In this document: piece by piece, positions 1-45,477 of the stretch
Numbering within the stretch: the stretch's first letter is position 1
Layout of the letters: each line of letters starts with the position of its first letter
Source of the DNA: a virus
Virus record (IMG/VR): IMGVR_UViG_3300032242_000483
Coordinates: 1 to 45,477 of that record
Length of the DNA stretch: 45,477 nucleotides
Direction: 5' to 3' (one strand)
Program-made: the position numbers and the translations under genes
The notes under the pieces: generated by a model
Seen by the model: only the letters and a program-made list of their open reading frames with translations
What the model was told of the DNA's origin: nothing
Databases searched by the model: none

Positions 1-1209
1 AATATTATATTTTGTCAAAACATTTGCGTCGCTTGACGCATCTTTCATTGCTTGCTGGAAATTAGGATGGTCCAACAAATTTGCCGGGTTCTGCCTGTTT
101 GAACCAAATATTTTTGTTGGGATGGCGTCAGCATTGGGGTTTGCTCGGGCAAGCCCGAAAACTTGGTCTCTTTCGGCTTTGCCAATTGCTGTTTGCATAT
201 TGGTCATGTCAGGCGCGCTTAACTCTTGGCCGCCGTGAATATCTTTCAAGAAATTTGAAACGCGTTCATTGCCATTGGCCTGAACACCTTCAAGATCCTT
301 GTTGAATTTTGTTACGATATTTTTTGCTTGGGGAGTCATGCCTGCATATTTTGCTACCAACTCTTGTGTAGTTGGGTCTAGCAAATGATACACGGACAAA
401 GGTGTCCCACTAGCCATCGCAGCTTTGAATTGATCAGGCGTAAGAGGCGTCTCTCCGTTTTGGACGGCTTTGGTAAAAGATGCCTCAATTGCATTACGCG
501 CCGCGCGATCGGGAGCTGCAATGTTTATTGCGCGAGGGCCAGCCAACGCCCCCGCACCGCCGCCTGCGAGCGCGCCAGCAATAGACCAAAATGGTTGTGA
601 AGCATTGTTTGCTTCTGCATATTCCTTGCCCGCTTCAGCGCCTACGCCGCTTATAGCGCCTGTCATCATACGCTCGGGGAGGGTTGCCAACTTTCCGGGC
701 GCGCTAATAATACCCTGCTCAACCGCTGCGCCAGCTAATTTTGCGGGAAGCGACTGGGGCTCATGGATTATGCCGGGGTATTCTTTTTTCAAATATGATT
801 GGACACCTGAATATGTGGGAAGATTGGGGTCGATAGGAGATGCTAGACCCTTTTGCTGTTCTTCTGTCTGCCCAGAATAAAGTGGGGCGGCTTGCGCCTT
901 TGCTGCTTCGGATGGTGAATAGATGTCAGCCTTTTTTCCCGCTTCATAATACAAATTGCGGGCAAGGGTAGGAACATCTTGCAAGGCAAAACGCTCAACG
1001 CTTCCGGGGCCACCTGCAATGACCCCAGCAGTCGCCTGAAGCGCCTTACTGCCCATTGTTTTTGCCACATCTTCAGCTTTGTTTTGAGCAGACATCCACG
1101 CGGGCATGGGAGGCCCTTCAACGGGACGTGTTTCAGGCACGAACTCGTAATCAGTCAACTGCCCCGTTTGAGATCCGGGTTCTTCGACAAATTCGTAATC
1201 CTGAGTCAT
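1..1209 (-). CDS. Partial ejection-type internal virion protein (N-terminal 403 residues)
   Basis: One frame stays open from ATG at 1209 to the left edge, giving 403 residues without a stop, so the gene is cut by the window. The protein starts MTQDYEFVEEPGSQ and repeats DYEFV about 20 residues later. It then has an Ala/Gly-rich stretch around residues 165-235 with small-residue patterns such as AGALAGGGAGALAG, flanked by mixed helical, Gln/Asn-rich sequence. This composition is what I know from large internal or ejection proteins of podovirus-like phages; the role is inferred from that and from position. It lies 6 bp downstream of the 2126-aa virion protein gene and would be the next gene of the same late operon. 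No enzymatic motif is visible in the part present. Confidence 0.7.
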   Translation of the reverse strand, partial: MTQDYEFVEEPGSQTGQLTDYEFVPETRPVEGPPMPAWMSAQNKAEDVAKTMGSKALQATAGVIAGGPGSVERFALQDVPTLARNLYYEAGKKADIYSPSEAAKAQAAPLYSGQTEEQQKGLASPIDPNLPTYSGVQSYLKKEYPGIIHEPQSLPAKLAGAAVEQGIISAPGKLATLPERMMTGAISGVGAEAGKEYAEANNASQPFWSIAGALAGGGAGALAGPRAINIAAPDRAARNAIEASFTKAVQNGETPLTPDQFKAAMASGTPLSVYHLLDPTTQELVAKYAGMTPQAKNIVTKFNKDLEGVQANGNERVSNFLKDIHGGQELSAPDMTNMQTAIGKAERDQVFGLARANPNADAIPTKIFGSNRQNPANLLDHPNFQQAMKDASSDANVLTKYNI

Positions 1210-1215
1210 ATTGCC

Positions 1216-4200
1216 TCACATGCCAAAGTAGCGGAAGATATTGGGGCCGTATTTATCAGCGATTTGTTTTTTGAAATCATCGCTAATAGGTTTGCCGCTA
1301 GTCATTAACCCAAGAACAGGCACGGGTTCTCCCTTACTTCCATCAGCATTTTTAGGGACAACCATGGTCTTAAACATTTTTTCAAGATTATCGCGCTCTT
1401 CAGCATAAACCTTATTGCCAATCCGGTTATCAAAGTTGCGATTGGCAAGACGACTGGTTTGCGAGGCCATGTCGGAAAGGTAATTTTTATCTCCTTGAGC
1501 AGCCTTTCGATAATCGGCAAAATAATTGTCTTTGTCGATTTCACGCTGCGTGTTCGTCATCATTTGAGCCAGCAACTTTGCTTGACCTTCAGGCGACGTA
1601 ATCAAAGAGGGGATACCATCCGCCATGCTTTTGAATGCTTGGAAAGCATGTTGGCCAGCCGAGGTGGTCGCCGTTGCCTGAAGCTGTGTTACAAGCTTTT
1701 TGACCCCTTCCTGATCCGCCAAAACTTTTGGGTCAACGATGAGGCCCGGTGATCCCGCGATATTGGCCAGATTGTTCAGGTATGAAGCAATCGGGCTCAA
1801 ATAGTTTTGGAGTGGGCCAGATGCCCCCATCCCAGTTTTGGGAAGATTGGCCATATCGTTAGCAAGGGGCAGAAGGATTTGCTTTTGCTTTTGAGCGCCG
1901 CTCGCAAGAATGGATTGGTCTGTATAGAAATCGGGTTCTTTGGTTTGATGGCCAAAGTTGGCCCAATTTGTTGCTGTTTCATGCGCTTCCTTTGCCTCTT
2001 CAGGTGTAAGCGCAAACATGCTTGCGGGTTTAGTAGCAACAGCAGCGGGCGTCCCCGTTGCGGCTCCTGTTGAAGGTGCCGCAGGAGGAGGAAGAGGCGT
2101 TCCTTCAATTTTAGCTGGAGCCGGAGCCGTAAGAGGGACACCCTTCTCTTCCTGCTTTTGAACTGTGGGTTGGGCGGCACCGGGCAGTGCGGGCTGGCCG
2201 TAAACACCAAGTTGTTGTTGGCCGGTGATTGCCGGGCGCTTTCCTTCGGGTAGCGAAAGATACTCGCCCATAAGCATTGGAGCGCCATTGGACAAAATGA
2301 CATATTCTTTTCCGTTTTGAACGAAGATCGCGTTCTTCGGAACATTTGAATATGTTTGGAGAGCAGTTGCATTCTGCGCTTGCGCCTGAGCCCTCTGCAG
2401 CTCTGTTTCCGCGCCAATCTTCTGCTGGGCAGCATAGGCCGCTGCGCCCCCTACGAGACCTTCGCCAAGACGCTGGGAGAACCGATACTGGTTGGAGGCC
2501 AGCATCGAACCAAGGCCAGCGATCAAAGGAACCCAGAAGCTGCTGTCGGTCGGAACGGCGTCGGGAAGTATTTTCTTGCCAAGGGTCTCCCACGGAGCAG
2601 GCTGGTCACTGGCTGTCTTAGGAGCCAAACCGGTCGCCATAGCAACCTTAACGGGTGCGGGGGCAGAAGTAGTCGAGGAAGTAGCAGTGGGAGCGGCGGC
2701 TTGGTTACTACCGGGAACTTTCCCGCCGCCTTCAACCTTTGCCATTGACATGGCCAACTTTTGCCGAATAGCAGGATCAGACATATCCAACTTATCTGTT
2801 GGACTGATACCAAGATCTTTGGCGACATTAGCCGCATAAGAAGAAACATTGTTATTATCAGAAGCTGGTGCCCAACGACCAATAATATCTTTGGGAGTTG
2901 TTAAGCCTTTTGCAGCATACGAGCCCAGCAGTTTGTCCATAGCATTGAAGCCATGTTCCGGCGTTTCAAAGATAGCAAAGCGCCCATCAGAACCCTTAAA
3001 TCCCGGCATTTTCTCCGCAAATGGACCCGCTTCAATATTTCCGGGATTGTTATTACGAACAGATCTAGGCTCAGCCGCCGCTACTTGAGCGCCGGTTTCT
3101 TGTGGCGCAAGTTCGCCAGCCATATCTCCCATCGTCATCGCATCAGATGGTGCAGGTGCCAAACCAGTAGGAGTATCGTCAACAGAACCTGTAAGCGCAT
3201 ATCCAGTCCGGCCCCCGGCTGCACGTGCGACCAGTCCCGGCGCCGGGGTTGCCTTCTTGGACAGGGCGCTATGAGCGCCAAGTGCTGCCTGAGACAGGGC
3301 ATACATGTATTCCTGCGTCCTGCGGGGCAGGAAGTCAGTTACGTCATTGCCGGTCTGCTGAGCTTTGCGAAGAGCCGCATCGACAATGGACGGGCCAGCA
3401 TCAAGAGCTGCGGCTGCAAGAAGCGGATTATGGTCATATTTCTTGACCATATTGTCGAAAGCAATTTTCATCTGCTGATACTTCGGGTCGTGGGTGTTAA
3501 CCATAGCCCCACCGCCAGCTTTCCCAACGCGGCCGCCAGATGCTAGGGCAAAAATTGGGAGAGCGGCTAACCAACTACCGGCGCTATACGCCATACTGCC
3601 GAGACTTGCCAAAGATGACATTGTGCCAATGGCACTGCCAAGGCCCCCACCGGAACCCCCGCCCATGCCGCCAGCACCAGAGGACATGCTCTTCATTTCA
3701 TTCGCCAGCTCGCTAGGTGTCTGGGTGCCCTGCTTAACAACACTGCTCATAGGCGTTGCTTCAGCTTCAGAGTCGGGAAGATCAAACTGGCCCTTCTTCA
3801 AGTCATCAAGGCCGGGGATGCCACCGCCTGTAAAGCCTGTACGGCCACCACGGGCAAATGTGCTTGCACCCTTGCCGGTGACATCCGGCGCAGCCGTAGA
3901 TGTTGACGACATCGCTTGTGCATCGTTTCCGCCAAGGCCCAAAGACCCGCTCAATCCAGTTGATTGATTAGGAGATTTAAGGCCGCCCATGGCATCTATT
4001 TTAGCCTGCTCCGCCTCGCCCATTTTGTTAAAAAGGCTTTGAGCATCTTGCGCGCCAGTTGTTTTGGGTGTCTTCAACTTATCATACAGTTTTTCACCTG
4101 CCTGCCCCAAGCTGGCAATGCTGGTGCCCGTAGCGGCAGCTTCTCTTAAAGGGTTCCCCTGCTGAGGCAAAATGCTGTGCTGCGGCTGAAGCATCTGGTG

Positions 4201-7200
4201 CTGGCCTGCGCCCGCGCCAGTAGGAATATTAAACCCACTTGCGCCACCGGGCTGGCTAGGGAGACCCGGCATTCCCTGCAAATAGGGGGTTCCAGCATAC
4301 ATTGCGGCCATGCTCTGGTTCACGCCATAGGGATCACCCGCGCCACCAAAGGCATAACCCGCACGTCCGCCATCAGCAAACGCAGTGCGGCCGCCACTGG
4401 CCATGCTAGATGCACCCTTGCCAGTTGCTGTTGAGGGTGAACTCGCGCCCTTGCCGGTTGCTGTCGGGGCGGATGAGCCGGTCAAAGCACTAGTTCCAGA
4501 AGCCGCCGATGCACCCTTACCGGTTGCAGTCGGAGCAGCCTGCTGCTGGTTCTGCTGGAACTGAGAAACCTGAGCGTTCTGGGCCGGAGCTGCTTGCTGG
4601 TTATTGGCGGCGGCATACTGGTCAAGGACACTCTGCGGAACGGACGTGGACTGATCAGTGGGCGTAGCGCCCTTACCAGTAGACTGCTGCATCTGCTGCT
4701 GGTTCTGCTGGAACTGGGAAGCTTGCGCGTTCTGGGCAGGCGTCATCTGTTGCTGCGAAGGGTTCGCATACTGGTTCATGATGTTCTGCGGAACGGACAC
4801 GCCCTGCTGCTGCGGATACCCTTGCTGCTGGTACTGCGGATAACCCTGCTGCATACCCTGCTGCGGATAGCCCTGTTGCTGGTATTGTGGATAACCCTGC
4901 TGCAGGCCAAATTGGGGCATGCCGTACTGCGACTGCATCGCGCCATACTGCATAGCGCCTGCATAATTGGGAGCGCCGCCGTACTGCGGAGATGACCCAA
5001 AGTTTGGCATGCCGTAGTTGCTAGGCTGACCGTAGCCGCCCATCATGCCGTACCCGCCGCCAAGGCCGCCCTGCATAGCAGACATATTGCCGTAACCGGG
5101 ATAACCCTGCTGCATGCCGTAGCCCTGCTGCATACCATAGCCCTGCTGCTGGCCGGGACGCTGCCCATAGGTCATGCCAGCGGGTGTAAAGTCGCCAGCC
5201 GAAAATGCGCCAAACTGGTTCTGTACAGGAGCCGGGTTAGCGGCAAACTTCGACGGATCGTAAGTAAGCGGCGCACCTTTGAGCGCGCTAGGGTCGCCCG
5301 ACTTCAATTTAGCTTCCGTAGATTGCTGCATGTTGTATTTGATTTGATCAAGGCTCATTCCGGCCTTGAGCATATCATTGTAATATTTTGCGCCCGAAGG
5401 ATCGGGGGTACGTCCAAGAACGCTCTGATAAAGATCCGCTACTTGGGGATCTAGGCCCTGAATAGCAGTTACATCAGCATTAAGAGGATTGGCAGCCTGT
5501 GCCACAGTTTGCGAGCCGGAGCTGCCGCCAGTGCCGGTTGTGGGCTGCTGGCCATTCTTCAAGAATGCTTGCAACCCAGCATCATTGTCCTGCACTCGCT
5601 GCCCTGTGTTTCCATTCATCCAAAAGTAATTGCCTTCACCATCGGTAGATTGGAAATAGTTAGTGCCCGGAGTACCGCCTACATCAAAACCGCCGCGCTC
5701 GTAAGCACCGGGATTGTAAACTGCGCCACCCTGACTGTCAGGAATAAGGCCGCCAGCCGCAAAATGGCCGCGCTCTGCCGCATGGCGCGTCGCCTGCTCG
5801 TAGTTGACGCCCTTCAAGCCACCAAGTCCGGGCATGGGCTTAACCGCGCCGGGGTACTTCTTCTCAACGTCTTGCGCCATAAGGCCGATCTGTGTGCGAT
5901 CATCGCCTTCTTTATACTTGAATTTGTAAATCGGCTGTCCGTCAAACGTCTTGCCGATGGGCGCAATATCTTTCTTCATGCGCTCATCCGATCCTGTCTG
6001 TTGGGCTGTAGTGGTAGAACCGGACAAAGCGCCAGTGCCTTCAGCAATGTTCGCCAAGAACTGCGCAATCTGGAACGGATAGCCCTGCTGCTGCAAGAAC
6101 TGGTTGTAAAGAGCAGTTTTCTTGGCTTGGTTAGTCTGTTGCTGCTGTTGGCCAGCGGCCATCTGAGCTTGGGCAGCCGCAATCTGTGCAGCTTGGTTCT
6201 GCATGCCAAGATTGGCAACATTCATGCCACCAGCCTGTGTAATACCAGCGGTCTGGGCGGCATTACCAAAAATGTTCTGGCCAATGCCAGCAGCGGCCTG
6301 CGAACCCTGAAGGCCCTGCGTGAACTGCTGATTGCCAAGACCCTGAATAGCCTGACCCTGACCAATATTTTGTGCATACAAATTCTGGCCAACCTGACCC
6401 AATTGCGCACCAGCGCCAAGGTTCTGTTGGAAGCCCGTTTGGCCAAGCTGGTTAATCTGAGCGCCAGTGCCAAGAGCCTGACCATACTGCTGCTGACCAA
6501 GAGCCGCGAGGCCAGTGCCAACGCCAAGCTGCTGGCCATACTGCTGTTGGCCAAGAGCCGCAGCCTGCTGGGCTGCTTGCTGCTGGGCTGCACGGTTGGC
6601 CTGTGCCGCTCCAAGACCAACACCCTGCTGCTGTTGAGCTGCGGCAAGAGCCTGCTGATAGTTTGCCTGATTAAGACCTCCGACAGTCTGCCCCATTGCA
6701 AGGGCCTGCTGCTGGGCAAGGTTAGCCTGCGCAATACCCGCACGGTCGCCACCAAAAGCGCCAGCCTGAATGGCATTGCCTTCCATTTGCCCACGCTGCT
6801 GGGCCTGCTGTTGCTGCAAGAGAGCAACGGTTGGGTTGACTACATTCTGCTGGTACTGCGGGCTCAGATAGGACTGAAGATCCAACCCCTGCGGAGTGAT
6901 GTTCTGCGTCCCCGCCTGCATATAGTTTTGGGCTTGCTGGTTCAGGGGCTGCGCAGCCTGAAGCGCGCCCGTATAGTATGGCTGAGCCTGATTGGCGTAC
7001 TGCTGACCAGTAGCGATAGCCTGCTGCGTCAGATTGGCTGCGTTGCCAAGATATTGCTGTCCCTGCCCAAGTCCCTGCTGCGTAAGCCCAGCTTCCTGCT
7101 GCATGTACGGCGCAGCAGAATTCATCGCGTTACCAAGATACTGGCCAGCCTGCTGGTTATACGCAGTGCCCTGCTGCTGGGCCTGACTAATGCCCTGCAA

Positions 7201-7596
7201 GGCCGTCTGGTCAATGGCGTTGGCTTGATTTTGACCGGTTTGGGCAGTTTGAATGCCCTGCATCTGCAAACCTTGGCCCTGACCAACGGCCTGATTTGCG
7301 GAGCCCTGAAGAGCATTAATGTTGCTAATGCCCGCCTGCTGCGACGAAGTTAGATCAGCTACGAAAGCATTTGGGTCAGTCGAATAAGGTGTAAAAGGTG
7401 TCTGGGCGACCTGTTCGGCGCGGGCATTAACGGCGTTATATCGCGCCATAACCTCCGGGGGGACGGACACACTCTGGGTGCTAGAACCGCCCTTACCACC
7501 ACCGTAATATTCAAGATTAACGCCCGGGGGTAATCCCCTAGCCGAACCGCCAAAGGCAAAGTCGTTGTTCCGGCGGAAAGCAAGGGGATTACTCAT
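1216..7596 (-). CDS. Giant mosaic virion protein with S74-like, DUF4214-like and transglycosylase-like domains
   Basis: This 2126-aa protein is probably an internal or tail-tip virion protein that cuts peptidoglycan during DNA entry (inferred). Residues 1-530 are Gln/Ala/Gly-rich and helical. At residue 536 comes an S74-type intramolecular-chaperone motif (SDERMKKDI, then KFKYK and GLMAQDVEKKYPGA). A DUF4214-like module lies near 720-765 (DLYQSVLGRTPDPSG). Residues about 820-1100 are Gln/Gly/Tyr-rich, with TGKGA repeats and AxGGRxG motifs. A Gly-rich hydrophobic segment lies near 1300-1340. RNNNPGNIEAG at 1514 opens a virion muramidase/transglycosylase-like domain of about 110 residues, and the C-terminus is helical. 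S74 domains normally end a protein, so an internal one suggests gene fusion. The frame is uninterrupted. The start at MSNPLAFRRNN fits the neighbouring GNAT gene, which stops 2 bp upstream. Confidence 0.88.
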   Translation of the reverse strand: MSNPLAFRRNNDFAFGGSARGLPPGVNLEYYGGGKGGSSTQSVSVPPEVMARYNAVNARAEQVAQTPFTPYSTDPNAFVADLTSSQQAGISNINALQGSANQAVGQGQGLQMQGIQTAQTGQNQANAIDQTALQGISQAQQQGTAYNQQAGQYLGNAMNSAAPYMQQEAGLTQQGLGQGQQYLGNAANLTQQAIATGQQYANQAQPYYTGALQAAQPLNQQAQNYMQAGTQNITPQGLDLQSYLSPQYQQNVVNPTVALLQQQQAQQRGQMEGNAIQAGAFGGDRAGIAQANLAQQQALAMGQTVGGLNQANYQQALAAAQQQQGVGLGAAQANRAAQQQAAQQAAALGQQQYGQQLGVGTGLAALGQQQYGQALGTGAQINQLGQTGFQQNLGAGAQLGQVGQNLYAQNIGQGQAIQGLGNQQFTQGLQGSQAAAGIGQNIFGNAAQTAGITQAGGMNVANLGMQNQAAQIAAAQAQMAAGQQQQQTNQAKKTALYNQFLQQQGYPFQIAQFLANIAEGTGALSGSTTTAQQTGSDERMKKDIAPIGKTFDGQPIYKFKYKEGDDRTQIGLMAQDVEKKYPGAVKPMPGLGGLKGVNYEQATRHAAERGHFAAGGLIPDSQGGAVYNPGAYERGGFDVGGTPGTNYFQSTDGEGNYFWMNGNTGQRVQDNDAGLQAFLKNGQQPTTGTGGSSGSQTVAQAANPLNADVTAIQGLDPQVADLYQSVLGRTPDPSGAKYYNDMLKAGMSLDQIKYNMQQSTEAKLKSGDPSALKGAPLTYDPSKFAANPAPVQNQFGAFSAGDFTPAGMTYGQRPGQQQGYGMQQGYGMQQGYPGYGNMSAMQGGLGGGYGMMGGYGQPSNYGMPNFGSSPQYGGAPNYAGAMQYGAMQSQYGMPQFGLQQGYPQYQQQGYPQQGMQQGYPQYQQQGYPQQQGVSVPQNIMNQYANPSQQQMTPAQNAQASQFQQNQQQMQQSTGKGATPTDQSTSVPQSVLDQYAAANNQQAAPAQNAQVSQFQQNQQQAAPTATGKGASAASGTSALTGSSAPTATGKGASSPSTATGKGASSMASGGRTAFADGGRAGYAFGGAGDPYGVNQSMAAMYAGTPYLQGMPGLPSQPGGASGFNIPTGAGAGQHQMLQPQHSILPQQGNPLREAAATGTSIASLGQAGEKLYDKLKTPKTTGAQDAQSLFNKMGEAEQAKIDAMGGLKSPNQSTGLSGSLGLGGNDAQAMSSTSTAAPDVTGKGASTFARGGRTGFTGGGIPGLDDLKKGQFDLPDSEAEATPMSSVVKQGTQTPSELANEMKSMSSGAGGMGGGSGGGLGSAIGTMSSLASLGSMAYSAGSWLAALPIFALASGGRVGKAGGGAMVNTHDPKYQQMKIAFDNMVKKYDHNPLLAAAALDAGPSIVDAALRKAQQTGNDVTDFLPRRTQEYMYALSQAALGAHSALSKKATPAPGLVARAAGGRTGYALTGSVDDTPTGLAPAPSDAMTMGDMAGELAPQETGAQVAAAEPRSVRNNNPGNIEAGPFAEKMPGFKGSDGRFAIFETPEHGFNAMDKLLGSYAAKGLTTPKDIIGRWAPASDNNNVSSYAANVAKDLGISPTDKLDMSDPAIRQKLAMSMAKVEGGGKVPGSNQAAAPTATSSTTSAPAPVKVAMATGLAPKTASDQPAPWETLGKKILPDAVPTDSSFWVPLIAGLGSMLASNQYRFSQRLGEGLVGGAAAYAAQQKIGAETELQRAQAQAQNATALQTYSNVPKNAIFVQNGKEYVILSNGAPMLMGEYLSLPEGKRPAITGQQQLGVYGQPALPGAAQPTVQKQEEKGVPLTAPAPAKIEGTPLPPPAAPSTGAATGTPAAVATKPASMFALTPEEAKEAHETATNWANFGHQTKEPDFYTDQSILASGAQKQKQILLPLANDMANLPKTGMGASGPLQNYLSPIASYLNNLANIAGSPGLIVDPKVLADQEGVKKLVTQLQATATTSAGQHAFQAFKSMADGIPSLITSPEGQAKLLAQMMTNTQREIDKDNYFADYRKAAQGDKNYLSDMASQTSRLANRNFDNRIGNKVYAEERDNLEKMFKTMVVPKNADGSKGEPVPVLGLMTSGKPISDDFKKQIADKYGPNIFRYFGM
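4498..4803 (-). repeat. Tandem duplication of a 153-bp unit inside the giant virion gene
   Basis: Two adjacent 51-codon units encode closely similar segments starting SVPQNIMNQYA and SVPQSVLDQYA. Both continue through PAQNAQxSQFQQNQQQ to TGKGA. The DNA of the two copies is also near-identical in places, for example around 4693-4740 and 4545-4590. A shorter related segment, SVSVPPEVMARYNA, occurs near residue 42 of the same protein. The last few codons of the second copy diverge. Confidence 0.75.
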
Positions 7597-7597
7597 T

Positions 7598-8089
7598 TTA
7601 ATGCTCCGTCACAGCATAGTCGCCGGTTTTCGCGCCGTACAAGAAAAAAGCCCCACTAGGCTTGCCCAGTTGTCTTTCATACAAACGGATTTTCCCCTCA
7701 GTCCGTTTGTTTGAAAGTACACCAATCAACAGTGGAATACCAAGTTCATCGGCAGTTTTCTTAGCAAACTCTACCAGTTTACGCGCTCGGCCATCTTTTG
7801 CCCCCCGGTGATCAGGATGAATAAAGATCGCCTTTTCCTCAACAACCATATCATGACTATACCACATCGGGCCAATTCTTAAAAGGATGGCCCCCTCTAT
7901 AGGGCCGCCCTCCTTCCCAATGATGCCAATCATCCCATAATTGAGGCTAAGAGCCTGCCAAAGTTCGGTCAAAAGCTTGGTTGGTTCTGGGTTTACAAAG
8001 CCATTTTCTTCGCATGCTAACATGGCAAGCGACATCATTTCATGGATGTCTTCGGTTGTACCTATCCTGATCTTTGCTTCTTCTGTCAT
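7598..8089 (-). CDS. GNAT-family N-acetyltransferase
   Basis: This 163-aa protein has the look of a GCN5-related acetyltransferase, which moves an acetyl group from acetyl-CoA to an amine. The central segment EKAIFIHPDHRGAKDGRARK is the beta4 strand, the pyrophosphate-binding loop (R-G-A-K-D-G-R-A) and the start of the following helix. LIGVLSNKRTEGKIRLYERQLGK matches the later beta5/alpha4 part, where a Tyr near the end is usual. The loop is a variant of the common Q/RxxGxG/A. The substrate cannot be told. The gene sits between virion genes in the late operon, 2 bp upstream of the giant protein gene, and has a purine-rich Shine-Dalgarno region. Related enzymes occur in phage late regions, where virion or host-protein modification is a guess. 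Confidence 0.85.
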   Translation of the reverse strand: MTEEAKIRIGTTEDIHEMMSLAMLACEENGFVNPEPTKLLTELWQALSLNYGMIGIIGKEGGPIEGAILLRIGPMWYSHDMVVEEKAIFIHPDHRGAKDGRARKLVEFAKKTADELGIPLLIGVLSNKRTEGKIRLYERQLGKPSGAFFLYGAKTGDYAVTEH

Positions 8090-8099
8090 AAACTTCCCC

Positions 8100-8654
8100 T
8101 CAGTTTTTCTTGGGGCCGGGCAGAGCCTTCAGAGTTTTGATGGTTTTTGCCCGCTGCCCCAGTACAAAACCATCAAATGCCGCATGCCCATCGTCCATAT
8201 CACCTTCGCCTGCCCAAGTAACTTCACGGGGCGTGACAACGTATTCGCCACCAGCGGCGACGATGGGAACGGACGGGGTAGGACCATTATTTGTTTTTGG
8301 TGTAGCTTTAGCACCGTTCAATATTTCATTCATTTGCCTAAACCCAGACATCGTATTGCCTTCGCCCATTGCCGAAATAATGTCGGCAGGGATGACGTAG
8401 GAGCCGGAGGCAACGTGCATGGGAAGATGATCTGTACGGCCGGATACGGGGCTATGGATTGGCCCTTCGTGGATGACCTCTGAGCCGGGCGTTGGGTTCT
8501 GCATAAATGCAGGTGCATGGCCGCCGAAAGCTCGGTGCATGCGGGCAGTGTGAAGAGCCGCAGCGATAGCCTGATCTTGGGGGTGCCCAGCATTAATCAT
8601 CTCAGCGATGTTATGGCTGATTGTTTTTTTTGAGGAACCTTTAGAAAGTGGCAT
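8100..8654 (-). CDS. Conserved phage protein with KTISxNIxEM motif, unknown function
   Basis: This is a 184-aa protein. Its N-terminus, [20 protein letters not shown] followed by [13 protein letters not shown], is a pattern I recognise as conserved in many phage proteins of unknown role. Some of those stand alone and some are fused to other structural domains. The rest contains Gly/His/Pro-rich linkers ([10 protein letters not shown]), a segment that looks like a beta domain ([24 protein letters not shown]), and [21 protein letters not shown]. There is no signal peptide, no membrane segment and no catalytic signature I can name. It lies in the late operon between the 116-aa protein and the GNAT gene, so it is probably part of the virion or acts in its assembly; this is inference. 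Confidence 0.75.
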
Positions 8655-8658
8655 GGGA

Positions 8659-9009
8659 CTATCCTATCGAATAAGTGACAGCAACAGACTGGCCTGCGCC
8701 GGGATTGACGACTAATCCGCTAGCAAAAGGCATCCCTACATTAAAAATTCCGACAGTTGCTTGTGTGGCGCACAGCGCGTTGCTAGAAGCAGAATTTGCT
8801 ACTGAATTTGCATTATTTATTGTTCCCGATACGCCTGCTACCAATATAGAGTACCGGACCAAATACCCAGCCCCACTAATAACCAATGTGCTAGCAGTAA
8901 TAACTGAAGTTGTCGTTGTGCCAAGCATGCGGTTATTGGTTTGCGCCAAATTATTAATGGCGATCACACCGTTTTTTTGGACCGTTACAACGTCATCAAG
9001 ACTAGCCAT
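8659..9009 (-). CDS. Small late virion protein, unknown function
   Basis: The protein has 116 residues starting [21 protein letters not shown] longer in-frame start at 9288 exists. I reject it because the added part lies antiparallel to nothing but inside the coding region of the upstream gp10-like gene in another frame and is rich in Trp/Cys. The ATG at 9009 also overlaps the upstream stop as TAATG, a typical translational-coupling junction. The sequence is rich in Ser, Thr, Asn and Val, with alternating beta-like pattern, ending in [13 protein letters not shown]. That composition is common in phage fibre or decoration proteins. No domain is recognised. Its place directly after a neck/tail gene supports a structural role. 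Confidence 0.7.
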
Positions 9010-11093
9010 TAGAACTTTCCATCCTGCTGGGCACGGTATCGCATATTGCCGATACGCCAGAAACTTCCAACGTCGCTGCTGCTGATTGCAATAGAAACCA
9101 AGCGGCCACGGAACCTTGGGGATACAAATTGGGTTGATTGCGTCAAATTGTACGGCCCATAAACAAGCGGCGTTTGCCCAGCATAGTCTGTAACATAAAA
9201 AGTTAACTGGACCTGAGCTGTTGGAGTTTGATATACAGTTGTACCACTTGCTGTGCCGCCGTAATAGCCCCACTTCATATCGGGCCATACCTGATCAACG
9301 AACATTTTTAGATCGGCCTCTGCGATCTCAAAGTATCCGGTTTGGAAGTTTGAAAGCATCGGAACATTGTTGACGCCGTTGGTGGCGGCATTCGTTGATG
9401 TTTCATGCTGGTAAATGTATTTGTCAGTGCCAGCCCCGATTGGCGGGCCAAGAACGCTCTCGTTGATCCAAGCTGTACGAGCAAGAGAGCCATAATCCCA
9501 TTGCTGTAAGACGATGTTATATTTTACGTAGGCATTAATTTCTCCCCCATTACCCTTCATGGGGTAATACCAAGCAACTTCACCAAATCGGCTATTGGCG
9601 GCTACACGGATTTTGTCGAGATTGGTAGTATCTAGGTCTTGGAAGATCACATCCCATACGGGGCATGGGATAGGCTGAACGCCGCCACCCGCAAGCATGT
9701 AAAACTGGCTTTGGCCCATCCAATAGACAACGCCATTGAGGGAGGCGGCCGCCTTACGGCCGATAAGACCGCAGCCCGTACCAATTTCGTTAAACTGGTA
9801 AACATAGGGCAGGCCAACGTACTGCATGGCCCAAAGCCCAAGATCCGTCCATACTAGCGTCTGCTGAGCCGCTTGAATGCACTGAACGATCTTAGACCCC
9901 TTGGGGATACGGTAAGACCCGGCTTGATTAGTGACGGTAGCAATCCACGTTGTGAAGTCGTTGACATCGCACCAACGGATCAAAAGCGGATCTTGAATAC
10001 CTGTGGATGTAGACCCCCATGCGACAATTTGTCTCTGGGGCATGGCTACGACTATGCCTGCGTTAACAGCCGGGGCATTAGTGATAATTGAAGCATTGCC
10101 AACCCCTCCAGTGGGAGACCATTCGTAAATTGGGCCATTTAGGGGGCACGAAATTAGGATTTGGCCCCAATTATCAAGGGTCCAATCAGTGGCAGTAATC
10201 GCAGACCCTGCTGTGGCTACAATGATGCCATTGCCATACCCGCCGTAACCATAAGCGTTTCCACCATAACCGTAAGGAGCTGCGGAAGGAGAAACACCGA
10301 TGTAATAGACATAGCGGGCATTCCCGCTATTGATGTTTTGATTGGTGACAGTTGAGGTTGCGGTCGTGTTGGCGGCGATTGTAAAATTGTTTACATCAAC
10401 AATCGCATTAACAGTGTAATTGCCAAATAGCGTAATTCCGCCAATGGCAGTTGAAATTATGATGGGAAATGTGCTTCCAACCGAGTAGCCGTGCCCTACT
10501 AAATTGACATTGACGTTTGAGCTAGCGCTTGTGGTGCTAAAGTTAACAATGGTAGCTGAAGCAGAGGTTGTTGCCGGAGCCGCGTTGCCAAAAGCATCAA
10601 CGGCATAAATTTTATATGTATTGGCCGAGGATGTTGGATTATAGCATTGATAAAGGCCAAACAGCACCAACCCGCCAACGGCTATCTGGGTTTGGATGTA
10701 AACGGTGTCGTAATTGGTGATATTGCTGCCTGTATCCGTAATAGTTACGACATTGCTTCCTATTGTTGTGCTAATGCTAACGGAAACATTATCCGTTTGG
10801 GTCCGTGGCGTAATGTCAAACGTGCCATTATTCAAAATGTAATTGAGCGAGGTTTCCGTCCCTACCGCCAAATAGGAATTGCTATTTGTATCTTCCCATG
10901 CCCACAGGGCGCGGATGTAGGAAGAAAATGGCCCAGCATAAGTTGTCCACCCACCCAGCTTCTGCACAAGCCCAACACCTTGCCGGTCAGGCACAAACCG
11001 AATCAAATCGCCAGACGAAATAGCCGCTTCGTTAAGGGCGGGGGTCCGGTTAACATCGACGCCCGGAATGAGCTTGAGCGATTGATGGGGCAT
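9009..11093 (-). CDS. Tail/neck protein resembling packaged-DNA stabilisation protein (gp10-like)
   Basis: This 694-aa beta-rich protein opens MPHQSLKLIPGVDVNRTPAL, then LIRFVPDRQGVGLVQKLGGW. I recognise this start from podovirus tail/head-completion proteins, and it is reminiscent of P22 gp10, which plugs the neck after packaging. The body holds repeated Ser/Thr/Asn-rich beta segments (residues about 90-260), a Gly/Tyr patch (YGYGGNAYGYGGYGNG) and a WAWED/WGSTSTGIQDPLLIRW type of propeller-like repeat. The end, RGRLVSIAISSSDVGSFWR followed by YRAQQDGKF, is typical of this class. It lies 3 bp after the adaptor-like gene at 11097-11834, the expected neighbour of a neck protein. Assignment to the gp10 family is by general resemblance and context only. 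Confidence 0.7.
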   Translation of the reverse strand: MPHQSLKLIPGVDVNRTPALNEAAISSGDLIRFVPDRQGVGLVQKLGGWTTYAGPFSSYIRALWAWEDTNSNSYLAVGTETSLNYILNNGTFDITPRTQTDNVSVSISTTIGSNVVTITDTGSNITNYDTVYIQTQIAVGGLVLFGLYQCYNPTSSANTYKIYAVDAFGNAAPATTSASATIVNFSTTSASSNVNVNLVGHGYSVGSTFPIIISTAIGGITLFGNYTVNAIVDVNNFTIAANTTATSTVTNQNINSGNARYVYYIGVSPSAAPYGYGGNAYGYGGYGNGIIVATAGSAITATDWTLDNWGQILISCPLNGPIYEWSPTGGVGNASIITNAPAVNAGIVVAMPQRQIVAWGSTSTGIQDPLLIRWCDVNDFTTWIATVTNQAGSYRIPKGSKIVQCIQAAQQTLVWTDLGLWAMQYVGLPYVYQFNEIGTGCGLIGRKAAASLNGVVYWMGQSQFYMLAGGGVQPIPCPVWDVIFQDLDTTNLDKIRVAANSRFGEVAWYYPMKGNGGEINAYVKYNIVLQQWDYGSLARTAWINESVLGPPIGAGTDKYIYQHETSTNAATNGVNNVPMLSNFQTGYFEIAEADLKMFVDQVWPDMKWGYYGGTASGTTVYQTPTAQVQLTFYVTDYAGQTPLVYGPYNLTQSTQFVSPRFRGRLVSIAISSSDVGSFWRIGNMRYRAQQDGKF

Positions 11094-11096
11094 CGT

Positions 11097-11834
11097 TTAG
11101 CCCCTTGTCGGCGAGGAAGCGACCGGCGGAGACATAGAAGCCCAGCCAGATGACTGGTATTTTTTGCGAGCTTCTTCGACCACAGCGCCTTTTAGCAACC
11201 CCTGATACTGGCTCTCGTAACTTTGCGCCATTGATGGATCGTCCGACATGCGGCCGAAATTGCGCTGGTAAGCCGAGATATAGATCAGCGACGCCATTAG
11301 GAAAACGTCAGGAAGATAAAGGCTGATAAAAGTTGTTGGATTGGTAGATGATAAACTTGCCGGACGATATGTGCCTACGATTTCAACGTAATATGTTTGA
11401 TCGGCGAAGGGTCCAACATAATAAGTATTGTCAATGAACGGGGCATAGTACATGGGCTGCCCAGTAGCGTTGGAGTCCCCATAAACCATGTCCAAATACT
11501 CTTTTGTGGTCGCCAAAAGAGGGTTTCGGACATTATTGTCGCCCGACGAAGAGCCTGCCGGGGTGATCAAATTGATCTGCTGGCTAACCACAAGGGTTCC
11601 CTGCGGAATATTGATCTGACGGCTACCAGCAGTTACTGCGTATCCCGTTATAGATGTAGTCGTAAACAGAAAATCAATGTCACGATACATGCGGTTTTCC
11701 GCATATGTGATCATTGCAGGCAGAATTGCGAGGAAATTTGTGTCTGTCTGGTCCACAACAGCCATTTCAGCCATTTGCTGAATATAGCTCATGGTTCCTG
11801 CAACAGTGCCGCTATACGAGAGCCCGGTAGTCAA
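11097..11834 (-). CDS. Head-tail adaptor-like protein
   Basis: This is a 245-aa protein with a mainly helical N-terminus: SYIQQMAEMAV, then FLAILPAMITYAENRMYRDI. The YAENRMYRDIDFL pattern is shared by a family of phage connector/adaptor proteins that sit between portal and tail. The middle is beta-rich (TAGSRQINIPQGTLVVSQQI), followed by helices with YLPDVFLMASLIYISAYQRNFG and a C-terminal EARKKYQSSGW. In the T7/P22 comparison such proteins form a ring under the portal. It directly precedes the gp10-like gene with a 3-bp gap and follows the lysis cassette. A second gp4/adaptor-like gene lies at 21815-22504, so which one docks to the portal is not clear. Confidence 0.72.
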   Translation of the reverse strand: MTTGLSYSGTVAGTMSYIQQMAEMAVVDQTDTNFLAILPAMITYAENRMYRDIDFLFTTTSITGYAVTAGSRQINIPQGTLVVSQQINLITPAGSSSGDNNVRNPLLATTKEYLDMVYGDSNATGQPMYYAPFIDNTYYVGPFADQTYYVEIVGTYRPASLSSTNPTTFISLYLPDVFLMASLIYISAYQRNFGRMSDDPSMAQSYESQYQGLLKGAVVEEARKKYQSSGWASMSPPVASSPTRG

Positions 11835-11867
11835 TGCCCTAACTCCTGTGTAACGGCACTATAACAC

Positions 11868-12065
11868 TTATTTCAAACCTTCGCACCATCCCTCGCGGCG
11901 CGCATTATTGATCTTCACTTCAATAATGGTTCCGGTTGTATCCTTGGATGACCAAGAAACGTCTTTCCAAACACTACAGACTGACCCGTTAGTCTCTTTT
12001 GTGGCCATCAGACTTGAGCAGCCCGTCAGCGGAAGTATCAACAGTATCGCCAGCATTGATCGCAT
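11868..12065 (-). CDS. o-spanin (Rz1-like outer-membrane lipoprotein)
   Basis: This is a 65-aa lipoprotein. It starts MRSMLAILLILPLTGCSS, a signal peptide ending in lipobox LTGC with Cys16 as the predicted lipidated residue. The Asn/Asp context after it (SSLMATKE) gives no clear inner-membrane retention signal. The ATG at 12065 has an AGGAGA ribosome site 7 bases upstream. The first 77 bases overlap, in another frame, the end of the i-spanin gene at 11989-12222, which is the classic Rz/Rz1 overlapping arrangement. The length is close to lambda Rz1 (60 aa). With the i-spanin it would bridge inner and outer membranes and fuse them at the last step of lysis. A Gram-negative host is implied. Confidence 0.82.
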   Translation of the reverse strand: MRSMLAILLILPLTGCSSLMATKETNGSVCSVWKDVSWSSKDTTGTIIEVKINNARREGWCEGLK

Positions 12066-12222
12066 TTTGAGTTCTCCTGAGTATGTCTTCAGTTGCTGCC
12101 GCCTCAACTTCAGCCTGAGCGTCAGACCTAATTTTGAAGTAGACAAAGCTAGTTAGCACAACTGCTAACACTGCAAAAACAAGATACCGTCCCAAGGGTG
12201 TGAAAAGAAGGCTAAACACCAT
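11989..12222 (-). CDS. i-spanin (Rz-like inner-membrane protein)
   Basis: This is a 77-aa protein with one N-terminal membrane segment, LVFAVLAVVLTSFVYF (residues about 14-29), followed by a charged, helical periplasmic part (KIRSDAQAEVEAAATEDILRR). That matches the N-in, C-out topology of Rz proteins, though it is shorter than lambda Rz (153 aa). The longer open frame reaching 12483 is rejected. Its extra part lies wholly over the endolysin gene, whereas ATG 12222 has a GGAGG site directly upstream and overlaps the endolysin stop by 11 bases. The o-spanin gene starts inside this one. Identification rests on topology, size and the Rz/Rz1 nesting. Confidence 0.78.
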   Translation of the reverse strand: MVFSLLFTPLGRYLVFAVLAVVLTSFVYFKIRSDAQAEVEAAATEDILRRTQNAINAGDTVDTSADGLLKSDGHKRD

Positions 12223-12970
12223 TTTCCTCCATGTGTTTTTTGCGCCAGTACCAGATGGCAGCAGCGAGGCCAATGACTCCAAGCATAACCACAAAATTAA
12301 CATTGCTAAATAAACTAGCAAACTGAGTTGCAGTATCAGTTGCGTCTTGCGCTTGCGCAGCGACTTCTTTAGCAGCGCCAAGCCCGCCAAGCCCTGCCGT
12401 AAGTAGCGCCGCGTTACCTTGTTTACTGTCCGCCATTGTTCGTACAGGTACAGGATCGGGATCGGTGCGTTGTTCATGTTCATCGGGCGATGGTTCCTCA
12501 GATTGTTCAGTTGTTTCTACGTGTTCTCCATTTACCCACCAATTGGCTTCGGCATGCCTGCGGCGGACTAATCCGGGGAGAATTTTACCGCCCCCCTTTG
12601 TCCATTTCATGAGTTCCGCAGGAACGCTATTAAACGATGCGGAGTTAACCTTTTTTAACAAAGTTGATGAACGCAGGTTTCCTTCACCAGCATTGTAAGC
12701 AAAGTCTACAAGAACATCAAACTGGTGTTGATTGAGGGGCTGGTGCATCATTCCATGCACGGCTGTCTCATATTTAACCAAATCACGCCGAAGAATGTCT
12801 TCAGCTTGTTTTTGCGTAATTGTCATGCCATCGGTTACGGCAGGAGCGCCAGCGGCGGATGTATGGCCATAGCCAATCGTGCAAATGCCCGCTGGACAAC
12901 GATAAGCCTTTAGCTTGCACCCCTCAAAGGGTTTAAGCAGGGCATCAATTCCTTCTTGGCTCATTTGCAT
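12212..12970 (-). CDS. Endolysin: GH24 lysozyme with C-terminal membrane segment
   Basis: This is a 252-aa muramidase that cleaves the MurNAc-GlcNAc bond. The T4-lysozyme-type triad is visible with exact family spacing: Glu16 (PFEG), Cys25 (YRCPAG) and Thr31 (TIGYGHT), i.e. E-8x-C-5x-T. Cys in place of Asp is a known variant of GH24. The domain runs to about residue 150 (GLVRRRHAEANWW). An acidic linker follows (EQSEEPSPDEHEQRTDPDP). Near the C-terminus a hydrophobic segment FVVMLGVIGLAAAIWYW is followed by RKK, which predicts membrane anchoring. The start ATG at 12970 has an AGGAG site; the frame extends upstream but without a ribosome site. It sits after the holin-region genes and overlaps the i-spanin. 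Confidence 0.9.
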   Translation of the reverse strand: MQMSQEGIDALLKPFEGCKLKAYRCPAGICTIGYGHTSAAGAPAVTDGMTITQKQAEDILRRDLVKYETAVHGMMHQPLNQHQFDVLVDFAYNAGEGNLRSSTLLKKVNSASFNSVPAELMKWTKGGGKILPGLVRRRHAEANWWVNGEHVETTEQSEEPSPDEHEQRTDPDPVPVRTMADSKQGNAALLTAGLGGLGAAKEVAAQAQDATDTATQFASLFSNVNFVVMLGVIGLAAAIWYWRKKHMEENGV

Positions 12971-12980
12971 AGCAATACTC

Positions 12981-13463
12981 CTAGTGGGTGAGGGCAATGG
13001 TTCCGAGCAGTATGCAGGAAACCATGACAATAAAAAGCAGGATACCTGAACCCCACACGGCGACATCGTGCATTACAGCCTCCTGTTCCTTCTCGGCTTG
13101 AAGAGCAGCCGCTTTCTGTTCCTTTTTGATCCTAGTTGTCGCAGCAACAACTTGATCCCAAGCAACAATCCCAAATTCGCCGATGAAGTGGTTTTTCAAG
13201 TCGGCCATCATTTGGTCAGCTTCAGCCTTGGCAGCATATGCCTCCATTGCCATCTGTTCAGCAGACTTGCCAGAAATGAGGCTCCCTCTAGGGGGCGATG
13301 CCGCAATACGGGTAAGATGCGCTACACTATCAAACAGCGAACCAAGATCGCCCGCCATTCCCTGCAATTCTTTACCAACAGCTATTCCAGCTTTTACAGC
13401 CTCGTAGCTGCCCTTCGCCAGCGCGAGGATTGTAAGCGGGTCCACTAGTTGCCTTTCTGCCAT
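12981..13463 (-). CDS. Lysis-region membrane protein, unknown function
   Basis: This is a 160-aa protein. The N-terminal part (LTILALAKGSYEAVKAGIAV, then GKELQGMAGDLGSLFDSV) looks amphipathic-helical. The middle is a charged helix with KAEADQMMADLKNHFIGEFG and AWDQVVAATTRIKKEQ. A C-terminal membrane segment, GILLFIVMVSCILLGTIAL, covers residues about 140-158. I recall similarly patterned proteins next to lysozyme genes in marine podo- and myoviruses, but know no function. The longer frame to 13535 is not preferred: ATG 13463 overlaps the end of the 58-aa holin gene by 19 bases, which fits coupled translation, though no strong ribosome site is seen. It lies 10 bp before the endolysin gene. A role in lysis or its timing is inferred from context. 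Confidence 0.65.
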   Translation of the reverse strand: MAERQLVDPLTILALAKGSYEAVKAGIAVGKELQGMAGDLGSLFDSVAHLTRIAASPPRGSLISGKSAEQMAMEAYAAKAEADQMMADLKNHFIGEFGIVAWDQVVAATTRIKKEQKAAALQAEKEQEAVMHDVAVWGSGILLFIVMVSCILLGTIALTH

Positions 13464-13621
13464 TCGCGGTACATCATAATCAATCTGATGATACCGATAG
13501 CCAAACCAACCAATGTTAGCGCCAGCGAAGCCCATTCATTAAGCCCGACAGCCCACCAAGGCAGCGTGATGGCGCTAGCCGCGACTACTCCATCAATAGC
13601 TACCTTGTGGTCATTCATCAT
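13445..13621 (-). CDS. Putative holin, 58 aa
   Basis: This small gene encodes MMNDHKVAIDGVVAASAITL and continues through PWWAVGLNEWASLALTLVG to a charged end, MMYREWQKGN. It has two hydrophobic stretches, residues about 9-29 and 32-50, with a short charged N-terminus and a basic C-terminus, as in small phage holins. Start ATG ATG at 13621 follows an AAGGAA ribosome site. Its stop lies inside the next gene (overlap 19 bases), and the endolysin and spanins follow, so position strongly supports a holin or pinholin that permeabilises the inner membrane. It is 58 aa long and easily missed by length cut-offs. Family membership was not checked. Confidence 0.72.
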   Translation of the reverse strand: MMNDHKVAIDGVVAASAITLPWWAVGLNEWASLALTLVGLAIGIIRLIMMYREWQKGN

Positions 13622-13629
13622 GACATTCC

Positions 13630-14076
13630 TTATGGCTTAACGGGCCATGTTACAGTCCAAGGGAAACCATCTGACTTCGTGACATCACGCAAGCCCTGAC
13701 GGTAAGTTACCCACGGCGTTTTATCGCCGGGCGCGTCGGCAAGCTGCGTCCAATCACAGTCTGCAAGGCGCTTATTGCGGTCATCACGAATTGCCTGAGC
13801 CTGCCGCGCGTCATGGGCCGCAATGGCATCAGCGTCCATATCAACTAAGCTGTACTTGGTATGCCACTGGCCGTTAATCTGCTCGACGCCGTTACGGTAG
13901 ACAACCTGATAACGTCCAGCGTCAGGCTGCGGCCCTTCAAGAACCGGATCAGCGCCAAGTTCATTTAGAATTTCGACAGTTGTCTGGTCCCAAGATGCGC
14001 CAGTTGTGTCAGCTTGAAAGGAGCGAAACTCACTCTCCAACATGACTGCGCCAGTGGCACGGATACGGATTTCCAT
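13630..14076 (-). CDS. Phage tail assembly chaperone-like protein
   Basis: This is a 148-aa protein. The C-terminal part carries the pattern RNKRLADCDWTQLADAPG, then WVTYRQGLRDV and FPWTVTWPVKP. I recognise this from tail-assembly-chaperone / XkdW-like domains, where a DW-Q and an YRQxLRD core precede a WP terminus. The N-terminal part (residues 1-70) is a small mixed domain with VLEGPQPDAGRYQVVYRN. It lies between the DUF7483-like fibre gene and the holin, a usual place for a fibre-assembly factor at the end of the fibre cluster. It may help the upstream fibre fold, or be part of the fibre tip; the sequence does not decide. Confidence 0.75.
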   Translation of the reverse strand: MEIRIRATGAVMLESEFRSFQADTTGASWDQTTVEILNELGADPVLEGPQPDAGRYQVVYRNGVEQINGQWHTKYSLVDMDADAIAAHDARQAQAIRDDRNKRLADCDWTQLADAPGDKTPWVTYRQGLRDVTKSDGFPWTVTWPVKP

Positions 14077-14087
14077 TGTTGTTCTCC

Positions 14088-16046
14088 TTATGCGATGGCG
14101 AGGAAGATGTAGGTGCCGCCGGAAGCGTTGATACCTGCGACAGTGCTGACGATCTGGAAGCCGACGCTAGTGGTATAGACGCTGTTGGCGTTTACTTGGG
14201 CGGCGGTGCTGTTGAGTAATAGTGATGGATCGGTGCCAGATACCATTCCACGAGCCGTGTCCCAAACATACCAATCGCCTGTTGTATCGGTACGTTTTAT
14301 CATCACAAAACGAGCACCACCAGTAAACCCACAATCTATTGTTTGTGTTGCGCCAATACCTGAGTATGAACCAACTTTGCTTACGCCGGGGCATGTAGCA
14401 AATAGGTACGCCACATAAGTTTGTGTGGAAGCATTAACTGTTGTGTCTGTTCCAATAGAGAAAACCGACGATGTTGGCGTCGTGTTATTCCACCGAGTTG
14501 ACCCAGTTGCCACAGCATTGGTTGCGTTCAAAACCAAATACTGAGTATTGCCAAGAGAAGCCGCATAAACTTGCCAATTGTTTGCGGCAGATCGTTCTTT
14601 AACAATCATCAATTCAGGGATCACGCCAAGATTATGGGTTTGCGTTGTTGCGCTTCCGGTCCCTGTGTAACAAACTTCATCAAAAAAATTGGGGGCACGG
14701 GCAAAAGCTAAAACAATATCATTAGAGTTTGTGTTTTGTTGCAAGAAACCGTTTTGGATAGTTACTGATCCAGTAAAAGCTACACGGGTGCCACTGGCAG
14801 TTTCAGAGCTTGCTCCGTCTGTAGTTAGAGTTTGTTGATTTGTAGAATTATCAGAGCCTCGCAATCTATCTAAAACAAAATTACTTCCATTTGCAGCAGC
14901 ATTTACCTTATTGATTACCGCATCAACAACAAATCCTGTATTCGTCACAGTTGTTCCGCTAAATGTTTGATATACAGGGCTAAATACACTTGTTCCTGTA
15001 GTCGGCGTAGCCATAGGCCCGCGCCGGATGGCTATGTAAATGTAAGTGCTTGTTGCCACCAAAGTAGGAGCAACAAACCCAGTTGCGGTAGGATTTCCAC
15101 CGCCCAACGTCGATTCGGCTGCTGATGTATTGGGCTGTAAATACGCATCTGAATTAGCCACGCTCCAGCCGCGCATTGTATCAAGCAACAACCAGCCATA
15201 AGTTGCAGAAGCAGTTGACTCTTTAATAAGAACCCATTGGGGCTCATATCCCAAAGTTACAGTGGCGTTTCCTGACCCGTCTGTCGTATACGACCCACAG
15301 GTAATCACATTATCTGTGCCAGCATTGCCAAATCCGCCTGCATTGGAAGCAAAAAGATAGGCAACGTATGTCCCGCCAGACGCATTGACGGAAGCATCCG
15401 TTCCTACGCTAAAAACAGAAGATGTGGGGGCAGTACTATTCCAAACTGTTGGAGAAGATGACTGCGTTACATCTAAGTTAAGTTGAAGACTGTAAGCAGC
15501 AGATGTTAACCCACTATGGTAAACTTGCCAATTCGCAACCGAATCTGTGCGCTTGACCATAATACACCCCGGCGCTGAACCAAGGTTATGCGCGATTGTG
15601 CGATTAGACCCTGTGCCGGTGTAGGTCACAATGTCAAAGAACTTTGCTTGCTTACGAAAGGTCCACGAGGCGTAGTTGTCGGGACTGACGTTAACACTTC
15701 CATTGAGAGTGTCTAGTCCAAGGGAAAAACCGTTTGCGTTGAAAGATGTCAACGCCAGTGGATCATTTGATATAGATGAGGCTTGATTTGATCTTAAAAA
15801 ATTACCAGCGCCATTTACTGTATCATTTAAATAATGAATAGTTACATTGGTTCTATCTTTAATCCAGACTAATCCGCCCTTGCCAGATAAATTTATTCCG
15901 TTTGCAATTGACTGCCCAGCCGTAAATCCCGTCCCCGTATAAAGGTACGTCGAAAACACATTTTCAATGTAATTTTTCGCGCCAGAACTCGCACCAAAGC
16001 CGTATGCCCTAGCCGCCAATGTACCTTCTGTAATAACTGTCGGCAT
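14088..16046 (-). CDS. Tail fibre protein with repeated DUF7483-like modules
   Basis: This 652-aa protein is built from repeated beta-rich modules. A typical module reads FFDIVTYTGTGSNRTIAHNL, then GSAPGCIMVKRTDSVANWQV, WNSTAPTSSVFSVG and TYVAYLF. It is seen near residues 135-240, again near 465-560 (FFDEVCYTGTGSATTQTHNL), and with a degenerate third copy at the C-terminus (VMIKRTDTTGDWYVWDTARG). A middle module, VTLGYEPQWVLIKESTASATYGW, belongs to the same type. This is the pattern of DUF7483-type phage structural proteins, likely fibre or spike components exposed to the host surface. It is followed by the tail-assembly-chaperone-like gene and preceded by four small fibre-associated genes. 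Confidence 0.78.
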   Translation of the reverse strand: MPTVITEGTLAARAYGFGASSGAKNYIENVFSTYLYTGTGFTAGQSIANGINLSGKGGLVWIKDRTNVTIHYLNDTVNGAGNFLRSNQASSISNDPLALTSFNANGFSLGLDTLNGSVNVSPDNYASWTFRKQAKFFDIVTYTGTGSNRTIAHNLGSAPGCIMVKRTDSVANWQVYHSGLTSAAYSLQLNLDVTQSSSPTVWNSTAPTSSVFSVGTDASVNASGGTYVAYLFASNAGGFGNAGTDNVITCGSYTTDGSGNATVTLGYEPQWVLIKESTASATYGWLLLDTMRGWSVANSDAYLQPNTSAAESTLGGGNPTATGFVAPTLVATSTYIYIAIRRGPMATPTTGTSVFSPVYQTFSGTTVTNTGFVVDAVINKVNAAANGSNFVLDRLRGSDNSTNQQTLTTDGASSETASGTRVAFTGSVTIQNGFLQQNTNSNDIVLAFARAPNFFDEVCYTGTGSATTQTHNLGVIPELMIVKERSAANNWQVYAASLGNTQYLVLNATNAVATGSTRWNNTTPTSSVFSIGTDTTVNASTQTYVAYLFATCPGVSKVGSYSGIGATQTIDCGFTGGARFVMIKRTDTTGDWYVWDTARGMVSGTDPSLLLNSTAAQVNANSVYTTSVGFQIVSTVAGINASGGTYIFLAIA

Positions 16047-16055
16047 GGGCTATCC

Positions 16056-16514
16056 TCACGCGAATTTGGTTAGAGATGCAAAGATTGTGTAAGCCGCGCT
16101 GCCTGTCTTCACAATGGTGTAGGTGTAAATGTCAACGCTAGACGCATCACCCGCCGATGGCGCAGTACCGCCTTGCCATTTGGGGGTGACAGACGTGCCA
16201 TCTACAGTCACCGCATTATTGTAGTACGCAGTGCTACCCTGCGTAACAAGGAATGCCATTGTCAAAGATTGCCCCGTAGCCATCATTGTGTTCAGCGATG
16301 TCGTGCTATTGCCACGGAAGTTAACCGTCCAGTTGGCGGACGCATTTGTCGTGTAGTACAGAACGGACTGGGTGATCACATCAAAGTTGATCGTCCCCGT
16401 CGCCGCAGTAGCCGATACCGTTGCAACTTCACCGATATTGGGGATGTTCATAACCGGAGCATTTACCGTTCCGGCATACTCCGCCAAGATGGATAAATTG
16501 CGTGGGATCGTCAT
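16056..16514 (-). CDS. Small tail-fibre-associated beta protein
   Basis: This 152-aa beta-rich protein opens MTIPRNLSILAEYAGTVNAP. It contains ITQSVLYYTTNASANWTVNF, GQSLTMAFLVTQGSTAYY and PKWQGGTAPSAGDASSVDIY, ending TIFASLTKFA. I have seen this arrangement in structural proteins of marine T4-like and podo-type phages, usually beside fibre genes; no enzymatic function is known to me. It overlaps the stop of the upstream gene by 4 bases (ATGA), so the two are probably translated together. A fibre-tip or adhesin component is the likely role, by context only. Confidence 0.72.
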   Translation of the reverse strand: MTIPRNLSILAEYAGTVNAPVMNIPNIGEVATVSATAATGTINFDVITQSVLYYTTNASANWTVNFRGNSTTSLNTMMATGQSLTMAFLVTQGSTAYYNNAVTVDGTSVTPKWQGGTAPSAGDASSVDIYTYTIVKTGSAAYTIFASLTKFA

Positions 16515-16885
16515 TGGACATCCTCAACCAGTTTCCAAGATGTTGTAGGCTCATCCCACACATAACGCTTGCCATCAGTCGGATAAGCAACCGGCGGCTC
16601 CCAGAGCCATGCCGTTTGGCTCAACGTCCATGACGGAAACGGCTGGGGAGCGTAGAACACATCGTGCGTGGCATCGTATGTGTACCCGATACCAGCATAG
16701 TTACCACGCAGTGCTACGCCACCATCTGGCTGGCCGTCATTGCCGTAATGCACTCCGCCACGGGTATTGTAGCTGGTCTGTAGCCACTGACCGGGTGAGC
16801 TATCCACGAACGTGTTGAAGAAATCAAGCTCAGCGACGATGACTTGGATGACTTTACCATCGCAGACTTTTGCAAAATGGCTCAT
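16511..16885 (-). CDS. Conserved fibre-region protein (MSHFAKV family)
   Basis: This is a 124-aa protein. The start MSHFAKVCDGKVIQVIVAE, then PGQWLQTSYNTRGGVHYGND and LRGNYAGIGYTYD, and the end FPSWTLSQTAWLWEPPVAYP followed by RYVWDE form a pattern well conserved among cyanophage and other marine myovirus proteins, where it is often found near fibre genes. The regular aromatic-rich end suggests a small beta fold. No function is established that I know of. It sits between the Gly-rich fibre gene and the 152-aa gene, with 4-base ATGA overlaps on both sides, which argues for a strict translational chain and related stoichiometry. Confidence 0.8.
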   Translation of the reverse strand: MSHFAKVCDGKVIQVIVAELDFFNTFVDSSPGQWLQTSYNTRGGVHYGNDGQPDGGVALRGNYAGIGYTYDATHDVFYAPQPFPSWTLSQTAWLWEPPVAYPTDGKRYVWDEPTTSWKLVEDVQ

Positions 16886-18048
16886 GCCGTGTAGCTCCCT
16901 GAAGCAGTGAATTTGATAATTGTGTTAGAGCCGGATGTTGTTACGGTTGGAGAGCCAGTTACCGTGCCAGTATAGTTGGTGGTGGGTACGGACAAAATGA
17001 CAACGCCAGAGCCGCCTGCACCACCTGCGCCGCCGCCGCCAGCACCACCTCCACCTCCACCGCCTGTATTCACTGTACCCGCAGTTCCAGCGCCAGCGGA
17101 ACCTGCGCCGCCGCCACCTCCACCACCAGACCCCCCCGTCCCCGCAGTTAACCCTGTGAACCCACCACCACCGCCGCCGCCAGCATAGGTAATGGCACTA
17201 CCTGTTATTGAAGAACTAGTTCCTGCGCCACCATTACCCGCAGCGGTGCTCCCAGTTCCATTTCCACCAACTGCGCTAGACCCGCCGCCGCCGCCGCCGC
17301 CAGTTGTGCTTCCAGACGTTGATGAACCGCCAGCAAATCCTTGCCCAGATGTTCCACTGCCGCCAGCATATCCCCCAGATGTCGCGTTATCACCACCACC
17401 GCCGCCACCCGATCCCCCGCTACCACCAACAATTTTATAACGCCCCCCACCGCCACCCCCAGATGATGTAACAGTGGTTATGTTTGATCCGCTAATGGTT
17501 GAATTACTTCCAACCGTTCCAGATGCTTCAGATGTAACACCTCCACCAGCGCCAACAGTGACCGTATAAACAGTTCCCGCCGCAAAACTTAACGAACTAG
17601 TTAAGAGACCTCCGCTACCACCACCACCTGCTAGATCACCACCCCCGCCGCCACCACCAGCTATGGCAAGATAAGTTGCATAATACCCCAGTGGGTTGGC
17701 GACAATTCCAGAATATGCAACCCACCCTTGTATTGCATCAATATAAACTATTGCAACACTTTCTCGATTAATAGATAAAATTACATTTAATGTAGAGTTA
17801 TTTATTTTGTTACCATTTGGATTAATAGTGCAGTTGTTTGTTGCAAACGCCCCCGCATAATCCGTCAACTGCACAACATTGCCAGCCGCCGGGCTAGCAG
17901 GTAGCGTGACCGTAACAGCAGCCGACGTGGTGTTTACAGGGTAAGCATTACCAGCAATAGCATTAAAGCTAGTCGACTGAACCGGAACCCACGTAAGCGC
18001 CCCCGGTACACGATAGTTAAATGCCGCAAGTTGCTGGGAAGCTGACAT
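16882..18048 (-). CDS. Glycine-rich tail fibre/adhesin
   Basis: This is a 388-aa protein. The first about 125 residues form a beta domain (LTWVPVQSTSFNAIAGNAYP, then AVTVTLPASPAAGNVVQLTD). Residues about 128-345 are dominated by runs of glycine broken by Ser/Thr/Ala, with many blocks of 5-7 Gly. The C-terminal domain, GSGVVILSVPTTNYTGTV to IIKFTASGSYTA, is the familiar cap of Gly-rich phage and bacterial surface proteins. In T4-like phage S16, Gly-rich stretches of this kind fold as a polyglycine-II sandwich that binds the receptor, so a host-recognition adhesin is likely here. The DNA is very GC-rich as a result, and the opposite strand shows spurious Pro-rich frames. It overlaps both neighbours by 1-4 bases. 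Confidence 0.78.
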   Translation of the reverse strand: MSASQQLAAFNYRVPGALTWVPVQSTSFNAIAGNAYPVNTTSAAVTVTLPASPAAGNVVQLTDYAGAFATNNCTINPNGNKINNSTLNVILSINRESVAIVYIDAIQGWVAYSGIVANPLGYYATYLAIAGGGGGGGDLAGGGGSGGLLTSSLSFAAGTVYTVTVGAGGGVTSEASGTVGSNSTISGSNITTVTSSGGGGGGRYKIVGGSGGSGGGGGGDNATSGGYAGGSGTSGQGFAGGSSTSGSTTGGGGGGGSSAVGGNGTGSTAAGNGGAGTSSSITGSAITYAGGGGGGGFTGLTAGTGGSGGGGGGGAGSAGAGTAGTVNTGGGGGGGAGGGGAGGAGGSGVVILSVPTTNYTGTVTGSPTVTTSGSNTIIKFTASGSYTA

Positions 18049-18530
18049 TAGTAGTCTCCACCCACTGCATTGATGGCGATAGCAATGTTCGTACCGCCAG
18101 CAGCCACCGTCAAGCCTGCATAGATGCGGTATGTGGCGGGGATGTTAAGGCCGCCCAGCGGAAGAGGAAGTGTATAAACCGTATTGGCCGTTGTTCCTGC
18201 CGCTGTTACTGCCGTGGCAGGCAAGGTCACTTCACCAAGGAAGATATTATTGCCAGCCGTGGTGTTGACCGACCCGTTATTGATCCAGAACCGCGCCACT
18301 GTTGCGCTAGACGTTCCCGATGCAGCCGCGCCGTTAGTAGACGAGAATTTAAGCTGTACCTGATCAATGCGAGACCCATTTGCGCCAGCCGTATAGCACA
18401 AGGCCATTGCCGTGCCTGTAGCGTTAGTGCCATCATAAGCACTCGTGCTAGTCATAGCTGTCGAAATGATGGCGTTTAGCGTACCAACATTGGGCGTCTG
18501 CGTGAAAATTGGAGTTGATGTGACAGCCAT
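18048..18530 (-). CDS. Small fibre-associated structural protein
   Basis: This 160-aa, Thr/Ala/Asn-rich beta protein begins MAVTSTPIFTQTPNVGTLNA. It contains RIDQVQLKFSSTNGAAAS and ends TYRIYAGLTVAAGGTNIAIA INAVGGDY. I recognise the general pattern from small phage structural proteins placed next to fibre genes; no domain name is certain. There are no charged clusters, no Cys pair and no membrane segment. The start overlaps the upstream stop by one base (TAATG at 18530) and the end overlaps the Gly-rich gene start in the same way at 18048. It is therefore part of the run of coupled fibre genes and probably shares their assembly pathway. Confidence 0.7.
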   Translation of the reverse strand: MAVTSTPIFTQTPNVGTLNAIISTAMTSTSAYDGTNATGTAMALCYTAGANGSRIDQVQLKFSSTNGAAASGTSSATVARFWINNGSVNTTAGNNIFLGEVTLPATAVTAAGTTANTVYTLPLPLGGLNIPATYRIYAGLTVAAGGTNIAIAINAVGGDY

Positions 18531-21076
18531 TAGAAGCCTCCGAAGTAATCGGCGAGGAAAATATTACCGCCTGTAGATGTGCCGCCACCACCCGCAGGGG
18601 TAGCCCAAGTACCGTCACCACGCCAGAAAGTTGTCGAAGATGCGCCAGTACCGCTATTCAAGTTAGTTACAGGTAGATTGCTTAGCCCAGAAACAGCAGT
18701 GCCATTTGATGCGTAATAAGCAATTTGCCCTGTTGTGCCAGAATTTACAAGGCCCGATGCGACAGCCGTGACATTCATGGCAATCGTTTCAACAATATCA
18801 CCCGCAGATGCTGCGACTGATAAGATAACTGAAGTGCCGTTTGTTGCTGTGTAGTCAGAACCGTTCAGCAATACGCCGTTCATGTAAACTTCGACGTACC
18901 CGACGGTATAGGTAAGGCTGAAAGTTGTTTGCCCGCCTGTAGCTGTAAAGCTTGTGCGTACATAACTGCTAGTACTAACAGACGGAGTAGCCCAAGTTGC
19001 CGTTGTTCCGTTAGACGTTAGCACATACGTATTTGCACCAATGCCGAGGCGTGTGGCGCTGTTTGTACCGTTACCGATGATCAGATCGCCGGTAGACGTA
19101 ATTGGCGACAAGGCATTGAATGCCGCAGAAGCCGTTGTTTGACCAGTACCGCCGTATGCGATGCCAATCGCAGAACCGTTCCAAGTTCCCGCGCTAATTG
19201 CCCCTGACGAATTGATCGTCATGGCATCCGTAGCGCCCCCATTAACTACAAAATGAATGGAATTTGCAGTGTTCGTACCAATAGCCAAATCGGCGGACGT
19301 GGCCGCCAAGAAAACGGCATTAGCCGCTCCCAAAGACCCAGTCCCGGAAAATCCAGAACTGTTCATGCCAAAGTCGCCAAAGAAAGTTGTGGCAGTTGTA
19401 TTGTTGTTGCCAACCACAAAATCGGTTGAAGCTGCGGCACCAGAACTGCCATTAGCCAAAATTATTTGGGCATAGCTGTTCGTAGAAAGATTGTATGAAG
19501 CAAAGATGCCGGTATCGCTGTAAGAAAGCGACCCATATGAGTAGGCTCCGGCAGATAAAGTTCCGGTAATGGTCAAATTTGCAGAAACAGAAGAAAATGC
19601 ACCCGTGCTTGGGGTTGTTGCCCCAACGCTTGTCCCATTGATCGTGCCACCAGTGATAGCGACAGACGTAGCAGACTGCACCGACATGGTTCCCAAACCG
19701 GAAATATCCGTGTTCGGAATAGTAGAAGATGCCGTTAATGCGCTTGTTCCGCTTCCCTTAACGTAACCAGTTAGGGTTGTGGCGCCCGTTCCACCATTAG
19801 CTACCCCAAGGGTTCCGGCTAGGGTAATAGCGCCAGTTGCCCCCGTGCTAGGCGTAAGCCCTGTCGTTCCCGCAGAGAACGAAGTTACGCCGCCAGTTGA
19901 TGCGGCCCATGTCGGCACACCAGAGGCCAACGTGAGCACATAACCATTCGTCCCTGCTGTAAGCTTGGAAAGCGTATTGACAGACGAAGCATATAGAATG
20001 TCGCCCGTAGCGTAGGTAGTTTGTCCAGTGCCGCCATTAACCGCACCTAATGTCCCAGCCAATGTAATAGTGCCGGAGCCGGTGATAGGACCACCGCTTG
20101 TAGTCAAACCTGTCGTGCCGCCACTGACATTGACGCTTGTAACGGTGCCGCCACCGCCAGACGTGGCGACCCAGCTTGTAATGCCGGTCCCATCTGTAGA
20201 AAGCACATATCCATTGGTGCCCGCCGTTGTCGGCAGGGTCATGGTCCAAGTGCCAGCCGCAGCGGCAGACTTTACCGTCACTGCACCAGAAGTGCTTCCA
20301 GAAAAGACGGTGCTACCTGCCGTCGTACCTGAAACGCCAAGCGTTAGCGCGCCGCCGCTAATGGTAGCGTTGGCGTTGCCGGATACCGTGGTGCCAGTTG
20401 ACGCATAATAAGTTAGCTGCCCGGCAGTGCCTGAATTAACCGTGCCGCCGCCGCCGCCGCCGCCGGAGGCCCACTGAGGATTTGCACCTGCCCCTTGGGT
20501 CTGAAGCACTTGGCCACTTGTGCCCGGAGCTAGTGAAGACCACGTAGATGCTCCACGATAAAGAATAGTGCCTTGCGCAGACGCACTGTTAATCGCATTG
20601 TCGATCATATAAGACAGCGTCTGCCAAGCTGGATTAGCATTTGGCCCGCTGACACTCAGTAATGTGTTCGTGCCTGTGCTAGGCAACGTGGCCCAACTTG
20701 TATTCCCTCTGTACAGGGTCATACCCTGCGTCGAGCCAAGGGTATCCAGAATAGAGGTAAGCGTTGCATCTGTAGGAGCTACAGTGCCGCCCGTGATATT
20801 GGCTTTGATTGTGTAGGGAGACATTGCCGCCAGATAAGCGTTAGTTACGCCATTGCTGGTTAAGCCAATTGTTCCGGTAGAAGTGATTGTTCCGCCCGAT
20901 AGGGGGGCGGCTGCGGTAATGCTAGTGATGCCCTGAGCAGGGTAATTGGCATTTACATATGCGCCAATCTGAGAAACCGTCGTGTATTTTGATGTATTGG
21001 ATTGAACGACGTTAAGCTCTTCAGGCCCCGTAAGAGAAGTTGTTATAGGCAGATTGGGGATAGTTGTGTTCGCCAT
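18530..21076 (-). CDS. Long tail fibre with GGTGQTT repeats
   Basis: This is an 848-aa fibre. The N-terminus (TTIPNLPITTSLTGPEELNV, then YTTVSQIGAYVNANY) is a common particle-attachment start of such fibres. The shaft contains repeats of the type VNGGTGQTTYATGDILYASS, LTAGTNGYVLTLASGVPTWA and GVANGGTGATTLTGYVKGSG, which occur in long trimeric phage fibres. Near residues 710-770 a compact module, TGGQTTFSLTYTVGYVEVYM then NGVLLNGSDYTATNG, is a widespread fibre domain. The end, ASSTTFWRGDGTWATP, again is a fibre repeat. The protein begins a cluster of six fibre-related genes ending at 14088. It follows the zinc-ribbon structural gene by 1 bp. Confidence 0.85.
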   Translation of the reverse strand: MANTTIPNLPITTSLTGPEELNVVQSNTSKYTTVSQIGAYVNANYPAQGITSITAAAPLSGGTITSTGTIGLTSNGVTNAYLAAMSPYTIKANITGGTVAPTDATLTSILDTLGSTQGMTLYRGNTSWATLPSTGTNTLLSVSGPNANPAWQTLSYMIDNAINSASAQGTILYRGASTWSSLAPGTSGQVLQTQGAGANPQWASGGGGGGGTVNSGTAGQLTYYASTGTTVSGNANATISGGALTLGVSGTTAGSTVFSGSTSGAVTVKSAAAAGTWTMTLPTTAGTNGYVLSTDGTGITSWVATSGGGGTVTSVNVSGGTTGLTTSGGPITGSGTITLAGTLGAVNGGTGQTTYATGDILYASSVNTLSKLTAGTNGYVLTLASGVPTWAASTGGVTSFSAGTTGLTPSTGATGAITLAGTLGVANGGTGATTLTGYVKGSGTSALTASSTIPNTDISGLGTMSVQSATSVAITGGTINGTSVGATTPSTGAFSSVSANLTITGTLSAGAYSYGSLSYSDTGIFASYNLSTNSYAQIILANGSSGAAASTDFVVGNNNTTATTFFGDFGMNSSGFSGTGSLGAANAVFLAATSADLAIGTNTANSIHFVVNGGATDAMTINSSGAISAGTWNGSAIGIAYGGTGQTTASAAFNALSPITSTGDLIIGNGTNSATRLGIGANTYVLTSNGTTATWATPSVSTSSYVRTSFTATGGQTTFSLTYTVGYVEVYMNGVLLNGSDYTATNGTSVILSVAASAGDIVETIAMNVTAVASGLVNSGTTGQIAYYASNGTAVSGLSNLPVTNLNSGTGASSTTFWRGDGTWATPAGGGGTSTGGNIFLADYFGGF

Positions 21077-21811
21077 TTACGGACCCACCTGCGGTATCTG
21101 CGTGTAGCCATACGGCAACCCAACAAGAGCCGTAACTATGTTGGTCGTACCCTGCAAAAGGGCACCTGAAGGTATAACACTATTAGTGTTATAGGTAAAC
21201 GTCATAGGGTTGTTGACGGTGACGCTATAAAAACCCGTGGCGTTAACATTGGAAAGCCCCAAAACAGAAATTTGATCGTTCGTTGAAAGCCCATGCGCTT
21301 GAGAACATGTAACCGTAAGCGTTGTAGTTCCATTTGCAGTCACTGATAAGGGCGAAATTTTTACGCCATAATGAACTTTTCCATTCAAAGGCATAACAGC
21401 ATCTTGCTCTAGCCCAACGGGCGGCCCAATAGGCTGCATGGTCAGATTATAACCGTTCTGCGTGACAATATTGGTTGTTGAGGGGATTGGTATGCCAGTT
21501 TTTGCATCATAAACAGTTGGGGCTGACGTTGTAACGTAGTCAGTTTCGGCTGTTGTGAAATCTTGAACGCGCGCATTAACAATAGGCGTCGGGTCAGCAG
21601 GCACAATAATTGCGCGTAACTGCTCTTGGGGTGTATCTAAGCAGTCATTGCATACCAAAAACCGCAAATTCTGCAAGGTTGAGCCACGCCAGTCGTATTG
21701 CCACTGCAAATCGACGAAATTATAGCGAAATCCACATCGGTCACATATTGCATGTGCCTGCGGCGAGGAAGCGCTTGTTCTGGCCCTACCAGACTGTGAG
21801 GCATATGACAT
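21077..21811 (-). CDS. Virion protein with N-terminal zinc ribbon
   Basis: This is a 244-aa protein. Residues 21-57 hold ICDRCGFRY and VCNDC: Cys23, Cys26, Cys54 and Cys57 form a CxxC...CxxC zinc ribbon, with the conserved linker LQWQYDWRGSTLQNLRFLV. The following segment PQEQLRAIIVPADPTPIVNA is shared by similar phage proteins I have seen. The rest is beta-rich (ISPLSVTANGTTTLTVTCSQ, then AHGLSTNDQISVLGL), a domain that also occurs in fibres, as well as the HG(L/Y)S motif in the gp10-like protein here. It lies between a gp4-like neck gene and the first long fibre, so it may connect fibre and neck; this is inferred. Confidence 0.75.
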   Translation of the reverse strand: MSYASQSGRARTSASSPQAHAICDRCGFRYNFVDLQWQYDWRGSTLQNLRFLVCNDCLDTPQEQLRAIIVPADPTPIVNARVQDFTTAETDYVTTSAPTVYDAKTGIPIPSTTNIVTQNGYNLTMQPIGPPVGLEQDAVMPLNGKVHYGVKISPLSVTANGTTTLTVTCSQAHGLSTNDQISVLGLSNVNATGFYSVTVNNPMTFTYNTNSVIPSGALLQGTTNIVTALVGLPYGYTQIPQVGP

Positions 21812-21814
21812 GGG

Positions 21815-22504
21815 TCACGGCCTAAAGTAAGAGCTAATCGTCGGCGAAATATACTGCTGAGCTGTTTCAACATTTTGACGGGCCGCAAGATCGTAGGCTT
21901 CATCCGCCAATGGCTTCAAAAGCTGCACTTTTTCCGGGGCCCAGACCATTGCAAGGCGCTGCGCCAGCCCATAAGCAAAAGCTTCAAGAAAGTAATAAGG
22001 TATCTCAATTGTCTGGCCGCTGTTTAGGTTAGAATCCTGAACTTGCCTGACGCGATAATACGAAAAAGATACTTCATTGCCATCAGGTACGGGCCAAAGT
22101 GTTACGTTTGGCGACAGCAAACGGTCAAACCAAAAGGTTGTTGGGAAACCTTGCTGCTGTTTATTGGGATATGAAGCATATTCAGTGCGGCTAACAGGCA
22201 TGATAATGCGATTAATGGCGTTTGTCCCTGTCCCGGTCGTGACATAAGCATCAAGCATCGTGATGGTATTGTCTGGAACGGTATATGTAGATGTTCCCTG
22301 CACTAGCGTGACAGTTTGCAGATCAACAGTCCACAAATTGACGCCTTCGGAAGACCACCTACCCAACATCATGTTGGCGGCCATACGGGCCGCCTCCATA
22401 TGCTCTTGAAGAAGACTAGTATTTCGAATGCCGATCAAATTGTAAGCGTACAGCGTGACCTCGCCGAGCGACGGATTATATGAATATGTGCCGCTCGTAG
22501 TCAT
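21815..22504 (-). CDS. P22 gp4-like head-closure/tail accessory protein
   Basis: This is a 229-aa protein. The helical start SLGEVTLYAYNLIGIRNTSL, then HMEAARMAANMMLGRWSSEG and LWTVDLQTVTLVQGTSTYTV, followed by PVSRTEYASYPNKQQQGFPT and LWPVPDGNEVSFSYYRVRQV, follows the order found in P22 gp4 / tail accessory factor relatives: an N-terminal helical hairpin, a strand pair, then a helical end (YFLEAFAYGLAQRLAMVWAP). Such proteins bind under the portal and close the head after packaging. It stands next to structural genes between the capsid and fibres. A second adaptor-like gene is at 11097-11834. Confidence 0.8.
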   Translation of the reverse strand: MTTSGTYSYNPSLGEVTLYAYNLIGIRNTSLLQEHMEAARMAANMMLGRWSSEGVNLWTVDLQTVTLVQGTSTYTVPDNTITMLDAYVTTGTGTNAINRIIMPVSRTEYASYPNKQQQGFPTTFWFDRLLSPNVTLWPVPDGNEVSFSYYRVRQVQDSNLNSGQTIEIPYYFLEAFAYGLAQRLAMVWAPEKVQLLKPLADEAYDLAARQNVETAQQYISPTISSYFRP

Positions 22505-22511
22505 TTAATCC

Positions 22512-23309
22512 TCACAGTGTACCGTCGTTGGCCACAAGCACACCGCCGATATTGATGCTAACAACAGCAGCAGCGGCTGCACTAGGAGCAATTTGGAACC
22601 GCAAATCCGTCCCCGCAGCATATCCAAATGGGAAATGGCGCTGCACTTCATATGAAGTGTTGAATGGCGTTTGAACAATAACACGCTGCGCACCAGATGA
22701 TAAATTAATAACGGCGCGATAAGTGGTATAGTTTGCGCTATTCCCATTGAATGACGAATAGGCACCGTAACGATAGCCGTAAAATGTATTTCCCGCAGGC
22801 ACCGTATAAACCGCCATCTGCGATGTTCCGATGCTACCTGTGACGCCATTTATGGTTGCAGTGTTAATCTGTGCATATGTCACGCCGCCGTTGGTCAACG
22901 TCACCGTATTAGCTGGGTTTGTGGCGCTTCCTGCCGCAACATACATGCTGTTGATGCGGAAATAAGAATTAGCGGTCGTAACGCCTGTCGCGCCATTAAG
23001 AACAAGGTTTTCGGTCAAAACATTGTAATTGGCATCCAAGCCAACAATCGTGATAGTAGCCGTGTCGCCAGTTCCACCAGTCAAGGTCATGGTGGTTGCA
23101 GACGTAGGGAACACGTAATCGGTCGTTGTCATATTCTCCCAAACTGTGCGAAATAGGCCAGCCGTAGAAGGAGTAGTCCCATACCCAAAAATATTTGTGG
23201 GGGTATGCCAAGTGATCTGACTGCGTGAAACCTGAAGCTCAAAAGGCTCATAACGCCCAACGCGAGTAATCGACTGCGAAACTGCACCAGTTGAGTTGAA
23301 CGTAGACAT
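22512..23309 (-). CDS. Virion structural protein, beta-rich
   Basis: This 265-aa protein starts MSTFNSTGAVSQSITRVGRY, then EPFELQVSRSQITWH and IFGYGTTP. The mid part TITIVGLDANYNVLTENLVL, then NGATGVTTANSYFRINSMYV, is a phrase I recognise from structural proteins of cyanophages, where this fold makes part of the neck or baseplate. The protein is Thr/Asn/Gly-rich with regular strands, no Cys and no membrane segment. It ends IGGVLVANDGTL. It lies 7 bp before the gp4-like gene and 17 bp after the 60-aa gene. A specific role cannot be read from the sequence. Confidence 0.75.
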   Translation of the reverse strand: MSTFNSTGAVSQSITRVGRYEPFELQVSRSQITWHTPTNIFGYGTTPSTAGLFRTVWENMTTTDYVFPTSATTMTLTGGTGDTATITIVGLDANYNVLTENLVLNGATGVTTANSYFRINSMYVAAGSATNPANTVTLTNGGVTYAQINTATINGVTGSIGTSQMAVYTVPAGNTFYGYRYGAYSSFNGNSANYTTYRAVINLSSGAQRVIVQTPFNTSYEVQRHFPFGYAAGTDLRFQIAPSAAAAAVVSINIGGVLVANDGTL

Positions 23310-23311
23310 TA

Positions 23312-23494
23312 TTAACTCCTTTTGCCAGAACGAGCGGCGGCGGCATTATCGACAAGATTTGGATAAGGTCGGCCAGCAGCGCGAGCCATTGCCTTTGCGG
23401 ACTGTTTTTGGCTCTTGTCCAAATGCTTTACGCGAGCATCTTTAGGAGCCTCTTTTTCCCAAAATGGACGGTCTTTCAGCATTTGACGTTCCAC
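23312..23494 (-). CDS. Small basic phage protein, unknown function
   Basis: This is a 60-aa basic protein containing DRPFWEKEAPKDARVKHLDK, then AKAMARAAGRPYPNLVDNAA AARSGKRS. The GRPYPNLVDN phrase is one I have met at the end of small proteins in many tailed phages; function unknown. The first codon of this frame is GTG at 23494, which overlaps the upstream gene by 19 bases. An ATG at 23482 (MLKDRPFW) is an equally good start and would leave a 7-base overlap. Neither has a strong ribosome site. With the preceding gene, it appears to be one of two small basic proteins translated in tandem between the H-rich gene and structural genes. Confidence 0.65.
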   Translation of the reverse strand: MERQMLKDRPFWEKEAPKDARVKHLDKSQKQSAKAMARAAGRPYPNLVDNAAAARSGKRS

Positions 23495-23721
23495 TTCTTC
23501 AAAGCCAAATTGATCCGGCTATTGGGATCATGAGCTGTTTTTGCGGAGGTCAGCTTCTCCTTCATCCCGCACATTCTAGCACGAAAGTTATCCCTGCGGG
23601 AACCACCTTCAGGCTGCGGGGCCTTGATGTCATGGCCTTCGGCTTTAAGGGATGCGCGCCCTTTGGCATTCAAGCCACCAGACGGGGATTTACCTTCAGA
23701 ACGGGTCCAAGCGCCAGACAT
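23476..23721 (-). CDS. DUF6321-like small phage protein
   Basis: This 81-aa protein begins MSGAWTRSEGKSPSGGLNAK and continues GRASLKAEGHDIKAP. A charged Arg-rich stretch with RARMCGMKEKL follows, ending in LALKKW. The phrase AWTRxEGKxPSGGLNAKGRAS and the ending LALRKW are typical of a small conserved phage protein family (DUF6321 as I recall); function unknown. The frame also has an ATG at 23733 (MRDDMSG), but that start lies right against a terminator-like stem. ATG 23721 has AGGG six bases upstream and is preferred. The last 19 bases overlap the 60-aa gene. Confidence 0.75.
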   Translation of the reverse strand: MSGAWTRSEGKSPSGGLNAKGRASLKAEGHDIKAPQPEGGSRRDNFRARMCGMKEKLTSAKTAHDPNSRINLALKKWNVKC

Positions 23722-23736
23722 GTCATCCCTCATGGT

Positions 23737-23759
23737 AAAACGGGGGCACGTGGCCCCCG
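23737..23759 (-). terminator. Intrinsic terminator-like hairpin
   Basis: On the minus strand, CGGGGGC and GCCCCCG form a 7-bp GC stem (plus-strand arms 23741-23747 and 23753-23759) with a 5-nt loop, followed by TTTT. It lies just after the stop of the His/Lys-rich gene (23784) and before the DUF6321-like gene. It may reduce transcription from the capsid region into the neck and fibre genes. Confidence 0.55.
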
Positions 23760-23783
23760 CTTATGCGTTCAATGAACGGACAA

Positions 23784-24197
23784 TTACTTGTCCATGCCCA
23801 TCGTTTCCTTCTCGACCTTATGCCCCTTGGGAGGGGTGCCGTGAAGGGCGGACGTGAACGGATTGGCCTCAGAGCCAGCCCGCCCGCCGGACTTGCGGGG
23901 CTTACGGCCCGCATGAGCCATGTGATGCTCGCCGTGAACGTGGCCAACATGCTTGGCGTGAGCCAAGTGCTTGCCATGCTCGTGATGCACGTGGCCACCC
24001 AGCTTGCGCTTGGTACGGCCGCCATGCTTCTTGGCATGCATTTCTTCAGCCTCTTCGTCGATATGCTTCGCATTCGTCCGGGGCTCCGGCTTGGTGCGAA
24101 GATCCATCGCGGCCTCATCCGTGCCGTGCATGGGAGACTCGATGTCCCCGCCGTGCGCTTTGCGCTTGGCGTGGTGGTGTGCCTTATGACCCTTCAT
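23784..24197 (-). CDS. His/Lys/Gly-rich basic virion-region protein
   Basis: This 137-aa protein has extreme composition: Lys, His, Arg and Gly dominate, with His-rich stretches such as GHVHHEHGKHLAHAKHVGHV and repeated KKHGGRTKRKLGG. It contains MAHAGRKPRKSGGRAG, nearly the same as VGHAGRKPRKAGGKA in the 412-aa protein at 29356-30594, so the two are paralogous in part. Start ATG 24197 (MKGHKAHHHAKRKAHGG) has a good AAGGAG site. It lies immediately after the 397-aa structural gene. The positive charge suggests binding to DNA or RNA, perhaps packaged with the genome, or metal binding through His; these are guesses. The overlapping frame 23723-24118 is a shadow. Confidence 0.75.
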   Translation of the reverse strand: MKGHKAHHHAKRKAHGGDIESPMHGTDEAAMDLRTKPEPRTNAKHIDEEAEEMHAKKHGGRTKRKLGGHVHHEHGKHLAHAKHVGHVHGEHHMAHAGRKPRKSGGRAGSEANPFTSALHGTPPKGHKVEKETMGMDK

Positions 24198-24207
24198 GGT
24201 CTACTCC

Positions 24208-25401
24208 TTAGAAGCCAGAGTACTGGGTGACGCCATACAGACCGGGGTTAGCCGTAGTGGTCATGTATGCCTGCGGTGACTGGCGAATGATCAACTTGTT
24301 CGCGCCCGTGGAGGACGTGAAGGCACCATAAGTGCCGCGAACATCGCCCGTTGTCGAAGTAGCCGTAGTGCGGTCACTGGCGACGTAGGTGGTGGCAGCG
24401 GTAATTAGCGTGACGCCGGTCAACGACGTAGCGTAGTTGACAAGAACATCGCCAAAGCTATCAGAACGGATCGGGAGCCCGAAGACATCGGTAGTATCGA
24501 CCGAATAAGCATGGGTCGCATCCGCCGCATTAAGGACGACAGACTTGATGTACTTAAACGCCTTCTTACCAGATACCTGCGAACCGGCAGTGATAGTGAT
24601 GGCTTCCGTCATCGGGAACCCATAACTGTCGTAGCCGTTCACCGTGGCCGTAGTAGCGGTGGCGCCAGAGGCGGCAGTAACCGCAACAGCGCGACCATAC
24701 AAGGTCATGGCATTCCAAGCGACATCGCTGGGGGTCTGGGCATTGTTAGGAACAATGCACTGACTGGGGGTCTGGATGGCCAGAACCACCGTACCCGACG
24801 TAGCCGTCAGGTTGCCGTTGGTCTGATAAGTGCCCGCAACGCCCTGACCACCTGTACCGGCTGTAAGCTGGTTTGCAACCTGAGTACCGGCCGCAGTTCC
24901 CTGCGAAACGGTGCCAGAGGTTGAAACGACAACCATGCCCGGAGCAACCGGCATCGCGCTATTGGCAGTGATGGTCATCACGCCATTAGAGAACGAAGCA
25001 GTTACAGAGGTATAGCCGTCAAGCACAACCAGCGGACCAGCATCCACCGCGCCCGTGTCGCCACGGGTCATAGTGGTGGTAACATTGACGCCGGTCGTAG
25101 CGGAGCCCGCCGAAACCAGTGTCAAAGTCGCCGAAGTGGCGTTAGCAGACGCGACGATGGCGCCAGCAGCCTTGGTATAGGGCACTGCGTTGATCGTCGT
25201 GATGTTGTCAAACCCAAGCCATCCGTAATCGTAAGCCGCCTGCGCCTCACCCGGGAGATAGGTGTAAGCAGCACGGGGGTCCATGATGCCGGCGGCGCCA
25301 TTGAACATGGACATGCCGCCGACATCAGGATTGTAATCCGTAGGGTTGCTTGGGTTCTGCCCAAACACCATGATCGGACCAGAGAAAGCTGTATTAGCCA
25401 T
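24208..25401 (-). CDS. Major structural protein, possibly capsid-associated
   Basis: This is a 397-aa protein. It begins MANTAFSGPIMVFGQNPSNP, then PDVGGMSMFNGAAGIMDPRA and YTYLPGEAQAAYDYGWLGFD, a pattern seen in phage structural proteins encoded directly after the major capsid protein. The middle (residues about 75-215) is Thr/Ala/Val-rich with Ig-like beta repeats (SATLTLVSAGSATTGVNVTT). The last third (GRAVAVTAASGATATTATVN, then SYGFPMTEAITITAG) is also beta-rich and ends GLYGVTQYSGF. It follows the capsid gene by 17 bp and probably shares its promoter. Whether it is a decoration protein, a spike or a tail component cannot be told. Confidence 0.75.
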   Translation of the reverse strand: MANTAFSGPIMVFGQNPSNPTDYNPDVGGMSMFNGAAGIMDPRAAYTYLPGEAQAAYDYGWLGFDNITTINAVPYTKAAGAIVASANATSATLTLVSAGSATTGVNVTTTMTRGDTGAVDAGPLVVLDGYTSVTASFSNGVMTITANSAMPVAPGMVVVSTSGTVSQGTAAGTQVANQLTAGTGGQGVAGTYQTNGNLTATSGTVVLAIQTPSQCIVPNNAQTPSDVAWNAMTLYGRAVAVTAASGATATTATVNGYDSYGFPMTEAITITAGSQVSGKKAFKYIKSVVLNAADATHAYSVDTTDVFGLPIRSDSFGDVLVNYATSLTGVTLITAATTYVASDRTTATSTTGDVRGTYGAFTSSTGANKLIIRQSPQAYMTTTANPGLYGVTQYSGF

Positions 25402-25418
25402 TGCGCCTTCTCCTACGG

Positions 25419-26333
25419 TTACGAGGTGGGGAAGCTGCCGTAGATCGAACGCCAGTTGTAGTAACCGAAGCTATAACGCTCGTAACCCTTGACAAGAAGA
25501 TTGTCGGTCACAAAGTCGACCTGCATATCGGTTTCAAACCCAATGCGCTCCATATACGACAGACCGTCGATGTTGGTCAGCAAGAACCAAGCATAGGCAG
25601 AGGTCAAAAAGTCGTTGACCATGTAACCTTCAGGAAGGCCACCGGCCGTCGTGAGGATCGCATTGACGTCGTTGTCGGCAGTGCCGGGACGCAGTTCCGT
25701 CTTCGTCAGGCGGATAGCGACAGGCTCAAGCTGCGGGGGAACAATCAGCTTACGGCCACGAGCGAAGACCTTCAGACCCGCCTGATCCTTGAAGTTCGTG
25801 CGGATAGAAATCATCGCATTCAGCAGGGTAGCCTCGTTGAGGTCAACCTGAACCGTAGGCGTATTGGAGACCGTGCCACCGTCGATGGGATGTGAAGCGG
25901 AGCAGAGCGCCACGCCGTCACCGCCAACCGCCGAGTTGTACGTCGTCGCAGTGTTGAGAATGTTCGCGCCGTAGATTTCCTTGGTCTGCTGAAAGGACTC
26001 AATCAGGCCGAGGTTAGACGGATGGAACTGGGTCTTGTAGAGGTTGTCGTCAATCGCCTTGCGGGTGATCGCGTAACCAAGAGCAATTTCGGTGTGCTCC
26101 TGATTGTAGACATAACGCTCACCAGCCGAGTTGTCGAAAGAGGTCTGGCCGCCTTCGGTCTTGAGCTGGGCAAGCCCGAGGTAACGCATTTCAGCGGTAC
26201 GCTCAAGCGCCAGCTTGGAGTCGTGCTTGGTGAAGATCTTGTCGTACTGAGATGGGATCATCTCGTACTTGCCTTCAATCCCACGGAGACCGGGGAGGAG
26301 AAGGTCTTTAATCGCTGAAAGATTAACAGCCAT
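25419..26333 (-). CDS. Major capsid protein, HK97-like
   Basis: This is a 304-aa protein. The order of elements fits HK97-fold head proteins related to Mu gpT: an N-terminal part with LKDLLLPGLRGIEGKY-like helix (residues 5-25), the E-loop region around YLGLAQLKTEGGQTSFDNSA and the segment HTEIALGYAITRKAIDDNLY, the spine helix (PSNLGLIESFQQTKEIYGAN), and the P-domain part with SIRTNFKDQAGLKVFARGRK and KLIVPPQLEPVA. The C-terminal part reads FETDMQVDFVTDNLLVKGYE, then SFGYYNWRSIYGS. The phrase LIVPPxL...A is typical of these capsids. The length is normal for the group. A strong AAGGAG site precedes ATG 26333. It follows the decoration-like protein and lies in the capsid operon served by the promoter near 27.1 kb. 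Confidence 0.92.
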   Translation of the reverse strand: MAVNLSAIKDLLLPGLRGIEGKYEMIPSQYDKIFTKHDSKLALERTAEMRYLGLAQLKTEGGQTSFDNSAGERYVYNQEHTEIALGYAITRKAIDDNLYKTQFHPSNLGLIESFQQTKEIYGANILNTATTYNSAVGGDGVALCSASHPIDGGTVSNTPTVQVDLNEATLLNAMISIRTNFKDQAGLKVFARGRKLIVPPQLEPVAIRLTKTELRPGTADNDVNAILTTAGGLPEGYMVNDFLTSAYAWFLLTNIDGLSYMERIGFETDMQVDFVTDNLLVKGYERYSFGYYNWRSIYGSFPTS

Positions 26334-26346
26334 TGGTCCTTACTCC

Positions 26347-26958
26347 TTAAATACCGGTCAACGACTTGGTCGCTACGTTGTTAAACGCGACGATCACGCT
26401 GTTGTAAGCCGTGGTTGTGTCATATCCGTTCTGGCCGGACAGCGGGTTCGTGCCATAAGAGGCATAACCAGCAAGGCCGATGATACGGAAGGGAAGGGTG
26501 TTGGTGGTGTTGATCGTGGCAAAATCGGCGTAGTAGGTCGAAAGACCGTTGGCCGTATTGCCGTTGGTGGAGCCGACGCCGAAGCCAATGTTGTTGCCAA
26601 CCGAAGCGAAGGTGACGGGGCCACCGTTGCCGGACTGGACAATGAACTGAGCGTTCGGGTCCGTGATCACGTAAGCTTCCACGGTGTTGCTGGTATCCGA
26701 ACCGGGCCAGTAGTTGGACCAGACGGTCCGCTTCTGGGAGGTCGAGAGATACTTACAACCAACGAAGATGCCAGCGATCTGCGTAGAGTTGGACGACGCC
26801 TGAGTGATGTAGCCAGTATTGAGCTGGACCACGGGGTCGCCGAAGAAGATAGCAGTAGTATTGCCGGACGCGATATTTGCCGGGGTCTGTTCATACGTCG
26901 GGGCGGAACCAGTGCCGCTCCACTGACGGAAACCGAAAGGCGCAGAGGTATTCGCCAT
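26347..26958 (-). CDS. Capsid decoration/stabilising protein
   Basis: This is a 203-aa protein. It opens MANTSAPFGFRQWSGTGSAP with ANIASGNTTAIFFGDPVVQL, the start of a common protein family encoded directly before the major capsid gene in many phages. The rest is beta-rich (GYITQASSNSTQIAGIFVGC, then SNTVEAYVITDPNAQFIVQS) and ends NSVIVAFNNVATKSLTGI. By position and family it is probably a head decoration or stabilising protein. It is preceded by a 214-bp gap with a terminator/promoter element and a hairpin leader, and has an AAGGAG ribosome site. It is separated from the capsid gene by 13 bp. Confidence 0.8.
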   Translation of the reverse strand: MANTSAPFGFRQWSGTGSAPTYEQTPANIASGNTTAIFFGDPVVQLNTGYITQASSNSTQIAGIFVGCKYLSTSQKRTVWSNYWPGSDTSNTVEAYVITDPNAQFIVQSGNGGPVTFASVGNNIGFGVGSTNGNTANGLSTYYADFATINTTNTLPFRIIGLAGYASYGTNPLSGQNGYDTTTAYNSVIVAFNNVATKSLTGI

Positions 26959-27028
26959 GACGGGTTCTCCTTTTTAAGGGAGTTTCCAATCATCGCGCAA
27001 CGGGGCGACTAGGAAACAGGGTCTGTTA

Positions 27029-27050
27029 TCTCCCCGCAACGGGGGGGAGA
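27029..27050 (-). promoter_or_regulatory. Leader hairpin upstream of the capsid operon
   Basis: Arms TCTCCCC (27029-27035) and GGGGAGA (27044-27050) form a 7-bp perfect stem with an 8-nt loop in the presumed 5' leader of the capsid genes. No T-run follows on the minus strand, so it is unlikely to terminate. It may stabilise the leader, mark an RNA processing site, or act as an attenuator; none of these is proven. It lies 70-90 bases ahead of the decoration-protein start. Confidence 0.4.
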
Positions 27051-27073
27051 AAGCTAATTCAAGCTATGCAACT

Positions 27074-27103
27074 ATTGTACTTGAAAAATATCATAAATGT
27101 AAA
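27074..27103 (-). promoter_or_regulatory. Candidate sigma70-type promoter for the capsid genes
   Basis: On the minus strand TTTACA (27103-27098) and TACAAT (27079-27074) are separated by 18 bases, each matching 5 of 6 of the sigma70 consensus hexamers. The -35 hexamer overlaps the last bases of the terminator stem at 27099-27127. It would drive the decoration and capsid protein genes starting at 26958. No transcription data support it. Confidence 0.5.
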
Positions 27104-27127
27104 GGGGGGTAAAATACCCCCCTTTAC
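27099..27127 (-). terminator. Intrinsic terminator after the 189-aa protein gene
   Basis: GTAAAGGGGGG (27099-27109) and CCCCCCTTTAC (27117-27127) form an 11-bp perfect stem with a 7-nt loop. On the minus strand it is followed by an A/T-rich stretch with TTTTT about ten bases later. It separates the scaffold/chaperonin part of the late region from the capsid genes. The T-run is not immediate, so efficiency may be partial. Confidence 0.6.
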
Positions 27128-27172
27128 ACTATTCGATTGTAACTCTGCACTCTATTAGAATGCAGAAACGCA

Positions 27173-27742
27173 TTAATCCCTAGGAACGGGAATTGCCGAG
27201 TAACTCTTTGAAATCTTTGGCTTTGCTTGCGCATGGTTGCGGGTCAAAGTGCCTTCCGGGGCGGAAGCAAGCTGCTCTTCCTTCTGACGGATTTGGTTAC
27301 GAGCCCGGCGAAGCTCAATGTCACGAGCCTCTTCCGTAATCTCCAAAGGCCGCTCCATAAGCACCAAACCCTTGCGCTCAATGATCTGATACTTGTTATC
27401 ATCGGGCATCATTGCAGGATGGCGCGAGGCGGGAACCGGCTCCCATCCCATGCGGGCAAGCTGAACCTGATAAGCAGGGTCTTCCATGCCAACATTGGTC
27501 TTGCGCTTCCATTCATAAGACCAGCCGTCCGGGATATATTCGGGCGGGACAAAAAAATCGTCCGTACCACTATCCATATCGCCAATATGGCCACGCAATT
27601 CAGCCGCGCGTTTAGCAGCGCGGTCGCGGGGGCTTTCCTTGGGAGCGGCAGAGCGTTCTACTTCGCGGGGCGCTTCATCCTTGACGCGGCCAGCAAGCAA
27701 GCTACGGGCGCGCGTAGAAGGTGAGGTTTCGTTCTGTTCCAT
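27173..27742 (-). CDS. Conserved phage head-region protein, unknown function
   Basis: This is a 189-aa, charged protein. The core reads DDFFVPPEYIPDGWSYEWKR, KTNVGMEDPAYQVQLARMGW and EPVPASRHPAMMPDD, then IIERKGLVLMERPLEITEEA, and a charged helix (RDIELRRARNQIRQKEEQL). This DxFxxPPxxIPxGWxYEWKR ... GLVLMERP pattern is conserved in many tailed phages next to scaffold and capsid genes, with unknown function as far as I know. The N-terminal 60 residues are Arg/Glu-rich and probably disordered; so is the C-terminal tail. It lies 10 bp after the scaffold gene and is followed by a strong stem-loop. A role in head assembly is inferred from position. Confidence 0.78.
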   Translation of the reverse strand: MEQNETSPSTRARSLLAGRVKDEAPREVERSAAPKESPRDRAAKRAAELRGHIGDMDSGTDDFFVPPEYIPDGWSYEWKRKTNVGMEDPAYQVQLARMGWEPVPASRHPAMMPDDNKYQIIERKGLVLMERPLEITEEARDIELRRARNQIRQKEEQLASAPEGTLTRNHAQAKPKISKSYSAIPVPRD

Positions 27743-27752
27743 AGTTTATCTC

Positions 27753-28646
27753 CTAGTTAAGCTTGCCTTCTTTCTGAAGCGCAAGTTTGTTGAGGGCATA
27801 GTCTTTGTCGGTCATTCCCATCATCTGGGCCATTTCCCGTTCGGCAGCGGTCAAAGTAACCCGGTTGGGGTTGCTTCCGGTCCCGGTCCCGCCCCTAGAC
27901 ACAGGGGCAGCAGGTGGAGCAGACCGCTTTTGGGTCACGGTAGCAGTTTCCGCCATCGGATCGTGGTAGACGGGCTCAGGACGACGAATACGCAAGGCAT
28001 CCTCAACCGTTGCGAAATAATCGTCCGTGTCAGGGGTCAAACCATCAGCCACGGCCAAATTGTGCGCCGCAATCATCTTCTGAAAGAGACGTTGGTCAGT
28101 GGCAAATTGCGGATTGTTACGGACCCAAGCCGCAGAACGAGGCGATAGCTGGCTTGCCAATGCCTCCACGGGGTCAATCGGCTGTTGCTGGTAAACAGGA
28201 GCTTGCCGAGTCTGCTTTTCAAGGGCGTCTTTGCCGTTCTCCAACTGCAAAAGACGAGCGGCATTGTCAGACATGCGCTGCTGGATCTCAGCAGCACGGT
28301 CATAATCGCCGCTAGCCATTGCATCCCGGTATCCAGTCTTTAGATACGCGGTTTCCTGCTGCGTTGTGCTAATCGCATTGGTAATGAGGCTCAGATTAGT
28401 ATCTGTAACCTCATTTTTAGCCGCATATTCACGTTCTGCGGCCATGCGGGCGCGCTTTTCAGCTTCAGCACGAGCAAGTTTTTCCTGCTCAAGCTGAAAT
28501 TTAAGCTCACGAATGCCATCTTCAGGCGGAATTTCACGCCGAGATGGCGCATCTTCTGCCTTTACAACTTCAATTTCAGGCTTTTTCGACTCTTCCAAGT
28601 CAATTTCGACCTGTTCGTCTTTAATATTGTCTTTTACATCTGACAT
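27753..28646 (-). CDS. Scaffolding protein
   Basis: This is a 297-aa protein. The N-terminus is highly acidic (VEIDLEESKKPEIEVVKAED), followed by a long charged coiled-coil (IRELKFQLEQEKLARAEAEK, then RARMAAEREYAAKNEV, residues about 45-80) and a helical Gln/Asp-rich stretch (GDYDRAAEIQQRMSDNAARL). A Pro-rich linker near 230-255 (KRSAPPAAPVSRGG) leads to a small C-terminal domain with VTLTAAEREMAQMMGMTDKD and a Lys-rich end. Acidic coiled-coil middle plus C-terminal helical capsid-binding end is the typical build of head scaffold proteins, and it lies two genes before the capsid operon. The TAAEREMAxMMGMT ending occurs in scaffold-type proteins. The protein is absent from mature heads in the known examples. 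Confidence 0.82.
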   Translation of the reverse strand: MSDVKDNIKDEQVEIDLEESKKPEIEVVKAEDAPSRREIPPEDGIRELKFQLEQEKLARAEAEKRARMAAEREYAAKNEVTDTNLSLITNAISTTQQETAYLKTGYRDAMASGDYDRAAEIQQRMSDNAARLLQLENGKDALEKQTRQAPVYQQQPIDPVEALASQLSPRSAAWVRNNPQFATDQRLFQKMIAAHNLAVADGLTPDTDDYFATVEDALRIRRPEPVYHDPMAETATVTQKRSAPPAAPVSRGGTGTGSNPNRVTLTAAEREMAQMMGMTDKDYALNKLALQKEGKLN

Positions 28647-28656
28647 TTTCTATCTC

Positions 28657-29028
28657 CTAGAAAATTGTATCGGGTGACGGGGCGCGGCCCCGAATAACTC
28701 GGTCATCCAGCATGCGGCACATAGCGCCATTAAGCGTAAGGCCCCAGCCATCTGACGGACGGAAAACAACCCAATCGCCTACCTGCACTTCATCGGCCGG
28801 ATCAACGAGCGACGATGTTCCTTTCTTGACGACAAGGCCCATTTTGCCCTGCCACTTGTCTTCATCACGGTAATTATCGGTAAGGAAAATTCCTGACGAA
28901 GTTTTTTGCGGGCGAATGTAAATTGCAACTAAGACTTGATTGCCAAATAGTTCCAACTTGGAAATATCGCCGATAGACTTTAGAAGCTCTTCCTTGGGGT
29001 CGAGCAAATGATCCATTATAAGCGCCAT
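28657..29028 (-). CDS. GroES-like co-chaperonin
   Basis: This is a 123-aa protein. The sequence VLVAIYIRPQKTSSGIFLTD at residues about 31-50 is the first strand of the GroES beta barrel with its mobile loop region (KTSSGIFLT). Then come KMGLVVKKGTSSLVDPADEV and VQVGDWVVFRPSDGWGLTLN, the latter matching the VGDxV.F core, and a final MLDDRVIRGR segment. Co-chaperonins of this size (about 95-110 aa) work with GroEL to fold capsid proteins, as T4 gp31 does. No GroEL is encoded here, so host GroEL would be used. The gene is upstream of the scaffold, which fits a role in capsid folding. Confidence 0.85.
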   Translation of the reverse strand: MALIMDHLLDPKEELLKSIGDISKLELFGNQVLVAIYIRPQKTSSGIFLTDNYRDEDKWQGKMGLVVKKGTSSLVDPADEVQVGDWVVFRPSDGWGLTLNGAMCRMLDDRVIRGRAPSPDTIF

Positions 29029-29042
29029 GATATAGTCCCCTC

Positions 29043-29246
29043 TTACCTATGTTGATTGACGTAAAGACGCGCTTCTTCGCAAAACTCTAAAGCTTTGCGA
29101 AGGCCCGCTATCTCTCCGACAAGTTTCATGTAGTGTGCGTAATCTGTTACGCCCATGCCGTGACCGGCGTTCTCAAGTAACCGTTCCACTTCCGCAATTA
29201 TAGTTTTCTGCAGCTCATGCTCAAACATGTCGCTGTAAGTTAACAT
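29043..29246 (-). CDS. Small conserved phage protein, unknown function
   Basis: This 67-aa helical protein begins MLTYSDMFEHELQKTIIAEV, then ERLLENAGHGMGVTDYAHYM, KLVGEIAGLRKALEFCEEAR and LYVNQHR. The DYAxYxxLVGEIxGLRxAL pattern is common in small proteins of tailed phages, placed between structural genes. There is one Cys and no recognisable motif for catalysis. It lies 14 bp before the GroES-like gene; the ATG at 29246 may be replaced by the near start at 29228 (MFEHEL). Two hairpins separate it from the Lys/Gly-rich gene upstream. No function is assigned. Confidence 0.7.
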   Translation of the reverse strand: MLTYSDMFEHELQKTIIAEVERLLENAGHGMGVTDYAHYMKLVGEIAGLRKALEFCEEARLYVNQHR

Positions 29247-29283
29247 TCAACCACCCCTCTGGTTGCCCTCCCCTTGGATTAAC

Positions 29284-29350
29284 GGCCGGTGAGTGGGAGA
29301 GGGGCCACACCCACCGGCCTTACTTGGCGCTACGCAAAACTTAGCGCCAA
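29284..29350. promoter_or_regulatory. Two adjacent hairpin-forming repeats
   Basis: GGCCGGTGAGTG (29284-29295) pairs with CACCCACCGGCC (29308-29319) with one mismatch. TTGGCGCTA (29324-29332) pairs perfectly with TAGCGCCAA (29342-29350). They lie in the 109-bp gap between the Lys/Gly-rich gene and the 67-aa gene. Neither is followed by a clear T-run, so termination is doubtful; RNA processing or a protein-binding site are alternatives. Confidence 0.45.
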
Positions 29351-29355
29351 ATTCC

Positions 29356-30594
29356 TTACCGCGACTTAGGCGGCTTCAAGCCGTACTCGGCAACCTTCTC
29401 AAGCCGACCTTCGCCACTGCCCGCGCCGTACTTCATCTTGGGATAGGTGCGGCCACCGGACTTGCGGCCCTGAAGGAGCTGAGCGAGACCGGGCGGAAGA
29501 CCGGGCGGCATTCCACCGGGAGCGCCGCCGGGAGGCGGGCCGCCAGCACCGGGAGGAGGGCCCATAGGCGGGCCACCCGGAGGCATACCCATCGGAGGCG
29601 GAGCGCCAGCACCGGGAGGAGGAGAAGGCGGACCACCGGGGGGCGGGCCCATCTGGGGGCGCATACCCATCGGGGGCTGGCCGCCGCCAATGTTGATATG
29701 GATTGCAGTCTTACCGGTCTTTCCGCCATGCTTGCGAGCCAAACGTCCGCCAGTCGGGCGGGTTCCTTCCAATTCACCGTCAGAAACGGACATGCCAGCC
29801 TTACCGCCGCGCTTCAGCCCCTTCATGGACTGTTGCCTATCGTGCTTTTCGTCCATCTTGGACGCTTCCCACGCCTTCATGGACATGCCATGCTTCTTGG
29901 CCAGTTTCTTGTCCTGCGCTTCGTCCTTGGCAGAACCTTCAAACTTAGCCGCGCCGCCCTTCTTGAGGGAGATCAGCCCCTTCTGGCCGCCGGGGCCATT
30001 CTGCATGCCATAAATGCCAGATGTGGGGACGTTAATCTTATTAACATCGCCGGGGCCGCCAACCATCGGGCCGCCATCCATCTTATGCGCTGCGCCACCC
30101 TTCTTCATGGGGCGAAGCATCGGGGGGGCCATAGGAGCCGCACCAGCGCGAGGGGGCATTCCACGTCCCGCAGCAGCCTGACGAGCGCCCAGCATAGCGG
30201 CAACCTTAGCCCCACGGCCCGGCATCATTCCGCCGTCCATCTTATGAGCCCGGCCGCCCTTCTTCATGCCGCCATCGTGCTTTTCACCATCGCGGTATTC
30301 GTTGGCCTTCTTCACGTCGCGATTAATAAGACGATCAACAGGAGGCATAATCGCCTTGCCGCCAGCCTTACGCGGCTTGCGACCGGCATGTCCCACATGC
30401 ATCTCGCCCTTAACCTTGCCGCCCTTCTTGAACTGGCGCGGAGACACCGGGCGCATGCCGGTCTTCACGTCGGCATCAAGAGCATCCGGCGGGGTGTAAT
30501 CGCTGGCGTCTACACGCATCTTGGGGTCGGTTCTAACAAGGCGTTCTGCCTTGGCTTTATTGGCCGCTCGCGCGGACTTACTGGCTACAGACAT
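29356..30594 (-). CDS. Lys/Gly-rich basic virion-region protein
   Basis: This is a 412-aa protein of low complexity. Repeated modules such as MKKGGRAHKMDGGMM and MKKGGAAHKMDGGPM, FKKGGKVKGEMHVGHAGRKP, and LKRGGKAGMSV fill residues 50-290. A Gly/Pro/Met-rich stretch (residues about 295-385) reads GPPPGGPPSPPPGAGAPPPM, then an end with GRKSGGRTYPKMKYGAGSGE. The AGRKPRKAGGKA phrase is shared with the His-rich protein at 23784-24197. The positive charge suggests a nucleic-acid or capsid-interior role; no function is known to me. It starts with an AAGGAG site at 30594 and lies between the 550-aa tail-lysozyme protein and the 67-aa gene. The opposite-strand 438-aa frame is a shadow. Confidence 0.75.
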   Translation of the reverse strand: MSVASKSARAANKAKAERLVRTDPKMRVDASDYTPPDALDADVKTGMRPVSPRQFKKGGKVKGEMHVGHAGRKPRKAGGKAIMPPVDRLINRDVKKANEYRDGEKHDGGMKKGGRAHKMDGGMMPGRGAKVAAMLGARQAAAGRGMPPRAGAAPMAPPMLRPMKKGGAAHKMDGGPMVGGPGDVNKINVPTSGIYGMQNGPGGQKGLISLKKGGAAKFEGSAKDEAQDKKLAKKHGMSMKAWEASKMDEKHDRQQSMKGLKRGGKAGMSVSDGELEGTRPTGGRLARKHGGKTGKTAIHINIGGGQPPMGMRPQMGPPPGGPPSPPPGAGAPPPMGMPPGGPPMGPPPGAGGPPPGGAPGGMPPGLPPGLAQLLQGRKSGGRTYPKMKYGAGSGEGRLEKVAEYGLKPPKSR

Positions 30595-30605
30595 GGGAGT
30601 ACTCC

Positions 30606-32258
30606 TTAGCGGCGTCCCGCTTGCTGCTTTGCTATTCTCACGGCTCTCTGAGCAGCTTCAGGGCCGAATGGGATGGTGCCGCCGCAGGCAAACGAGCCAA
30701 AATCAAGACCAAAGTTTTGCATAACATTTGGGTCAACACTGACACCGTTGTTAAACCCACCGCTGGGGACACCGCCACTACTTGGCGTTATAGTAGGGTT
30801 AACTATATTGAGTCCGTTCAGCCCAAAGTTAAGGAAGTCAGTTCCGGGGTTGCTATTAAGCATATTCATTATGTTTTGATTGCCGCCAACGCCCGTTTGA
30901 TCAATGATCGGTTGCGTCACTGACGTATCAATCATTGGCATGTCAGTGCTAGTCGCCGCCTTTTGGTTGGTAGCAGCAGCAGCAGCAGCAGCGGCATCTG
31001 CGGCTTTTTTGGCGGCATACTGTTGGAACGTGGGGTCCGACATCATGCCAGATTTAGTTTTTGCGATTTCTGTTTGATCATCAGAAGATAATGAAGATGG
31101 ATTATTAAAATAATTATGGAACATCTGGGCAGTAGCCTGACGATCTTCCAAGGTTTTACTAAGATTTTTGGGGGTTTCGTATTGATCACCAAAAATTTGC
31201 GTTGCTTTATTTAAGTTATTACCAGCACCAATAAGTCCCTTATAGGCATCCGCATATTCTGGATTTTGCGTCAATTCGTAAACAGCAAACCGGTCTTGCC
31301 CCTCGGTACTATTGGGATCATAGCCGTATGCTTGTGCAAAATCGAACAAGCCCATCTTGTTCTGACCGGCATTAGGATTGGTTAAGCGTGTTCCGCCCCA
31401 CATGGCAGCGCCATAACCTGTAGGCATGTTGTTTGCATCGAAAATTGGCGTCCCATTAGCCGCGCCATTACTTGTTTGCATTTGATTTGGATTATTAAAG
31501 CTTTCAATCCCATAATTTCCCATCATTGCAGCAGCAATTGTAGGATTTAATGCTTTTGACAAAAACGCATAACGGGCATCAAGTGGGTTGTCATACTGAC
31601 TATAATCAAAATTTTGCAAATATATGGGCTTCCTTGGAGGCTGCGGGATATTATCCCCATAGCTTTGAACAGCCCCGGTGCTTTTCATAGTATCAGATTT
31701 GGCTACAGCCAAAGGATCTTGTGCAGCTTGACTGAATGATTGCTGGATCTGGTCCAACGACATGCCGTTCTTCGCTTGATCCATCCAATAAGATAGGCCA
31801 GCGGGATCAGCTTCGCGCTGAATGCCCGGAGTTGTCTTATACAAATTTTGAATGTCAGATTCGGTCACGGGGCCCGGAGTCGGCGCGCCATAGTTTTGAA
31901 CCGCCCCTACCTGCTCCATGCTTGCGGCTTTAGCTTGCTGCAAGGGGTCTTGAGCGGCTTGCTGGAACTGGGACTGCATTTGGTCCAAAGATATGCCATT
32001 CGCAGCTTGCTTCTGCCAGTATGCCATGCCTTCAGGGTCAGAAGAACGCTTGGCAACTGTCGCATATAGGTTTTCAATATCGGACTGCGATATGCCGGGA
32101 GCCTGCGTATTTGTGGCGGGCGCGGCAGTAACCTCCGCAGCGGGTGCAGCAGCAACTTGAACCGGCGCAGCATCCTTCTTCGCAACAGGAGTGCCGCCAT
32201 CATCATAATGACGACGACGCTTAGCTGTCAGAAGTGCGCTGCGGATCGGGTTCATCAA
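30606..32258 (-). CDS. Virion protein with DUF4214-like repeats and tail-lysozyme-like domain
   Basis: This is a 550-aa protein. Two repeats lie at residues 58-124 and 134-201: each begins SDIENLYATVAKRSSDP or SDIQNLYKT and carries YWQKQAANGISLDQMQSQF, then QQAAQDPLxxAK and GAVQxYG. They resemble DUF4214 modules and match the one in the giant protein. Residues about 235-370 resemble a phage tail lysozyme (GNYGIESFNNP with Glu252 as possible catalytic residue, GYGAAMWGG, QDRFAVYELTQ). The rest includes an Ala-run (residues about 420-432) and a Gly/Asn-rich end. It is probably a virion-associated muralytic protein. It overlaps the portal stop by 4 bases. Confidence 0.8.
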   Translation of the reverse strand: MMNPIRSALLTAKRRRHYDDGGTPVAKKDAAPVQVAAAPAAEVTAAPATNTQAPGISQSDIENLYATVAKRSSDPEGMAYWQKQAANGISLDQMQSQFQQAAQDPLQQAKAASMEQVGAVQNYGAPTPGPVTESDIQNLYKTTPGIQREADPAGLSYWMDQAKNGMSLDQIQQSFSQAAQDPLAVAKSDTMKSTGAVQSYGDNIPQPPRKPIYLQNFDYSQYDNPLDARYAFLSKALNPTIAAAMMGNYGIESFNNPNQMQTSNGAANGTPIFDANNMPTGYGAAMWGGTRLTNPNAGQNKMGLFDFAQAYGYDPNSTEGQDRFAVYELTQNPEYADAYKGLIGAGNNLNKATQIFGDQYETPKNLSKTLEDRQATAQMFHNYFNNPSSLSSDDQTEIAKTKSGMMSDPTFQQYAAKKAADAAAAAAAATNQKAATSTDMPMIDTSVTQPIIDQTGVGGNQNIMNMLNSNPGTDFLNFGLNGLNIVNPTITPSSGGVPSGGFNNGVSVDPNVMQNFGLDFGSFACGGTIPFGPEAAQRAVRIAKQQAGRR

Positions 32259-34672
32259 TCTTCCCCGCTCTTGAGGCCCGGCTCATTAGCTTCAAGCCGG
32301 TTGATCATGTCCTGCGGCAGCATTTGATGGATGACGCCAAGGCCCTGTGGGTTGGCGGCGGCATCCTCTGCCAGCTTAACAGCAGCCAGACGCTCACGGC
32401 TTTCGCGGTCTCGCTTGCGGTTGACGGCATCCAGTTCAGCGTCTTCCTGCTTCTGCATCATTTCCTGACGACGAAGCTGAATGTCGGCCATCTTCATGGG
32501 ATCGCCGCCCTGCTCCATCTGAGCATTGGCTTTAATCTCATTGGCCTGCGCCTGTTTAAGCTGTATCTCAGCCTGCGCTAGGGCGGCCTTGATCTGCGTG
32601 TCTGCCTGTTTGCCCTGCACGTCCTGCGGATGCTGGGCATTCTGCCTCGGCGTCTGCTGCGCCTTGGCATGGAGATCAGCGGCCTGCGCTTCGCCCACCA
32701 TCTTCTTAGTGTCGCTATCCTGCTTCTTCAGCAAAATGTCCGCGACCGCCTGCAAAATGGCGGGGTTAGACATGATCATCTGCTGAATGTCCGGTGGCTT
32801 GGGCTGCGTAAAGAACTGCTCAGGGTTGTTCCAGCCCATCGCCTGCATGGCGTCCGTGATTACGGTTTTCTTGTCGAACAGTTCAGGCGCAGACGCCATA
32901 ATCTGCATCAAGCCGGAGATTTTCATCATGCGCTGCGTATGGCTGGCCGTGTTCGGATCAGCCTGCGGCGTCAGTTCATAGTCATCAATTGCTTTCAAAA
33001 ACGTCTGTTCGTCCCAGTCATGGGCAGGCTTCTTATTGCGCTGCCAGAAGCTGCTGGGGTTGTCTTTGAAAGTCCTGATCAATAGCCGGAATTCCTCGGC
33101 TTGCGCGGCATGCATGCGCTTATGAACCGCATTCATGACCTTAGTAGCTTGATCAATCATAGCCAGCGTGGTGCCCACAGGAGCATCGGCACGACCCTCG
33201 CCAACCTGCTGCTCGCTGGTTCCGCCAATCCGCATGCCGGTCTGAGCCATATTGTCTACGAGCGCCATCAGCGCCTGAGACGGCGGCTGATAGGGCAAAG
33301 GCATTATGGCTTGATTGATTGGTAGACCGCCTGTTTTAACAAGCGCACCTCCGCCCGGAGGCACACGGAAAATATTCGTATTCTGACGCGCGCCGGTATC
33401 AGCCATGAGAAAACCGGGGAAGTTGGAATACATTCCTGCATCAAGTAGCTCACGCCACGCAGCAGTAATAGCATTAGTCGTATTGCCAAGTATCTGAAGA
33501 AGTCCAACATCGTAGAACCCCAATCCCGGCACAAACGAATATTTGACGAAGTTTACCCGTGCCTCGGGCAAATCTTCATCTTCATCAAAGTTGCGAACGA
33601 TGCTTAGGATTTGCTTTGACGATACGTCGATTGTTACGCGGTAAGGTATCTCAAGACCAGATACCTTTCCCTTGTACTGATGTTCAAAGCCCGCAATATC
33701 AAGCTCGCAGTAGATTTCGTAAATCTCGCGGTCACGATCCTCGGGGTTGCTATCCGACTGCATAATGCCCTGCTGGGCCTTCTTTTCAAGCTGGAGGCTG
33801 TCGAGCTTAGGTGCTTTGGCCTGCGATAGGTCCGTGTCCTTGTACACGCCAAGGATTTGCAGGCGGCGGACAATGCTGGGCCGCATGAGGCTACGATGCG
33901 TAATGCGCTTGGCGTTACGCAGATCGGTTGCGGCGTTGTTGACGATCAAGTCGTCGGCATCCACCGTCTCAGAAACGGGGCGATTTCGTAACGGACAATA
34001 GTAAACCTTTTTGAACGCGGTGCCGCCAAAGCCCAGCATCAGCAACATGCGGTCGGTATCAGGATAATATTCCGTAGCAGTCGCAGTCAGAAAGTGGTTA
34101 AGGTCGCGCTCAAGCGCATCGCCAAGGCGGTCTTCTGCTACCGTAGCCCGGTTGTCGTCGTTGCGGATCTTGACTGGGCCATCGGTCGGAAGCAGCTCGG
34201 AGCGGGCATTGGCCTGAAAGCGCAGCACAGCCTCAAGCAGCAGCGGATGGCGAACCTTGGACATCCCCTCCACCGGAGCGCCGTCAGAAGCCCCCTGAAG
34301 TCCGGGGATTTCGATCTTGAGGCCAAGCAGCTTGATGCCAAGGGCGCGGTTTTCAATCCAGTCCTTGCGGCTGTCGATGTCGTCGCGGACGCCCTTCAAC
34401 AGGTCGTCGCTAATCCGGTGCAGCTCCATCTGGTCGATCTTATCGACAAGATTGTCGAACCAATCGCCGGGGGCTTCGCTCGCCGCCTCGTCAAGGGGCT
34501 TACCATCAAGGCTAATTGAGATTGACCCATCGCCGTGCTCGATCTCTAGCACGTTGCCCTTTTGGTCCATAACTGGCGTGTCGCCGTTCTCCACCATCTC
34601 AATCTGGATGGCAGGCTCGGCTTCAGGCGCCAATTGGCGGATATTTGGCACAAGGCCGGGCGTCATCGGCAT
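32255..34672 (-). CDS. Portal protein
   Basis: This is an 805-aa protein, large but within the range of podovirus-like portals. Residues about 130-290 hold the helical stretch VRHPLLLEAVLRFQANARSE, then LLPTDGPVKIRND, and the FGGTAFKKVYYCPLRNRPVS beta region. Next comes the channel segment (VLPEARVNFVKYSFVPGLGF-type, LLQILGNTTNAITAAWRELL). Then come GRADAPVGTTLAMIDQATKV and a helical barrel end rich in Gln/Ala (ALAQAEIQLKQAQANEIKAN). The portal docks the terminase and the neck. Position between the terminase block and the late operon fits. The stop is followed by the 550-aa gene with an ATGA overlap. The C-terminal 100 residues are probably a crown/barrel, as in P22. Confidence 0.88.
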   Translation of the reverse strand: MPMTPGLVPNIRQLAPEAEPAIQIEMVENGDTPVMDQKGNVLEIEHGDGSISISLDGKPLDEAASEAPGDWFDNLVDKIDQMELHRISDDLLKGVRDDIDSRKDWIENRALGIKLLGLKIEIPGLQGASDGAPVEGMSKVRHPLLLEAVLRFQANARSELLPTDGPVKIRNDDNRATVAEDRLGDALERDLNHFLTATATEYYPDTDRMLLMLGFGGTAFKKVYYCPLRNRPVSETVDADDLIVNNAATDLRNAKRITHRSLMRPSIVRRLQILGVYKDTDLSQAKAPKLDSLQLEKKAQQGIMQSDSNPEDRDREIYEIYCELDIAGFEHQYKGKVSGLEIPYRVTIDVSSKQILSIVRNFDEDEDLPEARVNFVKYSFVPGLGFYDVGLLQILGNTTNAITAAWRELLDAGMYSNFPGFLMADTGARQNTNIFRVPPGGGALVKTGGLPINQAIMPLPYQPPSQALMALVDNMAQTGMRIGGTSEQQVGEGRADAPVGTTLAMIDQATKVMNAVHKRMHAAQAEEFRLLIRTFKDNPSSFWQRNKKPAHDWDEQTFLKAIDDYELTPQADPNTASHTQRMMKISGLMQIMASAPELFDKKTVITDAMQAMGWNNPEQFFTQPKPPDIQQMIMSNPAILQAVADILLKKQDSDTKKMVGEAQAADLHAKAQQTPRQNAQHPQDVQGKQADTQIKAALAQAEIQLKQAQANEIKANAQMEQGGDPMKMADIQLRRQEMMQKQEDAELDAVNRKRDRESRERLAAVKLAEDAAANPQGLGVIHQMLPQDMINRLEANEPGLKSGED

Positions 34673-34675
34673 AGG

Positions 34676-34933
34676 TTAATCCTCTGAAAGGCCTAGCTTT
34701 TCCATCTCTTCGACGAAACGGCGTATGCCTTCTTGCGCAGCAAGTGTATCCGAATTTGCATTGATTTCATAGCGCCTGATAAAATCGTGAGGCGGCTTGC
34801 CCCAAACTTCAACCTTAAAGCGTCCCATCTTTACTGGAGTTGCTTCAATTATGACGTCAACGATGGCGTTTGCATATACTCTGTTCATGACCTGCTCATA
34901 CAATGATAATGTTGAACAAATGTTATAACGCAT
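34676..34933 (-). CDS. Small protein near portal, unknown function
   Basis: This is an 85-aa protein: MRYNICSTLSLYEQVMNRVY, ANAIVDVIIEATPVKMGRFK, VEVWGKPPHDFIRRYEINAN and SDTLAAQEGIRRFVEEMEKL. The pattern suggests a small alpha/beta fold. ATG 34933 overlaps the upstream stop as TAATG, so the longer frame reaching 35041 is rejected. It is separated by 3 bp from the portal gene. No family is recognised. Confidence 0.68.
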   Translation of the reverse strand: MRYNICSTLSLYEQVMNRVYANAIVDVIIEATPVKMGRFKVEVWGKPPHDFIRRYEINANSDTLAAQEGIRRFVEEMEKLGLSED

Positions 34934-35157
34934 TATTCTTTCTCGACTACCTTTAATTCTGCTGTCGAAGGCGTCTTGATGCTCATACTCAGTTTGCGCA
35001 TCATAGTAAAGGTCAAGTCCTTGGTCGGTTGGTCTTCGCAAGCCTCGGCAAACTTTGCCAAATGAACAAAAGCGTAGGCCCTCTGGGCTACCGGGTCTTC
35101 GAAGATGGGCATGTCTTCGTCCACAAGCTCAACAATGTCGTTGTCATTCCCGTTCAT
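34933..35157 (-). CDS. Small acidic protein, unknown function
   Basis: This is a 74-aa protein: MNGNDNDIVELVDEDMPIFE, then DPVAQRAYAFVHLAKFAEAC, EDQPTKDLTFTMMRKLSMSI and a short charged end. The N-terminus is acidic. The start at ATG 35157 overlaps the preceding gene by 14 bases; the longer frame to 35268 lies wholly within that gene and is rejected. It is coupled to the following 85-aa gene by a TAATG junction. No motif or family is recognised. Confidence 0.65.
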   Translation of the reverse strand: MNGNDNDIVELVDEDMPIFEDPVAQRAYAFVHLAKFAEACEDQPTKDLTFTMMRKLSMSIKTPSTAELKVVEKE

Positions 35158-35419
35158 GTGTCGGCATCTCCGGTGTGAACCAATCGTGGTCATCGACGGG
35201 CAGCTTATGAGTCCGCATGTAATGAATGCTGGGCTCGCGATGGAATGCTCGGTGCCGGTCGCGTTCAAGATCCCGAATGCGGTCCTCCATTCGGGCGATC
35301 TTCAAGTTGACCAGTATCAACTCGCGGGCCATGGCATTTTCAGTGTCCATCACCCCGTGTTTGACGCGGAACTCCATACGTAGATCCTCCGCGAAGGGGT
35401 GAAGGGCATCCATCTTCAT
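35144..35419 (-). CDS. Small charged protein, unknown function
   Basis: This 91-aa protein has a helical charged middle (MARELILVNLKIARMEDRIR, then DLERDRHRAFHREPSIHYMR) and a C-terminal DHDWFTPEMPTHERE. It starts with an ATGA overlap with the metallophosphoesterase gene and ends 14 bases inside the next. The Arg/Glu-rich helix may form a coiled coil. No family is recognised. Confidence 0.65.
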   Translation of the reverse strand: MKMDALHPFAEDLRMEFRVKHGVMDTENAMARELILVNLKIARMEDRIRDLERDRHRAFHREPSIHYMRTHKLPVDDHDWFTPEMPTHERE

Positions 35420-36450
35420 CCATATTGTTCCTGCAAAGTAACCATGTCGATAAATCGGTGAGAGACAATGTGGCCAGAACGGATGCCTATGTCAAAGATA
35501 CCGTAACTCCACCCAGAAGTAGCAGTTCCGGCATATTTGGCAATATACCCATTTGGCATTGCGGAGCCTAAGTTAAGCACCTCAATCGAATTATTGATCC
35601 CGATCTTCGGCGCTTTGCGGAACGACGCCCGGTGCGTGTGGCCAAAGACAATAGAGTGGGTCGCATGGTTCGCTATCTGGTTTTCGCTGTTCTGCCCGCC
35701 GTATGGTTTCCCCATAATATTTTTGGGGACGTGGGTGAAACCGACTCCATCTACGAAAAGCCACTGCCCGTATGGGTGCAACCGCCAACGATACCGGGCG
35801 CATAACTCCTCCAACTGTATATACATTGTGCCTACATTTTCGGGGTTCTTGTTCTCGAACCGCGCGATCCGGTCTTCGTGATTTCCGGCTGTAAGCTCCA
35901 TCGGAATGGCCAAATCTTTAATTTCTTTGAAGAAAGCGCACATGGCTTCTTCGCAGCTTTCAAGGTCCGCCTTGAAGCTAGGCCGCATGGCATGGCTAAC
36001 GCTGCCCGGCGTTTCATGAGTTGACACCGAATCCCACGAGGCAAAATCGCCAATGTGGACGATCCGGTTTGGTAGGGTGGCGGCGCAGTGTCGAGCAATC
36101 CATTTGAACCGGTCCTTGGGCATGCCCGGTTGGTCATGCGTATCGCCGATGGCGACGACCCTTGTCACATCATCTCGGCCAGCAATGTAGCGCGGGCGGA
36201 TAGTGTTGAAGGAGGCGACTTTGCGCCGAAGAGCTTCGACCTCTTCCTCCAGCTCAGTCACCTTCAGCACGGTCTCGGACACTTTGAGTTCTTTCCCGTA
36301 TTTGAGTTTGGATCGGAGCGTACTGTGCGCGACGCCAAGGAAATCAGCGGCCCTTTTGATGGTTCCGTATTTATCGCGAAGCTCTATAAGCTGCTTTGGC
36401 TGGAGATACATGGGTTGGTTTCCCTGTGTGCCAAAACCGCCGTAACACAC
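35416..36450 (-). CDS. HTH-metallophosphoesterase
   Basis: This is a 344-aa protein. The calcineurin-like phosphoesterase motifs are all visible: GDTHD (102-106), GDFASWD (134-140), GNHED (189-193), HxxH region (ANHATH, about 260), and GHTH (270-273). They bind two metal ions. The first 50 residues hold a helix-turn-helix, QLIELRDKYGTIKRAADFLG then VAHSTLRSKLK, followed by a coiled helix (LEEEVEALRRKVASF). The substrate is unknown: phosphodiester, nucleotide or DNA end are all possible. The gene sits between terL and the portal. ATG 36450 has AAGG upstream; ATG 36411 (MYLQPKQ) is a possible start too. The fusion of a DNA-binding HTH to a phosphoesterase in the packaging block is of interest. 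Confidence 0.85.
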   Translation of the reverse strand: MCYGGFGTQGNQPMYLQPKQLIELRDKYGTIKRAADFLGVAHSTLRSKLKYGKELKVSETVLKVTELEEEVEALRRKVASFNTIRPRYIAGRDDVTRVVAIGDTHDQPGMPKDRFKWIARHCAATLPNRIVHIGDFASWDSVSTHETPGSVSHAMRPSFKADLESCEEAMCAFFKEIKDLAIPMELTAGNHEDRIARFENKNPENVGTMYIQLEELCARYRWRLHPYGQWLFVDGVGFTHVPKNIMGKPYGGQNSENQIANHATHSIVFGHTHRASFRKAPKIGINNSIEVLNLGSAMPNGYIAKYAGTATSGWSYGIFDIGIRSGHIVSHRFIDMVTLQEQYG

Positions 36451-36475
36451 ATTTGTGACCTTTTTACTTTATTTT

Positions 36476-38134
36476 CTAAACTTCGTATAGCGGAGCGGGC
36501 GATTTGCCGTAATTCTTCTTTCCTTCGTTGATCTCAGCGATGCGTTCCGGGCTTCGGGTCAGGAGGCCTAGGTCGCGCATATGGCGTAGCGCCATGCTGA
36601 CCGTATCCACCAAGTCATCATGCTTGCCACGCGGGAAGACGCTGACCTGCCGAATGACTTGCTCGGCCCATGTGGTATTAGGGGCATAGACCATGCCTTC
36701 AGCAAATAGATGCTGGACGCTGTAGAGGCGCCCCAGCTTGTCGATGCTTTTCGGGTCGTACATCTGGACTGAAAAGTCTTCGTGCCGGAACAGGCGCCGC
36801 AGCTCTTGAGCTACGCTGTGGCCTGCGGCCTTGTTCTCGACCAGTAGCTTATCCACTTTGAGCTGCTTGCAGTCTTTGGCGACCTTCTGGACCAGATCGT
36901 GCAGCTCAAGTCGCTCGGCCCAGCCATGCATGATGATCACGCGGGGCACGGCGTCGAGGTCAGATCCGTAGTAGGAGTTGATCGGCGTGTCATGGGCGCG
37001 GCCGTAGCGGTCAACGCTGCGGGTCGCGCGGATATTGGGATCGCCGTAGAACACGCCCCAAATGGTCATGGCGCTGAAGTCGCCGCGCTCCTCTGCTTTG
37101 GAGCTGTAGGCAGTGTCGAGGCTGGCCACGACAAAATCGAGGGGCGGGAAGTCGGGCTGCTCCCAGAGCTGCCACCACTGGTCTTTGATGACGCCACCAC
37201 CGCGAGGCGTCGGGGTCTGCTGGTGCTGCGAGGCGACTGCGTATGGACCCATCGCCGCTTCGTCGCGGTCTACGACCTCGGGCGGGAAACGCTGCGGGAA
37301 TAAAAGCTCGCCTTCCTGTTCTCGAACGTCTGTGTAGCCCAGCTTAGTCGGCACGTCCTTGCGCCACGCTTCGAAGCGCATGGGCAAACAGATGTGGTCG
37401 TAGACGCCCTTGAAGCCTTTGCGGTCGAGAACGACGCCGCTGACGTCTTCTTCGTGCAGGCGCTGCATGATGATGACGATGGCGCTGGTCTTTGGGTTGT
37501 TGAGGCGGGTCGGGACGGCTTCAGTGAACCACTCCAAAGTGGTCGCTCGCATCGCATCGCTATTAGCAGACTCGACGCTGTGCGGATCGTCAATCAGCAC
37601 CCGGTCGCCACGAGAGCCCGTGATCGACCCGGCGGCCAGCGCCTCGCGGAACCCGGTCGCGGTATTCTCAAACTTGGTCTTGGCATTCTGATCGCCGGTC
37701 AGCGTCACCCGATCGCCCCAGCGTTCCTGATACCAATCGCTGGTAACAAGGCGGCGCATCTTGGTGCTATCGCGGATCGCAAGGCCCTGCTGATGGGCGG
37801 CGCAAATGTAGCGCATGTGAGGCATATTCTTAGGCCCCCATTCCCATGAGGGCCAGAATATATTCACGATCATGGATTTCATAGTCCCCGGAGGGACATT
37901 GATCAGCAGGCGATTGTAAGGCGATCCGTCCTCAAGCTCATGACCATCTGTGATCGCCTCAAGGTGGGCGGCAATGAGATCTATGTGCCAATTATGTATG
38001 TACGGCTGGCCGGGTTCGACGACGTGCCACGCTCGCTTGATGAACTCAGCAAGCGACAGCTCGCACCGCCGCTTCTGGATCGCCATCAGGCTTGCCTTGC
38101 CGTCGATGTCGCGGGGTAAATCGATCTTACCCAT
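36476..38134 (-). CDS. terL: Terminase large subunit
   Basis: This is a 552-aa DNA-packaging motor. The ATPase Walker A variant VPPGTMKSM is at 80-88, and Walker B RVLIDDPH at 178-185 with the acidic pair. The coupling region follows (IIMQRLHEEDVSG). The C-terminal RNase H-like nuclease shows VASLDTAYSSKAEERGDFSA with Asp340, then LLVENKAAGHS and HDDLVDTVSMALRHM, giving the metal-binding acidic residues. The length is typical. It cuts and pumps DNA through the portal. The start overlaps the methyltransferase gene by 8 bases, and its first residues (MGKIDL) equal those of the methyltransferase. The next gene in the operon is the metallophosphoesterase. Confidence 0.95.
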   Translation of the reverse strand: MGKIDLPRDIDGKASLMAIQKRRCELSLAEFIKRAWHVVEPGQPYIHNWHIDLIAAHLEAITDGHELEDGSPYNRLLINVPPGTMKSMIVNIFWPSWEWGPKNMPHMRYICAAHQQGLAIRDSTKMRRLVTSDWYQERWGDRVTLTGDQNAKTKFENTATGFREALAAGSITGSRGDRVLIDDPHSVESANSDAMRATTLEWFTEAVPTRLNNPKTSAIVIIMQRLHEEDVSGVVLDRKGFKGVYDHICLPMRFEAWRKDVPTKLGYTDVREQEGELLFPQRFPPEVVDRDEAAMGPYAVASQHQQTPTPRGGGVIKDQWWQLWEQPDFPPLDFVVASLDTAYSSKAEERGDFSAMTIWGVFYGDPNIRATRSVDRYGRAHDTPINSYYGSDLDAVPRVIIMHGWAERLELHDLVQKVAKDCKQLKVDKLLVENKAAGHSVAQELRRLFRHEDFSVQMYDPKSIDKLGRLYSVQHLFAEGMVYAPNTTWAEQVIRQVSVFPRGKHDDLVDTVSMALRHMRDLGLLTRSPERIAEINEGKKNYGKSPAPLYEV

Positions 38135-39392
38135 TGTCGATGCGCCGCTTGGCTATCTCGAAATAGGTTTCGTCCCGCTCGATGCCAATGAAGCCGAAGC
38201 CCTCGCGCTTGGCCGCTTTGCCGGTTGAGCCTGAGCCCATGAACGGGTCGAGGATGATGCCGCCCGGCTGCGTGACAAGGCGGCAAAGGTAGCGCATGAG
38301 ATCGGTGGGTTTGACTGTGGGATGAGTATTTCGATACTGCGTGTCGCGACCTTCACTCAGGCTAGACGGTTTGCCGCTCGTGCCATTGGCAGTTTGAAAC
38401 TGAACAAACGCCTGCGGGTCGTTCGTCAACCCTTCGTCCCGATCCTTTTTGCTGGTCTTGGCGCAGTAGAAGAAGCGGGCGGCGGAGCCGGTGTCGCGAT
38501 AATCGTGAGTTACTTTGCCATCACCTTGACCATAGCTAGTTGCTATATGATTGGTGCCGCGCTTAGGATTGTTTGGGTTGCCATTGGCTCTTGCGCTATT
38601 GGCTTCAGGAAACAAATCAAGCACCATCTGCGAGCCGTCATGGATCAAGTTGGCGGGCCAGCGGCCTTGTGCACCGTTTGGAGTTGTCTGCCCCATTTGA
38701 TATTGTCCCGGACGATACCCCGCTTCTGCGAGCGCCGCGTTTCTGCGGTCAACACCGCTGGGCGTTGTGTTTACAAAGTTCCCAACCCTACACCTGTCCA
38801 CATTGATCGCCCCCGTCCCATGCGCCAGCACATTCGCCGCCACCGTCCCGATCAGCGGCTTGCGGGCGACTGTGATGGGTTCTAGCGCGGGCTTGAGGGC
38901 GGTTCCCCAGCCATCCCATTGCTGGGCGGCTTCGGTGGCGGGGGATGTGATGCTTGCCGCTCCAGTGTTACCCCCTTGATAAACACCGTCATAGCCAACA
39001 CCTGAAATGGCCCGATGATTTGGGTTTGGAGAAACAACCTCTCGCTCCGCCCCCGCCGCCTTATCAATCGCCTTGCTCACATCCAAGGACTTCGGGAACC
39101 CGGACCCATAAACCCAAGCGATCATGTCGCGGATTTCAAAGCCTGCGTCTTCAATCCGAACGGCCATGCGGTGCTGAGTGCGTGTCCCGGCAAACGCCAG
39201 CAGATACCCGCCCGGCTTCAAGACGCGCAGGCATTCGGCCCATATTTCGACGGACGGAACATCGTAGTCCCACTTCTTGCCCATGAAGGACAGGCCGTAA
39301 GGCGGATCGGTCACGATGGCGTCTACGCAGCCGTCAGGCAGCTCGCGCATCCGCTCTAGGCAGTCGCCTAGCAGAAGATCAATCTTTCCCAT
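38127..39392 (-). CDS. DNA methyltransferase (N6-adenine or N4-cytosine), beta-class order
   Basis: This is a 421-aa SAM-dependent methylase. Catalytic motif IV is TDPPY at 28-32; the C-terminal part holds THPTVKPTDLMRYL (motif X) and DPFMGSGSTG at 382-391 (motif I, SAM-binding). The order IV, target region, X, I is that of the beta class. DPPY points to adenine-N6 or, less likely, cytosine-N4. The middle about 250 residues are the target-recognition part, unusually large. No restriction gene is next to it, so host-restriction evasion is the likely role. It lies between terS and terL with overlaps on both sides (14 and 8 bases). Confidence 0.9.
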   Translation of the reverse strand: MGKIDLLLGDCLERMRELPDGCVDAIVTDPPYGLSFMGKKWDYDVPSVEIWAECLRVLKPGGYLLAFAGTRTQHRMAVRIEDAGFEIRDMIAWVYGSGFPKSLDVSKAIDKAAGAEREVVSPNPNHRAISGVGYDGVYQGGNTGAASITSPATEAAQQWDGWGTALKPALEPITVARKPLIGTVAANVLAHGTGAINVDRCRVGNFVNTTPSGVDRRNAALAEAGYRPGQYQMGQTTPNGAQGRWPANLIHDGSQMVLDLFPEANSARANGNPNNPKRGTNHIATSYGQGDGKVTHDYRDTGSAARFFYCAKTSKKDRDEGLTNDPQAFVQFQTANGTSGKPSSLSEGRDTQYRNTHPTVKPTDLMRYLCRLVTQPGGIILDPFMGSGSTGKAAKREGFGFIGIERDETYFEIAKRRIDNG

Positions 39393-39849
39393 CGTCGCCC
39401 ATTGTGGACAGCAGCGCGATCTCTAGCGCCTCAAGCTGTTCATCATCCAAATCAGACACGTCGAGCGTCCGCAGCGTCACTGCCTGCTGGATAGGCCCGC
39501 CGTTCGCGCCAGTGATCTCGCGCCGTTCAGCGTAATCCTCACGAAACCGTGAAGCGACATTCTTGTGCCAAAGCGCGGCGTTGAAGTCGCGGTTTTTGAG
39601 ATGCGCCCGCGCTTCTTCCTCCCACCAGCACTGAGATTGTTCGAGCGCGCGCGTAAGAGCAATGCGAAATTCAGGAAATTCTTCCTTCCACCGCATCAAA
39701 GAAGCTTTATCATGCCCCGTTTTTACGGCCATCTGCGTGAAGCTTTTTCCCTCTTTTCCACACTCAAGCACAAGTTCGCAGAACTCGGGGCGATACTCAG
39801 TCGGCCGACCGCGCTTTAACAAATCCTCTGGCGCTTTCTTTTTGGTCAT
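39379..39849 (-). CDS. terS: Terminase small subunit
   Basis: This is a 156-aa protein. The N-terminal DNA-binding part reads RGRPTEYRPEFCELVLECGK, then EGKSFTQMAVKTGHDKASLM and RWKEEFPEFRIALTRALEQS, the helix-turn-helix layout seen in phage TerS proteins. A mid helix WWEEEARAHLKNRDFNAALW and NVASRFREDYAERREI follow, and the acidic C-terminus SDLDDEQLEALEIALL completes the usual architecture. TerS recognises the packaging start on the concatemer and activates TerL. Its gene lies directly after a 55-aa acidic protein gene and precedes the methyltransferase. Confidence 0.88.
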   Translation of the reverse strand: MTKKKAPEDLLKRGRPTEYRPEFCELVLECGKEGKSFTQMAVKTGHDKASLMRWKEEFPEFRIALTRALEQSQCWWEEEARAHLKNRDFNAALWHKNVASRFREDYAERREITGANGGPIQQAVTLRTLDVSDLDDEQLEALEIALLSTMGDDGKD

Positions 39850-40017
39850 TCAATCATCTCTCATAAGCGTGTGTAGATATGCCTCAAGCAATTCGTCGTC
39901 GATCTCTTCGGTATCGAATTCAGGAGCTTCTTCCTCCTGATCGAGCTGCCAAAAGATTTCGCGCAAAGCCTGAGCCTCAAGCTCGTCTCTCCAAGGATCA
40001 GCGGGATGCATGGTCAT
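39850..40017 (-). CDS. Small acidic protein before terS
   Basis: This is a 55-aa protein: MTMHPADPWRDELEAQALRE, then IFWQLDQEEEAPEFDTEEID and DELLEAYLHTLMRDD. It is very acidic, and the start ATG 40017 has GGAG upstream. The frame continues to 40161 with a hydrophobic stretch, but that lies over the promoter region and is rejected. It directly precedes terS, 0 bp apart, so it is the first gene of the packaging operon. Function unknown. Confidence 0.6.
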   Translation of the reverse strand: MTMHPADPWRDELEAQALREIFWQLDQEEEAPEFDTEEIDDELLEAYLHTLMRDD

Positions 40018-40093
40018 GTCGGGTCTCCATATAAAGAGAATAAGCGACCACGAAAAAAAATGCAAGAAAGTGAAAATAATTGGGAAAATGCTA

Positions 40094-40123
40094 TTGACCC
40101 TGCAATGGTTGCGGATGTACAAA
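40094..40123 (+). promoter_or_regulatory. Early promoter P1 (candidate)
   Basis: TTGACC (40094-40099) and TACAAA (40118-40123) are 18 bases apart, 38 bases before the first plus-strand gene. The candidate operator GCAATGGTTGC (40102-40112) lies between the hexamers, which would suit a repressor blocking RNA polymerase. No data prove activity. Confidence 0.5.
40102..40112 (+). promoter_or_regulatory. Operator candidate O1
   Basis: GCAATGGTTGC is a dyad with GCAA and TTGC half-sites around three bases. It is the exact reverse complement of the 11-mer at 40479-40489 in promoter P2, and flanks add CATCC on the same side. Placed between the -35 and -10 elements of P1. The HTH protein at 41205-41447 is a possible ligand. 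Confidence 0.5.
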
Positions 40124-40161
40124 GGGGTCGTCAACAACGCAGTGACTAACGGAGCAAGCAA

Positions 40162-40449
40162 ATGTCCAACCTCTCAAGCCTCGCCGACAACTACGCCAGC
40201 CTCGACGCCCAGATCAAGGAGCTTACCAAGAAGCGCGACGCCATCAAGGCGCTGATCCTTGAGACTGGCGAGAACGTCATCCACGGCGCAAACGCCATCG
40301 TGAAGGTCTCCGAGAGCTTTCCGATCACCTTCAGCAAGGATCTCGCCGAAACTCTCCTGAGCGCCGAGGACTTCCGCCGCTGCCATGCCACGGCAATTAA
40401 GCCTACGATACGCTTGAGCGTAACGGCGACAGCTAAGGCTTTCGCATAA
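40162..40449 (+). CDS. Early coiled-coil phage protein, unknown function
   Basis: This is a 95-aa protein. An N-terminal charged coiled coil (ADNYASLDAQIKELTKKRDA, then IKALILETGENVIHGANAIV) leads to VKVSESFPITFSKDLAETLL and a C-terminal strand pair ending VTATAKAF. The arrangement (a short coil, then ...GANAIVKVSE..., then LSAEDFRRCHATAIKP) resembles a common family of small phage proteins of unknown role found beside replication genes. The leader AACGGAGCAAGCAA before ATG is shared with the next gene. It starts from P1. No DNA-binding motif is evident. Confidence 0.7.
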   Translation: MSNLSSLADNYASLDAQIKELTKKRDAIKALILETGENVIHGANAIVKVSESFPITFSKDLAETLLSAEDFRRCHATAIKPTIRLSVTATAKAFA

Positions 40450-40468
40450 AAATAATTGCAGGGTGCGT

Positions 40469-40498
40469 TTGACATCCTGCAACCATTGCTTTTATGTA
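40469..40498 (+). promoter_or_regulatory. Early promoter P2 (candidate)
   Basis: TTGACA (40469-40474) is a perfect -35 hexamer. At 18 bases lies TATGTA (40493-40498), a weaker -10. The exact operator-like 11-mer lies between. It would drive 40533-40811 and following genes. The P1 and P2 regions share AAAATAATTG upstream, TTGAC, CCTGCAA and TGTAC, so they are likely duplicated. Confidence 0.5.
40479..40489 (+). promoter_or_regulatory. Operator candidate O2
   Basis: GCAACCATTGC is the exact reverse complement of the O1 11-mer, so the site is inverted relative to O1. It also lies between the promoter hexamers. The shared CATCC beside it adds to the match. See O1. Confidence 0.5.
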
Positions 40499-40532
40499 CA
40501 TACATCGACGCACTAACCAACGGAGCAAACAA

Positions 40533-40811
40533 ATGACCTTCAACTTCTTCACCCTCGGCGAAACCACCCCCTGCCTCACCTTCGTGGCTTCCGGCACCTA
40601 CCTTTGGGATGAAATGTGCGAGGCTATCGCCAACCATGTGCTGGGTTCTGACCTCTATTCCGAAGCGCCTGCCCGCGACATCGTTGACCTCGTGGAAATG
40701 CAGACCACCGACGAGTCCGAGTATGTTGAGGCCATTTACATCAGCGGCAAGCTTGTTGGTTCTCTGGCCAATCCATTTTGGCTGGACGCCAGCGAGTACT
40801 TCAAAATCTGA
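40533..40811 (+). CDS. Early protein, unknown function
   Basis: This is a 92-aa protein: MTFNFFTLGETTPCLTFVAS, then GTYLWDEMCEAIANHVLGSD, VDLVEMQTTDESEYVEAIYI and SGKLVGSLANPFWLDASEYF. It is acidic and probably a small alpha/beta fold. The frame is open back to 40494, but ATG 40533 has the conserved leader AACGGAGCAAACAA. It follows P2 and is separated from the 59-aa gene by a gap with a GC-rich hairpin. No motif identifies it. Confidence 0.68.
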   Translation: MTFNFFTLGETTPCLTFVASGTYLWDEMCEAIANHVLGSDLYSEAPARDIVDLVEMQTTDESEYVEAIYISGKLVGSLANPFWLDASEYFKI

Positions 40812-40818
40812 CTTAACC

Positions 40819-40842
40819 GGGGGGTTCCTAAAAGTTCCCCCC
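40819..40842 (+). promoter_or_regulatory. G/C hairpin between early genes
   Basis: GGGGGG (40819-40824) and CCCCCC (40837-40842) can form a 6-bp stem with a 12-nt loop, directly after the 92-aa gene. No T-run follows, so it is not a clear terminator; mRNA protection or attenuation is possible. Confidence 0.35.
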
Positions 40843-40864
40843 ATAACTTAACGGAACGCACAAA

Positions 40865-41044
40865 ATGACCACTACTTATAAAATCATCGTAAGCTTGAAC
40901 GCTTATTCCCCCCATAAAAGCTGGGATTGGTGTGCCGTCACCGACGATTACGACGGGCAAGAAACTGATCCTATTGGCTATGGCCCTACCGCAGCAGATG
41001 CTGTCGCCATCTTGATGGAACAACTTGAGGACCGCGAACAATGA
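40865..41044 (+). CDS. Small early protein (59 aa), unknown function
   Basis: The frame from ATG 40865 to TGA 41044 encodes MTTTYKIIVSLNAYSPHKSW, then DWCAVTDDYDGQETDPIGYG and PTAADAVAILMEQLEDREQ. The alternation of strand and helix (YKIIVSL ... DAVAILMEQL) suggests a compact alpha/beta fold. The leader CTTAACGGAACGCACAAA resembles that of the first two genes. The stop overlaps the next start (ATGA), so the two are coupled. No family is recognised. Confidence 0.65.
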   Translation: MTTTYKIIVSLNAYSPHKSWDWCAVTDDYDGQETDPIGYGPTAADAVAILMEQLEDREQ

Positions 41045-41208
41045 GTGGCCTTACCCTCCCCGAACCAACAGATGAACTTTGCAGCTTCCACAACCCGGAG
41101 TTGTGGTCGTTATTTTGCCTGTACCGCCATCGGCCTTATGAACCTAGCTATGTCTGGACTGAAGCGGCCGTTGTTGACGCGCTCAAGTATTTGGAACCAA
41201 AATCATGA
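41041..41208 (+). CDS. Small early protein (55 aa), unknown function
   Basis: The frame from ATG 41041 to TGA 41208 encodes MSGLTLPEPTDELCSFHNPE, then LWSLFCLYRHRPYEPSYVWT and EAAVVDALKYLEPKS. It is linked to both neighbours by 4-base ATGA overlaps, which argues that it is a real gene. It is Trp/Tyr-rich in the middle; no motif is recognised. Confidence 0.65.
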   Translation: MSGLTLPEPTDELCSFHNPELWSLFCLYRHRPYEPSYVWTEAAVVDALKYLEPKS

Positions 41209-41447
41209 CACCCCTTAAAATATTCATGTTGAAGCATGGTTTGACCATCCCTGATCTGTGTCTCGTGACAGGCGCTAGTCACAGGATGGTGGGATACTGG
41301 AGGTCGGGCCACTGGCCTCCGCCCCGGTGGTTGCAGATCTTCATGGCGGCAATGGACGATGAGTTGATAACGCCAGCTTGGCTATTAACTCATTTAAGGA
41401 GCATGGAGCTTCATGATGAACACCGAGTTGATGAAGGAAGAGGTTGA
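41205..41447 (+). CDS. Helix-turn-helix (Cro/CI-like) regulator
   Basis: This is an 80-aa protein. Residues 4-40 read LKIFMLKHGLTIPDLCLVTG, then ASHRMVGYWRSGHWPPP, a helix-turn-helix of the XRE/Cro type: the first helix LTIPDLCLVTG, a turn, and the recognition helix ASHRMVGYWRSG. The C-terminal part has PPRWLQIFMAAMDDELITPA and AWLLTHLR. Its length fits small phage Cro-like proteins. It may act on the O1/O2 sites that lie in the promoters of this island; this is a hypothesis. It overlaps the next gene by 35 bases and is coupled to the previous by ATGA. Confidence 0.75.
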   Translation: MTPLKIFMLKHGLTIPDLCLVTGASHRMVGYWRSGHWPPPRWLQIFMAAMDDELITPAWLLTHLRSMELHDEHRVDEGRG

Positions 41448-41838
41448 AGCCATTTTCAATACGGCGGCGGAAAAAGCTTGTGAAGTCATCGACAAGTTTA
41501 CCGCCGCAGAAGAGTACGTTGAAGGGTTGGCATCCTTCCCCATTGAGTACAACTATGGCGAATACCCCGATGACGGCGAGGCGGGTGAGCCCATTGACGA
41601 CCCTATGGTGCTGCGCGTCATCGACCCTGAGCATGACTATGGCGAGCCTTCTGCCAAGTACGAGATCAACCTGCGTGATGTCGTAAGGAACTTGATTGAC
41701 GGTTTCATCAATGTTGAAACCGATGTCATCGACGGTGAAGAATTTCCTCCCATCATCGTAAAGATCCGCGACGGGTTCCTTGAGCTTGCCGCCATGCTTA
41801 CCGATGCCCTCGGTGAGAATGATAAGGTCGAGGGATGA
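41413..41838 (+). CDS. Acidic early protein, unknown function
   Basis: This is a 141-aa protein: MMNTELMKEEVEAIFNTAAE, then KACEVIDKFTAAEEYVEGLA, FPIEYNYGEYPDDGEAGEPI and VLRVIDPEHDYGEPSAKYEI, followed by NLRDVVRNLIDGFINVETDV. It is strongly acidic. The start MMN at 41413 has GGAG nearby. The gene is the last of the plus-strand island and is followed by an intrinsic terminator. No family is recognised. Confidence 0.65.
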   Translation: MMNTELMKEEVEAIFNTAAEKACEVIDKFTAAEEYVEGLASFPIEYNYGEYPDDGEAGEPIDDPMVLRVIDPEHDYGEPSAKYEINLRDVVRNLIDGFINVETDVIDGEEFPPIIVKIRDGFLELAAMLTDALGENDKVEG

Positions 41839-41866
41839 GCCTCTAGGAAGCCCGCTGACAGCTTTT

Positions 41867-41897
41867 AAGGCCCGGTGGCTACCTCCGGGCCTTTTTT
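41867..41897 (+). terminator. Intrinsic terminator of the early island
   Basis: AAGGCCCGG (41867-41875) pairs with CCGGGCCTT (41885-41893), a 9-bp stem with a 9-nt loop, and T's continue to 41897. It ends plus-strand transcription 29 bases after the last gene and stands between two converging transcription units. Confidence 0.85.
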
Positions 41898-41932
41898 GCG
41901 TCGAAGGCCATCAGGCGGCCTCCGTAGCCCCG

Positions 41933-42589
41933 TTAAAACGGTGGATTGTCACGGAAGGACTCTGTGTCGTCAATTTTTACCCGACTATGGGGTACGGCGT
42001 CTAACGGGTCAGCGATGTGGGTGCGGACATACTCGACTTGGGCGCCCGGAAACTCCTCCTTGACCTTTGCAAGGGAAGGAAACCCATCAATGAGCCGGGC
42101 AATCTCGTCGAGCGTGTAAACTTTCACATGCCGACCGCTGGCCGTCACAGCCCTTGCGTCGCCAATCGTCTTTACGAGGGCGTAGACGGCTCCTGAGCCA
42201 GTCGTGCACTCCCACACCTCCGGGCTAAGACTTAGCGCCCCAGCGGCCTCCGCAGCCGCGTCTAGCGCCCTCCAAGCAATCGACATGCGCTTGGCCTCCC
42301 GGATCACGTCCTGAAGCTCGCCGTGCCACAGCGCCTGATTGAGCAGATAGCGTTGCCGGTCGAACTTCTCGCGCAGCGCCGGGTCGACGAGAAGCCGCAG
42401 CCGCCCCACCCCCCACTTGGCCTCCATGCCAATCGCCACGAGATCATTTTCATCAACCTCGGCTTGGCCGGAAATGAAAGACCCCACCGTGCTTTGCCAA
42501 GCTGGAGCTGCCATGTCCGACGTGGGGGAACCGAAACTGAACTTTTTATTCGCGCTTTTGGACTTCGCCGATTTCTTTGCATTGCTCAT
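41933..42589 (-). CDS. Conserved alphaproteobacterial-phage-type protein, unknown function
   Basis: This is a 218-aa protein. The N-terminus is Lys/Ser-rich (KKSAKSKSANKKFSFGS). The core reads LVAIGMEAKWGVGRLRLLVD, PALREKFDRQRYLLNQALWH and GELQDVIREAKRMSIAWRAL, then AAGALSLSPEVWECTTGSGA. I recognise this from phage and prophage proteins of alphaproteobacteria, function unknown. A C-terminal part has VYTLDEIARLIDGFPSLAKV. The start ATG 42589 has AAGGAAA. It lies downstream of the candidate origin, in the replication unit with the Prim-Pol/helicase, but no replication motif is seen. Confidence 0.75.
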   Translation of the reverse strand: MSNAKKSAKSKSANKKFSFGSPTSDMAAPAWQSTVGSFISGQAEVDENDLVAIGMEAKWGVGRLRLLVDPALREKFDRQRYLLNQALWHGELQDVIREAKRMSIAWRALDAAAEAAGALSLSPEVWECTTGSGAVYALVKTIGDARAVTASGRHVKVYTLDEIARLIDGFPSLAKVKEEFPGAQVEYVRTHIADPLDAVPHSRVKIDDTESFRDNPPF

Positions 42590-42643
42590 GTTGAATTTCC
42601 TTGTTCGTTTTTGAGTTCAAACAGACTTGCTTCAGGGGGGCGG

Positions 42644-42816
42644 CGGAGGTCCGCCACCCTATACGAAGTATAGGGGTTAACCTCCGCTACACTCCCGCAA
42701 CTTTATTCAATGTTTTCAGGCACTTAACTTCCAACCTCCGCAAACCTCCGTTTTGACCTCCGTCTAATGATTTCAATGACTTAGCTGGTCAACCTCCGCA
42801 ACCTCCGCAACCTCCG
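42644..42816. repeat. CCTCCG iteron cluster, candidate replication origin
   Basis: CCTCCG occurs at 42681, 42735, 42745, 42757, 42793, 42802 and 42811, mostly within AACCTCCG, plus one inverted copy at 42644-42649. The last three form a 9-bp tandem (AACCTCCGC). The cluster lies in a 247-bp gap directly after the Prim-Pol/helicase gene and before the 218-aa gene. Iterons beside a replicase gene are a usual origin architecture. An 8-bp-arm palindrome lies at 42657-42675. Confidence 0.6.
42657..42675. repeat. Palindrome with 8-bp arms
   Basis: CCCTATAC (42657-42664), GAA, GTATAGGG (42668-42675) is a perfect inverted repeat with three central bases. It lies at one end of the iteron cluster. It may be a protein-binding site or part of an origin. 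A partial resemblance to a loxP arm (TATACGAAGT) is probably chance. Confidence 0.5.
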
Positions 42817-42836
42817 TAAGGGGGTTTTGGGAGGAT

Positions 42837-44921
42837 TTAGTCGATGCTCCCAATCACTTTTAGGCCCTGCAATTTAGTAGATTTGTCCCTCATTTCATAG
42901 CTCAAAACTTCATTTTGGAGCCACTGCTGGACCATATATTCGGCAGTTTTTTCAGGAATATCAAACTGGCTTTTGATGATGGCGGGAGCAAAACGGCCCT
43001 TCATTTTGCTCTGGGGAGCGATGGACCAAGGCTTGCCCGCTACCCACGCCTTGCCAATCTCACCAAGAATTTTTTTGCACACTTCCTTCGAAGGCCAAAT
43101 AGATTTGTCCTTGGCTTGATGGTCCCGCGACACAGCGACCAAACTTTTAGTGCCTTTGATGTCGCCAACGCCGACCTCAAGAAGCTCAAACGCTTGCTTC
43201 CAACCGTCAGCCGCCGCCTTGATCTTTTTAGCCGTTATGGTGCCGATGGTGTCGCCTTCATCGCGTTCGATTTGGGCAAGGAAGTCACCTGCGCCATCAA
43301 AGACCGTAGAGCCGCGCATATTGCCCTGACGTGACGTATGATGGACGCCAATGACTGTCGCGCCAAAGACCTCTCGGACGGCATCGCAGGCTCGGATAAA
43401 GAGCGTCATATCTTTTTGTAGGTTTTCGTCTGCGCCCGGTAACACGCGGCTGACGGTATCGACGACAACCATGACGGGAAGTTCACCCAAACTATGGGTT
43501 AACTGATTGATCGTCGCCAGCAACTTGTTGATGTCGGACTCCAGCATGAAGTTAATAGTCTGGCGAATGAGGTAGAAGGGCGCGTCATCAGCCTTAACGA
43601 CATGGTGGTTTTCCCATGCTTTGAGACGGAATTTGAAGTCTCCAACGCCCTCGCTGCTGATGTAGATGACCGGTCCTTTGCGGACAATGTCGCGACCAAA
43701 CCAGTCTGGCAACCCACACGCTATTGCCAAGGACAAACCTTGAGTTAGGAAGGACTTGCCGCATCCGGGCGGTCCAAAGACAAACCCAAGGCCACGGTCA
43801 ATGATGAAATTCCTGACAACCCAATCAGGATCTGGGAGGTTTTTGATTTCCATCACAGAAAGAAGCTCAAACAAAGGAGAGGGTTGGGGTAGCGTACCAG
43901 CAGCGGCGACACCGGCCATGAATGGTTCACGATTTGCATCTTTTCGATTTTCCCTTGGTTGTTTAATTACGCCTGCATGAGCTTTGATTTTAGTATCCCA
44001 CTGGGATAGTGCAGCTATAACCTTATCAGTCAAAAGACTAATACCGCGCCCCTCACGTTCTAATAGATCAGAGTTAGATGTTCCGGGTTCGGATATTCTG
44101 GACCTGACCTTTTGTTCATAAATTATGAACGTGCTGCTGATTATCTGGTCTATATCAGCCTTTGATGGCAGAATTTCGTTCTGCCTATATTGGTCAACTA
44201 CTCTTGCCCAAACAAGGCGAGACATGAAATCTTCGCGGCCGTCTACCATCCGGCCAAACCCATCAAGGGAATGTGTCGGAGACTTGGTTCGTTCTGAGGG
44301 TGAGTTTATGGTAGTTTTTGCCCCATATTGCCGCGCAAGATTAATGATCTGATCGCATAGCCACCTTGGAGCCGTAGCTATTTCGACATTCCAAGGTTCA
44401 AACCCCTGCTTCCATCTATAGAGCTGTCCACTCTGGTGCATGGATGGGGGCATCATGGCGAACCCGCCCTGCCCTCTGATGTCTACACCAATAGGGGTTT
44501 TGCAAGTTGGGGGAACCCAGCCAAGAGGCGCGCGGAAGAAAAGCTGAATGCCGCCGCCGCCCGTGATTTGCTCAGCGGTTTCAAGCTCGCCTGCCTTTTG
44601 CTGCAGGTCTAGCATCTCATACCACCAAGCCTGCGCATCCGCTGTCTTGTGAAGGTCAAGATCAATCACAAATACGCCAGCCGAACATGCGCCGGTAATC
44701 AGGCCCATGTTATTGCGCTTGATATGTTCACCCCCTTCGCCATACCACTCTTCGAAAGTTTGGTCTGACGTTATTTCTGATTCGAAAGAGCGCCACTTTT
44801 GCAGTGCTGGCCTCTTCCATGATTTATGCTCTGACGGCCTGATGGCCGGGACGACTTGAATGCTCAAGTCTCTGTACATGCGCGCCCAATCTGTTGGGGC
44901 GGCGTATTCTGGGTTAAACAT
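42837..44921 (-). CDS. Prim-Pol / RepA-like helicase replication protein
   Basis: This is a 694-aa protein with two units. Residues about 15-195 form a primase-polymerase domain: MGLITGACSAGVFVIDLDL (catalytic DLD at 87-89), GGGGIQLFFRAP, and GVDIRGQGGFAMMPPSMHQS with the Asp/Gly-rich active-site part. Residues about 365-600 form a RecA-fold ATPase: Walker A GPPGCGKSF (383-391), IYISSEGVG, Walker B VMVVVDTVSR (483-492) and VIGVHHTSRQGNMRGS, as in RepA/AAA_25 helicases. This pairing primes and unwinds DNA at phage or plasmid origins. The CCTCCG iterons lie just downstream. It follows the RuvC-like gene by 12 bp. Confidence 0.9.
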   Translation of the reverse strand: MFNPEYAAPTDWARMYRDLSIQVVPAIRPSEHKSWKRPALQKWRSFESEITSDQTFEEWYGEGGEHIKRNNMGLITGACSAGVFVIDLDLHKTADAQAWWYEMLDLQQKAGELETAEQITGGGGIQLFFRAPLGWVPPTCKTPIGVDIRGQGGFAMMPPSMHQSGQLYRWKQGFEPWNVEIATAPRWLCDQIINLARQYGAKTTINSPSERTKSPTHSLDGFGRMVDGREDFMSRLVWARVVDQYRQNEILPSKADIDQIISSTFIIYEQKVRSRISEPGTSNSDLLEREGRGISLLTDKVIAALSQWDTKIKAHAGVIKQPRENRKDANREPFMAGVAAAGTLPQPSPLFELLSVMEIKNLPDPDWVVRNFIIDRGLGFVFGPPGCGKSFLTQGLSLAIACGLPDWFGRDIVRKGPVIYISSEGVGDFKFRLKAWENHHVVKADDAPFYLIRQTINFMLESDINKLLATINQLTHSLGELPVMVVVDTVSRVLPGADENLQKDMTLFIRACDAVREVFGATVIGVHHTSRQGNMRGSTVFDGAGDFLAQIERDEGDTIGTITAKKIKAAADGWKQAFELLEVGVGDIKGTKSLVAVSRDHQAKDKSIWPSKEVCKKILGEIGKAWVAGKPWSIAPQSKMKGRFAPAIIKSQFDIPEKTAEYMVQQWLQNEVLSYEMRDKSTKLQGLKVIGSID

Positions 44922-44933
44922 GTGTGCTCCCGT

Positions 44934-45404
44934 TTATTTTGTCGCTGCGTACCAAGCCATGAGCGCGGCATCTGCCCGCCCATCATCTTTTTTTCTTGAA
45001 AACAAAGCCGCATAGTTAGGGAAAAGCTCAGACGCCCTCAAACGAGACCCATCCTTGCCTCCCCTAACACCTGCGGCCTTCTGCCACGCCTGCGGGCTTA
45101 CAATCGTCACGCTTATGGACAGCGCAGCCAATACGCCCTCAACAATACCGACGCTGCGCCCAAAAGAGAAAACGCTTGTAACACCTTGCCCCGGCATCGC
45201 GCCGACGCGCTCTAGCACGGCCTCATCTGTCGCCACGACGGGGAACAGATTTGCAAGTGCATAAGCATTGATTTCATTCTTCTTTTTACCGTTCCGAGTG
45301 ACTTCAACAGTGGGCATATCGTGCACGATAAGAAGCCCCTTATCGGGGTTGAAGAACGCTATGGCGCCTGAAAGTCCGGGGTCAATGCCTGCATATGTGG
45401 TCAT
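44934..45404 (-). CDS. RuvC-like Holliday junction resolvase
   Basis: This is a 156-aa protein. AGIDPGLSGAIAFF (Asp8), LERVGAMPGQGVTSVFSFGR (Glu65) and KKDDGRADAALMAWY (Asp141 and/or Asp145) supply the acidic residues of a RuvC/RNase H-like fold. The segment VSPQAWQKAAGVRGGKDGSR is typical of phage RuvC-like proteins. It cuts branched DNA made by replication and recombination and may resolve junctions before packaging. The length is close to RuvC (about 170). A CAGGAG site precedes ATG 45404. It lies 12 bp before the Prim-Pol gene. Confidence 0.88.
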   Translation of the reverse strand: MTTYAGIDPGLSGAIAFFNPDKGLLIVHDMPTVEVTRNGKKKNEINAYALANLFPVVATDEAVLERVGAMPGQGVTSVFSFGRSVGIVEGVLAALSISVTIVSPQAWQKAAGVRGGKDGSRLRASELFPNYAALFSRKKDDGRADAALMAWYAATK

Positions 45405-45416
45405 AAATGCTCCTGT

Positions 45417-45477
45417 TTATTTCGCCCACAGCTTGAACATTTTTTTATGCCTGTCAATTGGAATGACCCAAAAAATC
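45417..45477 (-). CDS. C-terminal remnant of a gene cut by the window edge
   Basis: A minus-strand frame runs from the right edge to TAA at 45417 and encodes IFWVIPIDRHKKMFKLWAK, the end of an unknown protein. It lies 12 bp before the RuvC-like gene. Only 19 residues are visible, so it is not identifiable; the coding call rests on position and orientation. Confidence 0.4.
   Translation of the reverse strand, partial: IFWVIPIDRHKKMFKLWAK

Follow-up and report, generated by a model that had tools for sequence, protein, structure and literature searches.

The DNA analysed here, referred to as the window, is a 45,477-bp IMG/VR virus record of a bacterial virus. It holds a plus-strand island that begins with a promoter, P1 (40094-40123), followed by a gene for a 95-aa protein (40162-40449). 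A second promoter, P2 (40469-40498), comes next and is followed by genes for proteins of 92 aa (40533-40811), 59 aa (40865-41044) and 55 aa (41041-41208), for an 80-aa HTH protein (41205-41447), and for a 141-aa protein (41413-41838) whose start overlaps the end of the HTH gene. An intrinsic-terminator-like hairpin with a T-run (41867-41897, inverted repeat I23) ends the island on the same strand. Besides the HTH gene, the 95-aa gene is the best conserved of the island; searches of Pfam, PHROGs, NCBIfam and PDB gave no confident match for its product, and no significant match to its structure was found. None of the island genes confidently matched a known anti-CRISPR family in the same four collections.

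Directly after the 95-aa gene lies a GC-rich hairpin (40456-40482, plus strand) that carries the -35 element of P2 in its loop. It has 9 pairs (-16.8 kcal/mol) with one compensatory change, and its stem is kept in seven phages (the window, L084 and L087 to L091). As a second operator this hairpin was rejected; its half-sites point outward and their spacing differs, so it is more likely an element of the transcript, where it may limit read-through from P1. Another GC-rich hairpin, GGGGGG..CCCCCC, occupies 40819-40843 between island genes and has no T-run. Relatives such as L087 and L089 likewise have GC-rich hairpins without a T-run 5' of the 95-aa gene (GGGGGCTTCGGCCCCC). Hairpins of this kind between island genes are perhaps transcript stabilisers.

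Both promoters are on the plus strand and have an 18-bp spacer. P1 consists of TTGACC (40094-40099) and TACAAA (40118-40123), with a putative operator, O1 (GCAATGGTTGC, 40102-40112), that forms the dyad GCAA-TGG-TTGC inside the spacer. P2 consists of TTGACA (40469-40474) and TATGTA (40493-40498), and its spacer holds the putative operator O2 (GCAACCATTGC, 40479-40489), with the dyad GCAA-CCA-TTGC. The -10 elements are weak matches in both cases, and the two dyads are without the outer flanking pairs that most relatives carry. The first-pass annotation had described the two 11-mers as exact reverse complements, each placed between a TTGAC-type -35 and a -10-like hexamer, and this proved correct; a search of all 45,477 bp found no other exact copy of either. 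Since the arms are GCAA and TTGC in both dyads, the opposite orientation rests only on the central TGG and CCA. Opposite central bases in two operators of one phage were also seen exactly in L028 and approximately, between P1 and P2, in L087, L090 and L091.

The further likeness claimed for the two promoters holds for the most part. AAAATAATTG does lie 5' of each (40073-40082 and 40449-40458). Sharing of CATCC, by contrast, applies in an inverted sense only, with GGATG after the first dyad and CATCC before the second, and not on the same strand, where the string common to both promoters is CCTGCAA. The P1 leader (40132-40167, including the ribosome-binding site) and the P2 leader (40503-40538) are the two plus-strand copies of repeat D2 and are 81% identical across 36 bp; the duplication of the promoter module is therefore real. 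A bare 11-mer proves little, because further perfect 11-12-nt inverted pairs (I10, I17 and I18) are present in the 2.9-kb region. It is the placement of the dyads, together with the duplicated leader and the conservation in relatives, that marks them as more than chance.

The suspected site recurs in relatives as a promoter/dyad class in which both arms change together. Scanning with the terminase and with the 95-aa protein yielded 94 loci. In members of the class, TTGAC is followed by a perfect dyad of 11-17 bp that takes up the spacer and then by a TA-rich -10; spacers are mostly of 16-18 bp, and one to four copies per phage cluster 5' of a small operon. Close relatives mostly have this arrangement near the 95-aa gene (CCCGCAATGGTTGCGGG, CCCGCAATCATTGCGG, CCCGCAGAAACTGCGGG and CCCGAAATTATTTCGGG). 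Counterparts of O1 were found in L007, L083, L084, L087, L088, L089, L091 and L095, and counterparts of O2 at P2 in L083, L084 and L087 to L091. More distant phages keep the layout but have GAAG or GAAA dyads instead: L011 has CCGAAGTGGCTTCGG three times, L039 has CGGAAGAAACTTCCG twice, and L028 has GGCGAAAAGATTTCGCC together with its exact reverse complement. The dyad is common to the sites within one phage and differs between phages. Extra dyad copies in the full-length contigs examined lie mainly at the operon. A coarse scan for the -35/dyad/-10 pattern gave 102 matches versus 37 on reversed controls, and a stricter one gave 199 versus 43 on a set of loci that included some fetched by the promoter pattern.

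Two other arrangements were noted. L081 (at about 6198-6230), L092 and L093 have two overlapping divergent TTGAC promoters with one common dyad, ACGGAAGTTATTTCCGT, and each -35 sits in the -10 region of the other promoter. An AT-rich promoter-like family, TTGACCTATGCAAWTTTTGCATATA and close variants, occurs in other viral contigs without an HTH of the window type (L332, L345, L351, L357, L399, L406, L408, L410 and L449).

We also looked for relatives among named phages and bacterial genomes. By tblastn, no homolog of the HTH or the 95-aa protein was found in named phage genomes, so no cultured relative supplies annotation. Terminase matches in bacterial genomes were at most 48% identical, except for one 95% fragment (L251) in a Verrucomicrobia metagenome bin, which is probably a misbinned phage contig. 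As to the host, the alphaproteobacterial ones among these matches offer only a hint.

The 80-aa protein is an XRE/Cro-type HTH protein. Pfam HTH_3 was matched by 14 of the 19 members of its family (best value 2.4e-6), the window protein alone giving no HTH_3 match; in the PDB, the family profile matched the 434 repressor best (E = 1e-4), and the predicted model of the protein has five helices at a pLDDT of 85. Most contigs with HTH homologs have them 3' of the promoters on the same strand. When the collection was scanned with the promoter pattern alone, some contigs being sources of the pattern itself, an HTH lay downstream on the same strand at 31 sites and upstream or on the opposite strand at none. 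In that scan, 13 of the 33 contigs with extended dyads had the HTH, compared with 1 of the 84 lacking such dyads (Fisher p = 1e-7); it was present in all nine contigs with at least two such promoters and at least 3 kb of downstream sequence. Further records in it were L143, L155/L207, L189, L196/L230, L211, L221 and L239, some of them near-identical to one another or to earlier ones. L452 and L062 have the HTH with no recognised dyad found upstream. The HTH family alignment was dropped as a direct query for the collection because too little of it is conserved. That the class recurs in relatives with an HTH homolog encoded 3' of it, in the same direction, supports the proposal that a single repressor, for which the protein at 41205-41447 is the candidate, governs a duplicated promoter-operator module.

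That candidacy gains further from covariation between the protein and the dyad. The comparison covered 27 repressor/dyad pairs, for which the dyads were compiled manually from several scans. Of all HTH columns, the one most strongly associated with dyad type was residue 28, in the recognition helix (z = 5.3). It kept this rank when identity in the remainder of the protein, helix 3 excluded, was corrected for (partial r = 0.53, 0 of 2000 shuffles), although the HTH is too short for a tree and the correction for relatedness is thus approximate. Met28 occurs with the GCAA dyad (6/6), Gln28 and Ala28 with GAAG (8/8 and 3/3) and Thr28 mostly with GAAA (6/8), counts that include close relatives and amount to about 17 effective systems. 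Every system has Arg or Lys at residue 27, alongside a nearly invariant G in the half-site, and the association of residue 31 with dyad type is also high. Shared ancestry adds to this signal, as plain shuffles take no account of relatedness and as high scores also fall on residues 37 and 21, which are not among the HTH contact positions. In the window protein the specificity residues of helix 3 would be R27, M28 and Y31; by an alignment made by eye with the recognition helix of the 434 repressor, residues 27, 28 and 31 presumably correspond to its Q29, S30 and Q33. Out of sample, L433 was found by its GCAA promoter alone and has a remote HTH (E = 6e-8) whose ORF starts 258 bp downstream of the promoter and reads RRMLLYY, with the same Arg-Met..Tyr. 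The other 22 of the 23 extended dyads in the GCAA-pattern scan came without such an HTH, as expected of a short pattern in a large collection.

We consider it very probable that the island is a self-limiting early operon in which the HTH protein binds the spacer dyads and represses both of its own promoters. Two promoters of the sigma-70 type would fire early and start the plus-strand island, yielding the small proteins and the 80-aa HTH. An HTH dimer would then occupy GCAA-N3-TTGC in the spacer of either promoter and block RNA polymerase, closing the operon after an initial burst. The order of the island from P1 to the terminator fits this proposal. Sequence comparison shows that the promoter/dyad class exists, that it clusters at the operon, that it is linked to the HTH gene and that recognition-helix residues covary with the dyad. 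That the protein binds as a dimer, that it represses and does not activate, and that the operon acts early are inferences. Because the landing site and the residues that read it change together in relatives, the operon most likely shuts itself off. The earlier suggestion of a self-regulated switch would stand as to self-regulation, but nothing shows a bistable switch; one repressor acting on two promoters of its own operon, both pointing the same way, would amount to simple negative feedback.

A different role for the HTH protein at the same dyads, either in activation or as one arm of a lysis-lysogeny decision, is improbable but is the alternative that fares best. Some XRE/Cro-type proteins, the CI repressors of lambda and 434 among them, can both activate and repress, and the presence of two operators in one operon would fit such a role. 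However, the dyad fills the promoter spacer, and an XRE-type protein bound there normally keeps polymerase out. Activation of the MerR type was also considered and rejected, since MerR-type activators work on spacers of 19-20 bp and the dyad-bearing spacers here are mostly 16-18 bp. Neither a second repressor nor an integrase was recognised among the annotated window proteins, which cover part of the ORFs, and no close HTH/dyad pair was found at the terminase-matching loci in bacterial genomes.

It is less probable still, and in our judgement very unlikely, that a host regulator uses the dyads as its operators and that the HTH gene is a mere neighbour. Promoter spacers can be bound by host regulators, and the case for HTH binding is itself drawn from sequence comparison, but the dyad varies among related phages in step with the recognition residues of the phage HTH, and every HTH found by the promoter-only scan lay downstream on the same strand. 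Finally, a chance inverted 11-mer beside a duplicated leader, with no operator function, could appeal to the other inverted pairs of the region but is scarcely credible given the placement of the dyads and their conservation over many phages with both arms changing together.

Autorepression by the HTH protein would place the island, on the best reading, within a known kind of system, early operons that repress themselves through operators lying in their core promoters. Among the closest known systems are the acr-aca operons with their Aca autorepressors (Aca1, Aca2, Aca10 and others; PMC9410906, PMC9410881). For the Aca families tested, PMC9410906 describes autorepression together with an inverted repeat, IR1, in the core promoter. 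The window likewise has an inverted repeat in the core promoter of the HTH's own operon, a geometry from which autorepression is proposed, and its small HTH gene lies further down an operon of small genes. Unlike them, the window class has several promoters per operon, and the HTH gene is not the last, being followed by the gene at 41413-41838. Among the named Aca families with solved structures, the best match to the HTH profile was Aca1, at a non-significant E of 0.012 and behind the 434 repressor. The architecture would appear to work like an acr-aca or Cro-type autorepressed operon, and the Aca label is not justified yet.

The lambdoid Cro/CI systems, including that of 434, have the same HTH class and a similar dyad size, with specificity attributed to helix 3. 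They differ in that the window HTH is one small protein without a CI-type C-terminal domain, that its sites are in the spacers of promoters that point the same way, and that no opposing promoter or second repressor was seen. Some family members also gave weak matches to VC1465/XafT-type and MqsA/HigA-type HTH proteins (NCBIfam; HigA2 by Foldseek), but for the latter the Foldseek E-value was above 0.1 and no toxin partner was recognised. Literature searches, confined to one library of papers, turned up no earlier account of this promoter/HTH class, which does not prove that none exists.

The class offers a natural series of repressors and operators in which two or three residues of the recognition helix track operator bases, so that a specificity code becomes testable in a small protein. 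More tentatively, and with rather more doubt than confidence, these phages may share a new and widespread Aca-like HTH family, present in uncultivated phages, with the small genes between promoter and HTH including new anti-defence proteins; if so, the promoter/dyad signature would serve as bait for more such genes. The signature points to early islands of small uncharacterised genes built like anti-CRISPR operons, and such islands can be searched for in other metagenomic phages.
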